Assembly: GCF_000020945.1 (NCBI RefSeq)
Contig: NC_011295.1
Location: 124,001-188,000, forward strand
Source of the DNA: Coprothermobacter proteolyticus DSM 5265
GTDB taxonomy: Bacteria > Coprothermobacterota > Coprothermobacteria > Coprothermobacterales > Coprothermobacteraceae
Reading direction: 5' to 3'
Length of the DNA stretch: 64,000 nucleotides
Positions 1 to 64,000 of the stretch are shown here, one piece after another (the stretch's first letter is position 1; every line of letters starts with the position of its first letter). The position numbers and the translations under genes were made by a program. Under the pieces are notes generated by a model. It saw nothing but the letters and a program-made list of their open reading frames with translations, made no database searches and was not told where the DNA came from.

Positions 1-2009
1 AAGTTGATACCAACCTGCTTGTACTGTTGCTGGATAATCTGCAACGTGTTGATACGGTCAGTTCTGTTGGTGGTCTGAGCAAGCAAGCTGAGTTTCTTTC
101 CACCTTTGGCGTATACTCCGTCAGTACCCTTAGTTAAACCTGCCTGTTTCAGCAACGTATCAGCCTTTCCTGGGTCATATATGAACACATTCTTGAGGGA
201 TGGTTCATCAAAGGCACTGCCGGGTAGCACGTGGTAGTAAGCCAGTGGTCTCATGCCGTAGTAAACACGGTTGGAGATGTCTTGGCGGTTGATAGCATAG
301 GACAATGCTTGACGTACTCTGTTGTCGCTTAGGAATGGGTGGGTGTATGCTACGCCTGGCTTTGGAGCATCAGGTAGATTGTTAGGATCGTCAAAGTTAA
401 CGGTGAAGTGCTCCCAGAACACCGATGGTATGCTGTTGAGCTTGTACTGCTTTAGGAAGTTACTGTTTGCAGAAAGCGTCTTGGCGTTTTGTGTGTTGAT
501 AACACCCATTACAGCTACATCGGGCTGACCTCTGAGCAGTTCTGCTAAACCAGATTCAGCGCTTCTGAAGGCGAATACGACTTTATCGAAGAGTCCAGGG
601 CCTAAGAAGTAGTTTGGATCAGGTACAAATTCCATGTAGCCCTTCTGCACCCAGTTGGTAATCTTGTAAGGCCCAGTGTGCATGGGTTTCGTGTTGTAGG
701 AGCTGTTTACAATGGCTTCAACGTTCTTGTCCATGACCTCTTTTAAGTTCCTAGGTAGGGTGTAGGAAACATCGGATAGATAAGTCATTTCTTCGTCGTG
801 CTTAAGCACAAAATCGATGGTCTTTGGATAGGTTACCGTGGTCTTCAAAACGTTTTGCTCGAACCAGTGTTTCGGGTACAGTGGTAAGCCGTACTTGGCA
901 TAAACGTTGTAGGGGTTTTCCTTATCCACAGCAGTAAAGTACACTCTGATGGTGTAATCATCCAGCTTCTCAATTCTGGCTACACTGTCATAGGGGTCAA
1001 GTCCTGGTACGGGCATATCTTTAGCCAAATACAGCAATGTACCAAAGATAAAGTCATCAGCGGTAATAGGTTGTCCATCGCTCCACTTAAGACCCGGTCT
1101 TAGGCCAAAATCGTACCTCATGTAGATGTCAACCTGTGTTCCGTCTTGCAGGGTTATTTTCTGTGGTTTCTCATAGATGACCTGCTTGCCGTTCTCAGTG
1201 GTGGGTACCCAGCGTCCCATCTGTGGCCACCAGTTGCCTCTCCAGTCAGAACCTTGCTCACCGTCCATAATTAGCGCTAGGACTTGAGTCATGGCTGCCA
1301 TGGAGTCTAGGGCGCTGAACAACGTGGCTGGCTCCTGTTCCTCAACGATGTACAGCTGTCCACCTTTCTTTACAGGCCACTTCATCTTGTAAATGGTGTA
1401 AGCTGCTTCTCCTCTGGTGGCTGCCTTGTCTGCAGCAATTAACCTGCCAGGCTGCCTCCAAGAGAGTACTTGATACCTGGGCATAATGGCTGCTGTTAGC
1501 CATCCCTTCGCCCAGTAGTTGGTGTACTTGCTTTCATCACTGGAAAGATAAATTGGGTTCTTTGCATACTGATCAATGGTGGCTTGTGTTACGCCTAGTC
1601 CCCTTAAGCCGACTACTGCCAGCTCTGCACGGGTTACTGGGTTGTTGGGTCTGTAAGTGCCATCTTCGTAACCAGTTACTAAGCCAGCTTTTGCAGCTGC
1701 GTTAACGTAACCGTAATACCATGTGCCTTTTGGTACGTCTTTGAAGTACTGTTTGGAAGTCTCCAGCGGCAGTTTCTTGAGGTTGACCAACAAGGTGGCC
1801 AATTCTGCACGATTTAAAGTGGCGTCTGGTGCGTACTGTGTAGCAGACCTTCCTTTTACGATACCTGCATCAGCTAATTTAGTGATGTACTTGTAATACT
1901 GATGCGTCTTAGGTACGTCGGAGAAGTTAGCTGCATTGACAGGGGAGAACCCCACAAAGGATGAAGCTACTAGCATAACTACCAGCAGCCCCACTGCAAT
2001 TTTCTTCAC
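1..2009 (-). CDS. SLH-domain ABC transporter solute-binding protein, copy 1 (3' end outside window)
   Basis: Reading on the minus strand from a GTG at 2009, the frame stays open to the window edge. About 669 codons are seen, so the C-terminus (roughly 140 residues, judged from the neighbouring copy) lies outside. It is a close paralogue of the gene at 2135-4558. It has a signal peptide, S-layer homology repeats that would bind the cell wall polymer, then a family-5 peptide/oligopeptide-binding domain. It should capture peptides at the cell surface for an ABC importer whose membrane genes are not in the window. The start is GTG because GGAGG at 2018-2022 sits eight bases upstream. It has its own promoter behind the terminator of copy 2. 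Domain calls are firm by homology to copy 2; the ligand is inferred. Confidence 0.9.
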   Translation of the reverse strand, partial: MKKIAVGLLVVMLVASSFVGFSPVNAANFSDVPKTHQYYKYITKLADAGIVKGRSATQYAPDATLNRAELATLLVNLKKLPLETSKQYFKDVPKGTWYYGYVNAAAKAGLVTGYEDGTYRPNNPVTRAELAVVGLRGLGVTQATIDQYAKNPIYLSSDESKYTNYWAKGWLTAAIMPRYQVLSWRQPGRLIAADKAATRGEAAYTIYKMKWPVKKGGQLYIVEEQEPATLFSALDSMAAMTQVLALIMDGEQGSDWRGNWWPQMGRWVPTTENGKQVIYEKPQKITLQDGTQVDIYMRYDFGLRPGLKWSDGQPITADDFIFGTLLYLAKDMPVPGLDPYDSVARIEKLDDYTIRVYFTAVDKENPYNVYAKYGLPLYPKHWFEQNVLKTTVTYPKTIDFVLKHDEEMTYLSDVSYTLPRNLKEVMDKNVEAIVNSSYNTKPMHTGPYKITNWVQKGYMEFVPDPNYFLGPGLFDKVVFAFRSAESGLAELLRGQPDVAVMGVINTQNAKTLSANSNFLKQYKLNSIPSVFWEHFTVNFDDPNNLPDAPKPGVAYTHPFLSDNRVRQALSYAINRQDISNRVYYGMRPLAYYHVLPGSAFDEPSLKNVFIYDPGKADTLLKQAGLTKGTDGVYAKGGKKLSLLAQTTNRTDRINTLQIIQQQYKQVGIN

Positions 2010-2043
2010 ACCCCACACCTCCTATGTGAGAAAGTTGTAATTT

Positions 2044-2052
2044 ATTATACCA
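2044..2052 (-). promoter_or_regulatory. Extended -10 promoter of SLH solute-binding copy 1
   Basis: On the minus strand TGG precedes TATAAT (hexamer at 2049-2044), an extended -10 element. It lies 34 bases before the GTG start, leaving a short leader with a strong AGGAGG-type site. No convincing -35 is seen. Confidence 0.6.
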
Positions 2053-2075
2053 CACCGTAGAATACTTAAATGAAT

Positions 2076-2103
2076 AGAGGGGAGCCAACTTGGGCTCCCC
2101 TCT
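2076..2103 (-). terminator. Intrinsic terminator after SLH solute-binding copy 2
   Basis: An 11-bp perfect stem (AGAGGGGAGCC with its complement) closes a six-base loop and is followed on the minus strand by a T-rich stretch. It lies 31 bases past the stop of the 2135-4558 gene and just before the promoter of copy 1, so the two paralogues are probably transcribed separately. Confidence 0.75.
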
Positions 2104-2134
2104 GAAAAGGTTGCTTAGAAGTTAGTATGAACGA

Positions 2135-4558
2135 CTACTCTCTGTACCACCAAGCGATGTTCCAAGTGTGAGCTGCTACGTCCAATCCAAGATCGTATCC
2201 TTCAATGTTCTGCTTAACTGCGTCGTGCTGATCTGTCCACAGTATGGGTATTTCTGGCATATAGACAGACCAATAATTCTTGGTGAAATCCTTGTAAGCT
2301 TTTGTTCTCTCAGAAGTATTGAAACTATTCCATTTCGCGATCAAAGCGTCTGCCTGGGCGTTACGGAAACCGCTGTAGTTCTGACCCTGATAGCCATTTG
2401 CTTCAGAAGGAATGTAAGAGGATTGGTAAAGGGTATTTCCGCCTGGTTCAAGAATGCTGCTCTGGCCCCAAGAGAAGAGTGCGATCTCAAACTGTCTGTG
2501 AGGTAGGACTGTGTTGAAGAGTGGACCGGCGTCTAATGCTTGCATGTTTAGGTTAATACCCACTTGCTTGTACTGCTGCTGCACAAGCTGAACAACACGG
2601 ATGGGGTCTGTGGAGTTACCCATGTTTGCAAGTAAACTGAGTTTGTTGTTACCCTTAGCGTAAATGCCGTCACTGCCTTTCTTAAAGCCTGCTTGTTGTA
2701 AAAGGGTGTTTGCTTTAGCTGGGTCATACGTAAAGACGTTCTTCACAGAAGGTTCGTCATAAGGCGTTCCTGGGAGAACGAAGTTGTAGCAAAGAGGCCT
2801 CATTCCATAATAGATACGGTTAGAGATATCTTGACGGTTCATAGCATAGGACAGTGCTTGACGTACTCTGTTGTCGCTTAGGAATGGGTGAGTGTATGCT
2901 ACGCCTGGTTTGGGGTCCTTTGGTAGGTTCTTTGGATCGTCGAAGTTGACGGTGAAGTGCTGCCAGAATACTGAGGTTACGCTGTTGAGTTTGTATTGCT
3001 TTAGGAAGCTGGAGTTTGCGGCCAGTGTCTTTGCGTTTTGTGTATTGATAACACCCATGATGGCTAAGTCAGGCTGTCCTCTGAGTAGTTCTGCTAAGCC
3101 GGATTCCACACTTCTGAATGCAATGATCACTTTGTCGAAGAGTCCAGGGCCTAAGAAGTAGTTTGGATCAGGTGCAAATTCCATGTAGCCCTTCTGCACC
3201 CAGTTGGTAATCTTGTAAGGTCCAGTGTGCATGGGCTTTGTGTTGTAGGAGCTGTTTACAATGGCTTCAACGTTTTTGTCTATGACCTCTTTTAAGTTCC
3301 TAGGTAGGGTGTAGGAAACATCGGACTGATACTGCATCTTAGCGTCGTGTTTAAGTACAAAATCAACAGTCTTTGGGTAGGTTACCGTGGTCTTCAAAAC
3401 ATTCTTTTCGAACCAGTGTTTCGGGTACAGTGGTAAGCCGTACTTGGCATAAACGTTGTAGGGGTTGTTTTTGTCTACAGCTGTGAAATAAACTCTGATG
3501 GTGTAATTATCCAGCTTCTCAATTCTGGCTACACTGTCATAGGGGTCAAGTCCTGGTACGGGCATATCTTTAGCCAAATACAGCAATGTACCAAAGATAA
3601 AGTCATCAGCGGTAATAGGTTGTCCATCGCTCCACTTAAGACCCGGTCTTAAACTAAAATCATACCGCATGTAAATGGGTACTTTGGTTCCGTCCTGTAG
3701 CGTAATGGTCTGTGGTTTTTCGTAAATGACCTGTTTGCCGTTCTCAGTGGTAGGTACCCAGCGTCCTAACTGTGGCCACCAGTTGCCTCTCCAGTCAGAA
3801 CCTTGCTCAGCGTCCTGAACCAATGCCAGTATCTGGTTCATGGCTGCCATGGAGTCTAAGGCGTTGAACAACGTGGCAGGTTCTTCGCTCTGGATAATGT
3901 ACAGCTGTCCGCCTTTCTTTACAGGCCACTTCATCTTGTAAATGGTGTAAGCTGCTTCTCCTCTGGTGGCTGCCTTGTCTGCAGCAATTAACCTGCCAGG
4001 CTGCCTCCAAGAGAGTACTTGATACCTGGGCATAATGGCTGCTGTTAGCCATCCCTTCGCCCAGTAGTTGGTGTACTTGCTTTCATCACTGGAAAGATAA
4101 ATTGGGTTCTTTGCATACTGATCAATGGTGGCTTGTGTTACGCCTAGTCCCCTTAAGCCGACTACTGCCAGCTCTGCACGGGTTACTGGGTTGTTGGGTC
4201 TGTAAGTACCATCTCCGTAACCAGCTACTAAGCCAGCTTTTGCAGCTGCGTTAACGTAACCGTAATACCATGTGCCTTTTGGTACGTCTTTGAAGTACTG
4301 TTTGGAAGTCTCTAATGGCAATTTCTTGAGGTTGACCAACAATGTGGCCAATTCTGCGCGAGTTAAAGTGGCGTCTGGTGCGTACTGTGTGGCAGACCTT
4401 CCTTTTACGATGCCGGCGTCAGCCAATTTGGTGATGTACTTATGATACTGATGGCTGGCAGGCACGTCGGAGAAGTTAGCTGCATTTACCGGGGAGAACC
4501 CCACAAAGGATGAAGCTACTAGCATAACTACCAGCAGCCCCACTGCAATCTTCTTCAT
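2135..4558 (-). CDS. SLH-domain ABC transporter solute-binding protein, copy 2
   Basis: This 807-residue secreted protein has a Sec signal peptide (about 1-26), two clear S-layer homology repeats (about 28-76 and 88-137, each ending in the TRAEL-type motif) and a degenerate third (about 165-210). The rest is a family-5 extracellular solute-binding domain, with the typical segment LKWSDGQPITADDFIFG. It probably binds peptides and hands them to an ABC permease encoded elsewhere. No lipobox cysteine is seen, so wall anchoring through the SLH repeats appears to replace the usual lipid anchor. ATG at 4558 has GGAGG nine bases upstream. A tandem paralogue lies downstream, and long patches of the two genes are identical in DNA. 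The peptide ligand is inferred from the family only. Confidence 0.93.
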   Translation of the reverse strand: MKKIAVGLLVVMLVASSFVGFSPVNAANFSDVPASHQYHKYITKLADAGIVKGRSATQYAPDATLTRAELATLLVNLKKLPLETSKQYFKDVPKGTWYYGYVNAAAKAGLVAGYGDGTYRPNNPVTRAELAVVGLRGLGVTQATIDQYAKNPIYLSSDESKYTNYWAKGWLTAAIMPRYQVLSWRQPGRLIAADKAATRGEAAYTIYKMKWPVKKGGQLYIIQSEEPATLFNALDSMAAMNQILALVQDAEQGSDWRGNWWPQLGRWVPTTENGKQVIYEKPQTITLQDGTKVPIYMRYDFSLRPGLKWSDGQPITADDFIFGTLLYLAKDMPVPGLDPYDSVARIEKLDNYTIRVYFTAVDKNNPYNVYAKYGLPLYPKHWFEKNVLKTTVTYPKTVDFVLKHDAKMQYQSDVSYTLPRNLKEVIDKNVEAIVNSSYNTKPMHTGPYKITNWVQKGYMEFAPDPNYFLGPGLFDKVIIAFRSVESGLAELLRGQPDLAIMGVINTQNAKTLAANSSFLKQYKLNSVTSVFWQHFTVNFDDPKNLPKDPKPGVAYTHPFLSDNRVRQALSYAMNRQDISNRIYYGMRPLCYNFVLPGTPYDEPSVKNVFTYDPAKANTLLQQAGFKKGSDGIYAKGNNKLSLLANMGNSTDPIRVVQLVQQQYKQVGINLNMQALDAGPLFNTVLPHRQFEIALFSWGQSSILEPGGNTLYQSSYIPSEANGYQGQNYSGFRNAQADALIAKWNSFNTSERTKAYKDFTKNYWSVYMPEIPILWTDQHDAVKQNIEGYDLGLDVAAHTWNIAWWYRE

Positions 4559-4595
4559 GCTTCACACCTCCGCATATGCCGATTCCTTATGAAGC

Positions 4596-4601
4596 ATTAT
4601 A
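4596..4601 (-). promoter_or_regulatory. Probable -10 of SLH solute-binding copy 2
   Basis: TATAAT reads on the minus strand 37 bases before the start codon, with no good -35. Just upstream (4624-4646) is an A/T-only imperfect inverted repeat around CCAAT that could be an operator or simply AT-rich promoter DNA. Confidence 0.5.
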
Positions 4602-4693
4602 CACCATAAGCACTGCAATGCTATTTAATATTCCAATAATATTTAAGAGAATGCATACTTATAATAACATGCGAATAACGACGAGGTATTCTT

Positions 4694-8771
<4,078 letters not shown>

Positions 8772-8827
8772 TTACCTCTTTTGGTTCTAATTCTGCTATA
8801 TATATCATCAATCTTTAAGAAAGTATT

Positions 8828-9307
8828 TTAGTCTGTTAAGGCCTTCAGATTTATTGTTTGTCCACTGCTTATGATTTCAATACCAACTTTCGTTGCTTCC
8901 CATGGCTTAAGCTGTTGTTCATCTAGGACTTTCTTCAGCCCCTGTTTCTCCAGTTGAAGCTTAAGTACGCCCTTAGGCGTTTGAAAAACTGATAGATAGG
9001 GTTCCAATTTGTAACTGAGCACTAGAACGGGCATCTCGTGTGAAGAAAAGAATGGCTGCAGCTCCTCTGCTCTGATTTTTAATGGCTCCTTCGTTGGAAT
9101 GAAAAAGGGTTCTCCCAGTGAACTTACACCCAAAGGTAATGCAGAAGGTGTTTGCAGAAGGATGCGTTCTTGGAAACCTTCTGTATAAAGGAGTGGCAAG
9201 TTTGCACGTATTAATCCATAGGAGATATGGCGAACATAGTCCTTGTAAGAAAGCCAAGCACTAGCGTCCACCTTTCTAAAGAATATGGTCAAGCCAGCGT
9301 GGGCCAT
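8828..9307 (-). CDS. Radical SAM-linked protein (DUF2344/TIGR03936 family)
   Basis: This 159-residue protein matches the DUF2344 family that accompanies, or is fused to, the TIGR03960-type radical SAM protein. Recognisable elements are the start 'LTIFFRKVDASAWLSYKDYVR' shortened here, and the segments 'IRANLPLLYTEGF' and 'LPLGVSSLGEPFF'. The start overlaps the end of the radical SAM gene upstream by 19 bases, which fits translational coupling and a working partnership. In many genomes the two are one polypeptide; here they are split. The biochemical role of the pair is not established to my knowledge. No metal-binding cysteine pattern is visible in this part. Confidence 0.85.
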   Translation of the reverse strand: MAHAGLTIFFRKVDASAWLSYKDYVRHISYGLIRANLPLLYTEGFQERILLQTPSALPLGVSSLGEPFFIPTKEPLKIRAEELQPFFSSHEMPVLVLSYKLEPYLSVFQTPKGVLKLQLEKQGLKKVLDEQQLKPWEATKVGIEIISSGQTINLKALTD

Positions 9308-11031
9308 AAATCACCACCACAAACTCCGCATCCCAAACAACTCATGCGGCAGTCAGGAGTTAGGAGTCCCTTTCTACTTTTTTCTCTTTGGAGCAAAAGA
9401 AAATCCTTAGATGGTCCAACCTTTATGTGATCCCAAGGCAGAGGTTCTTCTATATCTCTGGCTCTTAAGTACTCCATGGGATCCATGCCCAGCTTTTCCC
9501 ATGCTGACTGCCAAAGGAAATGTTGACCGTACTGCTCAGAAGTATCGAATATGGCTCCTTCTTTCCATGCTAAAAGCACCAAATCAGCCACTTTTGAGTC
9601 GCTTCTGGAGAGCACTCCTTCAAGGAGTGAAAACCACGGGTTCCTGAACGAAACATCAATCTGTTTCTTCAAGTGTTTCTGAATAAGGGTATATTTCTCG
9701 AGCGTTTCTTCAGGTGATATTTGACGTTCCCACTGGAACGGTGTAAAGGGTTTAGGAACAAAGGAAGCCACTGTGGCATGTATGCGGCTTCTCCTATTGT
9801 TCTTGAAGGCAATGGTGTCAGCTTCATTAAGCAGTGACACAATGTCGAGCACATCTTTTTCGGTTTCTTCAGGTAGACCGACCATGAAATAAAACTTGAA
9901 CTTGCTCCACCCGCTTTTAGAAAGAAGATCCACGGCTTGAAGGATTTCTTCATTGCTAAATGGTTTGTTTAGTTTTTTCCTAAGCTGGTCAGAGCCGGCT
10001 TCTGGTGCGAAAGTCAGGGTCAGATGTCTAGTTGGATCCACTTTTTTAAGAAGGTCTGTATCCAAAGAATCAAGCCTTAACGAAGGTAGGCTCATGCTCA
10101 AATGTTCACCAGATAAAAGGTCTACCACTTCGCTTAGTTTGGAGTAATCAAAGGTGGACAGTGACAGTAGGCCTACCTCAGTAAAGCCCGTTGTTTGTTT
10201 TATGCTTTTAACAAGCTCCACTACTTCATGGGGTGGAGTCTCCCTTACGGGTCTGTAGTAGGAGCTGGCATGACAGAAATGGCAACCGCGAGTACACCCA
10301 CGGGCTAACTCCACTACTGCACGTTCCTGCACAGCTTCCACATTAGGAACTATGAACTTTGTTGGGTAGAAAATGCTCTCTCTAATTACGTGATGCTCCT
10401 TAGCGGTGTTTCTAAGCGCTGGTACATAGATGCCAGGAAAAACTTTGGCGAGCTCAGACAACGTTTCTCTTCTATCGGCACATTGCTGCTTAGCCTTTGC
10501 TAAGAATCTTACTAATTCATCAATGACATCATCGGCTTCGCCTATGAAAACTGCATCCAAGAATGGTTCAAAGAAAGACGGGTTGCTTATGGCAGGTCCA
10601 CCAGCTATGACATAGGGATCATTATTTGTACGTTCCGATGACATAAGGGGAACTTGTCCCAAAGAAAGGGTTTCCAATACGTTTGTAGCTCCCAGTTCTG
10701 TGAGAAAATGCACAGCAATTACGTCAAACTCATATAGTGGTCTTTTGTTCTCCAAGGACCACAAAGGTAAGTTCTTTTCTCTTAGTAGTTTTATGGTGTC
10801 TATTGCTGGTGTAAACACGCGCTCAGCCAACAAATCCTCTTCTTGGTTTATGAGGAAATAAAAGAGCTGCATCCCATGATATGACATGCCTACTTCATAA
10901 AGATCAGGATAAAGTAAAGCCACCTTGTAAAGTGTCTTTTCCCAATCTTTAACAATGCTGTTAAATTCTCCACCAAGATATCGTGAAGGTTTCTCCACGC
11001 TATAAAGCTCAGCATTTGAAAGCATAGACAT
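9289..11031 (-). CDS. B12-domain-like radical SAM protein of the TIGR03960 family
   Basis: The family is recognised from the opening 'VEKPSRYLGGEFNSIVKDW', the B12-binding-like N-terminal half, and the cluster motif CTRGCHFCHASS (CxxxCxxC) about 250 residues in. The C-terminus adds a cysteine cluster (CRMSCLGCGVCGG). The reaction is unknown; the gene travels with DUF2344, and here overlaps it by 19 bases. I start it at the ATG at 11031. A longer frame begins at 11076, but the family begins near 'SVEKPxRY'. A clear extended -10 element (11038-11046) lies exactly six bases before 11031, so a transcript from it could not include the earlier codon. No ribosome-binding site is visible, so the mRNA is probably leaderless. 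Confidence 0.88.
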   Translation of the reverse strand: MSMLSNAELYSVEKPSRYLGGEFNSIVKDWEKTLYKVALLYPDLYEVGMSYHGMQLFYFLINQEEDLLAERVFTPAIDTIKLLREKNLPLWSLENKRPLYEFDVIAVHFLTELGATNVLETLSLGQVPLMSSERTNNDPYVIAGGPAISNPSFFEPFLDAVFIGEADDVIDELVRFLAKAKQQCADRRETLSELAKVFPGIYVPALRNTAKEHHVIRESIFYPTKFIVPNVEAVQERAVVELARGCTRGCHFCHASSYYRPVRETPPHEVVELVKSIKQTTGFTEVGLLSLSTFDYSKLSEVVDLLSGEHLSMSLPSLRLDSLDTDLLKKVDPTRHLTLTFAPEAGSDQLRKKLNKPFSNEEILQAVDLLSKSGWSKFKFYFMVGLPEETEKDVLDIVSLLNEADTIAFKNNRRSRIHATVASFVPKPFTPFQWERQISPEETLEKYTLIQKHLKKQIDVSFRNPWFSLLEGVLSRSDSKVADLVLLAWKEGAIFDTSEQYGQHFLWQSAWEKLGMDPMEYLRARDIEEPLPWDHIKVGPSKDFLLLQREKSRKGLLTPDCRMSCLGCGVCGGDLWPTLA

Positions 11032-11037
11032 ATTAAA

Positions 11038-11046
11038 AGTATAGCA
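11038..11046 (-). promoter_or_regulatory. Extended -10 promoter predicting a leaderless radical SAM mRNA
   Basis: On the minus strand TGC-TATACT ends six bases before the ATG at 11031, so transcription would start at or next to the A of the start codon. There is no Shine-Dalgarno sequence. It overlaps nothing else and is back to back with the oxidoreductase promoter at 11093-11101. Confidence 0.6.
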
Positions 11047-11092
11047 TTCAAAATAACAGTGGCTCGGACTAGTCATATTTATGTAACTTTTA

Positions 11093-11101
11093 TGGTAAAA
11101 T
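11093..11101 (+). promoter_or_regulatory. Extended -10 promoter of the aldehyde oxidoreductase operon
   Basis: TGG-TAAAAT reads on the plus strand. Transcription from about 11108 would give a leader of some 138 bases before the ATG at 11246, long enough for a riboswitch. Confidence 0.55.
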
Positions 11102-11107
11102 GATGCA

Positions 11108-11240
11108 AAGGCGTTCCGAGTCTGTGTGCCTAAAGCCGTTCGTAGGATTGGAAGGCAAGGGCGTCAGACCGATGGGTGAAGCTGGAAACGGCTCCGCCTG
11201 CCACCTTCGCAAAGGGGCGCCAGACTTTGGCGGAGGTGAA
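11108..11240 (+). promoter_or_regulatory. Structured leader, candidate molybdenum/tungsten cofactor (Moco/Tuco-type) riboswitch
   Basis: The leader of the tungsten-type oxidoreductase gene is GC-rich and full of pairings. CTCCGCC (11192-11198) can pair with GGCGGAG (11229-11235), which contains the first five bases of the ribosome-binding site GGAGGTG (11232-11238), so folding would hide it. AGCCGTT (11134-11140) can pair with AACGGCT (11187-11193), overlapping and excluding the first helix by two bases. GTCTG (11120-11124) can pair with either of two CAGAC copies (11165, 11221). This switch-like arrangement ahead of a cofactor-using enzyme and a MoaD-like gene is what is known for Moco RNA-motif riboswitches and their Tuco variants. 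The class assignment is inference; I cannot run a covariance model. Confidence 0.55.
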
Positions 11241-11245
11241 GCTAA

Positions 11246-13045
11246 ATGGGTTATGCTGGGAAGCTACTCAGGGTTAACCTGAGCACAGGGGAAATAAAAA
11301 CCGAGCAACTGGACTTCGCTTTATCGCGCATGTTTCTTGGGGGCAGAGGTTTGGCAAGCAAGATACTTTACGATGAAATTGACCCCAAGGTAGATCCACT
11401 TTCTCCAGAAAATAAGATCATTTTTGCTGCAGGTCCACTCACTGGGACAAATGCTCCCACAGGCGGACGTTATATGGTTATTACTAAGGGGCCACTTACT
11501 GGTACCATAGCTAGCAGCAACTCTGGGGGTTTCTTCGGAGCTGAGTTGAAGTTTGCAGGCTACGACATGGTCATATTTGAAGGTAAATCTGATAAGCCAG
11601 TTTACCTTTCCATACATGATGAAGAGGTTCAACTTAAGGATGCAACACAGTTGTGGGGCAAGGATGTATTTGAGACCACAGACATACTGGCAAATGAGTT
11701 TGGTGATGGTAAAGCTCGCGTTTCATGCATTGGCCCTGCCGGTGAAAACTTGGTTAAATTTGCGGGTGTTATGAACGATAAGCACCGTGCTGCTGGTAGA
11801 ACAGGCGTTGGGGCTGTCATGGGAAGCAAGAACCTAAAAGCCATTGTGGTAAGAGGCAGTGGAAGGCCAAAACCAAGTAGCCCTGATTTTATGGAGGTAG
11901 TAAGACAAAAAATCAATATCATAAAACAAAATCCCGTAACTGGAGAAGGTTTACCAGCACTGGGTACTAAAGTACTTGACAACATTATCAACCAATCAGG
12001 TGCATACCCCACAAGAAATTTCCAGGAATCGGTTTTTGAGAGAACTCATGAAGTGTCTGGAGAAGCTTTGGTGGAAAAGAAGTACCTGAAAAAGAATACG
12101 GCATGCTTCGCCTGCCCCATCGGTTGCGGTCGTGTCATAACTCTGCCAAACGGTATTGACTCTGAAGGACCTGAATATGAAGCAGGCTGGGCCTATGGTG
12201 CAGATTGCGGTGTTGATGATCTGATCGCCATCTGTGAGGCAAATCATCTTTGCAATAAGTACGGCATTGATCCCATATCTGCTGGTTCTACCATTGCCTG
12301 TGCCATGGAGCTTTATGAGAAAGGTTATCTGCCCAAAGAAGACCTTAACAAAGGGCCTGAGCCCATATTCGGTAGCTCTGAAGCCATTGTGTACTATACA
12401 AAAGCCATAGCTTTTAGGGAAGGGCTAGGGGACAAGCTGGCTGAGGGTAGCAAACGACTTTCAGAAATGTACGGACATCCTGAATTTGCTATGCACGTAA
12501 AGGGACAGGAACTACCTGCTTACGATCCAAGAGGTGTTCAAGGACACGGTCTTCAGTACGCTACAAGTAACCGTGGTGGATGCCACGTCAGAGGTTACAT
12601 GATCTCTCCCGAAGTCTTGGGTATTCCTGAAAAGTTGGATCCTCAGGAGCTCAACGGCAAGCCAGAATGGGTAAAGACCTTCCAAGATTTGACTGCGGTC
12701 ATTGATTCTGCGGGATTGTGTCTGTTTACCTCGTTTGCACTTACAGCTGATGATTACAGGGACCTTGTAAATGCTGATACGGGTTTTAACTACACCACAG
12801 AAGAACTAATGAAAGTTGGCGAACGGGTTTGGAACTTAGAGCGTTTGTTTAACTTGAAGGCCGGATTTACCAAAGCTGACGATACACTACCGAAACGGCT
12901 TCTTGAGCAGCCTGTGGCAGAAGGACCCAATAAAGGAGCTGTGCATCACCTGTCTGAACTGCTACCACTTTATTACCAAGCGCGTGGCTGGAATGAAGAT
13001 GGCGTTCCCACGCCGGAGAAACTAAGCGAGCTTGGTCTGGAGTAG
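11246..13045 (+). CDS. aor: Tungsten-type aldehyde:ferredoxin oxidoreductase
   Basis: This enzyme of 599 residues oxidises aldehydes to acids while reducing ferredoxin, using a bis-pterin tungsten (or molybdenum) cofactor and one [4Fe-4S] cluster. The start '[16 protein letters not shown]' is diagnostic of the family. Cluster ligands are visible as C287-x2-C290-x3-C294 (CFACPIGC) and a distant C492 (GLCLF). Pterin-binding segments such as '[10 protein letters not shown]' and '[13 protein letters not shown]' are intact, and length is typical (about 600-620). In amino-acid fermenters it handles aldehydes derived from 2-oxo acids. The ATG follows GGAGGTG by seven bases. A MoaD-like gene follows one base after the stop. 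A structured leader probably regulates it by cofactor status. The aldehyde preference cannot be told from sequence. Confidence 0.95.
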
Positions 13046-13046
13046 G

Positions 13047-13325
13047 ATGAAGCTCGAAGTAGAGTTTTTTGCAACGCTCAGGCTAAAACTACCGAAGCCT
13101 ACATACGAAGTGGACATGCCAGAGGGGTCCACTGTTAAAGACTTAATGCGAGAATTGGATAGAATAACGGGTCAACCTGTAAGTGAAGAACTGTTCCGGG
13201 GAGACGAAGTTATCCCCGGAACAGTTCTGCTTTTGAACGGTAAGAACATTCTTCATTTGAATGGCATTCATACGCCACTAGAGCCTGGTAAAGTAGCTGT
13301 GTTTCCGCCTGTCGCGGGCGGGTAA
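13047..13325 (+). CDS. MoaD/ThiS-family sulfur-carrier protein
   Basis: This 92-residue protein has the ubiquitin-like fold signature of MoaD: 'KLEVEFFATLRLKLPK' at the start, 'GSTVKDLMRELDR' in the middle, and a C-terminal di-glycine (PPVAGG) that is activated and thiocarboxylated to deliver sulfur to molybdopterin. Coming one base after the oxidoreductase stop, it probably supplies dithiolene sulfur for that enzyme's tungstopterin. I choose ATG 13047, with GGAG at 13039-13042, over an in-frame upstream GTG inside the oxidoreductase gene. The last 58 bases are shared, in the opposite direction, with the end of hydF. No other pterin-synthesis gene is in the window. Confidence 0.87.
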   Translation: MKLEVEFFATLRLKLPKPTYEVDMPEGSTVKDLMRELDRITGQPVSEELFRGDEVIPGTVLLLNGKNILHLNGIHTPLEPGKVAVFPPVAGG

Positions 13326-14542
13326 CTAAAGGCTAAAAGCGGTTTTATGGCTTTCTCCAATGACCCATGCAGATAGGAAATGAGCATACCGTAATTCACT
13401 ACTGGCAGGTCTAAACGTTTAGCTAGTTGCATGCGTCTCATGAACATATTCCTGGTGAGCACGCATCCACCACAATGAATGATGAGCTTGCAACCTTGTA
13501 AGCTACTTGCTTCAGGAAACTCCTTACCAGCGAAAAATTTGTATTGCAGCTTTATATGCAACTTTTCTTCAATCCACCTAGGTATTTTTACTCTGCCTAT
13601 GTCGTCGCATGTGGGAACGTGCGAGCAAGCTTCTACAACAGCCACGCAGTCACCATCATGCAGCTTTTGTAAAGCGTTTATGCCTTCCAAGAACAATGTT
13701 AAATCACTTTTGTTTGCTGCTTCCAGAATGGAAAAGGTAGTCAATGGAATCTGCGGTGGAACCACCTTGTCCACGTCTATGATAACTTGAGAGTCGGTGA
13801 CCACTAGGTCCACGTTGTACTGCAGTTTTTCCAGAGTTTCTTTGAGCTCAGGCGGACGCGTTACCACGGCAATCCCACCGTGGTCAATAATGTCTCGGAT
13901 GGCTTCTACCTGCGGCATGATGAGTCTTCCTTTGGGTGCAGCTTTATCTACTGGAATTACGAGAACGGCAGTTTTATTTTGACCTAGTAAATGTGCTACA
14001 AGAGGCTTTTCTTCTTCATCAGGTAAAAGGGAGCTGAGTACTTGAATGAGCTCTGATATGTTTTTCCCTTGTGCGGCAGCCACCTTCACCACAGGCACGT
14101 TAAAAGGTTCATAGTCCTTTACAAGGGTCTTTGTGTCTTCTGTTACATCGCTTTTATTTACGGCTATGACAAAAGGAATGCTCAGGTTCCTTAGCAGACT
14201 CACTATGAAATCTTCGAAAGCCCCAGGCTTGTCATCTACCACCAGTATGGCTGCGTCAGCTTTATATAAAGCTCTTTTTGCCCGTTCTACGCGTTTTTGC
14301 CCCAGCAGCCCTTCGTCGTCTAAACCAGGCGTGTCAATGAGTGTTACTGGACCCAGTGGTTTGACCTCAAGGGTCTTGTAAACTGGGTCGGTGGTGGTAC
14401 CAGGAACATCACTCACGAGAGCAATATCTTGCCCTGCAATGGCATTGATGAGCGAAGATTTCCCAACGTTACGTCTGCCCACAATGGCAATGTGTTTTCT
14501 AAAAGCCGTGTGGGGTATGAGTCCTTCGTTTAGGCTGGTCAT
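13268..14542 (-). CDS. hydF: [FeFe]-hydrogenase H-cluster maturation GTPase HydF
   Basis: HydF is the scaffold on which the 2Fe subcluster is assembled with HydE and HydG before transfer to apo-hydrogenase. The 424-residue protein has a Ras-like GTPase domain (P-loop GRRNVGKSS at about 22-30, DTPGLDDEG switch, NKSD), a dimerisation domain, and the C-terminal cluster ligands CSH and HCGGC that match the family pattern CxH...HCxxC. The ATG overlaps the hydE stop as ATGA, so it is translationally coupled as the last gene of the maturation operon. Its 3' end overlaps the convergent MoaD-like gene by 58 bases, so the operon's terminator, if any, lies inside the oxidoreductase operon. Confidence 0.97.
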   Translation of the reverse strand: MTSLNEGLIPHTAFRKHIAIVGRRNVGKSSLINAIAGQDIALVSDVPGTTTDPVYKTLEVKPLGPVTLIDTPGLDDEGLLGQKRVERAKRALYKADAAILVVDDKPGAFEDFIVSLLRNLSIPFVIAVNKSDVTEDTKTLVKDYEPFNVPVVKVAAAQGKNISELIQVLSSLLPDEEEKPLVAHLLGQNKTAVLVIPVDKAAPKGRLIMPQVEAIRDIIDHGGIAVVTRPPELKETLEKLQYNVDLVVTDSQVIIDVDKVVPPQIPLTTFSILEAANKSDLTLFLEGINALQKLHDGDCVAVVEACSHVPTCDDIGRVKIPRWIEEKLHIKLQYKFFAGKEFPEASSLQGCKLIIHCGGCVLTRNMFMRRMQLAKRLDLPVVNYGMLISYLHGSLEKAIKPLLAFSYPPATGGNTATLPGSSGV

Positions 14543-15585
14543 TGCTGTTCTTTAATCCTCCTTTTGCGGTAACCGTGGCTTAAGCTTACCGTGTATCCAG
14601 CAGATTTTACGAGGGCTTTTGTGCATTCGCCGCAGGCCACGTCGTTTTCCATAACACATATTTTGTTTGGATAAAGTACGTACTCTGCTCGGTAAGGTGA
14701 AGGGGTGAAGTTAGGCATGATAACATTCGCTCCACACTTTAGTGCCATTTGCCTGCCTTGTGGGTGGATACTGCCCAAAGCTGTGGTGGCTGGTATGTTA
14801 GCATCAGGCAGGAAGAGTCTTGTCAGCGCTACCATTTTCAATGTTTTTTCCAGTGTCCCTTGCGGCGCATCTCTAAGAGGTGTATCAGGGTGTGGAATGA
14901 ACGGACCAATGCCAATCATGTCGGCATCCAACTCGTATGTGAACAGGATGTCTTTTGCCAGAGCAAAGTCGTCTTGACCTGGCAAGCCTACCATGGAACC
15001 TGCACCGACTTCATAACCTAATCTTTTAAGTTCCAGTAAGTGCGCTTTTCTGTTTTCCAATTTGTCACCTGGATGGAGTTTTTCATAAAGCTCTTCATCG
15101 GCTGTCTCATGTCGCATCAGATAACGATCAGCTCCCAACGCTTTCCAATAGCTGTATTCGTCGAAAGATCTTTCCCCTAAGCTCAACGTAATGGTTAAAC
15201 CAAGGGATTGAATGGCACTTATGATGTCACCGAGCGTCTCTTTTGTGTAGAAAGGGTCTTCTCCCGATTGAAGCACTACGGTTTTTATACCTTGTGCGCT
15301 TATGATTTGTGCTCTGTCAACGATTTCTTGGGGGGTCATCCGGTATCTGTGTACATGCTTGTTCTGTGCTCGTATGCCACAGTAAAGACAGTTGCTGGAG
15401 CAGTAGTTGGAGAATTCTATAATGCCCCTGAGAAAGACTTCTGTTCCCAGGTATTTCCTTCGGACCTCATCAGCTTTTGCAAAGAGCTTTGGTGTTAGTT
15501 CTTCGTTTGACAAGACGAAAGCTACCTGTTCCAATGTGACGCTGTCAGGATGGTTGAGAATTCTCGTCAAAATATCTTCGTACAC
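14539..15585 (-). CDS. hydE: [FeFe]-hydrogenase maturation radical SAM enzyme HydE
   Basis: HydE is a radical SAM enzyme that acts on the Fe(CO)2(CN)-cysteine product of HydG when building the H-cluster azadithiolate bridge. The CxxxCxxC motif is CSSNCLYCGIR, about 60 residues in, followed by the family's 'LQSGEDPFYT' segment; the C-terminal cysteines (ENDVACGEC) are also present. About 348 residues is the normal length. I place the start at GTG 15585 because GGAAGGTG stands seven bases before it; an in-frame TTG at 15591 is too close to that site. It overlaps hydF by four bases and the small upstream gene by about 40. Confidence 0.96.
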   Translation of the reverse strand: MYEDILTRILNHPDSVTLEQVAFVLSNEELTPKLFAKADEVRRKYLGTEVFLRGIIEFSNYCSSNCLYCGIRAQNKHVHRYRMTPQEIVDRAQIISAQGIKTVVLQSGEDPFYTKETLGDIISAIQSLGLTITLSLGERSFDEYSYWKALGADRYLMRHETADEELYEKLHPGDKLENRKAHLLELKRLGYEVGAGSMVGLPGQDDFALAKDILFTYELDADMIGIGPFIPHPDTPLRDAPQGTLEKTLKMVALTRLFLPDANIPATTALGSIHPQGRQMALKCGANVIMPNFTPSPYRAEYVLYPNKICVMENDVACGECTKALVKSAGYTVSLSHGYRKRRIKEQQ

Positions 15586-15823
15586 AGTCAAGCACCTTCC
15601 AGCCCCAATCCTTCATTTGCTTGCTTATTTGGTCGCACTGCACAAAGAGTGCAAAGCGCTCGTTTTCACAGAGAATGAATGGCTCACTGTAGCGCTCTTC
15701 ACCAGCTTTCAAAGGGTGTAAGTAGGACATCCTTCTCCCAACTTTTTCGCATACCCAAGCCTTGCATTGAAACTGCTGGCAAAATCGTTCCAGGAGCATT
15801 TCACAATCGGACATCGTGTTCAT
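15545..15823 (-). CDS. Small unknown protein between hydG and hydE
   Basis: I do not recognise this protein of about 92 residues. It fills the 215 bases between hydG and hydE, overlapping both neighbours (about 23 bases with hydG, about 41 with hydE), which is typical of a coupled operon gene. It contains several cysteines (CEMLLERFC, QCKAWVC, FILC, QCDQ, LDC). Its pattern of short strands and a closing amphipathic helix faintly recalls a GAF/PAS-like sensor fold; this is inference. The best start is ATG 15823, 13 bases after GGAG; GTG 15835 and ATG 15814 are alternatives. The tight fit and protein-like composition argue it is real, though I have no family match. Confidence 0.55.
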   Translation of the reverse strand: MNTMSDCEMLLERFCQQFQCKAWVCEKVGRRMSYLHPLKAGEERYSEPFILCENERFALFVQCDQISKQMKDWGWKVLDCVRRYFDENSQPS

Positions 15824-17231
15824 GGTTCTTAACACGCTCCAAGAGCCCTTTTACCATGCTGCGCCTGTTTTCAGGCATTTGCATGAGTTCCTGTTCAATC
15901 AAAGCTTCACCTATCTCTTTTGTTTTTGGCGAAGCGTAGTCCATGAGGTACTCTTCAAAAGTCAATAGTGCGTTTGGCGTGCAAAAGTTTTTAACGAAAC
16001 CTGGTATGGCAAACTCCATAAAATGCTGACCGGTTCTGCCTGCTCTGTAACAGGAGGTGCAAAAAGAAGGTATGTAGCCGTGGGATGCCAGTTCATATAT
16101 GACTTCGTCCAAGGGCCGCGTGTCACCCAGTAAGAACTGACTTTTCTTAACCTCTTCAGGGTCGCTTGCTGAATAAGAACCAATACCAATGCTGGAACCG
16201 GCATCTATTTGTGAAACGCCCATCTCCAAAGCTTCGCGTCTGATTTCTGGCTTTTCGCGAGCTGTGAGTATCATGCCGGTATAAGGGACAGAGAGCCTGA
16301 TTATGGCGATGAGGCGCTTGAAATCATAGTCGCTAACTTTGTAAGGAGGGTTTTCTGCCATGGGCGTATTTACAGCAGGTTCCATGCGAGGGAATGAGAT
16401 TGTGTGCGGACCCACGCCAAATCGTTCTTCCAAGTGCTGGGTATGGTACATTAACCCCATTACTTCGAACTTCCAGTCATAAAGTCCAAACAGTGCTCCA
16501 ATGCCCACATCGTCAATGCCTGCTACCATGGCTCTGTCCAAGCCATAGAGCCTGTACGTGTAAGAGGATTTTGGTCCGTGGGGATGTAATTTCTTGTATG
16601 TCGGCAGGTGGTATGTTTCTTGAAAAATCTGAAACGTACCAATGCCTGCCTCCTTTATGATCTTGTATCCATCCACTGTTTGCGGTGCTGCATTCACGTT
16701 TAGGCGCCTGATTTCTCCAGGTCCGTTTTTAAAAGCATAGATCTTGCGAATTACACCTGCAATGTATTCGGGTGAATACATGGGATGTTCCCCGAATACC
16801 ACAATGAGACGTTTATGCCCACGGGAGGTTAGAGCATAAAGTTCCTGCTCCAACTCTTCGTCGGTGAGCGTTTTTCTAATTAGTTCCTTGTTCTCCACAC
16901 GGAAACCGCAGTACAGGCACCCGTTGATGCACTCGTTGCCCACATAAAGAGGAGCAAATAGCACGATACGGTTTCCATAAACCTGTTGTTTTAGCTTCTT
17001 CGCTGTTTGGAATATTTCCTCAACCAATTCGGGATCTTCTGTATTAAGAAGAGTGGCTGTTTCACGTGGAAGCAGACGTTCCTTATTCATTGCCTTTGCC
17101 AAAATGTCTCTGACCTCGGCTGGGTCTGGGTTACGGGTTTTTTCCAGCAGATCGAAGATTTCCTGATGCGGAATGAAACATTCAGTATCGCTTTCGCTTA
17201 ATGTATTGGCTATTTTTATACCGTTTGCCAT
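15801..17231 (-). CDS. hydG: [FeFe]-hydrogenase maturation radical SAM tyrosine lyase HydG
   Basis: HydG cleaves tyrosine with SAM to make the CO and cyanide ligands of the H-cluster. The 476-residue protein has the radical SAM motif CINGCLYCGFR (about residue 105), the family's 'VVFGEHPMYSPEYIAG' region and the C-terminal second-cluster motif with CTSCYRAGRTGQHFME, so both [4Fe-4S] sites are intact. Length is normal. It lies 17 bases after the TM1266-type regulator gene, with GAGG just before the ATG, and overlaps the small unknown gene downstream. It belongs to the five-gene maturation operon reading down to hydF. Confidence 0.97.
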   Translation of the reverse strand: MANGIKIANTLSESDTECFIPHQEIFDLLEKTRNPDPAEVRDILAKAMNKERLLPRETATLLNTEDPELVEEIFQTAKKLKQQVYGNRIVLFAPLYVGNECINGCLYCGFRVENKELIRKTLTDEELEQELYALTSRGHKRLIVVFGEHPMYSPEYIAGVIRKIYAFKNGPGEIRRLNVNAAPQTVDGYKIIKEAGIGTFQIFQETYHLPTYKKLHPHGPKSSYTYRLYGLDRAMVAGIDDVGIGALFGLYDWKFEVMGLMYHTQHLEERFGVGPHTISFPRMEPAVNTPMAENPPYKVSDYDFKRLIAIIRLSVPYTGMILTAREKPEIRREALEMGVSQIDAGSSIGIGSYSASDPEEVKKSQFLLGDTRPLDEVIYELASHGYIPSFCTSCYRAGRTGQHFMEFAIPGFVKNFCTPNALLTFEEYLMDYASPKTKEIGEALIEQELMQMPENRRSMVKGLLERVKNHEHDVRL

Positions 17232-17248
17232 ACTACCTCAGCTCCTCA

Positions 17249-17491
17249 TCATTTCAGGGGTAACGTTTTTACTTGGACACTTTCTAACTGACCCAGCTTA
17301 CCGGTTAAACTTCCTAAAACGTCATTGTTTGCCTTTACCACCAGTAGGATGATGGCTGCGTTCTCTTCAGGTAGTGGGTATCCCACACGAAGGCGAATGT
17401 CCTCAGCAAAATCATGGAGTAATTCATTCACCTGCTTGTAGGCTTTTTCACGGTTGTTAATGATGATGTTCACGATGTAAAATCTTTCCAA
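17249..17491 (-). CDS. Putative iron-only hydrogenase system regulator (TM1266 family)
   Basis: The 80-residue protein matches the small ACT-like family typified by Thermotoga TM1266 and found beside [FeFe]-hydrogenase maturation genes. Tell-tale parts are 'IVNIIINNREKAYKQVNELL', trimmed here, then 'RVGYPLPEENAAIILLVV' and a closing 'GQLESVQVKTLPLK'. The ACT-like, NikR-C-like fold suggests binding of a small ligand, but there is no DNA-binding domain and the role is unproven. The start is TTG 17491, with AGGAGG eight bases upstream. It is the first gene of the maturation operon and is preceded by an unusually long leader of about 120 bases. Confidence 0.88.
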   Translation of the reverse strand: MERFYIVNIIINNREKAYKQVNELLHDFAEDIRLRVGYPLPEENAAIILLVVKANNDVLGSLTGKLGQLESVQVKTLPLK

Positions 17492-17614
17492 TTTAAAGAC
17501 CTCCTTTTTGTTGGCACCTGGAAAAGGAGGCTCAAGAGGCTTGAAAATGTTGCTGCGCCTTTGCCTTCCTTCCTCGGTGTCAGATCTTGTTAAATCCTCC
17601 GCCTCAGAATGGCT
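17492..17614 (-). promoter_or_regulatory. Long structured leader of the hydrogenase maturation operon
   Basis: From the predicted start near 17614 the leader runs about 120 bases before AGGAGG and the TTG. It is purine-rich and can fold: GAGGC and GAGG near its 5' end complement GCCTC and CCTC near 17525-17545, and CAAGAGGCTTG is a small hairpin. Words such as GAGGCGGAGG, CAGCAACA and AGGTGCCAA vaguely recall the S-box (SAM) riboswitch, and the operon encodes SAM enzymes. However, other conserved S-box parts are not evident. Candidate regulatory RNA of unassigned class. Confidence 0.4.
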
Positions 17615-17620
17615 AAAATC

Positions 17621-17626
17621 ATTATA
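17621..17626 (-). promoter_or_regulatory. Probable -10 of the hydrogenase maturation operon
   Basis: TATAAT on the minus strand, 129 bases before the start of the TM1266-type gene, with no strong -35. It is the best promoter in the divergent region 17492-17743. Confidence 0.55.
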
Positions 17627-17731
17627 GCAGAAAAAAGTGAAAAAAGGAACGATACTTGACTTTATGTCTAGAATTATGCAACGTTTCTCTCAAGCTCGCT
17701 ACGATTTTGGGTAAATCTACTCAATAACAGC

Positions 17732-17737
17732 TAAAAT
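17732..17737 (+). promoter_or_regulatory. -10 element predicting a leaderless radical SAM mRNA
   Basis: TAAAAT ends six bases before the ATG at 17744 and no ribosome-binding site is present, so the message is predicted to begin at the start codon. Confidence 0.5.
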
Positions 17738-17743
17738 AGTTAC

Positions 17744-18814
17744 ATGTCGGTGGAATATTACCTGGGTGATGCCAAAGTCCTAATCGAACCAAAATCCTTA
17801 AAGCGTATCTATGTGGAACTGTCTAGGGCTTGCAATCTTGCCTGCGCGATGTGTTTCAGACACACTTATGAGGATCATACTCGAGCACTCATGGACGAGA
17901 AGACTGTCCAAAAAATGCTCCAAGAAGTGGTCAATTCTCCAGCTGAAGAGGTCATCATTGGGGGCATAGGGGAACCGCTTATGCACCCACTCTGGAAGAA
18001 CGTTGTGAAAGAGTTAAAAAACGCCTACAAGAGAGTTACGATAACCACCAACGGTACTCTTATAAATCGTGAAGTTGCCGAGTTCCTTGTGGATCAGCGG
18101 GTAGATGAGGTGTATATATCAGTGGAATCTTCTCCGCTGGGGCATAACAACGTAGAAAACACCTTTGCTGTTGGTGATCTCATAACTGAGCTGAAACAAC
18201 GAAAAAACAAGATGCGCCCCATCTTATCTGCAGAAGTGGTTTTAACAAAGAGTTCCTTAGTAGAGGACCTTGAGCTCATGAAGAAACTTAGCAGACATGG
18301 CATCAGGTATGTACTAATAAACAACTTACTTCCCACAGCACCTGAATTGGATAAAGAAGTGCTTTACGTAAAAGACAGAGCTAGTGATCTGCGTTTCAAG
18401 CTTTCTTCTGAACTTTATGCAAGAGTTGGGGTGGAGTACCCAGAATTCTGTATAAAAACGGAGCGTCTTTGCAGGTTTGTAGAGAGGAATTCCTTAGTCA
18501 TAGCAGCTGATGGAAGTGTATGCCCTTGTTATCGCTTTTTACATGATGGCTCAGAACGGGTGTTCGGTAGAGAAAAGGCGCTTCACAGTCACGGGTTCGG
18601 TAACATAAATGAAGATTCTCTCATGAATATATGGAATAGTTCTGACTACACCATCTTTCGTTTCAAGGTGCGCTATGCACTTTATCCTTCATGCGGGGAC
18701 TGTTTCCTTAGGGACGGTTGCAGTTTTCTCTGGGATGACAAAGCAGATTGCTGGGGGAATATGCCCAGCTGTGGAGACTGTCTGTGGTACCGGCAAATTA
18801 TTCTTTGTCCTTAA
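17744..18814 (+). CDS. Radical SAM/SPASM protein, probable tungsten-oxidoreductase maturase
   Basis: This 356-residue enzyme has the radical SAM motif CNLACAMC (about residue 31) and a C-terminal SPASM-type cysteine-rich domain (CPCYRF, CGDCFLRDGC, CGDCLWYRQIILCP). The closing CxxC...C pattern and overall layout resemble the family annotated as 'tungsten cofactor oxidoreductase radical SAM maturase' that accompanies aldehyde:ferredoxin oxidoreductases. One such oxidoreductase lies about 5 kb away at 11246. Substrate and product are unknown to me. The start is a leaderless ATG. ahcY follows 38 bases later and would remove S-adenosylhomocysteine. Radical SAM is certain; the maturase role is an inference. 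Confidence 0.85.
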   Translation: MSVEYYLGDAKVLIEPKSLKRIYVELSRACNLACAMCFRHTYEDHTRALMDEKTVQKMLQEVVNSPAEEVIIGGIGEPLMHPLWKNVVKELKNAYKRVTITTNGTLINREVAEFLVDQRVDEVYISVESSPLGHNNVENTFAVGDLITELKQRKNKMRPILSAEVVLTKSSLVEDLELMKKLSRHGIRYVLINNLLPTAPELDKEVLYVKDRASDLRFKLSSELYARVGVEYPEFCIKTERLCRFVERNSLVIAADGSVCPCYRFLHDGSERVFGREKALHSHGFGNINEDSLMNIWNSSDYTIFRFKVRYALYPSCGDCFLRDGCSFLWDDKADCWGNMPSCGDCLWYRQIILCP

Positions 18815-18852
18815 GCTGGTAAGCAAGAAAGAAGAAAGGAGCGTGTTATAGG

Positions 18853-20091
18853 GTGAGTGAAGTGAAGAATCCAGCGTTGTATGGTGATGGGCTGGTGAAA
18901 ATTGACTGGGTTAAGCGATTTATGCCTGTTTGCGGGGAGTTGGAAAAGGCCTATGCTAAGGAGAAACCGTTTCAGGGTTTGACCATTGCTATGTGCATCC
19001 ATTTGGAGGCTAAAACAGCACGTCTGGCTTTGCTACTAAGAGATGCTGGTGCTAAGGTAGTCGTTACCGGGAGTAATCCACTCTCAACACAGGATGATGT
19101 GGCTGCTGCCCTTGAGCACGAGGGTTTAGAGGTTTTTGCCTGGCGCGGTGAGACTTCAGAAGAATATGAGCGGAACTTACAGTGTTTGCTTTCTTTCAAT
19201 CCTGATCTGATTTTGGATGATGGTTTTGATTTGACCACCATGTTGGTGGAGCGTTTTCCACAAAAGGTTGGGAAGGTTATTGGGGTTACGGAGGAAACTA
19301 CAACGGGTCTTATCAGAGCCAGAAACATGGCAAAAGCTGGTAAGCTGCCTTTTCCAGTCATGGCAGTGAATGATGCACGAGTAAAACACTTATTTGACAA
19401 TCGTTACGGTACTGGAGAATCCTCTGTCTACAGTTTCATGCACAACACGAATCTACTCATAGGTGGGAAAACCTTTGTCGTGGCTGGTTTTGGTTTTGTG
19501 GGCAGAGGCATTGCTGAGAAACTCAGGGGTTTGGGTGCGAAGGTCATCGTCACTGAGGTGGATCCAGTAAAAGCATTGGAGGCGCACGCGGAAGGTTTTA
19601 CTGTGATGAGTATGGATGAAGCTTGCCAAGTGGGCGAAGTATTCATAACTGCCACAGGTAATACCGGTGTTATACGTGAAGAACATTTCCTCAAGATGAA
19701 AGATGGAGCCATTTTAGGCAATGCGGGGCATTTCAATGTGGAAGTAGACGTGGAGGCTTTGGAGAAATTGGCTCAAGATACGTATGAGGCTCGGCCCAAC
19801 ATTATGGGCTACAGAATGCCAAATGGAAAAGTGCTGTTCCTTATTGCAGAAGGCAGGCTCATGAATTTAGCTGCAGGCCAGGGGCATCCAGCTGAGATTA
19901 TGGATCTTTCTTTTGCCGCACAGTTTCTCTCGCTCAAATACTTGATGGACAGCAAAGGCACGTTGCAGCCTCAGGTACTGCTGGTTCCTGCAGAGATTGA
20001 TGAAGAGGTAGCTCGGATCAAACTCGGTTCTTTAGGTATAAAAATCGACCAGCTCAGCCGAAGCCAGGAGGAGTACTTGAATCGCTGGTAA
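18853..20091 (+). CDS. ahcY: Adenosylhomocysteinase
   Basis: AhcY reversibly hydrolyses S-adenosylhomocysteine to adenosine and homocysteine, keeping methylation reactions running. The 412-residue protein shows the substrate-domain motif 'MCIHLEAKTARLALLL', the 'TGSNPLSTQDDVAAAL' segment, a Rossmann NAD site (VAGFGFVGRG) and 'NAGHFNVEVD' late in the chain. It is of the compact archaeal/thermophile length, without the insert of eukaryotic enzymes. The start is GTG 18853, preceded by AAGGAG about twelve bases upstream. It follows the radical SAM gene by 38 bases and ends ten bases before the convergent peroxiredoxin gene. Confidence 0.96.
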   Translation: MSEVKNPALYGDGLVKIDWVKRFMPVCGELEKAYAKEKPFQGLTIAMCIHLEAKTARLALLLRDAGAKVVVTGSNPLSTQDDVAAALEHEGLEVFAWRGETSEEYERNLQCLLSFNPDLILDDGFDLTTMLVERFPQKVGKVIGVTEETTTGLIRARNMAKAGKLPFPVMAVNDARVKHLFDNRYGTGESSVYSFMHNTNLLIGGKTFVVAGFGFVGRGIAEKLRGLGAKVIVTEVDPVKALEAHAEGFTVMSMDEACQVGEVFITATGNTGVIREEHFLKMKDGAILGNAGHFNVEVDVEALEKLAQDTYEARPNIMGYRMPNGKVLFLIAEGRLMNLAAGQGHPAEIMDLSFAAQFLSLKYLMDSKGTLQPQVLLVPAEIDEEVARIKLGSLGIKIDQLSRSQEEYLNRW

Positions 20092-20101
20092 AAGAGCTTG
20101 C

Positions 20102-20557
20102 TCAGTTTTTCATAAACTCTTTAATGTGATCAAATACTTCTTGAGCATGGCCAGCTACTTTTACTTTTCGCCACTCCTTAATTATTTGATTGTCCGGGTT
20201 TATGACAAAGGTGCTTCTCTCAATGCCCATGGTCTTCTTGCCGTACATATTCTTTTCTTTCCACACACCTAGCGCTTCAGCCAACGCGTGATTCGGGTCG
20301 CTTAATAGTACAAAGGGGATGCCTACCTTTTCCTTGAACTTTTTCAGTCTTTCCACATTATCAGTGGACACACCGATGACGGTCACACCCAAGGTTTTGA
20401 AATCCTCATAAAGCCGTGAAAAATCTTCAGCTTCCATGGTGCAACCCGAAGTCATAGCCTTGGGATAGAAGTACAAGACTTTCCAGCCTTGGAAATCACT
20501 TATTCTTACCGATCTGCCATCTAGATCTACGAGTTCGATCTCTTGCCAATGTTCCAT
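20102..20557 (-). CDS. bcp: Bcp-type peroxiredoxin
   Basis: This thiol peroxidase of about 151 residues reduces hydroperoxides. It has the AhpC/TSA thioredoxin fold, with 'LYFYPKAMTSGCTMEAEDF' containing the peroxidatic cysteine (GCT). In most Bcp proteins a resolving cysteine sits five residues later (GCTxEAC); here that position is glutamate (GCTMEAE) and no other cysteine is seen. It should therefore work as a 1-Cys enzyme with an external thiol. I choose ATG 20557, six bases after GAGGTG, over GTG 20566, which lies in that site. It is divergent from the GGDEF gene. Confidence 0.92.
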   Translation of the reverse strand: MEHWQEIELVDLDGRSVRISDFQGWKVLYFYPKAMTSGCTMEAEDFSRLYEDFKTLGVTVIGVSTDNVERLKKFKEKVGIPFVLLSDPNHALAEALGVWKEKNMYGKKTMGIERSTFVINPDNQIIKEWRKVKVAGHAQEVFDHIKEFMKN

Positions 20558-20602
20558 TTTTGTCACCTCACTTTTGAGCTCTGTTTATTTGCTTTCTTAG
20601 AT

Positions 20603-20608
20603 TATAAT
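20603..20608 (+). promoter_or_regulatory. -10 element predicting a leaderless mRNA for the GGDEF fusion
   Basis: A consensus TATAAT ends six bases before ATG 20615, and there is no Shine-Dalgarno sequence. A longer in-frame start at 20543 lies upstream of this promoter and within the divergent bcp gene, so I reject it. Confidence 0.6.
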
Positions 20609-20614
20609 TTCATT

Positions 20615-23600
20615 ATGTTTCAAGAGTGGGAGGGGCTTCTGCAGAATACTAAGGGTATTGTTTTCATTGATATACCAACAGGAAAAGGACGTACATATAC
20701 TCTAAAACAGCTGAAGAAAGTTTGCAAAGTAAAGAGTTTATACAGTTTGTATTATTCTCCCCTAACAGGTGTAGGGCAGCTCTTCTTTGATCTGTTAAAT
20801 GGTGTTCGAGAAGACTTTCTTGAAGAGTTTCCTGAGCACGGACCTGTTATAAGACGGTATCTGCATCATCGATTTTACCCGGCTCTCAGCTCATTTAAGC
20901 CATATAGGCCTCTGACTGTTAGTCAGGAACAAACACTACTTCTAAGTGCCATGGTGGATTTAGTCAGGGCTTCAGGTATAAAGTACTGGTTCATAGATGA
21001 TTGGCTACAGGACGATTACAATTATCTGTTTTCTGTGGTTCTGCCAGAGCTGGTGGCCGCCACCGACATAACTGTAGTGGTGGTGGGAGATGCTTTCCCC
21101 AGAGAATGGGCTGAAACCGTTTTGGAAAACAGTTCTCTTGATGCATTCTTTGGAGATGATTGTTTAGCTAAATACTGCCGTACATTTGGATTCAGTGAAC
21201 AAGACATTGAAAAAATGATTTCGGAAACGGAAGGGAATTGGCACGAACTTCTTTTCTTGTGTCAGACGCGTGCTACGAATCTAAGTGATGCTCTCAAAAG
21301 GGCAATGAGTGCACTTCCCGAGCAAGCATGTGATTTATTAAACGGATTCGCTGTTATGGCTGAGAGAAACAGTGCATTTATAAAAGATATCCTTTTGGGC
21401 GAGCAAAGGGATTACTCTGCATTGGAAAAGCTGGAGCAACTTCATTTGGTTTTTTGGGAATCACCTCTTTACAGGTTTCCTTCACCTCGAGTGAGAGAGC
21501 TGGTGCGCGAGCGAATACCGCAGTCTGAGCAAAAAGCTATTTTGGAAAGTGTGACCGATGCTATGGCAAAGGTGGGGTACAGCGACTACTGGGGAAGAAT
21601 TGCTACTCGCTATCGTACCTGGGGTAAGAGGAAAAAAGAAGCCTTTGCTCTTCTGATGGAGCTACGGGAGAAAAAAGGTACAGCGGAAGTAATGAAAACA
21701 ATAGACAGATTGGACCAGTTGGGAGTCAATGGTCCAGGTTACAGAAGGCTAAAAAGTCTTTGCCAATACTGGACAAACAACCTGCAGGGTGCAGTGGAAA
21801 CGCTGAAGGCGCTTAAGAATCCAAACCTGGTGGATTTGGCTAACCTTATTAGGTTCCTGTCTTACAGTGGGCAAATAGCTGAAGCGGATAGGTTAGCGTC
21901 AGGACTTTTGAGAGACAGGGAAGTCATCTGCAATTCGCTGTTCTTCCCACGAATTGCGGGAGACCTGTCTTTACCGTTTGTCCTAAAGGGAAGGTACAGG
22001 GAGGGTTTGGAGCTTCTAGAGCAGTTTCTGGAAGTCATAGTTGGTAAACCCTATCTAAGGGAGCATTTGGGAGTATATTACAATAGTTTGGGGGTTCTCC
22101 TTGCCTACAACGGGCGTCTTTATGCGTCTTACGATGCCCTGCAGCGGGGTCTGGAGGTCATGGGATCTCTGGAAGGATCAGAGGTGCATCTAAGGCTTCT
22201 GATAAACCTATCTGATACAGCTTTGGAGCTTGAGGGGCCTTCTGCTTCTTTTAAGTACGTAAATGCAGCCTTTCGTAGCACTGCGCCTTGTAACCTTGCA
22301 TTGAGAGCTGTAGCTTTGTCAAACTATTGCGCGACTTACTTTCAGTTCATGGGACTGCCAAAAGAAGCATTGGAGGAACTCATTTCACTTATGCCGGAGG
22401 CCGATACTAAAACACGTTTTGATGTGGGTGAAGTTGTAGTTGGTACTTATTGGTTAAGTGGGATGGGAAACTTGGCCAAGAGCGTACTAACAATGATGAG
22501 TGCTGAGAATGACGAACAGCATTTTAGATATGCTGTTTTTCAGGCAGCACTAGGTCTATGCTCTTGGAGTGAAGAGTCCTTCCCTTCAATCGGTCTTAGC
22601 TCAAGTTTTCCTTTGTACCCAGTTATGTGGCTGTACAAGGAGAACCCTGAAAAACTTAAGGGCTTGAGCCTATTTAGCAGTGACCGCCCCATAGTACTTT
22701 TCTTCAGAGCTCTTAGACAGAGAGACACAGTAGAGAACCTCATGGCGTTTGCTGTGAGAGCTGAGCACGGTTGGTACCTCGCAGATGCCATGTTTATCTA
22801 CGAACTGTTAGCTTCTCTGGTAGAAGGAGAGGAAAAAGCAGCGTTTTTAGAAGAAGCCTTGCGTTTAGCTACGCTTTTAGGCTTTTCTGAAAAAGCGAGG
22901 CTTTTGAGGAAGCAAATACATGAGTTGAATATTCCGTTGGTCCATAGTATGAACCTGCAGATGTTAGAGAAAAGCCTTCTTTCTTTACCTTTGGAGCAGG
23001 CTACGATTAGCGGATTCATTAAATACTTAGGTAACATTCTTAGCCACTTCTATGAGGATTTCTTTCTTTCCATAAGCTGGGGGGAAGAAATTTATCGTAC
23101 TGGAAGAGAGCGAGTTAGCGGGTTTGCCATCGACATGTGCCTACCGCCCTTCTGGGGCACTTTCGTAGTGAAGAATGGGAACGTAGCTGACGCCTTGGTT
23201 TTAAAAGCTGTCCTCTTATCTGTGGAAAGAGTTTGGGGAATTCGCTATGGTACCAATGATGCTCTAACAGGTCTATTTAACAGGAACTTTGGTCTGGAAG
23301 TGCTTAACAGACTTTGGAGTGACTATGAAAGAAGCGGCAGGTCTTTTTCGGTCATATTCATGGACGTAGATAATCTGAAGAACATAAATGACACGTTGGG
23401 GCATCCAGTGGGCGATCAGGTGCTACGTGAGGTTGCTTTTGGTCTGAAAAAACATCTTAGACAAAGCGATTTCGCTGTGAGATGGGGTGGCGATGAGTTC
23501 CTTGTTATCTTGCTTCAAAGTGACGAACAAGGGGCACAAAAAGTGGCAGAAAGAATAGAAATGGAGCTTGCTAACAGTCCAATGCCAGTCGGCCTCAGTT

Positions 23601-23722
23601 ACGGAATTGTGGAAGCCAAGGAAGTTTTAACTTTGGAGGAACTTCTCAGAACATCAGACGCACGGATGTACCTTCAAAAGAGAAGCAAGAAAACGCGAAA
23701 AGGAGAAGATGAAAGAACGTAG
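20615..23722 (+). CDS. STAND-like ATPase/TPR protein with C-terminal diguanylate cyclase (GGDEF) domain
   Basis: The protein has about 1035 residues. The last 170 form a complete GGDEF domain: 'DALTGLFNRN' opening, 'FMDVDNLKNINDTLGH', the active-site loop RWGGDEF (GGDEF at 958-962), and an inhibitory RxxD site (RQSD) five residues before it. It should make cyclic di-GMP with product inhibition. The N-terminus ('IVFIDIPTGKGRTYTL') looks like an imperfect P-loop and the next 350 residues resemble the MalT/STAND NTPase architecture. The centre (about 370-800) is helical and TPR-like. No membrane segment is seen, so it is cytoplasmic. No EAL or PilZ protein is in the window. The signal sensed is unknown. 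The ATPase call is weaker than the GGDEF call. Confidence 0.88.
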   Translation: MFQEWEGLLQNTKGIVFIDIPTGKGRTYTLKQLKKVCKVKSLYSLYYSPLTGVGQLFFDLLNGVREDFLEEFPEHGPVIRRYLHHRFYPALSSFKPYRPLTVSQEQTLLLSAMVDLVRASGIKYWFIDDWLQDDYNYLFSVVLPELVAATDITVVVVGDAFPREWAETVLENSSLDAFFGDDCLAKYCRTFGFSEQDIEKMISETEGNWHELLFLCQTRATNLSDALKRAMSALPEQACDLLNGFAVMAERNSAFIKDILLGEQRDYSALEKLEQLHLVFWESPLYRFPSPRVRELVRERIPQSEQKAILESVTDAMAKVGYSDYWGRIATRYRTWGKRKKEAFALLMELREKKGTAEVMKTIDRLDQLGVNGPGYRRLKSLCQYWTNNLQGAVETLKALKNPNLVDLANLIRFLSYSGQIAEADRLASGLLRDREVICNSLFFPRIAGDLSLPFVLKGRYREGLELLEQFLEVIVGKPYLREHLGVYYNSLGVLLAYNGRLYASYDALQRGLEVMGSLEGSEVHLRLLINLSDTALELEGPSASFKYVNAAFRSTAPCNLALRAVALSNYCATYFQFMGLPKEALEELISLMPEADTKTRFDVGEVVVGTYWLSGMGNLAKSVLTMMSAENDEQHFRYAVFQAALGLCSWSEESFPSIGLSSSFPLYPVMWLYKENPEKLKGLSLFSSDRPIVLFFRALRQRDTVENLMAFAVRAEHGWYLADAMFIYELLASLVEGEEKAAFLEEALRLATLLGFSEKARLLRKQIHELNIPLVHSMNLQMLEKSLLSLPLEQATISGFIKYLGNILSHFYEDFFLSISWGEEIYRTGRERVSGFAIDMCLPPFWGTFVVKNGNVADALVLKAVLLSVERVWGIRYGTNDALTGLFNRNFGLEVLNRLWSDYERSGRSFSVIFMDVDNLKNINDTLGHPVGDQVLREVAFGLKKHLRQSDFAVRWGGDEFLVILLQSDEQGAQKVAERIEMELANSPMPVGLSYGIVEAKEVLTLEELLRTSDARMYLQKRSKKTRKGEDERT

Positions 23723-23753
23723 AATTATGTGGGGAAACAAGACCCTGAACTAC

Positions 23754-25049
23754 TTACTTCCCAATGCAAAAATTAGAGAAAACTGTTGATAGAAGGTCTT
23801 CTTCTACGTCTCCGTCAATTAGGGTTGTTAAATTCCTAAGTGCAGAGAACAAATCGTCGGCTGCCACCTCAGCGTAAACACTAAGATGTTCCAGAGCATC
23901 GTGCACGTCGCCAAGGGTCTTTTCTAAAAGCCCCATTTGCCTTTGGCTCACTAGAAGTTTTGGCGGTTCCGTAATATTCATCAGCTGGTGTATGGCTTCA
24001 ATTATTCGGTCTATGCCTGTCTTTTCCTTTGCGCTGACGAAGTAGGCCTTTGGATGCTGCTCATTGCCTTTGCCTTTATCTATTTTGTTTCCCACAACAA
24101 TGGTCTTTTCTTCTTGAATGAGATTGAACATCTGCTTATCTTCATCGGTCCATCCCGTTGAGGCATCATATAGGAAAATTACCAGATCAGCTTCCTCAAT
24201 TCTACGAAGTGCCAGTTTTACGCCTTCTTGTTCAATGGGATCATCCGTGTGGCGAAGCCCCGCAGTATCTACCACATTTACAGGTATTTTTCCTAATACC
24301 GTGTACTGTTCTATGTAATCTCTGGTGGTTCCTGGGATTTGCGACACGATGGAACGTTCCATGCCAACTAGTGCGTTCATTAAAGAAGATTTGCCCACAT
24401 TTGGCCTACCTGCTATTACCAGGCTTATGCCTTTTCTGAGTATTTCAGCTGTTTTGGCGCTTTCAATCAGGTCTTCAGTTTCTACCAGGATTTCTCTCAG
24501 CTGCTCTTCAATACTGCTTTCCTCTACGTCTTCGGGGAAGTCCATGGCTGCCTGGAGGAAAGCCAATACGTTAAGTACTTTATTCCTTAAACTTGCTATT
24601 CTGTCGCTAAGTTTGCCCTTCAACGTATTCTCACCGGCTTTTAGAAGCTCTGTGCTTCTTGCCAGAATAAGATCATTAACCGCTTCAGCCTGAGTAAGGT
24701 CCATCTTTCCGTTAAGGAAAGCTCGGAAGGTGAATTCCCCAGGCTGAGCGGGTTTCATACCGGCATCCAAAAGAGTCTCTATAATAAGCTCTGCAATGGC
24801 TGGGTTACCGTGGCACATTATCTCAACCATTTCTTCTCCTGTGTAGGAGTGTGGCTCAGAATACCAAATTGCCACAACTTGGTCTTCTACCTTTTCGGAG
24901 CTGAAGTACCTCAAAGAGGCATGTCGTGGCTTTTGTAATGGCTTGTCAAGAAATGCTTCTACTGTGTTTTTCGATGCATCACCAGATATTCTGATCACGT
25001 GTAGGGCTCCCACCCCCCAGGGAGTGGCCAATGCTACTATGGGCTCCAC
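23754..25049 (-). CDS. mnmE: tRNA modification GTPase MnmE (TrmE)
   Basis: With MnmG, MnmE adds the carboxymethylaminomethyl group to wobble uridine 34 of certain tRNAs. The 431-residue protein has the N-terminal tetrahydrofolate-binding domain ('PGEFTFRAFLNGKMDLTQAEA' region, shortened), an inserted G domain (GRPNVGKSSLMN; GTTRDY; DTAGLR) and the invariant C-terminal CIGK. It is slightly shorter than the usual 450-460. The start is GTG 25049 with AGGG seven bases before. A perfect 14-bp palindrome lies at 25063-25076 just upstream. It is probably the last gene of a run with the membrane protein and beta-CASP genes. mnmG is not in the window. Confidence 0.96.
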   Translation of the reverse strand: MEPIVALATPWGVGALHVIRISGDASKNTVEAFLDKPLQKPRHASLRYFSSEKVEDQVVAIWYSEPHSYTGEEMVEIMCHGNPAIAELIIETLLDAGMKPAQPGEFTFRAFLNGKMDLTQAEAVNDLILARSTELLKAGENTLKGKLSDRIASLRNKVLNVLAFLQAAMDFPEDVEESSIEEQLREILVETEDLIESAKTAEILRKGISLVIAGRPNVGKSSLMNALVGMERSIVSQIPGTTRDYIEQYTVLGKIPVNVVDTAGLRHTDDPIEQEGVKLALRRIEEADLVIFLYDASTGWTDEDKQMFNLIQEEKTIVVGNKIDKGKGNEQHPKAYFVSAKEKTGIDRIIEAIHQLMNITEPPKLLVSQRQMGLLEKTLGDVHDALEHLSVYAEVAADDLFSALRNLTTLIDGDVEEDLLSTVFSNFCIGK

Positions 25050-25062
25050 GTATATACCCTAC

Positions 25063-25076
25063 AAGTCATATGACTT
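25063..25076. promoter_or_regulatory. Perfect 14-bp palindrome upstream of mnmE
   Basis: AAGTCATATGACTT reads the same on both strands, 13 bases before the mnmE start and within the 61-base gap to the preceding gene. It is too compact for a terminator, with no loop. It could be a protein-binding site or chance. Confidence 0.3.
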
Positions 25077-25110
25077 TTGTTTATGTCCGCCACCTGATAA
25101 TTCTACATCT

Positions 25111-26022
25111 TCAACTGTTAGACCTGCCAAAGGAGACTTGGCTTTCTAAGAAGTTTGAGAACCACTGAGAGCTTCCCAGAGCTGCGAGCGCCACCAAAAC
25201 TACCAATGCGGCTGGATACCAAAAATAGCTAACCACAGCGAGAACGATCCAGAACCATGGGGTTGATACCGTTTTTCTTAAGGTGCTAGTTCCATAACCA
25301 ACCATGCGTATGATGATGATCCAGAAAGCTATCCATAATGCAGCCCATAGGACAGTTAACAATAGACCGGTGTAGGAGTCCAGTGCGTTGAGGGCAGAGT
25401 TGAAGAAGAGGGAAGAAGCCAGATCAACGAAGGCATAGACAGCAAACAGGAATACTGCTCCTAAAATTGCAGAGAGAATACTGCCCCAGGAAATAGAAAA
25501 ACCTGGAGTGCTATCGCTTAAAAGGCCCCAAATTAATCCCAAGACCAGAAAGCCCAAAACACCGTATTTTGCTATGACGGAGAAAGGCCTAAGAATGTAA
25601 TAGAGCACATCATTTCCAACTAGAGCCATGGTTTGCAGTGTAGCGGTCGACTGATTTACTACGCGTGATCCCATAAGTATTACCGGAATTTCACCTTCAC
25701 TGCCAGGTGCAATGTAAACATCTGATCCAGCTGCAACCAATGGATACCAAAGTTTTCCCTTTAAGGTGAAATCCCCAAAGAACACTTCACCTGTGGAAAG
25801 TGTTGTAAACACACTTGTTTGCCCTCCGTACTGGGTGAAGTCCATTAAATAACCAGGGGGAGCAACGGTGTCAGCTTGGCTTTTCCAATAGCCCACATAC
25901 GTACCGAAACCAAACTCATTACCAATTACCAGTGCTGCATGAACGGATAGTGGCAAAACAACACACATGAGCACTGAGAGAACAATGAGTCTGAAAAGGA
26001 TCTTCTTTTTCTTGGAACTCAT
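25111..26022 (-). CDS. Unknown membrane protein with signal peptide
   Basis: I do not recognise this protein of 303 residues. It begins with a lysine-rich signal sequence (MSSKKKKILFRL then a hydrophobic run ending in VHA) and an extracytoplasmic region of about 110 residues rich in glycine, threonine and aromatic residues. Four to five membrane helices follow (starting near 'YGVLGFLVLGLIWGLL') before a short polar tail. The start is ATG 26022, eight bases after AGGAGG; an upstream GTG lies inside that site. It begins 21 bases after the stop of the beta-CASP gene and precedes mnmE, so it is probably co-transcribed. Function unknown. Confidence 0.75.
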   Translation of the reverse strand: MSSKKKKILFRLIVLSVLMCVVLPLSVHAALVIGNEFGFGTYVGYWKSQADTVAPPGYLMDFTQYGGQTSVFTTLSTGEVFFGDFTLKGKLWYPLVAAGSDVYIAPGSEGEIPVILMGSRVVNQSTATLQTMALVGNDVLYYILRPFSVIAKYGVLGFLVLGLIWGLLSDSTPGFSISWGSILSAILGAVFLFAVYAFVDLASSLFFNSALNALDSYTGLLLTVLWAALWIAFWIIIIRMVGYGTSTLRKTVSTPWFWIVLAVVSYFWYPAALVVLVALAALGSSQWFSNFLESQVSFGRSNS

Positions 26023-26043
26023 CTGTTCCACCTCCTGAGGAGG

Positions 26044-27558
26044 TCATGCTTCACTGTCTTCGAGGCTTTCCAATAGGGCAGTAAGCACTCTCTCCACAAG
26101 TTTTCTTTTATGTGGATATTTTGCCACAAAATTGTCAATTTTTTGTCCTATGGTATAAGCTTCTGGAGGTGGAATGGCAATACGCTCTTTTCGTGGTCTG
26201 AGCGTTACTGATTGGCGTCGCGCTGGTATAACGCTATGATAACCCATATTGCCCAATGACACAGCTAAAGATTTAGCAGGCCGAGGTTCACCATGGGTTA
26301 TCAGAAAAGTGGTGTCTGGCTGAAAATTCTTTGCCCAACTGAGTAGGTCTTTGGCGTCAGCGTGGGAAGAAAAGCCGTTTATGGTGTGTATTTGTGCGCG
26401 AACAGCAATGTCTTCTCCCATAATCTTCACGTTTCGCGCTCCATCTACGATGGACCTTCCTAGTGTGCCCGCTGCCTGATACCCTACAAAAATGAGATGA
26501 TTTTTTGGATTCCACAGTCCGTGTTTAAGATGGTGTAGTATCCGTCCTCCTGTGCACATGCCTGAACCGGCCATGATCAGAGCGTGATCTAAATTGTTTA
26601 GTTTCTTACTCTGCTCTGGTGTATCAATGTACTGTATACCAAGTTTTTCTTGATCCATACCTTGGAAGAACTCTGCCAAGTGGGGCAAGAGATACTCAGG
26701 ATAACTGCTGTAAACAGCGGTGATCTTGTTGCCCAAAGGTGAATCAAAGAACATGGGCATAGTCGCAAGTTCAGGCATTTCTTGTGTCAATAGCAGGTAA
26801 AGCTCATAGATGATCCTTTGAGCTCTATCCACTACGAAAGTTGGTATTAGTACTTTCGACCGATCACGGATTGCTGCAGAAAGTGCATTCTTAAACTCTG
26901 CACGTGTTTCTCTTATATCTTTGTGCTGACGGTCACCATAGGTGGATTCAATGACTACGTAATCAGCATATTCAAAAATGTACGGGGGTGGCTCTAAAAC
27001 AGTGTCCTGTGGTCCCAAGTCACCAGAGAACACCAGCTTTATGTTTTCGGCGTTTACTTCTATGCTACTAGCACCTAATATGTGCCCTGAGGGTCGGAAA
27101 GTGAATTGGAATTCTTTGAAGCGTTCAGTTTGATTCCACGGCAATGGTACAAAAAGTTTGCTTGCTTCATTAATGTCGTCCTCGTCAAAAAGTAGTTCTA
27201 CGGGTGGTTTGTCCTGCCTACGTCTTTTACGGTCAAGGCGTTCTTTTTCCTCTTTCATGAGCTTTACGGTGTCTTCCCAAAGAAGTTTCGTAAGTTCGAT
27301 TGTGGGCGGTGTTGCAAAAATAGGACCTCGAAAACCATTTTTGACAAGAACAGGTATGCGTCCTGAATGGTCTAGGTGAGCATGAGTAAGCAAAAGTGCA
27401 TTAACTTCTTTTGCTTTTATGTCCAGTGGCTGGTAGTTCCAGTCCTCTTCTTTACCTTGGAACATGCCAAAATCTATGAGAAGCTTTGCATTATCGCTTT
27501 CGAGTAAATAACTCGATCCAGTGACTTCTTGGGCAGCACCCAGAAATGTGAGTTCCAT
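26044..27558 (-). CDS. Metallo-beta-lactamase/beta-CASP ribonuclease family protein
   Basis: This predicted RNA-processing nuclease of 504 residues belongs to the CPSF73-like beta-CASP group. The zinc motif HAHLDHSGRIP (about residue 55) and 'FSGDLGP' are intact. The beta-CASP region has 'LIPTFVVDRAQRI', 'SGMCTGGRILHHL' and 'FVGYQAAGTLGR'. The closing RNA-specific motif includes 'GFSSHADAKDLL' and 'ITHGEP'. It starts directly at the MBL domain, without the KH domains of archaeal relatives. ATG 27558 has AGGGAGGTG nine bases upstream; an in-frame start at 27600 lacks such a site. It heads a run of genes with the membrane protein and mnmE. Confidence 0.92.
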   Translation of the reverse strand: MELTFLGAAQEVTGSSYLLESDNAKLLIDFGMFQGKEEDWNYQPLDIKAKEVNALLLTHAHLDHSGRIPVLVKNGFRGPIFATPPTIELTKLLWEDTVKLMKEEKERLDRKRRRQDKPPVELLFDEDDINEASKLFVPLPWNQTERFKEFQFTFRPSGHILGASSIEVNAENIKLVFSGDLGPQDTVLEPPPYIFEYADYVVIESTYGDRQHKDIRETRAEFKNALSAAIRDRSKVLIPTFVVDRAQRIIYELYLLLTQEMPELATMPMFFDSPLGNKITAVYSSYPEYLLPHLAEFFQGMDQEKLGIQYIDTPEQSKKLNNLDHALIMAGSGMCTGGRILHHLKHGLWNPKNHLIFVGYQAAGTLGRSIVDGARNVKIMGEDIAVRAQIHTINGFSSHADAKDLLSWAKNFQPDTTFLITHGEPRPAKSLAVSLGNMGYHSVIPARRQSVTLRPRKERIAIPPPEAYTIGQKIDNFVAKYPHKRKLVERVLTALLESLEDSEA

Positions 27559-27780
27559 GGGAATATTCACCTCCCTTATCCTAATGGTAAGACAATGCAA
27601 GGCAAGTTAGACAGCTTTTCCAAGTTAACCTGCGGTGAAGCTTTTTTGCCTAATGGTAAGGTTATCATCGCGTTAATGTGTCCTTCTCGCATGTGGACAA
27701 GAGTGAAGGCAGTAGAACCATGCTGTACGACGGTAGCGGGGTCTCCTCATTAAAAGAGCTTTTATGTCTGGTAAAAACAA
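27559..27780. other. Intergenic region upstream of the beta-CASP gene
   Basis: No convincing gene lies here; short open frames lack start signals. The 12-base word CCTAATGGTAAG occurs twice (near 27582 and 27650), about 68 bases apart, upstream of the beta-CASP gene, and could be a paired binding site. No clear -10/-35 pair is visible. Confidence 0.3.
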
Positions 27781-27812
27781 GAAGAGGCTCCTTGTCAATT
27801 AGAAGCCTCTTC
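27781..27812 (-). terminator. Intrinsic terminator after the MMPL operon
   Basis: GAAGAGGCT (27781-27789) pairs perfectly with AGCCTCTTC (27804-27812), and on the minus strand it is followed by CTTGTTTTTA. It lies 39 bases past the stop of the 27852-29528 gene. Confidence 0.8.
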
Positions 27813-27851
27813 GAGATGTTTAGCTATTTTTTCTTTTTGGGCTAAGGAGAG

Positions 27852-29528
27852 CTAATCTTCTATTTTTATGATGAACATGACCTTCCCAGTAGCACCAGTG
27901 GGTAAGCCGCTAAAACTGTTGTAACTATCTGCCAGTTCCTTAGCTTTATCTAAGTTTTGACTCTGACTGGAGAAGGTTTCATACGCCTGATTTGCACCCT
28001 TTGATATCTCCCTGAGCCCTTTTGAAAGCTCACTCATGGGTGGTATGGTTTGTCCGTTTATGGTTCCACCTTTAACTAGGGTATTAAGAGCCGTCTTTAG
28101 ATCAAGCATGCCTTGGCTGAGTTCTCTTTGCATGGTACTAATACCAGTTTTTAGTTGACTGCTAACCTGCGCTATGGGTGGCAGTTGTTTACCCTGCACT
28201 GTGCCGCCGTTTACCATTATTCCCAGTGTGTTCCTCATAGCCAACAGCCCGTTACTTAAGTCTTTTAGCATTCCCATCTGGCTAGCGGTTTGCTGCAGTG
28301 CTTGCGCCATTTGGCGGCTTCCTTGACTGAGCTGCGTAAGTGACTGCTTTAAGGTGGACAGGGGTGGTATGAATCCGGTAGGTAACGTTGCGCCTTGGGT
28401 CATCGCTTGAAGCAGCAGTTGCTGTTGACCCATGAGTTGAAGTAGTTGCTCTTTGCCTGGAAGCTCAGGTTGCATTGTTAAGGCGTTACTCACTTGCTGG
28501 TTTATGGCAAGGCTTTGAGATGCTAGTTCGGTGTAAGCACTGACTAATGTGCCCAATTGATCTAAAGCAGATGCTGTTTGCTGAAGGGGTTGCTCGAGGG
28601 CGATTAATCCTTCGGCCGCCTTGGGAAGCATGGCGATCTGCTGAGGGTTAAGCTGCTGATACATTTGGCTCAGGATTTGCCCGTAGGCATCTAGCAGCAG
28701 AGTTACATTCTCAAGACTACTTAGGTCCAAATCAGTTTGTACGGAGTTAGCCATCTTGGTCAATGCTTCACTGTAGCCATCGATGCCTTTTGCAATGCCT
28801 TCTAATGCTTTTGACATATCTTTCAGATTGGACATGTCAGGCAGTTCTATTGCCATGAGGGTGGGAACCACGCTTATGGATAAAGAGGGACTACTCTTTT
28901 TCATGGCTTCGTAGCTTATGGTTGCTGTGGTTTTTTCACCTACTGCCTGCATCATCAATGTGGCCATGGCTTTTGACCCTACATAATTCACATTTCCGCT
29001 GCTCACTGTTACATCTTTTACAGACGGGCCATCTAAGGTGACACTGATATTCACCAGCCATGGTAGATAAATGTCTCCTTGTTTGTAGTAGTTAAAGAAT
29101 TCTACGCCAATTTCCACGCTTCCCGTGGCCTGCTCCAGGTCACTTAACTTTGCAGCTTTACCATTTATTAGCACGTTTAGTTTCAAAGAGAATGGAAGTT
29201 CTTTTTGCAAATCGGTTCTATAGAAAACATCAGCCACGCCGCTGGATTGTCCTTGTATGGTTAGACCCATGTCGCTGTGGGTAATAGTGGCATCACCGAT
29301 GAGAATCTGCGGCGATGCTCCTCCGTCGATGGGATCTAGGATGCTGAAAGGTCCTTCTCCTTCCACTCTGAGCCAGTCCACTGCAATGACTTTCTTAACT
29401 TCGCCCTCGCTGTTTTGAATTACATACACGTTTTCGTAATCAGACACTGTGGGAGCCGCATTAGCATTTAGCGGCAAAAAGGCCAGTGCGACTATGGCCG
29501 TAAGTGCTATTAGCTTTTTGCTTTTCAT
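27852..29528 (-). CDS. Secreted coiled-coil protein, partner of the MMPL transporter
   Basis: This 558-residue protein has a signal peptide (about 1-24, ending ANA). A beta-rich domain of about 190 residues follows, then some 320 residues of long helices rich in glutamine, leucine and methionine with a repeated L-x-x-G/L-x-x-A pattern. It resembles the extracytoplasmic part of YhgE/Pip-type proteins, which also combine helical repeats with an MMPL-like membrane part. It has no membrane helix apart from the signal segment. Its start overlaps the end of the MMPL gene as ATGA, so the two are made together and probably act together outside the membrane. The cargo is unknown. Confidence 0.75.
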   Translation of the reverse strand: MKSKKLIALTAIVALAFLPLNANAAPTVSDYENVYVIQNSEGEVKKVIAVDWLRVEGEGPFSILDPIDGGASPQILIGDATITHSDMGLTIQGQSSGVADVFYRTDLQKELPFSLKLNVLINGKAAKLSDLEQATGSVEIGVEFFNYYKQGDIYLPWLVNISVTLDGPSVKDVTVSSGNVNYVGSKAMATLMMQAVGEKTTATISYEAMKKSSPSLSISVVPTLMAIELPDMSNLKDMSKALEGIAKGIDGYSEALTKMANSVQTDLDLSSLENVTLLLDAYGQILSQMYQQLNPQQIAMLPKAAEGLIALEQPLQQTASALDQLGTLVSAYTELASQSLAINQQVSNALTMQPELPGKEQLLQLMGQQQLLLQAMTQGATLPTGFIPPLSTLKQSLTQLSQGSRQMAQALQQTASQMGMLKDLSNGLLAMRNTLGIMVNGGTVQGKQLPPIAQVSSQLKTGISTMQRELSQGMLDLKTALNTLVKGGTINGQTIPPMSELSKGLREISKGANQAYETFSSQSQNLDKAKELADSYNSFSGLPTGATGKVMFIIKIED

Positions 29529-31549
29529 GCTTTCACACTCCTTCCGAAAAGGATGTGCTGGAATACCTTAAAAACGGTGGGAAGTAAGAACACCGCTATT
29601 AGTCCAGAGATGAGGGCTCCTCTGGCTAACCCACCCATAATCTGGGTTAGGCCTGGAATGTCACTGAGAATGGCAGAAGGTAAACTCATCAGGAAAAACG
29701 TTCCGGCACTCACAAATATGGATGGAGAAGCACCTCTGATGGTCACATCCAATGGGTTCTCAGCCCCTTTTCTTACTGCTTCTTCAAAACGTGTGGCAGA
29801 CAATACAGCGTAGTCGATAGTGGAACCTAGTTGTACCGTGGACAGTGTGATGGGTACCATGAAGGTGACTGCTTGGAACCACCCAGCTGCCCACAGGTTA
29901 AGTTGAACGGCGGCTTCGATTACTAATATGAGGACTAACGATAGCCACACGTTTCTAAAACCAACTAGTAGAATAACGAATATGAAAAGTAATGTCAGCC
30001 AGCTGGTCTTTGTGTTGTCTTCCATGCTTATGCGTTTTATGTCATCGATGGCTATGGACAAGCCAGTTATATAGTTTTTTCCGGGAAGAGAAGCAAGGAT
30101 GTTCTCAATCTCTTTTCTCAACTCTTCAGCTTCAGGCGTATCGGGTTTCACCTTCGTGTTTACAACGGCATAAACGTATTGGTCATTGGAGAAAGAGCTA
30201 AGTACTGAAGAAGGTAGCATTTCCTGGGGTATGGCTTGGTCCAACATGGTAGCAGGATTAAGCACATTTTGCACTAAACTGAGCTTGTTGATTGCTTGAA
30301 GGGCTTGGGTGTAATTTGAGTTTTTGTCAAGTAGCACCATCCATGTATCGTAGTTCTGGAACTCCTTTTGGTATTCCTGCTGCACCTTCATACTCGTAAG
30401 CTGGCTTGGTATGAACACATCGTTGGCGTAAGTGATTTCTGTGCGGCTGCCACCCCAGAACCCCAAAATTAGTACGATGAGTAACACTGCAAAGAGCGGT
30501 GTTACGGCTTTCTCTACGCTGGCTGCAATATTTGCCACGATGTTTTCCAGATTAAGCGTTTTCCAGGTTAGTTTTCCTTCAAAGGTGAGAAGTAATGCGG
30601 GAAGTAGAGTAATGCTGACAAGGAAAGACAATGCGACTCCGCGAAGAAGCAGCCATCCAATATCCTGGCTTATGGTCAAGGTGGCGAAGGTCAGGGCAAA
30701 GAATCCTGCCACTGTGGTTAGAGCTGACAAGGAAATAGCTTTTATAGTGGCTACCAATGCTATCTCCATGCTTTCACTGTCAGGACGAGTTTTTCTTTCT
30801 TCTTCGTACCGGTGATACAGAAATAGAGCATAGTCATAGGAGACAGCCAGTTGAAGCACTTCCACTATGATGGTAACCAAATAGAACGTGCTTTGATGAA
30901 GGAGTCCAGAAATACCTAAGTTGAGTAATACACCAACTGCCATGGAAACTACAATGAGAATGGGCGTGAGGGGCTTATCGAAGTAGAACAGCAAAAACAG
31001 GAACACAAAGAGCAAACCCAGTCCGAAATATAGCATTGGCTTACCAGAGAAGTACTCTTCCACTTCCTCCAACTGGACATCGCTGGAGATAATATGAGCA
31101 TTACTGGGTAGGAAACTTTTAAGCTCATTTGTGATTTGGCTAACCTCTCCTGTGGTAGCTGTAGTTTGAATTACTACATTGAAGTTATTTCCTTTTACCC
31201 AATTGCTGGCTTCTTCTGGATAAAGTTCTTCTGGTGTGGCAGGGTCAACTACGGTTCCCAACCAAGATACGTTAACCACTTTTGGTATTTGTTTTATCTT
31301 TTCCACGGCTGCAGCTACGTCTTTTAAGGTTCCATCTTTCCAGTATATGGTGATGGATTCTCCGACTTGCATCTGGTCGCTTAGTATTTGCATAGCTTCA
31401 ATGGATGGTACATCCTTAGGTAGTGCACTAGTAATGTCGTAGTTCATCGCGCGGTTTTGCATCGCAAAGAATGAGAGTACAGCCAAAATCAAATACACTG
31501 CGATTACCCATTTGCGGTTCTTAACAACAAAACGAGCGAAACCTTGCAA
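29525..31549 (-). CDS. MMPL/RND-family transporter
   Basis: The 674-residue protein has the classic duplicated RND layout: helix 1 near 14-31, an external loop of about 140 residues, five helices (about 175-330), then helix 7 near 350, a second external loop, and five closing helices (about 510-665). It is a proton-driven exporter of the MMPL type, often moving lipids or hydrophobic compounds; the substrate here is unknown. Conserved charged segments such as 'SYDYALFLYHRYEEER' and 'STIDYAVLSATRFEEA' match the family. The start is TTG 31549, eight bases after AGGAGG. It overlaps the secreted partner gene by four bases, and a terminator follows that gene. Confidence 0.9.
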   Translation of the reverse strand: MQGFARFVVKNRKWVIAVYLILAVLSFFAMQNRAMNYDITSALPKDVPSIEAMQILSDQMQVGESITIYWKDGTLKDVAAAVEKIKQIPKVVNVSWLGTVVDPATPEELYPEEASNWVKGNNFNVVIQTTATTGEVSQITNELKSFLPSNAHIISSDVQLEEVEEYFSGKPMLYFGLGLLFVFLFLLFYFDKPLTPILIVVSMAVGVLLNLGISGLLHQSTFYLVTIIVEVLQLAVSYDYALFLYHRYEEERKTRPDSESMEIALVATIKAISLSALTTVAGFFALTFATLTISQDIGWLLLRGVALSFLVSITLLPALLLTFEGKLTWKTLNLENIVANIAASVEKAVTPLFAVLLIVLILGFWGGSRTEITYANDVFIPSQLTSMKVQQEYQKEFQNYDTWMVLLDKNSNYTQALQAINKLSLVQNVLNPATMLDQAIPQEMLPSSVLSSFSNDQYVYAVVNTKVKPDTPEAEELRKEIENILASLPGKNYITGLSIAIDDIKRISMEDNTKTSWLTLLFIFVILLVGFRNVWLSLVLILVIEAAVQLNLWAAGWFQAVTFMVPITLSTVQLGSTIDYAVLSATRFEEAVRKGAENPLDVTIRGASPSIFVSAGTFFLMSLPSAILSDIPGLTQIMGGLARGALISGLIAVFLLPTVFKVFQHILFGRSVKA

Positions 31550-31643
31550 TGTATCACCTCCTAAGTGTCTTGTGCCAACAGTAAACCATTAGTTCCCTTT
31601 TTTTATACCCAGTTATTCAAAACGCTAACCTTACAAAAAGAGG

Positions 31644-33005
31644 CTAATCGAAGAAATGGGTTTTAATTAGTTTTCGATGAGCTCTGTAGTAGTACCAATG
31701 GAGTACCAGTACTAAGAAGGTGTTGGCGGAACTAACCCAAAAAGCTGTAGAGGGCGATACGCTAAGAACCATGAGAAGAAGATAAAGCATGGGTGCATAA
31801 AACAGCCACTGAGCAAGGCTGTTCAAAATGAAAGGCAGTTTCGTGTTGTTGTATGCTTGGAAGTAGCTTATGAAAATGGAGGTTGTATAACTCATTAGTG
31901 GAACAAAAGCCATTATTCTTAAAGCTAAAACTGCTAGTGGTACCAAGGTTGGGTCTTTTACCCGGAACAAACTCAGCAGGCTGCCAGGGAAAATGAGGCA
32001 TATGATGGCAAAGACACCTAAAAGATACACGCCTATCTCAAGGCAGTAATCCACAAAGGCTTTCACTCGATCATGTAGCTTTGCACCTACGTTTTGAGCC
32101 ATGATGGGTGTGGACATGAGGGAAATGGAAGAAACAACGGTGTTGGGGATCTGCACGATTCGGTTGAATACCTGATAGGCGGCAAACACCGGTATGGACA
32201 CCGCATTTATGATTCTCTGTGTAATTACGCTGACTGCCACCGTAGAAAGATTACTTAGTCCAGCATAAAAACCTACACGGAACACTTCTGCTCCTACTTC
32301 TGTAAACCTTACATGCCTAGAAATATTCGTGGGTAGTTCGTATCTTGGTGTAGCAATAAACATGAAGGCTGCAATGTCTGATACTACCCAGCTGATTAGA
32401 AAAGCCCACCCAGCTCCTGCAAGATTAAGTTTAGGAAAGATCCAAAAACCCAGGATTAGGAAGAAATCCAATGCGATATTGAGTGCAGTTTGCAATAACA
32501 TAAACCACATGGCCCAGATGGTTTGTCCAGTAGCTCTGAAAAACGTATAAGAAGAATAGCCAGCCATGGAAAAGGGAATACCGAGTAAGTAAGGCAAAGC
32601 ATAGCCCTTCGCATGTAGCATGATTTGGGGTTTCGCTCCGAGCACTCTAAGAAGTGGCTCCAGAAAGGGTAGGCACAGCAGTACCAAAATAAGTGCCCCG
32701 AAAAACTTACCGTAAGTTGTTTCTTTTAAGGCGAGTCTGGCTTTTTCGTATTCTTTCTTGCCTAAGTAGTTCGCCATAACAATTACGGAACCCGTGCCCC
32801 AAACCTCGTTGTAAACGTAGATAAGGCTGACCAGCATGCCCACAATGCCCACAGCAGCTATGGCGTTTGTCCCCAAGTCTGCGATGAGCGCTAATTCTAT
32901 TGCAGGAAGTGCGTTAGAAAGCAATGAGCCCAACATGTTCGGTAGTGACATTGACCAGATTACTTTTTTGGGGTCACCTTGAAGCATTTTCTCTTGTGCA
33001 CTCAT
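31644..33005 (-). CDS. MATE-family multidrug/cation antiporter
   Basis: The 453-residue membrane protein has twelve predicted helices in two halves. Family features are 'WSMSLPNMLGSLLSNALPA' at the start and 'VVSSISLMSTPIMAQNVGAK' opening the second half. It should export organic cations or drugs in exchange for Na+ or H+; the substrate cannot be predicted. The start codon ATG 33005 stands six bases after an extended -10 element and has no ribosome-binding site, so the message is probably leaderless. It is separated from the MMPL gene by 94 bases with no clear terminator. Confidence 0.92.
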   Translation of the reverse strand: MSAQEKMLQGDPKKVIWSMSLPNMLGSLLSNALPAIELALIADLGTNAIAAVGIVGMLVSLIYVYNEVWGTGSVIVMANYLGKKEYEKARLALKETTYGKFFGALILVLLCLPFLEPLLRVLGAKPQIMLHAKGYALPYLLGIPFSMAGYSSYTFFRATGQTIWAMWFMLLQTALNIALDFFLILGFWIFPKLNLAGAGWAFLISWVVSDIAAFMFIATPRYELPTNISRHVRFTEVGAEVFRVGFYAGLSNLSTVAVSVITQRIINAVSIPVFAAYQVFNRIVQIPNTVVSSISLMSTPIMAQNVGAKLHDRVKAFVDYCLEIGVYLLGVFAIICLIFPGSLLSLFRVKDPTLVPLAVLALRIMAFVPLMSYTTSIFISYFQAYNNTKLPFILNSLAQWLFYAPMLYLLLMVLSVSPSTAFWVSSANTFLVLVLHWYYYRAHRKLIKTHFFD

Positions 33006-33011
33006 AGAAGT

Positions 33012-33020
33012 AGTCTATCA
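33012..33020 (-). promoter_or_regulatory. Extended -10 promoter predicting a leaderless MATE mRNA
   Basis: On the minus strand TGA-TAGACT ends six bases before ATG 33005. No ribosome-binding site is present between them. Confidence 0.5.
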
Positions 33021-33308
33021 TGCCAAGCATCGGAAAAAGCAGGTATGGTGTTCCATGGATTAGGCTATGGATTCAACGGAAATGGGTATGTTTTTCATGG
33101 CTTTCAGTTTCCTATGAAGGACTACTGAGAAAGCTCATTCTTTTAGAAGAGTGGAGATAAACCATGGGTAAAATGTTTGTGTGTATGTGTGTAGAAAGCA
33201 GTGTATGGTGTACGGCCATTTGTTTCACTACTCGTAGTGTTTAGCCTTAGCTCTAGCTAAACACAAAGAAAGGAGTTATGCCTTCTGGAGGTTACATCAG
33301 TAAAGGGT
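33021..33308. other. Intergenic region between MATE and IMPACT genes with a 9-bp hairpin
   Basis: About 290 bases without a credible gene. A perfect inverted repeat, GTGTTTAGC (33237-33245) and GCTAAACAC (33256-33264), encloses a 10-base loop. It lacks a T-run on either strand, so it is not a normal terminator. GGAGG at 33287-33291 lies behind it, upstream of the IMPACT gene. A TAAAAT word near 33172 could be a -10. Confidence 0.4.
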
Positions 33309-33887
33309 TTGGCTTCTTACAGAGAAGTCATAAAGCGCTCTGAGTTCATAGGTTACGCAAAAGCCGTTTTTACTGAGCAGGAAGTGCATGAGTTCCTACA
33401 GCAGGTAAAGTTAGAACATCCGAAAGCTACGCACTGGGTGTGGGCATATAAGATAGAGGAGATTATGTTCTCCAGTGATGCAGGAGAACCCAGTGGCAGT
33501 GCAGGGTTACCCGTTCTAAATGCCATCAGGAGTAGTGGACTAGATTATGTCATGGTAGTTGTAGTTAGATATTTTGGTGGTGTGCTTCTTGGCATTAAGG
33601 GACTCATTGATGCCTATAACTCGGTGGCAAGAAAGACACTAGAACTTGCAAACAAAGGCAAAGTAGTGCGCCAGCGTTATGTAACAATGGAGCTGAGTTA
33701 TGAGGTTTATGGAAAACTATATGAAGATTTAGCACGTCTTGTCAGTGAACCAGATATTCGTTTTCAGGAGCAAGTAATCATGTGTGGCTGGGTGGACATG
33801 GCACGCAAAGAGGAATTAGAACATTTAGTGGCTCAGCGAGGTATGTCACTGCAGTGGGGACAAGATGAAAGGACGATGGTGGCTTGA
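33309..33887 (+). CDS. YigZ/IMPACT family protein
   Basis: This 192-residue protein belongs to the conserved IMPACT (UPF0029) family. The signature is 'DAGEPSGSAGLPVLNAI' followed by 'VVVRYFGGVLLGIKGLIDAY', with a ferredoxin-like C-terminal domain after about residue 125. Bacterial members are of uncertain function; relatives act in translation control. The start is unclear. TTG 33309 is the first ordinary start codon in frame, but the nearest ribosome-binding site (GGAGG) is 17 bases away and is better placed for a non-standard codon around 33300. A hairpin sits upstream. It ends four bases before the convergent chromate transporter. Confidence 0.88.
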   Translation: MASYREVIKRSEFIGYAKAVFTEQEVHEFLQQVKLEHPKATHWVWAYKIEEIMFSSDAGEPSGSAGLPVLNAIRSSGLDYVMVVVVRYFGGVLLGIKGLIDAYNSVARKTLELANKGKVVRQRYVTMELSYEVYGKLYEDLARLVSEPDIRFQEQVIMCGWVDMARKEELEHLVAQRGMSLQWGQDERTMVA

Positions 33888-33891
33888 GTTC

Positions 33892-34422
33892 TTATTTAAC
33901 AAGCAGGTAAAGTACTTCTCCCAACAGGCCACTTAGGAGCAAAATAAGGGCACTATTCAGCTTTGTTTTTTGTTTCAATAAGAGCGCAAAGAGGAAAATA
34001 CCTACCCCGTAGTAATCAGTTATTGATGAACTTAGTATGCTCAATGTGGCTGCTATTACCAGTCCGAAAGTCAAGGGTGTTATGTTATCAAAAAACATGT
34101 CCAAGTACACGGGATTTACTCTGGTAAGCAAGCTCGACATGGAATAAACAAGTAGAAAAGGCACTGCAATGGAGGAGAAGGTTGCTACAATACTACCCCA
34201 AACACCTCCCATGAGATAGCCCACGAACGTAGCTGTATTTATGGCAATGGGACCTGGTGTTATCTGGGATATGGCAAGCACATCCAGGAACTCCAAATCC
34301 GTAAGCCACGCGTACTGGTTCACCACCACGTACCGGATGAGGGCGACGATGGCATAGCCACCGCCGAAAGAAAAAACGCCTATTTGTAGGAACGCTTTTG
34401 CCAGTTCCAGTAAAATATCCAT
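33892..34422 (-). CDS. Chromate transporter, second half-size subunit
   Basis: A half-length CHR protein of 176 residues with about six helices and the family motif 'FSFGGGYAIVALI' near the start, followed by 'QITPGPIAINTATFVGY'. Half-size CHR proteins work in pairs, and its partner is the gene just upstream; the two overlap by 43 bases. I start at ATG 34422, nine bases after GGAGGG, and not at the earlier in-frame 34458. CHR proteins are described as chromate/sulfate exchangers, but natural substrates are often unknown. Convergent with the IMPACT gene, four bases away. Confidence 0.9.
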   Translation of the reverse strand: MDILLELAKAFLQIGVFSFGGGYAIVALIRYVVVNQYAWLTDLEFLDVLAISQITPGPIAINTATFVGYLMGGVWGSIVATFSSIAVPFLLVYSMSSLLTRVNPVYLDMFFDNITPLTFGLVIAATLSILSSSITDYYGVGIFLFALLLKQKTKLNSALILLLSGLLGEVLYLLVK

Positions 34423-34937
34423 GTGAGCAGCCCTCCTAAGTAAACCAATATAACCCAAGCTGGGTTAATTCCCAAAGCAAATATTATGAGTGTGATTACC
34501 AGCACTAATATTAAAGAAGGCACTTTCCAATGTCTTTTGGTAAACAACTGCCACACGGCAGCTACCATGAGTGCTGCTACAGCAGGCCTTAAGCCGAAGA
34601 ACAGGCCCTGTACCCACCAAAGCGCATAGGCTTGCTTGAAAAAAATGGCAATGATCAGAATAATCACTAGAGAAGGCAGTGTGGCTCCTAGAGCGGCGAT
34701 TATGGAACCAGCAAAGCCAGCTAACTGATAGCCTGAAGCGACAGCCAAATTAACTGCGATGGGGCCTGGGAATACCTGGGCTATGGAAAGTACTCTAAAG
34801 AATTCTTCCTCGCTAATCCAGTGGCGTCTATTCACAATCTCTTCTAGGAATATGGGTACCATAACATACCCGCCACCGATGGTCAAGGTGCCGACCTTTA
34901 TGAAGACAAGAAAAAGGTTAAGCAGACTAAAATTCAT
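34380..34937 (-). CDS. Chromate transporter, first half-size subunit
   Basis: The 185-residue partner has the same CHR fold, with 'GTLTIGGGYVMVPIF' and 'QVFPGPIAVNLAVASGY'. The two subunits share the GGGY and PGPIA motifs and are probably an old duplication with opposite membrane orientations. The start ATG 34937 lies six bases after a consensus TATAAT and lacks a ribosome-binding site. It is divergent from the CcdA-like gene, and their -10 elements are only 20 bases apart, so the two promoters must influence one another. Confidence 0.9.
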   Translation of the reverse strand: MNFSLLNLFLVFIKVGTLTIGGGYVMVPIFLEEIVNRRHWISEEEFFRVLSIAQVFPGPIAVNLAVASGYQLAGFAGSIIAALGATLPSLVIILIIAIFFKQAYALWWVQGLFFGLRPAVAALMVAAVWQLFTKRHWKVPSLILVLVITLIIFALGINPAWVILVYLGGLLTWIFYWNWQKRSYK

Positions 34938-34943
34938 AGTTCT

Positions 34944-34975
34944 ATTATAGGATGCATAGGGTGGTAAGGTAAAAT
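34944..34975. promoter_or_regulatory. Back-to-back leaderless promoters (chromate transporter and CcdA-like)
   Basis: Minus strand: TATAAT at 34949-34944, six bases before ATG 34937. Plus strand: TAAAAT at 34970-34975, six bases before GTG 34982. The two hexamers are separated by 20 bases, so their -35 regions must overlap the opposite promoter. Confidence 0.55.
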
Positions 34976-34981
34976 GTGTTT

Positions 34982-35644
34982 GTGGACAAAATATCCCTGT
35001 GGGTGGTAGTTTCTGCTGCTTTAGCAGATAGTGTAAACCCTTGCGAGATTGGCATACTCACTATGGCTCTACTGCACATAATCTTTGCCTATGGCAAGGA
35101 GAAAGTACTTCGTATTGGCCTCATGTTTTCTCTGGGAGTAGCCATTAGCTACTTTTTCTATGGAATATTCATTGCCCACGTCTTCAGGTACATAGCCAGC
35201 ATAAGAATCATTGTGGGCGTAGCAGCCATATTACTTGCCATACCACGCATGATTTACGCACTCCGAGGGGAGGAGCTTAAACTCACACCAACACCGCTAC
35301 GGCCTCTGGTGGCCGGATATTTGCGTAAAGGTAGTGTTTGGTATGCTTTGGTAGGCGGCCTATTAGCTGGTTTCGTTCTCATGCCATGCAGTAGCGGACC
35401 TTACTACGTAATTCTGACTTTACTTAGTCATGACATTGTTACTGTGCGCTTGAAAGCTTATGTTTGGTTGGCTCTTTACAATGCGATTGTTGTTTTACCG
35501 CTTGTAGTTATAACTTTGGCAGCGCACTTCCTCATGGATGTAACTAAAGTGAAAGAATACAAAGATAAGCTTGTGCCATTGCTCGAGTGGGCTTCATCCC
35601 TTATTCTGCTCGCTTTAGGTCTTTATGTGCTTACTCAGATGTAA
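34982..35644 (+). CDS. CcdA/DsbD-like membrane thiol-redox protein
   Basis: This membrane protein of about 220 residues with six helices moves reducing equivalents across the membrane in the CcdA manner. Two conserved cysteines in proline-rich motifs are seen, NPCEIGILTMAL in the first helix and MPCSSGPYYV in the fourth, matching the paired helix cysteines of CcdA. No thioredoxin-like partner is next to it. Two GTG codons compete. The one at 34976 directly abuts the -10 hexamer and could not lie inside the transcript, so I choose 34982. Confidence 0.85.
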   Translation: MDKISLWVVVSAALADSVNPCEIGILTMALLHIIFAYGKEKVLRIGLMFSLGVAISYFFYGIFIAHVFRYIASIRIIVGVAAILLAIPRMIYALRGEELKLTPTPLRPLVAGYLRKGSVWYALVGGLLAGFVLMPCSSGPYYVILTLLSHDIVTVRLKAYVWLALYNAIVVLPLVVITLAAHFLMDVTKVKEYKDKLVPLLEWASSLILLALGLYVLTQM

Positions 35645-35693
35645 CTGCGGAATGTGAGTATGTGAATATGCGTAATGTACAGGTGTGTTCTGA

Positions 35694-36536
35694 ATGGAGA
35701 AGTCCTGGCAAGCTTTACTAGGTGGGGTTTTGTTTTATTCTGTTTCTTCTCTACTGGTAAAAGCCACTACGAGCCCTCCAGTGACGATAGCTTTCTACAG
35801 GGTTTTTATCGCCACCTTGGTGGTTACGCCATTTTGGGTTGGAGATTTCTTTCGTTGGTGGAAACGTAATTTTTCTTTTCCCCTAATTGTGGCAACTTTT
35901 GGGTTAACCTTGGACTTTGTATTGTGGTTTTACTCACTACGTTTTACTACGGTGGCGCATGCCACTTTCATTGTAAATATGGCACCTCTTTGGGTGGGTA
36001 TGATGAGCAGTGTTTTTCTGCGAGAACCCATGAACATTAAAGGGTGGCTTGGCATTGTTTTAGGTGTATCTGGAGCTGCAGTGATGACTTTGCAACCTTC
36101 GGCCATGCAAATCCATGCTGGTGATCTCATGGCTTTGGGAGCCAGCTTCGGGTTAGCACTTTACATAACCATGACACGCATGAGCAGTAGGAACATAGAT
36201 AGCAGCTCCGTTCTTACCTACAGCATATTCTTTTTCACTTGCATATGGCTTGCCTTTGCTGCAGTACTTCTTGACCAAGGCTTCGTCATAAAAGGTCAAG
36301 ATTTTCCCTTTGTCTTGGCTTTAGCCTTGGGACCTCAGCTGGGTGGTAATACACTCATCAACTACGCATTAAGGAGTTTGCCAGCTTCTACGGTTTCTGT
36401 GGCCTTACTAGGTGAGCCGGTCATTGCCACAGTGTTCTCCTACTTTTTGTTCAGTGAGCCCCTCTCTTGGCACGTAGTCGTGGGTGGTGCTTTGATCTGT
36501 TTAGCGTTATATGCTACGTCGATAAATACAAAATAA
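35694..36536 (+). CDS. EamA/DMT-family transporter
   Basis: A 280-residue membrane protein with ten predicted helices arranged as two EamA repeats. The halves begin near 'LGGVLFYSVSSLLVKATT' and 'DLMALGASFGLALYITMTR', and 'SLPASTVSVALLGEPVIAT' is typical of the second repeat. It is probably an exporter of a small metabolite such as an amino acid; no substrate can be assigned. AGGTG stands eight bases before the ATG. It follows the CcdA-like gene by 49 bases in the same direction. Confidence 0.9.
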   Translation: MEKSWQALLGGVLFYSVSSLLVKATTSPPVTIAFYRVFIATLVVTPFWVGDFFRWWKRNFSFPLIVATFGLTLDFVLWFYSLRFTTVAHATFIVNMAPLWVGMMSSVFLREPMNIKGWLGIVLGVSGAAVMTLQPSAMQIHAGDLMALGASFGLALYITMTRMSSRNIDSSSVLTYSIFFFTCIWLAFAAVLLDQGFVIKGQDFPFVLALALGPQLGGNTLINYALRSLPASTVSVALLGEPVIATVFSYFLFSEPLSWHVVVGGALICLALYATSINTK

Positions 36537-36613
36537 ACAACAAAGCTGTAGGATACTCAGGTCTTTAGTTCTTTTGGAGTGGTTATTTGCATAAGCTGTT
36601 TATGTCAGTTTTA

Positions 36614-36622
36614 TGTTAAAAT
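36614..36622 (+). promoter_or_regulatory. Extended -10 promoter of gdhA
   Basis: TGT-TAAAAT, 55 bases before the gdhA start, gives a short leader that ends in a good ribosome-binding site. A -35 is not evident. Confidence 0.5.
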
Positions 36623-36677
36623 TAACTTGGTTTTAGAGAACGAATTGTGTAAAATGTAACTGTTTGGAGGTGACCAT

Positions 36678-37928
36678 ATGTCAACAGAATCTCTTAACCC
36701 ATTGGTCAATGCGCAGAAACAGATCAAGGCTGCTTGCGACCTCTTGGGTTTGGATCCCGCAGTTTATGAAATGTTAAAAGAACCTATGCGTGTTTTAGAG
36801 GTTTCCATTCCTGTTAGGATGGACGATGGTAGTTTAAGAGTGTTCAAAGGCTGGAGATCTCAGCACAACGATGCCTTAGGCCCCACAAAAGGCGGTATAA
36901 GGTTCCACCAGAATGTTAATTTGGATGAAGTAAAGGCTTTGTCAATGTGGATGACATTCAAGTGTGGAGTCTTGGGTCTCCCTTACGGTGGCGGTAAGGG
37001 TGGAGTATGCGTTGATCCGACAAAGCTCTCAAAGAGGGAATTAGAACAGTTAAGCCGCGGCTATATCAGAGCCATTGCAACCATTGTGGGTCCTGAACTG
37101 GACATACCCGCACCAGATGTGGGTACTAATGCTGAGATCATGGCTTGGATGGTGGACGAATACAGCAAAATTAAAGGTTATAACAGTTTCGGTGTGATAA
37201 CTGGTAAACCACTCATACTTGGTGGTTCCAAAGGTCGTACCGATGCAACTGGGTATGGTGTGGCTTTGACTGCACGGGAAGGCGCAAAGCGTTTGGGCAT
37301 GGACTTTAACAAGTGCACTGTGGCATTGCAGGGTTTTGGTAATGTGGGTAGCTACAGTGGACTCTACCTGCACCGCTTAGGTGGAAAGGTAATTGCAGTT
37401 ACTGACGTATTCGGAGGTATTTACAATAAGGACGGTATCGACATTGAGAAGCTCATGGAGCATGTGAAGAAGACAGGTTCCGTGGTGAACTTCCCCGGTA
37501 CGACGTCTATTAACAATGAGCAATTACTTAGCTTGGACGTTGACATATTGGCACTCTGCGCTCTGGAAAATCAGATTACCGCAGACAATGCCGACACCAT
37601 AAAGGCAAAAATGATTGTTGAAGGAGCTAACGGCCCTGTTACTCCTGAGGCAGATAAGATTCTGGACAGCAAGGGCATCTTTGTATGCCCAGATATTCTG
37701 ACTAACGCTGGTGGAGTCATGGTTTCTTACTTCGAGTGGGTACAGAACTTGACAAACCTGTACTGGTCTGAGGAAGAAGTCAAACAGCGTCAGGAAGAGG
37801 GCATGGTTGAAGCTTTCAAGGCTGTGTACGATTTGGCTCAGCAGTACAAAGTAAACATGCGTACAGCTGCTTACATGATCTCCATTAAGCGTGTTTACGA
37901 AGCTATGAAAGCCAGAGGCTGGGTGTAA
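36678..37928 (+). CDS. gdhA: Glutamate dehydrogenase
   Basis: The 416-residue hexameric-type enzyme reversibly deaminates glutamate to 2-oxoglutarate and ammonia with NAD(P)+. It is central when amino acids are the fuel. The catalytic segment 'LPYGGGKGGVCVDP' holds the essential lysine, 'PAPDVGTNAEIMAWMVDEY' the catalytic aspartate, and 'LQGFGNVGSYSG' is the nucleotide-binding loop. Length is the norm for thermophile enzymes (about 415-420). GGAGGTG precedes the ATG by six bases. Alone in its unit: own promoter upstream and a strong terminator downstream. Cofactor preference is not safely readable. Confidence 0.97.
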   Translation: MSTESLNPLVNAQKQIKAACDLLGLDPAVYEMLKEPMRVLEVSIPVRMDDGSLRVFKGWRSQHNDALGPTKGGIRFHQNVNLDEVKALSMWMTFKCGVLGLPYGGGKGGVCVDPTKLSKRELEQLSRGYIRAIATIVGPELDIPAPDVGTNAEIMAWMVDEYSKIKGYNSFGVITGKPLILGGSKGRTDATGYGVALTAREGAKRLGMDFNKCTVALQGFGNVGSYSGLYLHRLGGKVIAVTDVFGGIYNKDGIDIEKLMEHVKKTGSVVNFPGTTSINNEQLLSLDVDILALCALENQITADNADTIKAKMIVEGANGPVTPEADKILDSKGIFVCPDILTNAGGVMVSYFEWVQNLTNLYWSEEEVKQRQEEGMVEAFKAVYDLAQQYKVNMRTAAYMISIKRVYEAMKARGWV

Positions 37929-38044
37929 TAATAGGTAGCCTTTATTAGTCGAAGTTGTATTTGCGTGCCAATGCGGAGGAGAACGCACTAACGCAAACAA
38001 AGGCATATGTGATGTTACAAGAAGAATCTTTCTCTCCTTTGGAG

Positions 38045-38077
38045 GGCGGCTCATAGGTTGAGCCGCCTTTCTTTTTT
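38045..38077 (+). terminator. Intrinsic terminator after gdhA
   Basis: GGCGGCTCA (38045-38053) pairs perfectly with TGAGCCGCC (38059-38067), followed by TTTCTTTTTT. It lies about 115 bases after the gdhA stop; the gap has no credible gene. Confidence 0.88.
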
Positions 38078-38170
38078 GTTGTTTTTGAACCGCACATAAA
38101 ACAAGCCGTGTCATGGTTAAGATGACACACTTGGTTTAAAATGAGTTAAAGCAGAAGGAGGATGAGCAAT

Positions 38171-39205
38171 TTGGGTTTTATTGATTTGAGGTCGGATACG
38201 GTAACGCTTCCCACGGAAGAAATGCGGCGTGCCATGGCTGAGGCAGAAGTGGGTGATGATGTTTACGGTGAAGATCCCACCATTCAACGGTTGGAGCGTT
38301 TAGCAGCTGAAATTATGGGCAAGGAAGCGGCTTTGTTTGTGCCTTCAGGAACCATGGGCAACCAAGTGAGTGTGATGACCCATACCCAGCGAGGGGATGA
38401 AGTCATCATGGAGGCAGAAAGTCATGTTTATTATTACGAAGTAGGTGCCATGGCAGTCTTAAGTGGAGTGCAGGCTCGTCCCGTGCCCGGTAGGCGTGGT
38501 GTCATGGACCCCGATGATGTGAGAAGAGCCATCAGGGAACGTGGCAACATCCACTTCCCGAGAACGTCCTTGGTTGTTTTGGAAAACACCCATAATCGTG
38601 GCGGTGGCAAAGTACTTCCCTTGGACAACGTGAAAGCCATTTCTGATATCGCCCATAGCAACGGCCTTAGCGTGCACATGGATGGAGCACGCATTTTCAA
38701 TGCCCAGGTTGCCAGTGGTATACCAGCTAGTGAATATGCGAAATACGCTGATTCCGTCATGTTCTGCCTGTCCAAGGGTTTGTGTGCACCTGTGGGTTCC
38801 ATGGTGGTTGGGCGCAAGGACTTTATCGACAGAGCTAGAAAAAATAGGAAAATGCTTGGCGGTGGTATGCGCCAGGCTGGAATACTGGCTGCTGCTGGCA
38901 TCATTGCACTAACAAAGATGGTTGATCGCTTGCAGGAAGACCACGATAACGCAAAACTGCTGGCAGTGAAACTGCAGGAACTTGGCTACGGTGTCAATCC
39001 TGAAGAAGTGGAAACTAACATGGTTGTGGTGGATGTGACACCCACTGGCAAAGACGTTCATACTGTGGAAAAAGAGCTCAAAACACGAGGCGTACTTGCG
39101 AATGCCAACAGTCCTAAAACGCTGCGCTTAGTGACTCACTATGGGGTAACCAGCGACGACGCGATAAAAGCTGTGGAGGTTTTCGCCGACATTATTAGGC
39201 AGTGA
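38171..39205 (+). CDS. ltaE: Low-specificity threonine aldolase
   Basis: This PLP enzyme of about 344 residues cleaves threonine or allo-threonine to glycine and acetaldehyde. It has the family start '[14 protein letters not shown]', the substrate motif 'DDVYGEDPT' and the PLP-lysine region '[17 protein letters not shown]'. The acetaldehyde could feed the aldehyde oxidoreductase at 11246. I choose TTG 38171 as start: the strong AAGGAGG directly abuts the ATG at 38162, leaving no spacing, while TTG is nine bases from it and begins at the conserved N-terminus. A TAAAAT promoter-like word lies about 30 bases upstream. Confidence 0.93.
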
Positions 39206-39340
39206 TCCAGAAAAGAACTGTGCTTTGACTTGTTCTTGTGCTAAGGAGTTGTTGTCCTGTAATCTTGCTTATTTAGGTGCCTGGAAAGTGAGATGGGATT
39301 AAAGTCATGTCTATTTTTCTGGACGGGTCCTACCTTGTTG

Positions 39341-40261
39341 TCACCGTGCTTTAAGCATCCTGAGCCACTTTGGCTCGTAATACAGAGCGAAATACGGCAC
39401 GGCTTTGCTTCCAAAAGATAACTTGAAGTTGGCAAGGCGCGGCAAGTTAATAGCGCACCAATCAAAATACGAGTAGCCTTCCTTCTTAAGGTTCTCCAAA
39501 ATGGTGAACATGAGCAGCGGTGAAGCGCCCAGTGAAAGCCCTTCATGGGTGTTTCCAGAAACATAGTAGTAAGCGCATTTGCCTTGCAATAATATGGCTG
39601 CAAACCCCACCAGTCGTCCATCATCTTTTTTTGCTGTGTAAATCCTAATCTTTTCTCCCAGTTCCGGAAGTGCCATGAAGAAATCTTTTGAGTAAGGTGG
39701 TTCAATGGATTTACGGTCGAAAGTGCTTATGTAAATATCCCAAAGAGGTTCCATGTCGCGGGTCTCTTCCACTGCTATGTTCTCTCTCTGTGCCTTGTAG
39801 ATGATGTTACGTTGTTTCTGCTCCACTTTCATGATGTCGAAATCTTTTAGGTCGCTCAGAGCAGTGTACAGCACCTGCATTCCAAAACCTTCTCTTTGGA
39901 AGCCACGCACGTCCTGAAAAAAGCTTGTAGCCGATATGTAGTGGATAACAGAAAAGTTTTTCTTCAAGTACTCGCCCAAGGCGATCTGAGCGTCCAGAAG
40001 GGTGCGATGGCTTAGTTTATCATAAATTAGGGGCATGTAAGTCATGGGCGGTGCAGGCCTTATGTGCCTTCCTACTTTTCTCAGTGCGGCACCCATAAAT
40101 ATGTTCCCAGATGAGACCACCGATAAGGTGAAACTTTGTCCGTCATAACAAGTGTCCACCAACTTTAAAAAGGAGCTGTTGGCGAATGGCGACGGACATT
40201 CAAGCTTTTCCACAAACTGATCCCATTTGGGGTGATTCTCAACAATTTCGAACTTTGCCAT
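39341..40261 (-). CDS. FemAB/GNAT-fold acyltransferase-like protein
   Basis: This protein of about 306 residues has the double-GNAT layout of FemAB-related enzymes. The N-terminal part contains 'FANSSFLKLVDT'. The C-terminal half has 'FAAILLQGKCAYYYVSGNT' and 'GASPLLMFTILENLKKEGY', as in the family that transfers amino acids or acyl groups to cell-wall or lipid precursors. The acceptor is unknown. I use ATG 40261, where the conserved region begins, with TATAAC only four to five bases before it and no ribosome-binding site, suggesting a leaderless or nearly leaderless message. An earlier in-frame codon (40288) precedes this promoter. Confidence 0.8.
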   Translation of the reverse strand: MAKFEIVENHPKWDQFVEKLECPSPFANSSFLKLVDTCYDGQSFTLSVVSSGNIFMGAALRKVGRHIRPAPPMTYMPLIYDKLSHRTLLDAQIALGEYLKKNFSVIHYISATSFFQDVRGFQREGFGMQVLYTALSDLKDFDIMKVEQKQRNIIYKAQRENIAVEETRDMEPLWDIYISTFDRKSIEPPYSKDFFMALPELGEKIRIYTAKKDDGRLVGFAAILLQGKCAYYYVSGNTHEGLSLGASPLLMFTILENLKKEGYSYFDWCAINLPRLANFKLSFGSKAVPYFALYYEPKWLRMLKAR

Positions 40262-40337
40262 GCCAGTTATAAGTTTAGCAAAGAACAAAGATTCACAAAA
40301 TGGATTATTCTTGCTCGATTGTCTTTACTTAGTCCTT

Positions 40338-40379
40338 GGCGCCGTTTATGGCAACATGAAATTCTTCATGTTTGGCGCC
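40338..40379. repeat. Compound hairpin between the FemAB-like and phosphoesterase genes
   Basis: An 8-bp perfect stem, AACATGAA (40353-40360) with TTCATGTT (40365-40372), is flanked by two GGCGCC palindromes (40338, 40374) that can also pair. There is no T-run. It lies downstream of the phosphoesterase gene and upstream of the FemAB-like gene, and might be a weak terminator or a binding site. Confidence 0.4.
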
Positions 40380-40423
40380 TTCCGATATGCAGAACGTATA
40401 CCACTTAGTGCAGCGCATCTATT

Positions 40424-41074
40424 TCACACGTTCAGTAAAACTATTCCTCTATGTAGTGGTAGTGCCACATTGTAAATGGTTAGGTTCTCCTCTTTGTACA
40501 TCCATTGGGGTGCATAGTGACAGTGTCCATGGATCACAGTAATGGGAAGGTCTAAAAGGCTTTGGAGAAGTTTTTCTGAGGTGAGTTGCAGTGGATTAGG
40601 TACTGGGTCAATGGTGTATGTGCCCACAGCATAATGGGTCAGCAATATGGAATTAGGGTGCTTTGAAGCGAAGGTTTCGATCTTTTCCATGCGATTTTCG
40701 TAAATCTTGGTAATACCCGGTACGGCTTTGCTTTGCCAAGCCGTGGGCTCATCAAGTACTCCCGTAGTACCGAAAATGTCAACGCCTTTTACCTGTACTT
40801 GTTCATCGTCAAGCCAGATTATGTCAGAGTATTCCCTTTTTAGTTTTCTTTTCGTGTTCTCAAATTCTTCGTTGCCAAATATGGCGACCACGGGAACATC
40901 TTCCCAGTTCTGACGGACTTCTTCATGGATCAGGTCAAAAGCGCCTGCGGCGCCTCTTAGAACCAAATCACCCGCAAGTAGAAACAAATCTGGCACAGGC
41001 AAGTTTCTTATGCTGTCAATGAAAAGCCTGATGTATTTGGGACTGTGTATGTCTGAACTGGCTGCTATGAGCAT
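40424..41074 (-). CDS. Calcineurin-like metallophosphoesterase
   Basis: The 216-residue cytoplasmic enzyme has all the metal-binding motifs in order: 'SSDIHS' (DxH), 'LLAGDLVLRG' (GD), 'IFGNEE' (GNxx), 'LLTHYA' and 'IHGHCHYA' (GHxH). It would hydrolyse a phosphodiester or phosphomonoester with two metal ions. The substrate is unknown. TATAAT ends nine bases before the ATG, so the leader is only about three bases. Divergent from the MFS gene. Confidence 0.88.
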   Translation of the reverse strand: MLIAASSDIHSPKYIRLFIDSIRNLPVPDLFLLAGDLVLRGAAGAFDLIHEEVRQNWEDVPVVAIFGNEEFENTKRKLKREYSDIIWLDDEQVQVKGVDIFGTTGVLDEPTAWQSKAVPGITKIYENRMEKIETFASKHPNSILLTHYAVGTYTIDPVPNPLQLTSEKLLQSLLDLPITVIHGHCHYAPQWMYKEENLTIYNVALPLHRGIVLLNV

Positions 41075-41170
41075 GTTCTTTTAATTATAGGATTAACTGT
41101 GTTAACGTAGCATTCTCTACCTCGATTTAAAATTAGAAACATTCAAGAGCTAAGCTGGTGATGCCGAATC

Positions 41171-42412
41171 ATGAATGAGAAGTGGTTAGATCGTCTTTAC
41201 AGGACATTTCCTGCACTCAGTTACAGGAACTTTAGACTTTTTTGGTTTGGTCAAGCGGTTTCTCTTATTGGCACTTGGATTCAAAATGTGGGACAAGGCT
41301 GGCTGGTGTTGGAACTAACTAACAATTCTGCTTACATGCTTGGTATAGTCACAATGCTGCAAACTCTCCCAGTACTGCTTCTTTCCTTGGTTGCTGGCGC
41401 CTTCGTGGAACGTTTTCCTAAACGCAACGTTTTGCTGGTAACCCAAAGTTGTTTTGGTATTCTGGCAGCCGTTTTGGCCACACTTACTTTGTTTGGTGTA
41501 GTCAAGTACTGGCACGTACTCGTTCTTGCTACTCTGCTTGGTCTCACTAACACTTTTGACATGCCTGCGCGCCAAGCTTTGTACGCTGAAATAGTGGACA
41601 AAAAGGACTTGACGTCTGCGATTTCCATGAACTCCATGATATTTAATCTGGCTCGCATTGTGGGACCTAGTGTGGCTGCTTTTCTCATTGCGGCCTTGGG
41701 TATTGCCATCTGTTTTTACCTAAATGCACTCAGCTTTGTAGCTGTGATAGCAGGACTTTACATGATGGACATCTCACATATACATTTGCAGCCATCCGGA
41801 CGCAGTGCAATGAAAGACATAATGGCAGGACTCAAATATGTGCGTACCAGACCGTCTATTATGTTTCCTCTTATCATGATGGGTACTCTTAGCTTGCTTG
41901 CCATGAATTTCAATATACTAGTTCCCACATTGGCAAAAGTACAGCTGAATATAGGAGTGACTGGCTACGGCACTTTAATGACCTTTATGGGACTAGGCGC
42001 TTTTCTTATTTCGTTGTACTTATCTGCAGTGGGATCACGTGGAGGTATAAATCACATTTATTGGTTTGGAGCTTACGGCTTAAGCTTATCGCTCTTGGCT
42101 TTATCTATTAGTAGGAGTGCATTCTTTGCAGAATTGTCTTTGTTTTTATCAGGTATTTGCATGCAGGCATTCAACACACTATCAAATACTGCCATTCAAA
42201 TAAACAGTGAAGACGAGTTCCGTGGCAGGGTAATGAGCTTGTACTCACTCATGTTCGTGGGGGTTGCACCCTTTGGCAGTTACTTCTCGGGCTGGATTGC
42301 TCAAAACCTTGGTGTCAATTGGGCCTTCGGTATAAGTGGAGTGCTTAGTTTGATACTTGTTATGGTAATATCTATTTTCTGGTCAGCTTCTTTGAAGCGC
42401 CAACCGATTTAG
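41171..42412 (+). CDS. MFS transporter (EntS/MFS_3-like)
   Basis: A 413-residue protein with twelve helices and the MFS_3 hallmarks 'YRNFRLFWFGQAVSLIGTWIQ' shortened here, the loop 'FVERFPKRNVLL' and 'INSEDEFRGRVMSLYSLMF'. Relatives export enterobactin or macrolides, but no substrate can be assigned here. The ATG follows a GGTGATG-type site by about eight bases. TTAAAAT some 40 bases upstream could be the -10. The methylglyoxal synthase gene follows 51 bases later on the same strand. Confidence 0.92.
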   Translation: MNEKWLDRLYRTFPALSYRNFRLFWFGQAVSLIGTWIQNVGQGWLVLELTNNSAYMLGIVTMLQTLPVLLLSLVAGAFVERFPKRNVLLVTQSCFGILAAVLATLTLFGVVKYWHVLVLATLLGLTNTFDMPARQALYAEIVDKKDLTSAISMNSMIFNLARIVGPSVAAFLIAALGIAICFYLNALSFVAVIAGLYMMDISHIHLQPSGRSAMKDIMAGLKYVRTRPSIMFPLIMMGTLSLLAMNFNILVPTLAKVQLNIGVTGYGTLMTFMGLGAFLISLYLSAVGSRGGINHIYWFGAYGLSLSLLALSISRSAFFAELSLFLSGICMQAFNTLSNTAIQINSEDEFRGRVMSLYSLMFVGVAPFGSYFSGWIAQNLGVNWAFGISGVLSLILVMVISIFWSASLKRQPI

Positions 42413-42463
42413 GTGGGGGCTAAAGCTTAAGCACAATAACACCAAGAAAGGAGGTAACTCGTA

Positions 42464-42904
42464 ATGAATGAGGTAGAAATTGTAGAAATGGATGAGGTTA
42501 AACGTATTGCGCTGATCGCACATGACAACAGGAAGCAAGACCTGTTGGATTGGGCTTCTTACAATGTGGAGACACTTAAAAAACACAAACTTTATGCTAC
42601 TTGGGGTACGGGTACACTGCTCGAGGAAAAATTGGGTTTGGAAGTAATCAAATTCAAGCCAGGGCCATTGGGCGGTGACCAGGAAGTAGGCTCTCTCATA
42701 GCGAATAACGGTGTAGACATATTAGTTTTCTTCTGGGATCCTTTGGAACCCATGCCTCACGATCCAGATGTCAAAGCTTTGCTTAGAATTGCTGTAGTCT
42801 GGAACGTGGTAGTGGTTTCAGATAAAGCCACTGCTGACTTTGTGGTTTCTTCGCCTTTCTTTGAGAAGAAATATCCGCGCTTGGTGCGCAAATACGAGTA
42901 CTAG
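42464..42904 (+). CDS. mgsA: Methylglyoxal synthase
   Basis: MgsA converts dihydroxyacetone phosphate to methylglyoxal and phosphate, a bypass of lower glycolysis. The 146-residue protein has 'IALIAHDNRKQDLLDW' at the start, 'TWGTGTLLEEKLG' (phosphate site), 'GPLGGDQEVGSLI' and 'FFWDPLEPMPHDPDVKAL' with the catalytic aspartate. Length is normal. AAAGGAGG precedes the ATG. The stop codon overlaps that of the convergent flavodiiron gene within CTAG. Confidence 0.96.
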   Translation: MNEVEIVEMDEVKRIALIAHDNRKQDLLDWASYNVETLKKHKLYATWGTGTLLEEKLGLEVIKFKPGPLGGDQEVGSLIANNGVDILVFFWDPLEPMPHDPDVKALLRIAVVWNVVVVSDKATADFVVSSPFFEKKYPRLVRKYEY

Positions 42905-44082
42905 GGCAATAGCCCTAGTACTCTGTGCTTTTCCACAATGGCGTCTGCTAATTTATCCAGTGCTTCGTAGTCTGTTTGGGTGGGAAGGCCTTTTACCAGA
43001 ACTGGCTCAAAGAAGTCGGCTTTAATGCCACTAAAAAGCGACTTGACTGTTTCAAGTGTTTTTCCTCCCCAGCCGTATGAACCAATAAAGCCGTATGCTT
43101 TCGCCTTGGGTCTAAGTATGCTGACCCAGTAAGCTACTAGCTCAGCCATGGGGTGCATATTCGTAAGAATGGTTGGTGCTGCCAGAATTATGGTGGCTGC
43201 GTCTACTGTTGCCATGGTTAGCTCACCTAGGTCCGCTTTGGAAATATCATAAGGTTGTACTTCTACGCCCTTTTCAACGAGCTTGCTAGTGAGGTATTCC
43301 ACCATGGCCTGAGTGCTTCCATGCATACTGATCCACGGTAGCAAAACGATGTTTTTGGGTTGATCAGAAATCCACTCTTCGTAAGCTTCAATGATAAAGT
43401 CTGGGTTTTGGTAAATGGGGCCGTGGCTTGGTGCAATCATGTCAATATCTAGTTTCTTTATCTTTTCTAGGTGCCCCTTTATCAAATTCCTGAAAGGAGA
43501 CATGATCTCAGCGTAGTAACGTTTTGCCCCCAAATACACTAAACGCTCATCTTCTATGAAAAGACTGGATGTGGCAAGATGTGAGCCCAAAAAGTCGCAA
43601 GTAAAGAGAAGCTTTCTTTCAGGAAGGTAAGTAAGCATGGTTTCTGGCCAGTGAACCCACGGGGCAAAGATGAACTGAAGCGTTAGACCTCCTAGATCCA
43701 GCTTGTCTCCGTCTTCAATGACTTGGATCTTCTCTTCGGGTACATGCAAGTGGGTTAGTATGAGTTCTTTGGCTTTGCTGTTAGCAATTACCACAGCATT
43801 TGGATACTTTTCAAGTACCATGGGCAGTGAACCACTGTGATCCTGTTCAACGTGCTGAATGACTACGTAGTCAATGTTGTTTACTTTTTCCAAATAAGCT
43901 TTTAAAACCTCCCACTTTGTGGGATCCACAGTATCGATGAGGGCGGTTTTCTCCTGCCCAGTTATCAGATAAGCATTATAGCTTGTACCTTCAGGAAGTG
44001 GGATTAAAGCATCAAACAGGCGCCTGTCCCAATCCGGTGCGCCCACGAAGAATACACCATCGGTGACCTTTCTTGGATTCAT
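42901..44082 (-). CDS. fprA: Flavodiiron protein (A-type flavoprotein, FprA/Rbo-linked type)
   Basis: The 393-residue enzyme reduces O2 (or NO) to water in anaerobes. The N-terminal metallo-beta-lactamase-like domain carries the diiron ligands: 'HVEQDHSGSLP' (HxExDH), the aspartate-containing 'FTCDFLGSH' and 'SHGPIY'. The C-terminal flavodoxin domain begins near residue 250 ('LPWISMHGSTQAMV'). No rubredoxin domain is fused, so electrons come from a separate protein, possibly rubredoxin. ATG 44082 follows AAAGGAGGTG, and TATAAT lies 19 bases upstream. Standing alone and facing mgsA. Confidence 0.95.
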   Translation of the reverse strand: MNPRKVTDGVFFVGAPDWDRRLFDALIPLPEGTSYNAYLITGQEKTALIDTVDPTKWEVLKAYLEKVNNIDYVVIQHVEQDHSGSLPMVLEKYPNAVVIANSKAKELILTHLHVPEEKIQVIEDGDKLDLGGLTLQFIFAPWVHWPETMLTYLPERKLLFTCDFLGSHLATSSLFIEDERLVYLGAKRYYAEIMSPFRNLIKGHLEKIKKLDIDMIAPSHGPIYQNPDFIIEAYEEWISDQPKNIVLLPWISMHGSTQAMVEYLTSKLVEKGVEVQPYDISKADLGELTMATVDAATIILAAPTILTNMHPMAELVAYWVSILRPKAKAYGFIGSYGWGGKTLETVKSLFSGIKADFFEPVLVKGLPTQTDYEALDKLADAIVEKHRVLGLLP

Positions 44083-44101
44083 TCAAATCACCTCCTTTGT
44101 C

Positions 44102-44107
44102 ATTATA
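44102..44107 (-). promoter_or_regulatory. -10 element of the flavodiiron gene
   Basis: A consensus TATAAT on the minus strand, 19 bases before the start codon. The short leader contains AAAGGAGGTG, so this gene, unlike several neighbours, has a normal leader. Confidence 0.5.
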
Positions 44108-44240
44108 CAATGCAATTATGGGAAAATAATCTAAGGAAAAGTTTAGCTTTCAAGTACGTAAGACCACCTTTGACTAGTATGTGTGAGTTGTCGCTTTTAT
44201 GGTTTGGTGGTATTTAAACTAAAGAGGGAGGTTGGTGGTC

Positions 44241-45617
44241 ATGAATATAAACCGAGACATGTTCAGAGAATACGATATTCGCGGAGTAGCTGATCAGGAT
44301 TTAACGATTGACGCCGCTTTTGGCATTGCCAAAGCTTTCGCCAAATATGCAAAAGAGCGTGGCTACAGTGAAATGTTCGTGGGAGCTGATAACAGGAAGA
44401 GCTCTCCAAAGCTAAGGGAAGCGGTTATTGATGCACTAACCCAGTCAGGCGTTCATGTCTATGATTTGGGAACGGTCATAACGCCCTTGTTCTACCATGC
44501 TTGTGTAACAAAAGGTGTGGGGGCAGGCATCATGGTCACGGCAAGCCACAATCCGCCTCAATACAATGGTTTTAAGCTGTTTTTAGGGGAAAGCACGCTG
44601 TATGGTGACCAAATTCAGGTCATCGCAGACATGGTGGAGCAGAATGATTTTGTAAGTGGTCGCGGTTCTATTGAGTCCTATGACCACAAAGAAGAGTATT
44701 TCAAGGATTTACTTGAAAGAATTGGTACCACGCTTCCTTTGCAGGTGGGTGTGGATTGCGGTAACGGTACCGCTTCCTTGTTCGCTCCAGAATTATTGGC
44801 ACGTGCTGGCGCACAGGTGGAACCACTTTACTGCGACTCCGATCCGAATTTTCCTCATCACCAGCCAGACCCAGTGAAAGCAGAGAACATGCAAGATCTT
44901 AAGAAGTTAGTTCTGGATAAGAAGCTGGACTTAGGTTTGGGTTTCGATGGCGATGGCGACAGACTTGGTGTGGTGGATGACAAAGGAAACATACTTTTTG
45001 GAGACGTGCTCATGATTCTGTTTTGGCGTGAAATCCTAATCAAGCGTGATCCCAAAACTGTAAAAGCCATTGTGGAAGTTAAATGTTCCGAGGCCTTGGT
45101 GGAAGAACTCAAAAGAATGGGTGCCGAAGTGGTCATGTACAAAACTGGCCACAGTCTTATAAAAGCAAAAATGAGAGAGTTGGGGAGTCCTTTTGCTGGT
45201 GAGATGTCCGGCCACATGTTCTTTGCCGATGAGTATTACGGTTACGATGATGCGCTTTATTCCGCTTTGCGACTCCTTAGGCTTATTAAAGAATCTGGGA
45301 AGAAGCTTTCTGATCTTGTCAGTACCATACCCGTGTACCATGCCAGCCCTGAGATACGCTTGGAATTCAGCGATGAGAAAAAGTTCCAACTGGTGGAATT
45401 TGTGAAGAGTTACTTCGCCGGTAAAGGATACCCACTGGTGGATGTTGATGGAGTACGTGTCTACATAAAGAGCGGATGGGGATTGGTTCGTGCTTCTAAC
45501 ACTGGCCCTGAGATCATTGTCAGGTACGAAGCCAAGAACCCAGAAGACTTGGAAGCCATTCGTCAAGAGCTTGAAGAAGCCCTGGCCGCAGGAGGGTTTA
45601 AAACAACTCTTCCTTAG
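44241..45617 (+). CDS. Phosphomannomutase/phosphoglucomutase
   Basis: This alpha-D-phosphohexomutase of 458 residues interconverts hexose 1- and 6-phosphates. The catalytic serine loop is 'VTASHNPPQYNGFK', the metal-binding loop is 'GFDGDGDRLG', sugar recognition is by 'GEMSGHMFF', and phosphate binding is by 'RASNTGPEIIVRYE' near the end. The start motif 'FREYDIRG' is typical. Start at ATG 44241, nine bases after GGGAGG; an in-frame TTG at 44232 lies next to that site. Its role is probably sugar-nucleotide supply for the envelope. Which hexose it prefers cannot be decided. Confidence 0.95.
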   Translation: MNINRDMFREYDIRGVADQDLTIDAAFGIAKAFAKYAKERGYSEMFVGADNRKSSPKLREAVIDALTQSGVHVYDLGTVITPLFYHACVTKGVGAGIMVTASHNPPQYNGFKLFLGESTLYGDQIQVIADMVEQNDFVSGRGSIESYDHKEEYFKDLLERIGTTLPLQVGVDCGNGTASLFAPELLARAGAQVEPLYCDSDPNFPHHQPDPVKAENMQDLKKLVLDKKLDLGLGFDGDGDRLGVVDDKGNILFGDVLMILFWREILIKRDPKTVKAIVEVKCSEALVEELKRMGAEVVMYKTGHSLIKAKMRELGSPFAGEMSGHMFFADEYYGYDDALYSALRLLRLIKESGKKLSDLVSTIPVYHASPEIRLEFSDEKKFQLVEFVKSYFAGKGYPLVDVDGVRVYIKSGWGLVRASNTGPEIIVRYEAKNPEDLEAIRQELEEALAAGGFKTTLP

Positions 45618-45717
45618 TGAATGTGAATTGATGAAACTTTCTACTGGTTTTGAACGTATATAAATACAGGTTAGCCAAGAGCCGATTAAACTCTCGGCGG
45701 AAAGGAGGGAGACAAGA

Positions 45718-46662
45718 ATGAAAAAGCTACTCGCAATAGCAGCAGTCATAGTGCTTCTCGCTGCCATATTCCCAGCGGTAACATTGGCTGCTCAAGGAAA
45801 TGGCGTTGGTTTAAAGTTAAACAATCGCATGACAACAGCAAGTGCACCACTTACTGCCACACCACTAAGTACTGAGCAGCTTGAGAAGGCTTACCAGATA
45901 GTTGCTTCAGCGCTTAGCACTACCACTACAAATCTCAAAAACTTGGAAGAGAAATATGACATTGGGTTAGGAGCAATAATCAAAGCTCAAGCTGTGGTCA
46001 CTGCTACCACTGCTGTAACTTTAGACAAGGTTCTAAGCTACATGACGGAGCACAAGCTAATTGAAGGACTTAACTACTTTGGCGTGGATCTTGACAAATT
46101 CAAAACTTCTCTTCAGACTTTAGAAGACAGAATCAGAGCTGAACTTGAAAAGGCTGGAATAAACATTCCGGGTCTACGTGGCCTAGCAAATGGTCTTGGC
46201 TTAGGCAACAAGTGGGGTCCTGGCAACATGGGTACAGCCACGCCACTTACTTCTGCGCAGCTGGACAAAGTCTATCAAGTGGTTGCCACAGCGCTCGGTA
46301 CCAGCACCACAAACCTTGATAACCTGAGAGAGAAGTATGATGTTGGATTAGTAGAAATAATCAAGGCTCAAGCTATCGTAACTTCTACTACAGGTGTAAC
46401 GCTGGATCAGGTGCTCAGCTACACAGCAGATCACACGTTGATACAGGCTCTAAGCAACTTTGGCGTGTCACAAGATAAATTTGAAACGGCGCTAAAAACG
46501 TTAACGGATAAAATCAGCGCTGAGTTGGAGAAACAGGGACTACCCATACCAGGTTGGCTAACCCACGCTCTTAAGAAGGACTTTGACAAAGGAAAAGGCC
46601 CTGGTTTTGAGAACCAAGGAAAGGGTCCTAGCTTTGAGAACCACAAAGGACGCTGTAAATAA
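45718..46662 (+). CDS. Secreted protein with two internal repeats
   Basis: I do not recognise this 314-residue protein. It has a clean signal peptide (1-24, ending TLAA), then two copies of a helical unit of about 100 residues (about 46-153 and 176-280). Each starts like 'ATPLSTEQLEKAYQIVA', runs through 'NLEEKYDIGLGAIIKAQA' and ends near 'LEKAGINIPG'. The C-terminus is low-complexity glycine/lysine/phenylalanine (KGPGFENQGKGPSFEN). AAGGAGGGAG precedes the ATG. It sits alone between the hexomutase and a terminator. Repeat 1 and repeat 2 are clearly diverged, so the duplication is not recent. It may be a surface or structural protein. Confidence 0.8.
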   Translation: MKKLLAIAAVIVLLAAIFPAVTLAAQGNGVGLKLNNRMTTASAPLTATPLSTEQLEKAYQIVASALSTTTTNLKNLEEKYDIGLGAIIKAQAVVTATTAVTLDKVLSYMTEHKLIEGLNYFGVDLDKFKTSLQTLEDRIRAELEKAGINIPGLRGLANGLGLGNKWGPGNMGTATPLTSAQLDKVYQVVATALGTSTTNLDNLREKYDVGLVEIIKAQAIVTSTTGVTLDQVLSYTADHTLIQALSNFGVSQDKFETALKTLTDKISAELEKQGLPIPGWLTHALKKDFDKGKGPGFENQGKGPSFENHKGRCK

Positions 46663-46686
46663 GCAGTAACGATAAGTGCAGCCAAA

Positions 46687-46715
46687 CAGAGCCTCCTTCT
46701 TAATGGGAGGCTCTG
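46687..46715. terminator. Bidirectional terminator hairpin
   Basis: CAGAGCCTCC (46687-46696) pairs perfectly with GGAGGCTCTG (46706-46715). It separates two convergent genes and includes the stop codon of the P-type ATPase gene. Following T-richness is modest on both strands. Confidence 0.7.
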
Positions 46716-48658
46716 CTTGTTAATCTGAGACTGTTCAGCAGTACGAGTAATGCAGTGCCTTCGTCAGCCACAACGGCCAACGGCAGCGCTACGTAGCCCA
46801 AAAGGCTTGTAGTAAAGATGGCTACTTTTATTCCCAGGGACAACCCCACATTGGTTTTTACAGTACTTGTGTACGACTGGGCATAACTGGGCAAATTAAC
46901 CAGCGGCGTTAATGTCCCGCTTAGTATGAAATCAGCGGTTTCTACAATGGTCTTAATCCGTCTATCTGGCAGTGCCACAGACACGTGAGCCTCAGAGAGC
47001 GCTAGGGCATCGTTAAGACCGTCTCCTACCATTAAGCAGTGTTCTCGCTTTTCAAGTTCTTTGACGAAGGCTTGTTTGCCCTCGGGCGTCATATTGGCGT
47101 AGTATTCATCGACTTTCAGTTGTCTTGCCAGGGTTTCCACTTTCTCGTGCTGATCTCCACTTAGTATGATTATTTTGTAACCCTGATCTTTAAGACGCTG
47201 TATAACCCAAGGGGCCTCATCACGGAGTTCTTCTTCAACCTTAAAAAACCCAACATCCATTCCATCAACTTTCACCTGCAGCAGGTCTTTCATTGTTAGC
47301 TCCACTTGATGGTTTTCTATCTCTCCGGTAATGACATTTCCATTTTGTCTAACTTTTGCTTCTTTCAAAACAATGTTCTTTTCTGCAGCATAAGCAACGA
47401 TAGCGTCAGCTACAGGATGCTTAAAGTAGGATTCCACTGAAGCAACCAAGGCTAAATGTTCATCGCTTATTTGAGCTTCGGTGATCTTCATGCGGCCTGT
47501 GGTAATGGTTCCGGTTTTATCGAAAATCACCGTTCCCACTTGTGGAAGCTTCTCCAAGGCATCAGTGTTTCTAACCAGTACGCCCTGGCGTGCCAGCGTA
47601 GAAACAGCCGCTGACACAGCTGAAGGTGAAGCCAGCAGTAGAGAACAAGGACAAGCAATGAGAAGTAAAACTGAACTACGATAAACAGCCACAGAAAACG
47701 CGTTTCCAGACAATAAGCCGAACAAGAAAACCGCCACAGCGCTTATGAGTACCAAAGGCGAATACACGTTTGTAAAACGCTCCATCCAAGATCTAAAAGC
47801 ACTCTTTCTACTTAACGTTTGAGCGATGGTTTTCTGTACTTGTGCTAGGTTGCTTTCCTGCAGGGGTCTTAATACTTCTGCATCACAAGGAGTAAGCAGC
47901 TTTGATCCTGACAGTACCATGTCACCTGGTTCATGGTTTACAGGTGCACTTTCACCAGTTATGACGCTTTCATCGACTAAGGCAGGAGAAAGCAAGACGA
48001 CGTCCACTGGTACCGTATCGCCTGCTGTGAAGCGAATGTGGTCTCCAGCTTTAAGTTGTTCCACCTCTACCGCTACGAGTTGCTGTTCTTTTATCAGCAT
48101 GGCGCTGTCAGGTATGTCAGTTAATATGCTTCTTAATCCCTCTTGTGCTTTCTTTTTCACAGACTCTTCTATGATCTCGGCTAAGGCATACAGGTTAAAA
48201 ACCATGGCTGCTTCCACATAAGCACCGGCTATGAACCCTCCAGTTCCGCCTAAAAGCATAAGTAGGTTTTCATCGAAAATGTCCAGCACACCCACACTTA
48301 AGTTGTGAACCAGCTCGTGCACACGTGGATAGCCGTTTATTATGGAGCTCACAACCAAAAAAGTAATACCCACAGGTGGGCTAAGGCGAATGGCAGCAAA
48401 ACCGATTGCAAACAAAACAAGACCAGAAATAGTAATAAAACGCTCTGTTCTTTCTTCGTGCTCCTCGTGGTACAAGCCGGCTTGAGAAAGTAGCCTCTTT
48501 ATTTGGATTAGTTGTTCCTCATCAGCTTCCACACTTATGATGCCGGTGGGCACGTCAATAACCAGATCTCGGGCTAGGTTTTTCTTCTTTATTTCTTCTT
48601 CAATGTGAACAGCACACTTTGGGCACTTGAGCTGAGTTGCAGTGAGGGTTGTCCTCAC
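46700..48658 (-). CDS. Heavy-metal P1B-type ATPase, probable Zn/Cd exporter
   Basis: The 652-residue pump has an N-terminal metal-binding domain (CPKC at 13-16), eight helices with the metal-site CPC (LIACPCSLLLASPS), and the phosphatase motif 'VITGES'. The phosphorylated aspartate is in DKTGT, the HP motif in 'YFKHPVADAI', and the hinge is 'GDGLNDALALSEA'. The CPC motif with a zinc-type ArsR/SmtB gene directly upstream points to Zn, Cd or Pb export and not copper. The start is GTG 48658, nine bases after AGGAGG, with the regulator's stop just before it. The specificity is inferred from context. Confidence 0.93.
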   Translation of the reverse strand: MRTTLTATQLKCPKCAVHIEEEIKKKNLARDLVIDVPTGIISVEADEEQLIQIKRLLSQAGLYHEEHEERTERFITISGLVLFAIGFAAIRLSPPVGITFLVVSSIINGYPRVHELVHNLSVGVLDIFDENLLMLLGGTGGFIAGAYVEAAMVFNLYALAEIIEESVKKKAQEGLRSILTDIPDSAMLIKEQQLVAVEVEQLKAGDHIRFTAGDTVPVDVVLLSPALVDESVITGESAPVNHEPGDMVLSGSKLLTPCDAEVLRPLQESNLAQVQKTIAQTLSRKSAFRSWMERFTNVYSPLVLISAVAVFLFGLLSGNAFSVAVYRSSVLLLIACPCSLLLASPSAVSAAVSTLARQGVLVRNTDALEKLPQVGTVIFDKTGTITTGRMKITEAQISDEHLALVASVESYFKHPVADAIVAYAAEKNIVLKEAKVRQNGNVITGEIENHQVELTMKDLLQVKVDGMDVGFFKVEEELRDEAPWVIQRLKDQGYKIIILSGDQHEKVETLARQLKVDEYYANMTPEGKQAFVKELEKREHCLMVGDGLNDALALSEAHVSVALPDRRIKTIVETADFILSGTLTPLVNLPSYAQSYTSTVKTNVGLSLGIKVAIFTTSLLGYVALPLAVVADEGTALLVLLNSLRLTSRASH

Positions 48659-48659
48659 T

Positions 48660-48977
48660 CTATTTCACCTCCTGGATGTGGCTTATGGCCATTTTCAGTA
48701 CGGAGCTCACATGATCGTCGTCTAATTCATACACTCTGTACTTGCCTTTGCGTTCAACTTTTACCACGCGCCTTCCGCGAAGTAGCGAAAGATGATGGGA
48801 TACAGCTGAAGCGGAAAGTCCTGTGAGTTCGGCTATGCTGGACACAGGCAGGGATTTGTCGTGCAAAGCAAGTAGTATCTTGATGCGGGACGTATCACCG
48901 AAAATATCAAAGAAGTCAGCCAAATTGCAGACAAGCATCTCATCTTTTAACAATTGCTCATTTGAATAATCGCTCAT
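48660..48977 (-). CDS. ArsR/SmtB-family zinc-type metal-sensing repressor
   Basis: The 105-residue winged-helix repressor has 'ELTGLSASAVSHHLSLLR' as recognition helix region. The C-terminal helix holds the zinc ligands in SmtB spacing: D-x-H, then H eleven residues after the first H, then E three later ('DDHVSSVLKMAISHIQE'). In SmtB these are D104, H106, H117 and E120. It should leave DNA when zinc binds, allowing expression of itself and the exporter downstream. ATG 48977 follows GGTGATG. An SmtB-like operator overlaps the start codon region. Confidence 0.93.
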   Translation of the reverse strand: MSDYSNEQLLKDEMLVCNLADFFDIFGDTSRIKILLALHDKSLPVSSIAELTGLSASAVSHHLSLLRGRRVVKVERKGKYRVYELDDDHVSSVLKMAISHIQEVK

Positions 48978-48980
48978 ATG
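48962..48980. promoter_or_regulatory. Candidate SmtB/CzrA-type operator overlapping the repressor start
   Basis: The minus strand reads TATGAGCGATTATTCAAA here, similar to the known ArsR/SmtB operator pattern TATGAA-n6-TTCATA. It overlaps the start codon and the first codons, where a bound repressor would block transcription from the TAAAAT element upstream. The match is partial. Confidence 0.35.
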
Positions 48981-49091
48981 TCATCACCATTTGTATTTTA
49001 CCACGGAACTCTTTTGGTGAATTCTCAATTGGTTATAGTCATGCTAATTAACCTCCACAATGGTAAACTTAAGAGCAAGTAGGGAGGTGCG

Positions 49092-50519
49092 ATGAGTATG
49101 TCTCAACGTAAGAATAAGATCGGCAGGGGTACCCTCATATTGTCACTTACAAGTTTCTTGTTCTTTCTTGTTTTGGCAATATGGGCTTTTTCTCAACATG
49201 GAACATGGGGGCTTTACAATTGGAACCACGACTACAGACGCTTACTGAATATCATTATCGGGCTTGGTTTTCTGGTGCCAGCGGTGGCGCTTATTCTCTG
49301 GCTCCTACGGGGCGTTGTAAGCCGTACTTGGTTCAAAGTAGGGTCATGGATACTTAACATTGTGTCCGTTGTGGTGATCGTTGTTTGCATTGGTATTGTT
49401 TTTTACGTAGTAGTGCCCGCGTATTCTCTCCTTAGTAGTACTGAGCCAAAACTGTTGGTGGAGCCCAGCACAGGTATCTATGGCATACCCAATCTGTATG
49501 TGTATTTTCGCACGGAAACGCCAACAGTTGTGGTTGGTGCCTGGGGCACGGGAGACAACCTACAAGGTTTTGGCGATTCTAAGCCTGTGAAGGAACATCT
49601 CTTTCACTTTACGGATCTCCAGCCAGGAACGGAGTATCATTACGTAATTGATAACAGGATGGGCCTAACCTTTAGTACGCCACCTTTGGCAAAAACGGGT
49701 ACGTTGGTGACGTTTGCTGTGGCATCTGATTTTCACTATGGAGGTTCTGATGCTAATAGCGATGAGCGAACGCAGATACTACGTAACATCAGCGAAGACC
49801 CAAATGTGAACCTGTTTTTTATGAACGGCGACATTGTGGACTTGGGCATGGTTAACGGCTACTGGAGCGAGTTTTTCTCTGATGTAAGTGAGAACATGAC
49901 TAAACCTGTTGCCCTGGTCTTGGGAAACCATGACACTCTCATAGGAGGCTTGTATCACTTTAGGAATTACTTCTACGGTGCTGACGGAGTCAAAATAGAC
50001 AGCGGAAACGAACTTTATCACAGAATAGATGTGGGAAACGTGCATTTCCTTGTGCTGGAAGTTCTCTGGGGTACTGAGGAATTTACTCCAGAGCAGAAAA
50101 AATGGCTGGAGGACCAGCTGAGTTCCATACCTCAGGAAGACTGGGTCATACCAATTTCACACTGCTTCTATTATTCTTCAGGAGACGTAGAAACCGGACG
50201 TGTTTGGGCTGACCACGAAGACACCACCAGACTGATCTCGCCACTTTTTGAGAAATACAATGTGGATTTGGTCATATCAGGGCATAACCATCACATGGAG
50301 CTTCTGGAAAAGGATGGGGTAACCTACGTTCTGGACGGAGTAGCCGGTGGAAATACTACGGGCCCAAGGCCGATCAAGTCAGATTACTCCAAGTGGTTTT
50401 ACGGTGATTCCAGGGGCTACTTGGAAGTCACAGTAAAGCAAAACGAAGCTGAGCTCTTGTTCAAAAACGTGGATGGTGAAGTAATTCAGCAGTTTACTGT
50501 GACACAGAATACTCAGTAG
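49092..50519 (+). CDS. Membrane-anchored purple-acid-phosphatase-like metallophosphoesterase
   Basis: The 475-residue protein has three N-terminal helices (about 15-120), then a fibronectin-III-like segment ('FHFTDLQPGTEYHYVIDN', as in purple acid phosphatases). A phosphoesterase domain follows with every metal motif: 'VASDFHYGG', 'MNGDIVDLG', 'LGNHDTLI', 'ISHCFYY' and 'ISGHNHHME'. The catalytic part should lie outside the cell. Substrate unknown. ATG 49092 is four bases from GGAGG; the ATG at 49098 is ten bases away and may be the real start. Alone in its unit, upstream of the hydrogenase cluster. Confidence 0.87.
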   Translation: MSMSQRKNKIGRGTLILSLTSFLFFLVLAIWAFSQHGTWGLYNWNHDYRRLLNIIIGLGFLVPAVALILWLLRGVVSRTWFKVGSWILNIVSVVVIVVCIGIVFYVVVPAYSLLSSTEPKLLVEPSTGIYGIPNLYVYFRTETPTVVVGAWGTGDNLQGFGDSKPVKEHLFHFTDLQPGTEYHYVIDNRMGLTFSTPPLAKTGTLVTFAVASDFHYGGSDANSDERTQILRNISEDPNVNLFFMNGDIVDLGMVNGYWSEFFSDVSENMTKPVALVLGNHDTLIGGLYHFRNYFYGADGVKIDSGNELYHRIDVGNVHFLVLEVLWGTEEFTPEQKKWLEDQLSSIPQEDWVIPISHCFYYSSGDVETGRVWADHEDTTRLISPLFEKYNVDLVISGHNHHMELLEKDGVTYVLDGVAGGNTTGPRPIKSDYSKWFYGDSRGYLEVTVKQNEAELLFKNVDGEVIQQFTVTQNTQ

Positions 50520-50552
50520 GTTTGCAGTTTTTGTTTGAGGAAAAGCCTATTG

Positions 50553-50561
50553 TGGTAAAAT
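50553..50561 (+). promoter_or_regulatory. Extended -10 promoter of the upstream hydrogenase-linked operon
   Basis: TGG-TAAAAT with a weak -35 (TTTGAG) 16 bases upstream. It lies 41 bases before the ATG of the first gene in the eight-kilobase hydrogenase cluster. Confidence 0.5.
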
Positions 50562-50602
50562 AAAAAAGGAAAAATATCACATATTAAAAAGGGGTGTAGA
50601 AA

Positions 50603-51079
50603 ATGTCGGTACAATTTATCACCAGAACCGCAATACTTTTAGCTCTCACAATGATATTCCAATCTTTCCGTGCCCCGCAGCTTGTTACGGGTACTTTAGT
50701 AAATGGCATGCTACTGATTTCTGCTGGCTATGTGGGAATGTGGTCTGGTGTAATCATCGGACTCTTTACCCCTGTTTTGGCTTTTCTTTTTGGGATAATG
50801 AAGTTCCCACCCATGATACCTTTCATCATGATTGGGAACGCTTTGTATGTACTGGTATTTTCGGGAATGAAGAACAAACCTGTTGGTATGGTATTAGGTT
50901 CTTTAGTAAAGTTTTTGTGGCTCAGTGCTTCGGTTTATTACATGCTTCCACTTTTTGGTGTGAAAGCTCCGGCTGTTTTAGTGGAAATGTTTACCTTCCC
51001 TCAATTGGCGACTGCTGTTATGGGAGGTATTTTGGCGTTGTTGGTGCTGAGTTTATTAAAGAAATCGTTATTGGAGTGA
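50603..51079 (+). CDS. Small membrane protein, ECF S-component-like, of the hydrogenase cluster
   Basis: A 158-residue protein of five or six helices that opens with 'TRTAILLALTMIFQSFR', typical of ECF-transporter substrate-binding (S) components. It also has 'GTLVNGMLLISAGYVG' and 'GLFTPVLAFLFGI'. It could bind a small molecule such as a vitamin or metal, but no ECF ATPase is nearby. It heads a run of closely spaced genes leading to a hydrogenase-like sensor, so a role linked to hydrogenase or H2 sensing is possible. The family assignment is moderate; the ligand is unknown. Confidence 0.7.
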   Translation: MSVQFITRTAILLALTMIFQSFRAPQLVTGTLVNGMLLISAGYVGMWSGVIIGLFTPVLAFLFGIMKFPPMIPFIMIGNALYVLVFSGMKNKPVGMVLGSLVKFLWLSASVYYMLPLFGVKAPAVLVEMFTFPQLATAVMGGILALLVLSLLKKSLLE

Positions 51080-51091
51080 AGGAGTAACTGC

Positions 51092-51463
51092 ATGAAGCTG
51101 TACGAAGTGAAAGAGATTCTTGATGCTGAAGTTCTGTCAGGTGAAGACAAATTGGATCAAGAAGTTTTTGGTGCCTGTGGTGCCGATTTGATGAGTGATG
51201 TGCTAGCTTGGAAGGGTGATAAGGGCGTTCTGCTAACTGGGCTAACCAACCCTCAAGTTGTACGCACTGCCGAAGTGGTAGGTGATGTGAAATGCATCGT
51301 ATTTGTTCGTGGAAAACGTCCCAGCACGGAGACCGTGGAGCTGGCGAAGGAGGCAGGCATTGTACTGATGAGATGCAAATATCCCATGTTTGTAGCATGT
51401 GGACTATTGTTCTCGAGGGGTTTAGTACCTGATGAATATGGAGAAATTAGCCGCATCCTATAG
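51092..51463 (+). CDS. DRTGG-domain protein, first copy
   Basis: This 123-residue protein is built of a single DRTGG-type domain, found as a regulatory module in phosphotransacetylases and beside [FeFe]-hydrogenases (for example the Thermotoga TM1420-1426 region). It begins 'YEVKEILDAEVLSGED' and contains 'ACGADLMSDVLAWKG' and the closing 'AGIVLMRCKYPMFVACG'. Probably a small-molecule-binding regulator; the ligand is unknown. AAGGAG precedes the ATG by seven bases, and it overlaps the next gene by 32 bases. A second DRTGG gene lies at 53233. Confidence 0.82.
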   Translation: MKLYEVKEILDAEVLSGEDKLDQEVFGACGADLMSDVLAWKGDKGVLLTGLTNPQVVRTAEVVGDVKCIVFVRGKRPSTETVELAKEAGIVLMRCKYPMFVACGLLFSRGLVPDEYGEISRIL

Positions 51464-51884
51464 GCTTGAATATGATGTAAAGGCTAAAGACTACGTAAGA
51501 GGTGGCGAAGTTTCTAGTGCTTTGCGGGCTGTGCTGAAGCAACTCTCCTTGCCACCAGAGCTGGTAAGACGTTGCTGTGTGGCTTGCTATGAAGCCGAGA
51601 TGAACATTATCATACACTCATTAGGTGGGCACCTGCAGATTGACATATACCCTGACAGGTTGGTCATGGTGGCTGAAGATAGCGGGCCCGGTATTGAAGA
51701 CTTGAACAAGGCCATGGAAGAGGGTTACAGTACGGCGCCTGAGGAAGCCAGGGAGATGGGCTTCGGAGCCGGTATGGGCTTACCAAACATAAAAGCTAAT
51801 ACGGATAGGCTGGACATAACCACGGGTCCGGAAGGTACAAAACTTATCATGGAGGTTTTGTTTGTTGGAAAAGATGGCCAATAA
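51432..51884 (+). CDS. GHKL ATPase, anti-sigma-factor (RsbW)-like
   Basis: The 150-residue protein has the GHKL ATP-binding fold of RsbW/SpoIIAB-type serine kinases. The N box is 'CYEAEMNIIIHSLGG', the G1 box is 'VAEDSGPGI', and the G2 box is 'GFGAGMGLPNIK'. Such proteins phosphorylate or sequester a partner in regulatory cascades. It overlaps both neighbours, and its position just before the hydrogenase-like sensor gene suggests it passes on that signal. ATG 51438 is an alternative start. No sigma factor or STAS-domain partner is visible nearby. Confidence 0.85.
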   Translation: MNMEKLAASYRLEYDVKAKDYVRGGEVSSALRAVLKQLSLPPELVRRCCVACYEAEMNIIIHSLGGHLQIDIYPDRLVMVAEDSGPGIEDLNKAMEEGYSTAPEEAREMGFGAGMGLPNIKANTDRLDITTGPEGTKLIMEVLFVGKDGQ

Positions 51885-53226
51885 TGCCGGCGTTTACTAC
51901 CATTCTGTAACACTGGACGAGGAAAAATGTAAAGGATGCACAAATTGTATTAAACGTTGTCCTGCCGAAGCTATCAGAGTCAGAAATGGTAAAGCCCGCA
52001 TCATTGATCAGCTTTGCATTGACTGCGGCGAATGCATAAGAGCTTGCCCGAACCATGCTAAGGTGGCAGTAACAGATAGCTGGGATCTCATGAACGATTT
52101 TAAGTACCGCATCGCGTTGCCTGCTCCATCTTTATATGGGCAATTCAAAAATGTGGACGTGGACAATGTTCTCACAGCACTTCTGGAAATCGGGTTCGAT
52201 GATGTTTTTGAAGTAGCCTTAGGAGCCGACATTGTTTCAAAACTCACGCGTCAAGCACTCATGGAAAACAGATTACGCAGACCTGTGATTTCCTCATCCT
52301 GCCCCGCTGTGGTGCGACTAGTTCAGATCCGATTTCCTTCGCTTTTGGATAATGTCCTGGATTTATGCACGCCCATGGAAGTTGCCGCAACCTTGGCAAA
52401 AGACGAGGCTGTAAGAAAGACCGGGTTAAAACGTGAAGAAATAGGCACCTTCTTTATATCCCCGTGTGGGGCTAAGGTTACCAGTGTTAGGAAGCCTATC
52501 GGCACAGACAAAACCGATGTAGACGGGGTTCTGTCGCTGGCAAGTGTATACAGTGCTATTGCGGATAAGGTAAAGAAAGTACAGCCTATGCCTTTAAGTA
52601 AAGCATCCATGATCGGTATAGGATGGGCAAAATCTGGTGGGGAAGCTGCAGGAACATTACTGGAGAACTACATTTACGTGGATGGGATACAGAACGTCAT
52701 AAAGGTTTTAGAAGAAGTGGAACTTGGAAAAATGGAGGATTTGGATTTTCTTGAAGCAATGGCTTGTGTTGGTGGGTGTGTGGGTGGCCCTCTCACCGTG
52801 GAAAACAATTTCGTTGCTCAGCAAAGAATTAAGAAACTTACCGAAAAATGGCAGAAGGACAGAAACAATAATAAAGTGCCAGCAAAAGACGAAGAGCAGG
52901 GCATTTACAACAAAATGGAATTGGGTCGGGCGCGATGGAAAAAGCCTTTGGAAAGAAGTGACGCTATGGAATTGAGCAGCGACATTGCTGAGGCACTGAG
53001 TATGATGCAGAGAATTGATGAAGTTCTCGCCACCTTGCCTGGGTTGGACTGCGGTTCCTGCGGTGCACCCACCTGCAGGACGCTGGCTGAGGACATTGTT
53101 AAAGGACTAGCAACCGAATATGATTGTGTTTTCATTTTGAAGAACAGGATCAAGAGCCTTGCTCAGGAACTTAGCACACTAGCTGGAAAAATTCCACCTG
53201 TGATGGGTGAAGGAAAGGAGAGTTAG
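51862..53226 (+). CDS. [FeFe]-hydrogenase-like protein with altered H-cluster motifs, putative H2/redox sensor
   Basis: This protein of about 454 residues has two N-terminal [4Fe-4S] motifs (CKGCTNCIKRCP, CIDCGECIRACP), a hydrogenase large-subunit C-like domain, and a C-terminal four-cysteine FeS domain ending (CGSCGAPTC). The three H-cluster motifs are recognisable but changed: SSSCPAV at 144-150 for TSCCPGW, 'SPCGAKV' for 'MPCxxK' and 'EAMACVGGCVGGP' for the third. In motif 1 only the second of the usual cysteine pair remains, while in the true HydA downstream only the first remains. It therefore looks like the sensory-type relatives beside bifurcating hydrogenases, not a catalytic enzyme. 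The start is TTG 51862 or 51865, after GGAGG. The sensing role is inferred. Confidence 0.85.
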   Translation: MLEKMANNAGVYYHSVTLDEEKCKGCTNCIKRCPAEAIRVRNGKARIIDQLCIDCGECIRACPNHAKVAVTDSWDLMNDFKYRIALPAPSLYGQFKNVDVDNVLTALLEIGFDDVFEVALGADIVSKLTRQALMENRLRRPVISSSCPAVVRLVQIRFPSLLDNVLDLCTPMEVAATLAKDEAVRKTGLKREEIGTFFISPCGAKVTSVRKPIGTDKTDVDGVLSLASVYSAIADKVKKVQPMPLSKASMIGIGWAKSGGEAAGTLLENYIYVDGIQNVIKVLEEVELGKMEDLDFLEAMACVGGCVGGPLTVENNFVAQQRIKKLTEKWQKDRNNNKVPAKDEEQGIYNKMELGRARWKKPLERSDAMELSSDIAEALSMMQRIDEVLATLPGLDCGSCGAPTCRTLAEDIVKGLATEYDCVFILKNRIKSLAQELSTLAGKIPPVMGEGKES

Positions 53227-53232
53227 CTAGCG

Positions 53233-53577
53233 GTGAATGTAAAACTAAGGGTTAGGGATCTTTTGGAGAATGGGTTCCAGCTCGTAGCTGGTGATGATGG
53301 CTTAGAAAATCCTATTGAGGGAGTTTACATATGTGATCTTTTAAGCTGGGTCATGGCAAAGTCCAAACCCAAGAATGCGTGGATAACCATTCAAAGTCAT
53401 GTGAACATTGTGGCAGTGGCATTGATGGTGGAGCAGAGCTGCATCATCGTTTCAGAAGGTGTGGAAGTGGAAAAGGAAGCAGTGGAAAGAGCAAATGAAG
53501 AAGCTATGCCCATTCTCAGTTTTCCTGGAACGTCCTACGAAGCGGCAATAAAACTGTATCAACTGCTGTCTAGATAA
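53233..53577 (+). CDS. DRTGG-domain protein, second copy
   Basis: A 114-residue single-domain protein related to the gene at 51092, with 'LRVRDLLENGFQLVAGDD', 'VYICDLLSWVMAKSK' and a closing 'AMPILSFPGTSYEAAIKLY'. It is probably a ligand-binding regulator working with the PHP protein encoded immediately downstream; the two are joined stop-to-start as TAAATG. The start is GTG 53233, with AGGAG in the end of the sensor gene upstream. Keeping two diverged DRTGG proteins in one operon suggests a pair or heterodimer. Confidence 0.8.
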   Translation: MNVKLRVRDLLENGFQLVAGDDGLENPIEGVYICDLLSWVMAKSKPKNAWITIQSHVNIVAVALMVEQSCIIVSEGVEVEKEAVERANEEAMPILSFPGTSYEAAIKLYQLLSR

Positions 53578-54291
53578 ATGAGGCTCTATTACGACCTTCA
53601 CATACATAGCGCCCTTTCTCCCTGTGCATCTGATGACATGACCCCCAATAATATTGTGAACATGTGCCTTTTAAAGGGTTTGGACATTATCGCTGTTACT
53701 GACCATAACAGTGTCAGAAACGTGGAAGCCGTGGTTAATCTGGCACAAAGAAAGGGTCTCGTAGTGGTTCCAGGTATGGAGGTGCAAACCAAAGAGGAAG
53801 TTCATGTATTATGCTACTTCTACACTTTGGATCACTGTTACGACTTTCAAGCTAAGTGGGAAGATTCTCTTCCTAAAATAGAAAACCGCCGTGAATACTT
53901 TGGCAACCAGCTTATCCTCGATGAAGACGATGAATTGATCGGTGAGTATCCTTATTTACTGCTTACTTCTTCTTACTTCGGGGTAGAAGACGTCTTTAGG
54001 CTTATAAGGGACCGAGGAGTTGCAGTTTTTGCACATGTGGACAGACCTTCCTACAGTGTGCTTTCGAATCTGGGTTTTATCCCTGATATGGATGGTGTGG
54101 CAACTTTGGAAATCTCAGGCGCTGTGAGCCCTCAGCAGTTTCTTATGCAGCACCCTACGCTGGGAAAGTACCGCATTTTACAATCCTCTGATGCCCATTA
54201 CTTGGGTGACATCATGGAACGTGTGAATTACGTTGAACTGACGAGTCCTTCTGTGGAGGCTCTCCTTAAACACTTAAGTGGCTTTGCGTGA
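53578..54291 (+). CDS. PHP-domain phosphoesterase of the hydrogenase cluster
   Basis: The 237-residue protein has PHP metal-binding motifs: 'DLHIHSALSPCASDDM' (HxH), 'GLDIIAVTDHNSV' (DH), 'VPGMEVQT' (E), 'VHVLCYF' (H), and near the end 'LQSSDAHYLGD' (DxH). It should hydrolyse a phosphate ester using two or three metals. Homologues lie in Thermotoga-type hydrogenase clusters, but I know of no defined substrate. The ATG directly follows the stop of the DRTGG gene and has no ribosome-binding site, so translation is by coupling. It is the last gene before the structural hydrogenase promoter. Confidence 0.87.
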   Translation: MRLYYDLHIHSALSPCASDDMTPNNIVNMCLLKGLDIIAVTDHNSVRNVEAVVNLAQRKGLVVVPGMEVQTKEEVHVLCYFYTLDHCYDFQAKWEDSLPKIENRREYFGNQLILDEDDELIGEYPYLLLTSSYFGVEDVFRLIRDRGVAVFAHVDRPSYSVLSNLGFIPDMDGVATLEISGAVSPQQFLMQHPTLGKYRILQSSDAHYLGDIMERVNYVELTSPSVEALLKHLSGFA

Positions 54292-54308
54292 AAGCCTTCA
54301 GCAAAGTC

Positions 54309-54348
54309 TTTTTTAACTCGTTAAAGAATTCACGTAATATGTTATAAT
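54309..54348 (+). promoter_or_regulatory. Hydrogenase structural-gene promoter with Rex-like inverted repeat
   Basis: TTAAAG (54321-54326), a 16-base spacer and TATAAT (54343-54348) preceded by TGT make a good extended promoter. The -35 is covered by an inverted repeat at 54309-54328 with core TTAA-CTCG-TTAA, which matches the centre of the known Rex site TTGTTAA-n4-TTAACAA (11 of 14 arm positions by eye). A redox-sensing Rex repressor would fit the gene function, but no rex gene is in the window. Confidence 0.5.
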
Positions 54349-54351
54349 GCT

Positions 54352-54392
54352 TTGGTGGAAGATTCGCTTAGCATTTTGCTAATGTTTACCAA
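54352..54392 (+). promoter_or_regulatory. Hairpin in the hydrogenase mRNA leader
   Basis: In the leader, TTAGCA and TGCTAA (54368-54382) form a 6-bp stem with a 3-base loop, and TTGGT (54352) can pair with ACCAA (54388). No T-run follows, so it is more likely a stabilising or regulatory structure than a terminator. Confidence 0.35.
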
Positions 54393-54433
54393 GAAAAGGT
54401 TCAGCGAAAATAGCTCTTTTAGGAGGGAAGCAA

Positions 54434-54952
54434 ATGGAACAACTTTACGAGCTGTTCGGCATCGATAGAGTCGAAGAATTCAGAGCAAAGCTGGAGGAAC
54501 TTAAAAAGGTGCCAGGTTCCATGATCTCCATTCTCAACGAGGCCCAGGAAATGTTTGGTTACATTCCTTTTCAGGTTCAAGAACTCATTTCGAAGGAAAC
54601 TGGGGTTCCCTTAACGGAGATTTTTGGCATCGTGACCTTCTATTCGCGCTTTAGCATCGTTCCCGCTGGGAAGTACAAAATCAGCTTGTGCTTGGGGACC
54701 GCTTGCTATGTGAGGGGCAGTGGACAAATCCTAGAAAAGCTCAAAGAGAATTTGGGCATCAATGAGGGAGAGACCACTTCCGATGGTATGTTCTCATTAG
54801 AAGCCGCAAGGTGCTTGGGAGCTTGCGCATTAGCCCCGGTCATGATGATCAACGGAGAGGTCTATGGACGTCTTACGCCCGACGAAGCTGTAAAAGTGAT
54901 ACAAAGGATAAAGAAACAAGATCTCTCTCAGGCTGCCGCTGAGGTTGAGTAA
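54434..54952 (+). CDS. hndA: NuoE-like [2Fe-2S] subunit of the [FeFe]-hydrogenase (HydC/HndA)
   Basis: This 172-residue thioredoxin-like ferredoxin carries electrons between the NADH-binding and hydrogenase subunits. Cluster ligands are C-x4-C in 'CLGTACYVRG' and C-x3-C in 'ARCLGACALAP'. The first half has the NuoE helical domain ('GYIPFQVQELISKETG'). AGGAGGG precedes the ATG. It is the first structural gene after the promoter at 54321-54348, and its leader contains a small hairpin. The subunit set here matches the NADH/ferredoxin bifurcating or NADP-linked (Hnd) hydrogenases; which coenzyme is used cannot be told. Confidence 0.95.
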   Translation: MEQLYELFGIDRVEEFRAKLEELKKVPGSMISILNEAQEMFGYIPFQVQELISKETGVPLTEIFGIVTFYSRFSIVPAGKYKISLCLGTACYVRGSGQILEKLKENLGINEGETTSDGMFSLEAARCLGACALAPVMMINGEVYGRLTPDEAVKVIQRIKKQDLSQAAAEVE

Positions 54953-54964
54953 AGCGGGAGGAGC

Positions 54965-55558
54965 ATGAAGGAATTGGCTCTTTACGTACTGGATCTTGCA
55001 CAGAACAGCGTTGTCGCAGGAGCAAAGCATATCACCATTGACATTACTGCTGACGTTAAAGCGGACCATTTATTAATCAGAATAGTAGATGACGGGAAGG
55101 GTATGAGCCCACACTTAGTGGAAAGAGTGACGGATCCCTTCTTTACCAGTAGGAAGGAACGCCGTTTCGGTCTGGGAATTCCATTTTTTAAGGATTTGGT
55201 TGAGCAGTGCGGAGGTACGCTTACCATCAAATCTAAAGAAGGGGAAGGGACGATTATCGAAGGAAAGCTGAAATTATCTAGTGTGGATCTTGTTCCCTTG
55301 GGTGATATGGGTTCTACCATTGTTTCGTTGCTTGTATCCAACCCAGAACTTAATCTGGTTTATCGTTTCACGTTAAATGATTACTCATTTACATTCGACT
55401 CTGCACAAATCAGAGAAGTTCTTCAAGGAGTAAACATTACAGAGCCTTCCGTACTCAATTGGATTAAAGATTACGTAAATGAGGGAAGCATTGAAATTCT
55501 TCCCAACATAAATATTTCCAAGAAAGAGGGGGCAAAAAAGGATTATGAAGCAGATTAA
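54965..55558 (+). CDS. GHKL ATPase of the hydrogenase operon
   Basis: The 197-residue protein is a histidine-kinase-like ATPase domain without a receiver or dimerisation helix. It has an N box ('YVLDLAQNSVVAGA'), a G1 box ('RIVDDGKGMSP'), an F box ('DPFFTSRKERRFGLGIPFF') and a short C-terminal part of unclear fold. Proteins like this sit between the HndA- and HndB-type genes in many clostridial hydrogenase operons, so it is a standard but unexplained member. GGGAGGAGC precedes the ATG, and it overlaps the next gene by 14 bases. It may regulate the enzyme or signal its state. Confidence 0.87.
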   Translation: MKELALYVLDLAQNSVVAGAKHITIDITADVKADHLLIRIVDDGKGMSPHLVERVTDPFFTSRKERRFGLGIPFFKDLVEQCGGTLTIKSKEGEGTIIEGKLKLSSVDLVPLGDMGSTIVSLLVSNPELNLVYRFTLNDYSFTFDSAQIREVLQGVNITEPSVLNWIKDYVNEGSIEILPNINISKKEGAKKDYEAD

Positions 55559-55925
55559 GACCTTAGAGGATCTGCAAAAAATCAGAGAAGAAGCCTTACG
55601 CAAGGTAAACATCAGAAGTGATCGTTCAGGAACAAGAATTACTGTGGGCATGGCAACTTGCGGCATTGCTGCTGGTGCCAGACCTGTGATGATGGCCATT
55701 TTGGATGAGTTGGAGAAGCGAAATGTGACGGGTGTTACCGTGGTAGAAACGGGCTGCATTGGACTCTGCAAGTTTGAACCCATCGTAGAAGTGTACGTAC
55801 CTGGCCATGAGAAAGTTACTTACATAAAGATGGATCCTGATAAAGCTAGGCAAGTAGTTGTAGAACATGTCATAAATGGACATCCCATTAGGGAATGGAC
55901 GTTGGAAAGCGCTGAACTGGAGTAA
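55545..55925 (+). CDS. hndB: HndB-like thioredoxin-fold ferredoxin-like subunit
   Basis: The 126-residue protein resembles HndB and the C-terminal part of NuoE. The first cysteine is in 'MATCGIAAGARP' and a C-x3-C is in 'ETGCIGLCKFEP'. The usual second cysteine (C-x4-C) is alanine (CGIAAGA), as in HndB, so it has three of four [2Fe-2S] ligands and its cluster state is open. It overlaps the GHKL gene by 14 bases. It is probably part of the hydrogenase complex or an assembly/regulatory partner. Confidence 0.9.
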   Translation: MKQIKTLEDLQKIREEALRKVNIRSDRSGTRITVGMATCGIAAGARPVMMAILDELEKRNVTGVTVVETGCIGLCKFEPIVEVYVPGHEKVTYIKMDPDKARQVVVEHVINGHPIREWTLESAELE

Positions 55926-55950
55926 AGGTCGTTCTTGGAGGTGAAGAAGA

Positions 55951-57741
55951 ATGCTTTATAGATCACACGTAATGGTATGTGGAGGCACGGGGTGCACTTC
56001 TTCTGGTTCCGATAATGTAGCTGCTGCTTTTGTCAATGAAATAAAGAAAGCAGGTTTAGACAAAGAGGTAGCAGTAATAAGAACTGGTTGTTTTGGTTTG
56101 TGCGAGTTGGGGCCGGTAGTCGTTATTTACCCAGAAGGTGTGTTTTACAGCAAAATGAAGCCAGAATATGTTCCCGAAATCGTTGAAGAACATTTGCTAA
56201 AAGGCAGACCAGTAACTAAGTACCTGTTTGGTGAAACAGTCACCGAAAAAGAAATAAAACCACTGGAAGAAACCACATTCTACAAAAAACAAATGCGTGT
56301 CGCTCTGAGGAACTGCGGCATCATCGATCCAGAAGATATTGAAGAAGCCATTGCCATGGGGGCATATGAGGCACTAGGCAAGGTCTTAACTACGATGACC
56401 CCTGAGCAAGTCATTGACGAAATGAAGAAGTCAGGTTTAAGGGGTAGAGGCGGCGGTGGATTCCCCACGGGATTGAAGTGGGAATTTGCTTACAAACAGA
56501 AAGAGACCCCCAAATACGTGGTGTGCAATGCTGACGAAGGTGACCCCGGTGCTTTCATGGACAGAAGTATCATGGAAGGTGATCCCCACAGTGTGCTGGA
56601 AGGCATGGCTATTGCGGGTTACGCCATTGGTGCTAACCACGGCGTCATTTATGTAAGAGCCGAGTACCCCTTGGCTGTAAAACGTCTTCAGATTGCCATA
56701 AAGCAGGCACGTGAATACGGCTTGTTGGGTGACAACATATTTGGAACCGACTTCAGCTTCGATGTGGAGATAAGGTTCGGAGCAGGCGCTTTCGTGTGCG
56801 GAGAAGAAACTGCCTTATTGAACTCTGTCATGGGTAGACGTGGTGAACCCAGGCCCAGACCTCCTTATCCGGCAGTTAAAGGGCTTTGGAATAAACCCAC
56901 CATTATAAATAACGTAGAGACTTTTGCTAACGTTCCTGTCATCATAAGCAACGGTGCAGAGTGGTTCTCATCCATCGGTACTGAGAAATCCAAAGGGACT
57001 AAAGTGTTTGCCTTAACTGGAAAGGTGAACCGTACAGGACTCATTGAGGTTCCCATGGGTACCACTCTTAGGGAGATCATTTTTGACATTGGTGGCGGAA
57101 TTCCTGACGGAAAAAGGTTTAAAGCCGTTCAAATAGGTGGTCCATCTGGTGGTTGCATACCTGAAGAACACCTGGACACCGTGATTGACTACGACTCACT
57201 TATTAGCTTGGGCGCAATGATGGGCTCGGGCGGACTGGTGGTCATGGACGAAGATACATGCATGGTTAACGTTGCGAAATTCTTCCTGGAATTCATCGTA
57301 GATGAATCTTGTGGAAAGTGTGCTCCATGCAGAATCGGTACAAAGAGAATGCTGGAAATCCTAGATAAGATTACGTCAGGTAAGGGAGAACCTGAAGATA
57401 TCGATCGGCTAGAGAAGCTGGCTACAACCATTAAAGATACAGCACTGTGCGGTTTGGGACAGACGGCGCCTAACGCTGTTCTTTCCACGCTTAGGTACTT
57501 CAGAAATGAATATGAGGCTCACATCAACCAGAAGAAGTGTCCTGCTGGTGTATGCCAAGCATTGCTTTCCTATACCATCGTTGCTGACAAATGCAAAGGC
57601 TGTGGTTTGTGCGCAAGGAATTGCCCCGTGAATGCCATTTCAGGGGAACTTAAGCAGCCTCATGTGATTAATCAAGAAGCTTGCATCAAGTGCGGTACAT
57701 GCTTTGAGAAGTGCCCATTTGGTGCCATTGTGAAACAGTAA
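55951..57741 (+). CDS. hndC: NADH-binding flavoprotein subunit of the [FeFe]-hydrogenase (HydB/HndC)
   Basis: The 596-residue NuoF-like subunit holds FMN and the NAD(P)H site and is where electron bifurcation is thought to occur. In order it shows an N-terminal [2Fe-2S] thioredoxin-like domain ('CGGTGCTSSG', 'RTGCFGLCELGP'), 'GLRGRGGGGFPTGLKW' (NAD/FMN binding), 'CNADEGDPGAFMDRS' and 'GAGAFVCGEETALL'. The [4Fe-4S] motif is 'SCGKCAPCRIGTKRM', and two C-terminal [4Fe-4S] motifs follow (CKGCGLCARNCP, CIKCGTCFEKCP). TTGGAGGTG precedes the ATG. All motifs are intact. Confidence 0.97.
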   Translation: MLYRSHVMVCGGTGCTSSGSDNVAAAFVNEIKKAGLDKEVAVIRTGCFGLCELGPVVVIYPEGVFYSKMKPEYVPEIVEEHLLKGRPVTKYLFGETVTEKEIKPLEETTFYKKQMRVALRNCGIIDPEDIEEAIAMGAYEALGKVLTTMTPEQVIDEMKKSGLRGRGGGGFPTGLKWEFAYKQKETPKYVVCNADEGDPGAFMDRSIMEGDPHSVLEGMAIAGYAIGANHGVIYVRAEYPLAVKRLQIAIKQAREYGLLGDNIFGTDFSFDVEIRFGAGAFVCGEETALLNSVMGRRGEPRPRPPYPAVKGLWNKPTIINNVETFANVPVIISNGAEWFSSIGTEKSKGTKVFALTGKVNRTGLIEVPMGTTLREIIFDIGGGIPDGKRFKAVQIGGPSGGCIPEEHLDTVIDYDSLISLGAMMGSGGLVVMDEDTCMVNVAKFFLEFIVDESCGKCAPCRIGTKRMLEILDKITSGKGEPEDIDRLEKLATTIKDTALCGLGQTAPNAVLSTLRYFRNEYEAHINQKKCPAGVCQALLSYTIVADKCKGCGLCARNCPVNAISGELKQPHVINQEACIKCGTCFEKCPFGAIVKQ

Positions 57742-57759
57742 AAGGAGGTCTGAAGCCGC

Positions 57760-59505
57760 ATGGACAAGGTAACTGTGACCATAGATGGCATTACTCTAGA
57801 GGTTCCAAGTAACTACACCGTTTTGCAGGCTTGCCGAGAAGCAGGCATTGACATACCCACATTGTGTTATGCAGAAGTGATTAATGAGATTGGTTCCTGC
57901 CGCCTATGCGTGGTAGAGGTCGATGGCGTTAGGAATTTACCGGCATCTTGCATTTATCCGGTACAGAATGGTATGAACATTCGTACCAATACGCCCCGGG
58001 TCAGAGAAGCACGCAGAGTAAACCTGGAGCTAATTCTTTCCAATCATGACCGGAGTTGCCTCACCTGCATAAGAAATACCAAGTGTGAGCTACAGGATTT
58101 GGCAGAACGGTTTGGCATTACTGACATTGAATTCCAAGGCGAAAACGTAAACTACCCCTTGGATGATGCTTCGCCTGCCATTGTCAGGAATCCAAACAAG
58201 TGCGTCCTGTGCCGCAGGTGCATTGCAGAATGTCAGGAAGTACAGAATGTTTTTGCCATAGGTGCTGTGAACAGAGGTTTTGATACATTGGTTTCTGCAC
58301 CTTTCTATGTGAGTCTGAATGATTCTCCTTGCATCAGTTGTGGACAATGCATAACCGCTTGTCCCACAGGAGCACTGTACGAAAAAGACCACATCCAGAG
58401 GGTTTACAGGGCCTTAGCTGACAAACGTAAGCATGTTGTGGTTCAAACAGCACCTGCAGTAAGAGTGGCTTTGGGTGAGGAATTTGGCATGCCTGTGGGC
58501 AGCATAGTCACTGGAAAAATGGTAGCTGCCCTGAGGCGATTGGGCTTTGAAGTGGTTTTCGATACAGACTTTGGTGCTGACCTTACCATCATGGAAGAAG
58601 GCTCTGAGCTCATTGAAAGGCTTAAATATGGTGGGAAGTTGCCCATGATTACTTCCTGCAGCCCGGGTTGGATTAACTTCTGTGAAAAGTACTATCCGGA
58701 TTTCGTGGAAAACTTGTCTACGTGCAAATCACCACACATGATGCTGGGTGCGTTAATCAAGACGTACTACGCTGAGAAGATGGGCTGGAACCCGGAAGAT
58801 GTGTATGTGGTTTCAGTCATGCCCTGCACAGCAAAGAAGGTTGAAATTGAAAGGCCTGAAAATATGCACGATGGCTTGCAGGATGTTGACGCAGTCCTTA
58901 CCACACGCGAACTAGCACGCATGATTAAGGAAGCTGGTATTGATTTCGTTAACTTGCCTGACGAGGAATTTGATCAGCCACTGGGCATGTCCACAGGTGC
59001 TGCAGTAATATTTGGTGCCACTGGTGGTGTCATGGAGGCAGCTTTGAGAACCGTAAGCGAAATTGTTGAAGGCAAACCGTTGGACAAGATTGACTTTGAA
59101 GAGGTCAGGGGCCTTGATGGCGTAAGAGAAGCTACCGTAACTGTGGACGGTCTGGATCTAAAGCTTGCCATTGTAAACGGAACTGGTAATGCAAAGAAGC
59201 TCTTGGACAAGATCAGAAGCGGTGAAGCCGAGTACCACTTTATTGAAATCATGGGTTGCCCTGGTGGTTGTATTACAGGCGGTGGACAGCCCATACACCA
59301 TCCTAATGAAATGGCTGAAGTTAGAAAACTAAGAGCTGCCGCTATCTATCAAGCTGATAAGAATCTCCCTCTGCGAAAGTCCCATGAAAACCCAGCCATA
59401 AAGCAAATTTACGAGGAGTACCTTGGACATCCTTTGGGTGAGAAGTCTCACCACCTGCTCCATACGCACTATTCTTCGAAACCGCTTTACAAGGTGACCA
59501 GATAA
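57760..59505 (+). CDS. hndD: [FeFe]-hydrogenase catalytic subunit HydA/HndD
   Basis: The 581-residue subunit makes or uses H2 at the H-cluster. It has an N-terminal [2Fe-2S] domain (C36, C47, C50, C64), a His-ligated [4Fe-4S] motif ('HDRSCLTCIRNTKCE') and two [4Fe-4S] motifs (CVLCRRCIAECQ, CISCGQCITACP). H-cluster motifs follow: TSCSPGW (298-304), 'MPCTAKKVEIE' and 'EIMGCPGGCITGGGQP', then the small-subunit domain at the C-terminus. Motif 1 has serine in place of one of the two usual cysteines; I recall the same in HndD-type enzymes. AAAAGGAGG precedes the ATG. Last gene of its operon, with a strong terminator seven bases after the stop. Confidence 0.97.
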   Translation: MDKVTVTIDGITLEVPSNYTVLQACREAGIDIPTLCYAEVINEIGSCRLCVVEVDGVRNLPASCIYPVQNGMNIRTNTPRVREARRVNLELILSNHDRSCLTCIRNTKCELQDLAERFGITDIEFQGENVNYPLDDASPAIVRNPNKCVLCRRCIAECQEVQNVFAIGAVNRGFDTLVSAPFYVSLNDSPCISCGQCITACPTGALYEKDHIQRVYRALADKRKHVVVQTAPAVRVALGEEFGMPVGSIVTGKMVAALRRLGFEVVFDTDFGADLTIMEEGSELIERLKYGGKLPMITSCSPGWINFCEKYYPDFVENLSTCKSPHMMLGALIKTYYAEKMGWNPEDVYVVSVMPCTAKKVEIERPENMHDGLQDVDAVLTTRELARMIKEAGIDFVNLPDEEFDQPLGMSTGAAVIFGATGGVMEAALRTVSEIVEGKPLDKIDFEEVRGLDGVREATVTVDGLDLKLAIVNGTGNAKKLLDKIRSGEAEYHFIEIMGCPGGCITGGGQPIHHPNEMAEVRKLRAAAIYQADKNLPLRKSHENPAIKQIYEEYLGHPLGEKSHHLLHTHYSSKPLYKVTR

Positions 59506-59511
59506 TACAAA

Positions 59512-59542
59512 AAAAGGGGCGAGAATTATTCTCGCCCCTTTT
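59512..59542. terminator. Strong bidirectional terminator
   Basis: GGGGCGAGAA pairs perfectly with TTCTCGCCCC around a 3-base loop, flanked by AAAA and TTTT, so it can terminate both the hydrogenase operon and the convergent permease operon. Confidence 0.9.
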
Positions 59543-59565
59543 AAGGTTCCAACTGTGTAAAACGC

Positions 59566-60936
59566 TTAAGCCAGTATGAGATTGGCTATTAGTAGCATAA
59601 CTAAAGCAGTTGCCCATCCCAAGGTCGTGGGTACAGACCATGTCATTATTTGCTCTTTAACATCTTCGACGCCCAATAACCTGTTGACAACCCAGAAGTA
59701 ACTGTCGTTGAAGTACGAGAAAACCATTGCTCCTAAACATGCTGCCTGTGCTGCCAAGACAGGATTAACATTCATAGTAGCCAATATGGGAGCTGTGATG
59801 GAGGCTGAAGTAATCATCGCAACGGTGCCGCTTCCTTGGACAAGCCTTACCAAAGTAGCAACGAAGAACGGTAAAAGTATGGCCGGTAGACCAGTACCTG
59901 CGATGAGCTTCGCTACATAGTCACCTGCTCCGCTGTCTCTTAGTACTTGTCCCAGAGAGCCTCCAGCACCCGTGATTAGAATGATAATACCCGCTGAAGA
60001 AACGCCTTCTTCCATTAGCTTAATAACTTGTGTTCGATCCATTTTGGGAACCAGTGTATAGATGGCAATGATCAGCCCTATGCCCACGGCAATAACTGGA
60101 CTACCAAAGAAAAGAATGTAATTTACTACTGGAGATGTAAGTTTCATGGCTGTTAGAACAGTGTTTAGCAGGATTAGTATTATTGGTACCACTATGGGGG
60201 CAAAAGAACTAAGAACTGATGGAAGTTCCTTTTGATCATTGTTTTCTACTTCTAGCTTTTGGATGTGTTCAGCTTCTTTCTTGTTTCTAGTCCAGCCCAT
60301 ACCGTCACTTGTGGGTATTTGGTATATGCGGTTACCTAGCCATTTGGCGTAAAGTACGCCCACAATGGTTATGGGGATAGCGAACACTAAGCCCCACAGA
60401 ATCATCAAACCAACATCTACTTGAAAGATGCCTGCTACTCCTAATGGGCCTGGGGTCGGTGGTACTGCATGGTGAGTGGCTACCAAGCCTACTGCCAGCG
60501 CCACACCAATGGATATTACTGATTTCTTGGTGGTGCGAGAGAGCGCTTTAGCTATGGGTGAAAGGATTACGAACCCAGAATCACAAAAAATGGGTATGGA
60601 AACCACATAACCGGTTAGTGCCATAGCCAATTCTTCTCGACCCTTCCCGAAAATCTTCAAGAATGTATAGGCCATTCTTTGAGCTGCACCACTGATCTCT
60701 AAGATTCGCCCCATCATCACTCCAAAACCGATGACGATACCAATACTGGCTAATGTGCTACCAAAACCGTTGGTGATGGACTTAATCACGTCAGGTGGAT
60801 TCATACCACCGATAATACCGGTCAACGAAGCTGAGATTATTAGGGCTAAGAAGGGATGGATCTTGGTTCGTAGAATGAGAAAGATGAGTACGGCGATCCC
60901 AACTACCAAACCGAAAATCATTTGAGGACCTGACAT
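59566..60936 (-). CDS. GntP-family acid-sugar permease
   Basis: A 456-residue membrane protein with about 12 helices and the GntP hallmarks 'GFGVMMGRILEISGAAQRMA', trimmed here, then 'IPIFCDSGFVILSP' and 'ATHHAVPPTPGPLG'. The family imports gluconate and related acid sugars with protons. As the neighbours are a PdxA-like dehydrogenase and a four-carbon acid sugar kinase, its substrate may be a C4 acid sugar such as threonate or erythronate. Start at ATG 60936, seven bases after GGGAGG; an upstream in-frame codon lies before that site. It is the last gene of the operon. Confidence 0.92.
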   Translation of the reverse strand: MSGPQMIFGLVVGIAVLIFLILRTKIHPFLALIISASLTGIIGGMNPPDVIKSITNGFGSTLASIGIVIGFGVMMGRILEISGAAQRMAYTFLKIFGKGREELAMALTGYVVSIPIFCDSGFVILSPIAKALSRTTKKSVISIGVALAVGLVATHHAVPPTPGPLGVAGIFQVDVGLMILWGLVFAIPITIVGVLYAKWLGNRIYQIPTSDGMGWTRNKKEAEHIQKLEVENNDQKELPSVLSSFAPIVVPIILILLNTVLTAMKLTSPVVNYILFFGSPVIAVGIGLIIAIYTLVPKMDRTQVIKLMEEGVSSAGIIILITGAGGSLGQVLRDSGAGDYVAKLIAGTGLPAILLPFFVATLVRLVQGSGTVAMITSASITAPILATMNVNPVLAAQAACLGAMVFSYFNDSYFWVVNRLLGVEDVKEQIMTWSVPTTLGWATALVMLLIANLILA

Positions 60937-60994
60937 TCTTACACCTCCCAATAAGACTGAATGTATTTTTGCCTCCAGAGACTACTGGAGGTTG

Positions 60995-62008
60995 TTACCC
61001 TGACGAAAGCAAATCGTATTTGTAGACAGAAGCGTATGCTGCTGCCAACCTTATCGCTTCTTCCATACTGGTGCTTGTTGCTATGCCTTTGCCTGCTATG
61101 TCAAATGCGGTTCCGTGGTCCACAGAAGTTCTAAGAAAAGGTAGTCCCAAGGTTAGAGAAATAGTCCTCTCGAAATCGACCATTTTAGTGGCTATGTGTC
61201 CTTGATCATGGTACAGAGATAAAACAGCATCGTACTCGCCTTGTAATGCCTTGTAGAACACTGAATCGGCTGGTACGGGTCCCACTACGTTTAGCCCTTG
61301 TTCTTGTGCTTTCTTCACGGCAGGCTCAATTTCTTCCATTTCTTCTCGACCAAAGAGGCCGTGCTCCCCTGCGTGAGGATTCAGCGCAGCTACTGCAAGC
61401 TTGGGTTTCTCAATGCCAAGTGATTGCAGCGCTTTTATATCCATCGTTATATGCTCGTAGAGCTCTTTCTCTTTAATCGATTTGATTGCTTCCAATAGTG
61501 AAAGATGTCGAGTAAAAAAGAACACTCTTAAATTCTTCACTTGGAACATGGTAAGGGGATTCGATACACCGCATAAGTCAGCTAGCATTTCAGTGTGTCC
61601 AATGTAGGGTATGCCTGCCGCCTTCAAAGCTTCCTTATTTATGGGGGTAGTGGCTAGTGCGCTTACTTTATTATGAAGGGCCAGTTCTACACTTCTTTCA
61701 ATAAACGAGTAAGCAAAAAGTCCTGCTTCCTTTTGAATCTTTCCGAATTCGATGTTTTCAATACCCGGGCAATCCAGTTCGATTAGATCCACAGTGCCAT
61801 GTCGGTACAATCCTTCTTCTGGGTTATCTATTCTGTTTATTTCCAAAGCCACTCCTGATACTTTCATGGCTTTTTGTAGAGGAATCGAATGTCCGATGAC
61901 CAGTGGTTTACATGTGTCGTAAATTTCCCGATCGTTCAAACTCTTCACCACAATTTCAGGACCTATGCCTGCTACATCTCCTAAAGGTATGGCAATAATC
62001 TTTCTCAT
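60995..62008 (-). CDS. PdxA-family dehydrogenase, probable 4-phospho-threonate/erythronate type
   Basis: The 337-residue NAD-dependent oxidative decarboxylase has the PdxA fold: 'GDVAGIGPEI' at the start, 'ATTPINKEALKAAG', the metal-binding 'GHTEMLADL', and 'LYHDQGHIATKM' and 'TSVDHGTAFDIAGKG' near the end. True PdxA works in vitamin B6 synthesis. Beside a DUF1537 kinase and a permease, this copy more likely is the PdxA2 type that oxidises phosphorylated C4 acid sugars. The gap to the kinase stop is four bases. Exact substrate inferred from context. Confidence 0.92.
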   Translation of the reverse strand: MRKIIAIPLGDVAGIGPEIVVKSLNDREIYDTCKPLVIGHSIPLQKAMKVSGVALEINRIDNPEEGLYRHGTVDLIELDCPGIENIEFGKIQKEAGLFAYSFIERSVELALHNKVSALATTPINKEALKAAGIPYIGHTEMLADLCGVSNPLTMFQVKNLRVFFFTRHLSLLEAIKSIKEKELYEHITMDIKALQSLGIEKPKLAVAALNPHAGEHGLFGREEMEEIEPAVKKAQEQGLNVVGPVPADSVFYKALQGEYDAVLSLYHDQGHIATKMVDFERTISLTLGLPFLRTSVDHGTAFDIAGKGIATSTSMEEAIRLAAAYASVYKYDLLSSG

Positions 62009-62012
62009 GGGC

Positions 62013-63272
62013 TTACTCTCCCTTCATTAAGGACTCTAAGTAGTTGACAATGTCATAGAGTGCTTCCACATTTCCTACTAATCCACCCTTTGTAACCACG
62101 TTATAAAGACGATCATTCACTTTGGCAGTACCATGAACAGCCAAGGGAAGCACCTCTGACTCCACAGTGAACTCGTTTATTCCAAGTACGTCAAAGAAAG
62201 CAAGAGCCGTATCTCCTCCTGTGATATAGATGCCACTAAAAGGTTTGTCCTTTACGAATGTGTATGCTATTCGGCTTAATGTTTCATTTATGCGGTTTGA
62301 TATTTCTTCTGGGTCACATTGTGCTTTAATTGAGTAGCTTTGAAGGTCCAGAACATCTGAAGCATCTCCTTTAGTGCTGATGCCCATTATTAGTCCGGGT
62401 TTGTAGTGTTGGATTAAAACTTCCAGAGCCTTTTTGATGGCTGCTTCCTCATTAGTTAAAATTTCAGGCACACTTATCTTACAAATGTAAGCTTCTTTTC
62501 GCTTTAGTAAATAGTTCAATTGAGCTGTGGTGAGTTCAGAAACACTACCAAGAATAAGAAAAATACCGTCTTGTTTCTGGAATCCCATCTTTTGTTCGAT
62601 AAATGCGGCAGTGAAAGGACCTGGATCAACACAAATGATTTTCTCTTGGCTACTCAGAGCTGATGCGATGTTCTCTATGTCGTCGTCAGTTACTGCATCG
62701 AAAACAACGATGTCTTCTTTTACTTGGAAAAAAGCATCTGAAATAGCTTTTCTACCGCCAGCTACAATGTCCAGTGTAATGTTCGCAATACTTCTTTTCG
62801 TTTGAGAAGAAATCAGCTCTTTTACATTTGAAGACCTAATGGGGCATTTTGGATCTTTGGCCACTTCTGTGAGCTGAAGTGGGGTGCCATTTACCAATAA
62901 ATACCCTCCCACACATACTCTTCCCGACTTTGGGTAAACAGGAACTACTGCAGCTCTGTAGCCTTCACCGGCAGCGTCAAGCACTGCGTCTATTTCAGCT
63001 CCTAAATTACCCCTCAACGTGCTATCAATTCTTTTAGCTACATATGGGGTGCTCTTAATGACCGTTTTAGTCGCTTCATAAACTCTTTTATAGGCTTCCT
63101 TAGGATCAATACTTCGAGAATTGGTGCTTATGGAGATTACTTCTGCATTAACCTGATCTATGTTGCTATTTGGCTTAAGCAACGTAGTTACTTTCAAGCC
63201 CTTTTTCTTTAGTAAAATACCGGTGGCATTAGCGCCGGTAAAATCATCTGCTATGATAGCTACTTCCAGCAT
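62013..63272 (-). CDS. Four-carbon acid sugar kinase (DUF1537 family)
   Basis: The 419-residue kinase has the family's 'IIADDFTGANATGILL' opening, 'RIDSTLRGNLGAEIDAVL', and the ATP-binding C-terminal 'ITGGDTALAFFDVLG' and 'TKGGLVGN'. DUF1537 proteins phosphorylate D-threonate, D-erythronate or related acids, and are known to be paired with PdxA2-like enzymes. Start at ATG 63272, eight bases after GAGGGG; an in-frame GTG at 63281 overlaps the regulator stop. It is the second gene of the operon regulator-kinase-dehydrogenase-permease. The sugar cannot be decided from sequence. Confidence 0.92.
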   Translation of the reverse strand: MLEVAIIADDFTGANATGILLKKKGLKVTTLLKPNSNIDQVNAEVISISTNSRSIDPKEAYKRVYEATKTVIKSTPYVAKRIDSTLRGNLGAEIDAVLDAAGEGYRAAVVPVYPKSGRVCVGGYLLVNGTPLQLTEVAKDPKCPIRSSNVKELISSQTKRSIANITLDIVAGGRKAISDAFFQVKEDIVVFDAVTDDDIENIASALSSQEKIICVDPGPFTAAFIEQKMGFQKQDGIFLILGSVSELTTAQLNYLLKRKEAYICKISVPEILTNEEAAIKKALEVLIQHYKPGLIMGISTKGDASDVLDLQSYSIKAQCDPEEISNRINETLSRIAYTFVKDKPFSGIYITGGDTALAFFDVLGINEFTVESEVLPLAVHGTAKVNDRLYNVVTKGGLVGNVEALYDIVNYLESLMKGE

Positions 63273-63277
63273 ACCTT

Positions 63278-64000
63278 TCACCCCTCAACCAAATCGTAAT
63301 TGATGCCCACGCTGTCCATTTCTTGAACAAAGAATTCTTCTAAATGGTCGTCTGTAATAACTAGGTCAAATTGTTCCAAATGGCATATTTTGAACAGTGA
63401 GGAGCGACCGAATTTTGATGAGTCTGCAAGGAGAATGGACGTGTTGGCATTCTTTATGAATTTTCTCTTCAAGGACGCCTTTTCCAAGGTGGGTGTGGAT
63501 AGGAAAAGGCCGTTATCCACGGCAGAAGTACCTATGAAGGCTTTGTCTACCGTTAAGGACTCTATCATTTCTTCAGCAAAAGAGCCAGTAACGGCTCCCA
63601 CGTTAGTTTGGACAATGCCCCCGAGTATTATGAGTTTAATTGTTGGGCTTCTATAGAGTTCAAAAGCTATTCTTACGTCACTTGTTATAACGGTGAGGCG
63701 CATGTTCTGTATGTACCTTGCCAAAGCTAAGCATGTGGTTCCTGCATCCAGCAGTACAGATTCGTTTTCTTCTATTAGTGTTGCAGCACGTTCACCTATT
63801 CTGTTCTTTACTTCAGCATTAGAAACCATTTTTTCTTCAAGAGACAATTCATAGTTTATGTTTGGTGAAACAGCTCCTCCTCTTGTACGCAGGGCTAGTC
63901 CTTGCTGGGATAGTGCATCTAAATCTCTTCTTATGGTCATGGGAGAAACGTTTAGTTGTTGTGCGAGTTTGTTAACTTCGACCTTCCCTTCTTTCTTAAG
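63278..64000 (-). CDS. DeoR-family transcriptional regulator (5' end outside window)
   Basis: The frame is open to the window edge on the 5' side. About 20 further codons before the first internal ATG (63940) read 'VEVNKLAQQLNVSPMTIRRDL', trimmed, which is the DeoR helix-turn-helix, so the gene starts beyond 64000. The rest is a DeoR-type sugar-phosphate-sensing domain with 'DAGTTCLALARYI', 'VITSDVRIAFEL' and 'LILGGIVQTNVGAVTG'. It should repress the acid-sugar operon until a phosphorylated intermediate binds. It lies directly upstream of the kinase gene. Confidence 0.93.
   Translation of the reverse strand, partial: LKKEGKVEVNKLAQQLNVSPMTIRRDLDALSQQGLALRTRGGAVSPNINYELSLEEKMVSNAEVKNRIGERAATLIEENESVLLDAGTTCLALARYIQNMRLTVITSDVRIAFELYRSPTIKLIILGGIVQTNVGAVTGSFAEEMIESLTVDKAFIGTSAVDNGLFLSTPTLEKASLKRKFIKNANTSILLADSSKFGRSSLFKICHLEQFDLVITDDHLEEFFVQEMDSVGINYDLVEG

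Follow-up and report, generated by a model that had tools for sequence, protein, structure and literature searches.

The window, a 64,000-nucleotide stretch of the Coprothermobacter proteolyticus DSM 5265 genome, contains six neighbouring open reading frames between positions 50603 and 54291, all of which were confirmed on the plus strand. They encode an ECF-type S-component-like membrane protein (158 aa; 50603..51079), the DRTGG-domain protein D1 (123 aa; 51092..51463), the SpoIIAB/RsbW-like HATPase_c_2 serine-kinase-type protein W (150 aa; 51432..51884), HydS, a putative sensory [FeFe] hydrogenase of the group D/M2e type (at most 454 aa; 51862..53226), the second DRTGG protein D2 (114 aa, GTG start; 53233..53577), and a PHP-family metallophosphoesterase (237 aa; 53578..54291). 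Successive genes are separated by 12 nt, overlap by 32 and then 23 nt, and finally lie 6 nt and 0 nt apart, in agreement with the compact run of overlapping or abutting genes described in an earlier note on this DNA. The associated hyd operon of the electron-bifurcating type (54434..59505, plus strand) includes hydC (54434-54952), the gene for the GHKL ATPase K (54965..55558), a gene for a 2Fe-2S protein (55545-55925), hydB (55951-57741), and hydA (57760-59505), all on the same strand.

The promoter that the earlier note had assigned to the six-gene run was not recovered. A sigma-70-type scan revealed no sites upstream of 50603, and the four matches in the region did not exceed the level of shuffled sequence (6.1 ± 2.2). 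An extended -10 element, TGTTATAAT, was seen by eye upstream of hydC; it falls below the rule of the scan. Control of hydC by Rex was considered and rejected: the Rex-like site at 54310-54327 has three mismatches, and such sites occur in the window at chance frequency (7 found versus 5.8 expected).

The S-component-like protein was matched by PF12822 (ECF_trnsprt) with E=2.4e-11 and 44.4 bits against a cut-off of 30.7; no solved structural relative was found. Outside the window, it was detected only in two other Coprothermobacter genomes (loci L031 and L043). It was therefore rejected as a member of the module, in which it had previously been included, and is a genus-specific passenger rather than part of the conserved cassette.

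HydS displays the Fe_hyd_lg_C domain (PF02906; 130.2 bits, E=1.3e-37), two [4Fe-4S] motifs (Fer4), and a PF04060 FeS domain. Its listed start codon is TTG; an ATG at 51874 is also possible. Among 109 HydS sequences, the H-cluster cysteines C147, C202, and C306 are conserved in 100% and C302 in 98%. The position of CpI C299 is occupied by Ala in 73 and by Ser in 10 of these sequences, and that of CpI M353 by Thr or Ser in 101; the window protein has Ser at both. The C-terminal motif Cx2Cx4Cx16C comprises C397, C400, C405, and C422, and no PAS domain was detected by the Pfam scan. Judged by its cysteines, the changes at C299 and M353, the C-terminal motif, and the lack of PAS, HydS would belong to group D/M2e. 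TamHydS from Thermoanaerobacter mathranii is alike in its two N-terminal [4Fe-4S] motifs, an H-domain with four cluster cysteines, the loss of C299, Ser/Thr in place of M353, the same C-terminal motif, the lack of PAS, and a location upstream of a bifurcating group A hydrogenase (PMC8163306, PMC13104023).

The HATPase_c_2 domain of W scored 42.4 bits. The protein aligns to SpoIIAB structures with E=2.8e-10, and SpoIIAB and RsbW are its closest relatives of known structure. Residues E54 and N58, the DxGxG motif, and the G2 box are conserved in 97-100% of sequences; E54 and N58 (99%) align with E-A-V-T-N of SpoIIAB, which corresponds to a GHKL ATP site with the catalytic Glu and Asn. A search of the whole genome for STAS (PF01740) and STAS_2 (PF13466) proteins gave no matches, while these profiles matched in 10 and 7 of 14 control genomes, respectively.

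D1 scored 23.9 bits with the DRTGG profile, slightly under the cut-off of 25.2; the assignment was later confirmed by its AF2 model (pLDDT 94.1), the best fold match of which is the DRTGG protein 2ioj (TM 0.77). D2 lies above the cut-off (PF07085; 27.1 bits). Both proteins carry an invariant serine: Ser35 of D1 (codon 51194..51196, plus strand; motif D-L-M-S-D) in all of 122 sequences, and the equivalent Ser38 of D2 (codon 53344..53346, plus strand; motif D-L-L-S) in all of 121. Pta-type and CBS-pyrophosphatase-type DRTGG domains of the sampled set have other residues at this position; by these alignments, the serine is cassette-specific within the sampled DRTGG domains. In the predicted D1 model, Ser35 is located in the first turn of helix 34-38, and we infer that it is a candidate phosphoacceptor.

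The PHP protein was matched by PF02811 (34.9 bits, E=2.4e-8), and its metal-binding set HxH, DH, E, H, H, DxH is intact: H8, H10, C16, D42/H43, E68, H76, H153, D205, and H207 are conserved in 95-100% of 110 sequences. Its kin include EndoQ, PHP phosphoesterases, nucleotidases, and nucleases. The earlier suggestion that the set holds a possible sensor, a kinase-type transmitter, and a hydrolase was borne out insofar as HydS is of the kind proposed to sense H2 and the kinase and PHP sites are intact. K (PF02518) has a C-terminal alpha/beta domain of its own; its model (pLDDT 89.9) matches the fold of MutL and histidine-kinase ATPases. In most loci that lack HydS or are interleaved, the K gene directly follows PHP, and it is usually the sixth member of the cassette. 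Neither PHP nor K was found within reach in the NuoG-type loci L179, L181, L182, L185, and L186, so that PHP is not an obligatory reverser.

The genes D1, W, HydS, D2, and PHP form a cassette that is conserved across many phyla, far above chance. All four partners adjoin HydS on the same strand in 58 of the 65 named loci with enough flank, and D1 is located upstream of HydS in 71/74 HydS loci with upstream sequence; these counts are not independent, because the loci are related to one another and come mostly from gut Clostridia. At least one partner is missing nearby in 7 of the 65. The partner count becomes 59/65 if locus L078, whose D2 had been missed, is included. The gene order is kept over Bacillota, Atribacterota, Bacteroidota, and MAGs labelled Spirochaetes and Muiribacterium; the phylum-level sample around G053 comprised three genomes. 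The gene-neighbourhood survey thus upholds a widely conserved module, now of five genes.

Natural fusions join D1 with W (L181, L182), W with HydS (L171), and HydS with D2 (L115), and were confirmed by Pfam in L182, L171, and L115. They suggest that these proteins form a physical complex. HydS and W with CBS domains are nearly exclusive: 103 cassettes have HydS only, 11 have CBS only, 3 have both, and 5 have neither. In HydS-less cassettes, W usually carries two CBS domains. CBS-bearing proteins occur in four places of the W tree (142 columns), where few starred branches enforce their placement; the tree is too short for a firm count of sensor swaps.

Of the 35 HydS loci flanked by at least 8 kb on both sides, 22 have a HydB-type gene within reach, and in several genomes the cassette stands alone, more than 8 kb from any such gene. 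The HydS-bearing cassette usually occurs in genomes with a group A hydrogenase, and a full-length group A-like HydA was found in 15/15 genomes with unlinked or isolated HydS loci. The rule that HydS occurs only with an [FeFe] HydA was rejected: five genomes encode no Fe_hyd_lg_C protein other than HydS, whose signal therefore need not act back on a hydrogenase. HydS-less cassettes lie beside HdrA-, HoxU- or NuoG-like partners in genomes without any Fe_hyd_lg_C protein. The cassette is therefore not tied to hydrogenase. Scattering of the genes in genomes without hydrogenase had been named as evidence against a module; the genes do occur without hydrogenase, yet as an intact cassette. More often, the cassette accompanies a diaphorase of the HydB/HydC (Bfu) type whose catalytic subunits vary; neighbouring operons are called Bfu-type by HydB/HydC homology. 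In the split loci L179, L185, and L186, D2 heads the C-B-A operon.

HydS alone is already known, whereas the cassette appears to be undescribed beyond single-genome gene lists. The TamHydS papers do not describe the partners D1, W, D2, PHP, and K, the fusions, or the HydS-less forms (PMC8163306, PMC13104023). Group C HydS proteins (TmHydS, PMC10055695; Thermoanaerobacterium HfsB/HfsC, PMC11837493) are likewise putative sensory hydrogenases associated with production hydrogenases, with a serine phosphatase-like neighbour, HfsC (PMC11837493), but they carry PAS on the hydrogenase, and the accessible parts of these sources report neither a pair of DRTGG proteins nor a SpoIIAB-like kinase nor PHP (PMC10055695, PMC11837493). 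The Bfu family (HydABC, Fdh, NiFe, and others) shares the B/C core and variable A subunits with the cassette-associated operons; the accessible portion of that paper marks the regulatory genes of these clusters without analysing them (PMC9304861). The Halanaerobium hydrogeniformans operon Halsa_1862-1871 combines hydrogenase, NADH dehydrogenase, ferredoxin-like, histidine kinase, NuoE, PHP, Fe-S hydrogenase, and anti-sigma kinase genes, in a single-genome list without comparison or mechanism (PMC4237134). For DRTGG or PHP with hydrogenase, the freely accessible literature yielded gene lists only.

We propose that D1, W, HydS, D2, and PHP, usually with K, form a modular signalling complex that tunes a Bfu-type (HydABC-like) oxidoreductase to the H2, redox or energy state; its probability is put at roughly 0.45. 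As the exchangeable input, HydS would be a group D [FeFe] hydrogenase of low activity that reads H2 or redox state; in other lineages, adenine-nucleotide input through the CBS domains fused to W probably replaces it. The SpoIIAB-type kinase W would phosphorylate the invariant DRTGG serine, in place of a STAS partner, and PHP would take the phosphate off D1 and D2. The phosphorylation state of D1 and D2 would be the output, with D2 as the arm nearest to HydS and the target enzyme, and may raise or lower the activity or the expression of the latter.

This proposal is favoured by the conserved order, the fusions, the HydS/CBS exclusivity, the intact kinase, PHP, and H-cluster residues, the invariant serine, the absence of STAS and STAS_2, the position of D2 at the head of C-B-A operons, and the group A-like HydA in 15/15 genomes. 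Second-hand support comes from T. tengcongensis, for which PMC3492117 cites a fourfold decrease of NADH-dependent hydrogenase activity at high H2 and histidine and Ser/Thr kinase genes upstream of the hydrogenase. Against it count the five NuoG-type loci without PHP and K, the seven HydS loci with missing partners, the five genomes with HydS as the sole H-domain protein, and the C-terminal FeS cluster of TamHydS, whose redox state is unchanged by H2 (PMC13104023). Signal relay from group D [FeFe] hydrogenases is an open question in the literature (PMC8163306). More tentatively, and with the balance tilted against it, the cassette may be a new architecture, a STAS-free serine-kinase/DRTGG phospho-switch with plug-in H2 or adenylate sensors that governs bifurcating enzymes generally, possibly at the enzyme level, and may supply the missing output of these sensory hydrogenases. 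D1, W, D2, PHP, and K are named here as likely partners of the spectroscopically studied putative H2 sensors of group D, with the fusions as evidence of partner contact and one serine pointed out for mutation. The same device also accompanies enzymes that have the same type of diaphorase but are not hydrogenases. Control of the NADH/ferredoxin/H2 balance in anaerobes, such as gut Clostridia, thermophilic H2/ethanol producers, and syntrophs, becomes directly testable.

An unlikely alternative is nucleotide signalling, in which adenine nucleotides or an alarmone are bound by DRTGG (and CBS) domains and hydrolysed by PHP, and W and K act as ATP-dependent conformational switches, not protein kinases. 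CBS domains on W and the nucleotidases and nucleases among PHP kin speak for it, as does the DRTGG fold, which is closest to the regulatory part of a nucleotide-regulated pyrophosphatase; since the CBS-pyrophosphatase DRTGG domain belongs to such a unit, the invariant serine could serve ligand binding. However, this serine is not common to pyrophosphatase- or Pta-type DRTGG domains, and W retains the SpoIIAB catalytic glutamate and asparagine. Assembly or maturation of Bfu-type complexes by the two ATPases, the DRTGG proteins, PHP, and the FeS-rich HydS, without signalling, is distinctly doubtful. The most frequent neighbours are Bfu B/C subunits, alongside very different catalytic subunits, and K, encoded within the enzyme operon, resembles MutL-class ATPases; but HydS can be dispensed with, its place being taken by the regulatory input domain CBS, the cassette stands far from any HydB-type gene in several genomes, and W aligns with anti-sigma kinases.

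The relationship of W to SpoIIAB and RsbW also speaks for the canonical form of the partner-switching idea raised earlier, whereby W would be an anti-sigma kinase with an RsbV/SpoIIAA-like antagonist encoded elsewhere, and input from HydS would free a sigma factor for hyd genes. The intact SpoIIAB-type site, and small partners whose invariant serine stands where a helix begins, recall SpoIIAB-SpoIIAA and RsbW-RsbV; the cassette has PHP in place of a PP2C phosphatase. The canonical form is nevertheless very improbable, because the genome lacks a STAS protein; moreover, the window cassette showed no sigma factor, and the D1 fold is DRTGG, not STAS. Finally, the notion that the other genes are unrelated neighbours of HydS, itself either a minor hydrogenase or a known putative H2 sensor, which draws on the group D biochemistry known for HydS alone (PMC8163306), is scarcely tenable, being already contradicted by the partner conservation in 58/65 loci, the fusions, and the occurrence of the other genes as a cassette without HydS.

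All six ORFs of the run described in the earlier note were found at the locus, and they overlap or abut as claimed (intergenic spacings of +12, -32, -23, +6, and 0 nt). Pfam assigned them, in order, to ECF_trnsprt (the S-component); DRTGG, slightly under the cut-off (D1); HATPase_c_2 (W, a SpoIIAB/RsbW-like kinase); Fe_hyd_lg_C with Fer4 and PF04060 FeS (HydS); DRTGG (D2); and PHP (the phosphoesterase PHP). The genes hydC, a second GHKL ATPase (K; window 54965-55558), a 2Fe-2S protein, hydB, and hydA (57760-59505) are located 3' of the run. HydA and HydS are the only two proteins with an [FeFe]-hydrogenase large domain in the whole Coprothermobacter proteolyticus genome, a single contig of 1,424,912 bases. 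The run had also been credited with its own promoter; the scan recognised none upstream of 50603, and the number of sites did not exceed that in shuffled sequences.

The four H-cluster cysteines are all present in HydS. The cysteine of the proton relay (CpI C299) is missing, and a serine occupies the M353 position. Two N-terminal [4Fe-4S] motifs and an exact C-terminal Cx2Cx4Cx16C were identified; a Pfam scan revealed no PAS domain in HydS. The protein has the features given for enzymes of group D/M2e, the putative sensory hydrogenases that include TamHydS (PMC8163306). The latter enzyme is active, with a high affinity for H2, and its authors pointed to an adjoining ATPase resembling histidine kinases and raised the question of how the signal is transmitted (PMC8163306). 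Group D HydS is therefore already known, and the novelty here lies in its partners.

The gene-neighbourhood survey proposed in the earlier note covered 80 named HydS loci from a genome-wide scan, with partners detected by profile HMMs trained on the genes of the window together with related sequences. HydS is repeatedly found in the order D1-W-HydS-D2-PHP on a single strand, and all four partners accompany it in 58 of the 65 loci with enough flank. This cassette is present in Bacillota, Candidatus Caldatribacterium, Atribacteria, Draconibacterium, and another Bacteroidetes, as well as in MAGs labelled Spirochaetes and Muiribacterium. The S-component, counted earlier as a member, occurs among the surveyed loci in Coprothermobacter only. 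The cassette is real and widely conserved; its members are K and the five genes of the run other than the S-component. An additional D1-like DRTGG copy, flanked by D2 and PHP, was seen in one genome (G085; L035:8618-9031), and four loci (L067, L069, L087, and L088) contain group D HydS genes without most cassette partners nearby.

The cassette is not bound to hydrogenase. Hyd genes stand beside many cassettes, either downstream, divergent upstream, or interleaved as C-[D1 W HydS D2 PHP]-K-F-B-A. Among the 35 loci flanked by 8 kb on both sides, 13 lack a HydB-type gene within reach. Full-length group A-like HydA was present in all 15 genomes tested, most of which were picked for an unlinked or isolated HydS locus. 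Across 386 sampled genomes, selected blind to HydS and for the most part limited to one or two from each family, D1 was found in 61 and a HydS-like match, group C included, in 73. Many of the 40 loci read possess D1-W-D2-PHP-K without HydS. Two CBS domains are attached to W in 11 of 16 HydS-less cassettes versus 3 of 106 HydS-containing ones, counts that include related, non-independent loci; Pfam confirmed CBS in L154, and CBS appears in four separate places of the weakly resolved W tree. Intact cassettes also occur in genomes with no Fe_hyd_lg_C protein at all (8 of 18 sampled for HydS-less cassettes; G009 has a completeness of just 59%, and the calls for G248 and G375 rest on D1/D2 spacing alone). 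Catalytic neighbours of HydS-less cassettes include HdrA-like fusions (L154, L160) and a HoxU-like protein (L158). HydS is the sole Fe_hyd_lg_C protein in G144, G158, G228, G296, and G306, whose loci (L181, L185, L189-L191) encode NuoG- or molybdopterin formate-dehydrogenase-like subunits alongside. The commoner associate is a NuoE/NuoF-type C and B pair, which by homology matches the core of the Bfu family of bifurcating enzymes (PMC9304861).

W residues E54 and N58 align with the Glu and Asn of SpoIIAB (E-A-E-M-N versus E-A-V-T-N) and are 99% conserved, with DxGxG and the glycine-rich lid conserved to a similar extent. The metal ligands of PHP are intact. In K the GHKL ATP site is preserved, although Asp replaces the usual catalytic Glu; its C-terminal alpha/beta domain is also conserved (D108, P111, G113), and the gene lies inside bifurcating-type enzyme operons of several phyla.

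The suggested partner-switching pathway is unlikely in its usual form: no STAS or STAS_2 protein was found in the whole genome, and the D1 model has a DRTGG, not a STAS, fold. D1 and D2 share D-L-x-S, whose serine is invariant in 122 D1 and 121 D2 sequences; Pta- or CBS-pyrophosphatase-type DRTGG domains from the sampled genomes have other residues there. In the D1 model (pLDDT 94), Ser35 occupies the first turn of helix 34-38. The phosphoserine of SpoIIAA is likewise at a helix start. Given the invariant serine, its location, and the missing STAS protein, we propose D1 and D2 as candidate substrates of the W kinase.

Natural fusions join D1 to W (L181 and L182, the latter Pfam-confirmed), W to HydS (L171, Pfam-confirmed), and HydS to D2 (L115:2237-3931, 564 aa, a Symbiobacterium MAG, Pfam-confirmed). 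Read together, these gene fusions suggest a physical D1-W-HydS-D2 assembly. In three split genomes (L179, L185, L186) D2 heads the C-B-A operon, and W-HydS lies several kb away, accompanied by D1 in L185 and L186; this hints that D2 is the member nearest the target.

Under the proposed mechanism, W would be set by HydS reading H2 or redox state, or by CBS domains reading adenylates; it would phosphorylate D1/D2, PHP would reverse this, and the D1/D2 state would determine how strongly the bifurcating enzyme is expressed or how active it is. Counter-arguments are that PHP and K are absent from some NuoG-type loci, that the C-terminal cluster of TamHydS is unresponsive to H2 (PMC13104023), and that DRTGG domains may act via nucleotides. 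In its favour, PMC3492117 cites a fourfold decrease of NADH-dependent hydrogenase activity at high H2 in T. tengcongensis, with histidine and Ser/Thr kinase genes upstream of the hydrogenase. The same paper notes that kinases and phosphatases are encoded upstream in C. thermocellum, and a whole operon of the cassette type was listed without comment for Halanaerobium (PMC4237134). In the open-access literature, no paper was found that describes the cassette or its variants without HydS, nor the fusions or the serine. The proposed mechanism is now sharply testable.

A Rex-like palindrome with 3 mismatches (window 54310-54327) lies inside the 142-nt gap preceding hydC, followed directly 3' by an extended -10 (TGTTATAAT). 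Its placing is suggestive; Rex-like sites across the window occur at chance frequency. Directly 5' of the run, a calcineurin-like phosphoesterase (PF00149; 49092-50519) with apparent N-terminal membrane segments showed no sign of cassette membership. The minus strand at 46700-48977 encodes a heavy-metal P-type ATPase and an upstream ArsR/SmtB-like regulator, both named by eye from translations.
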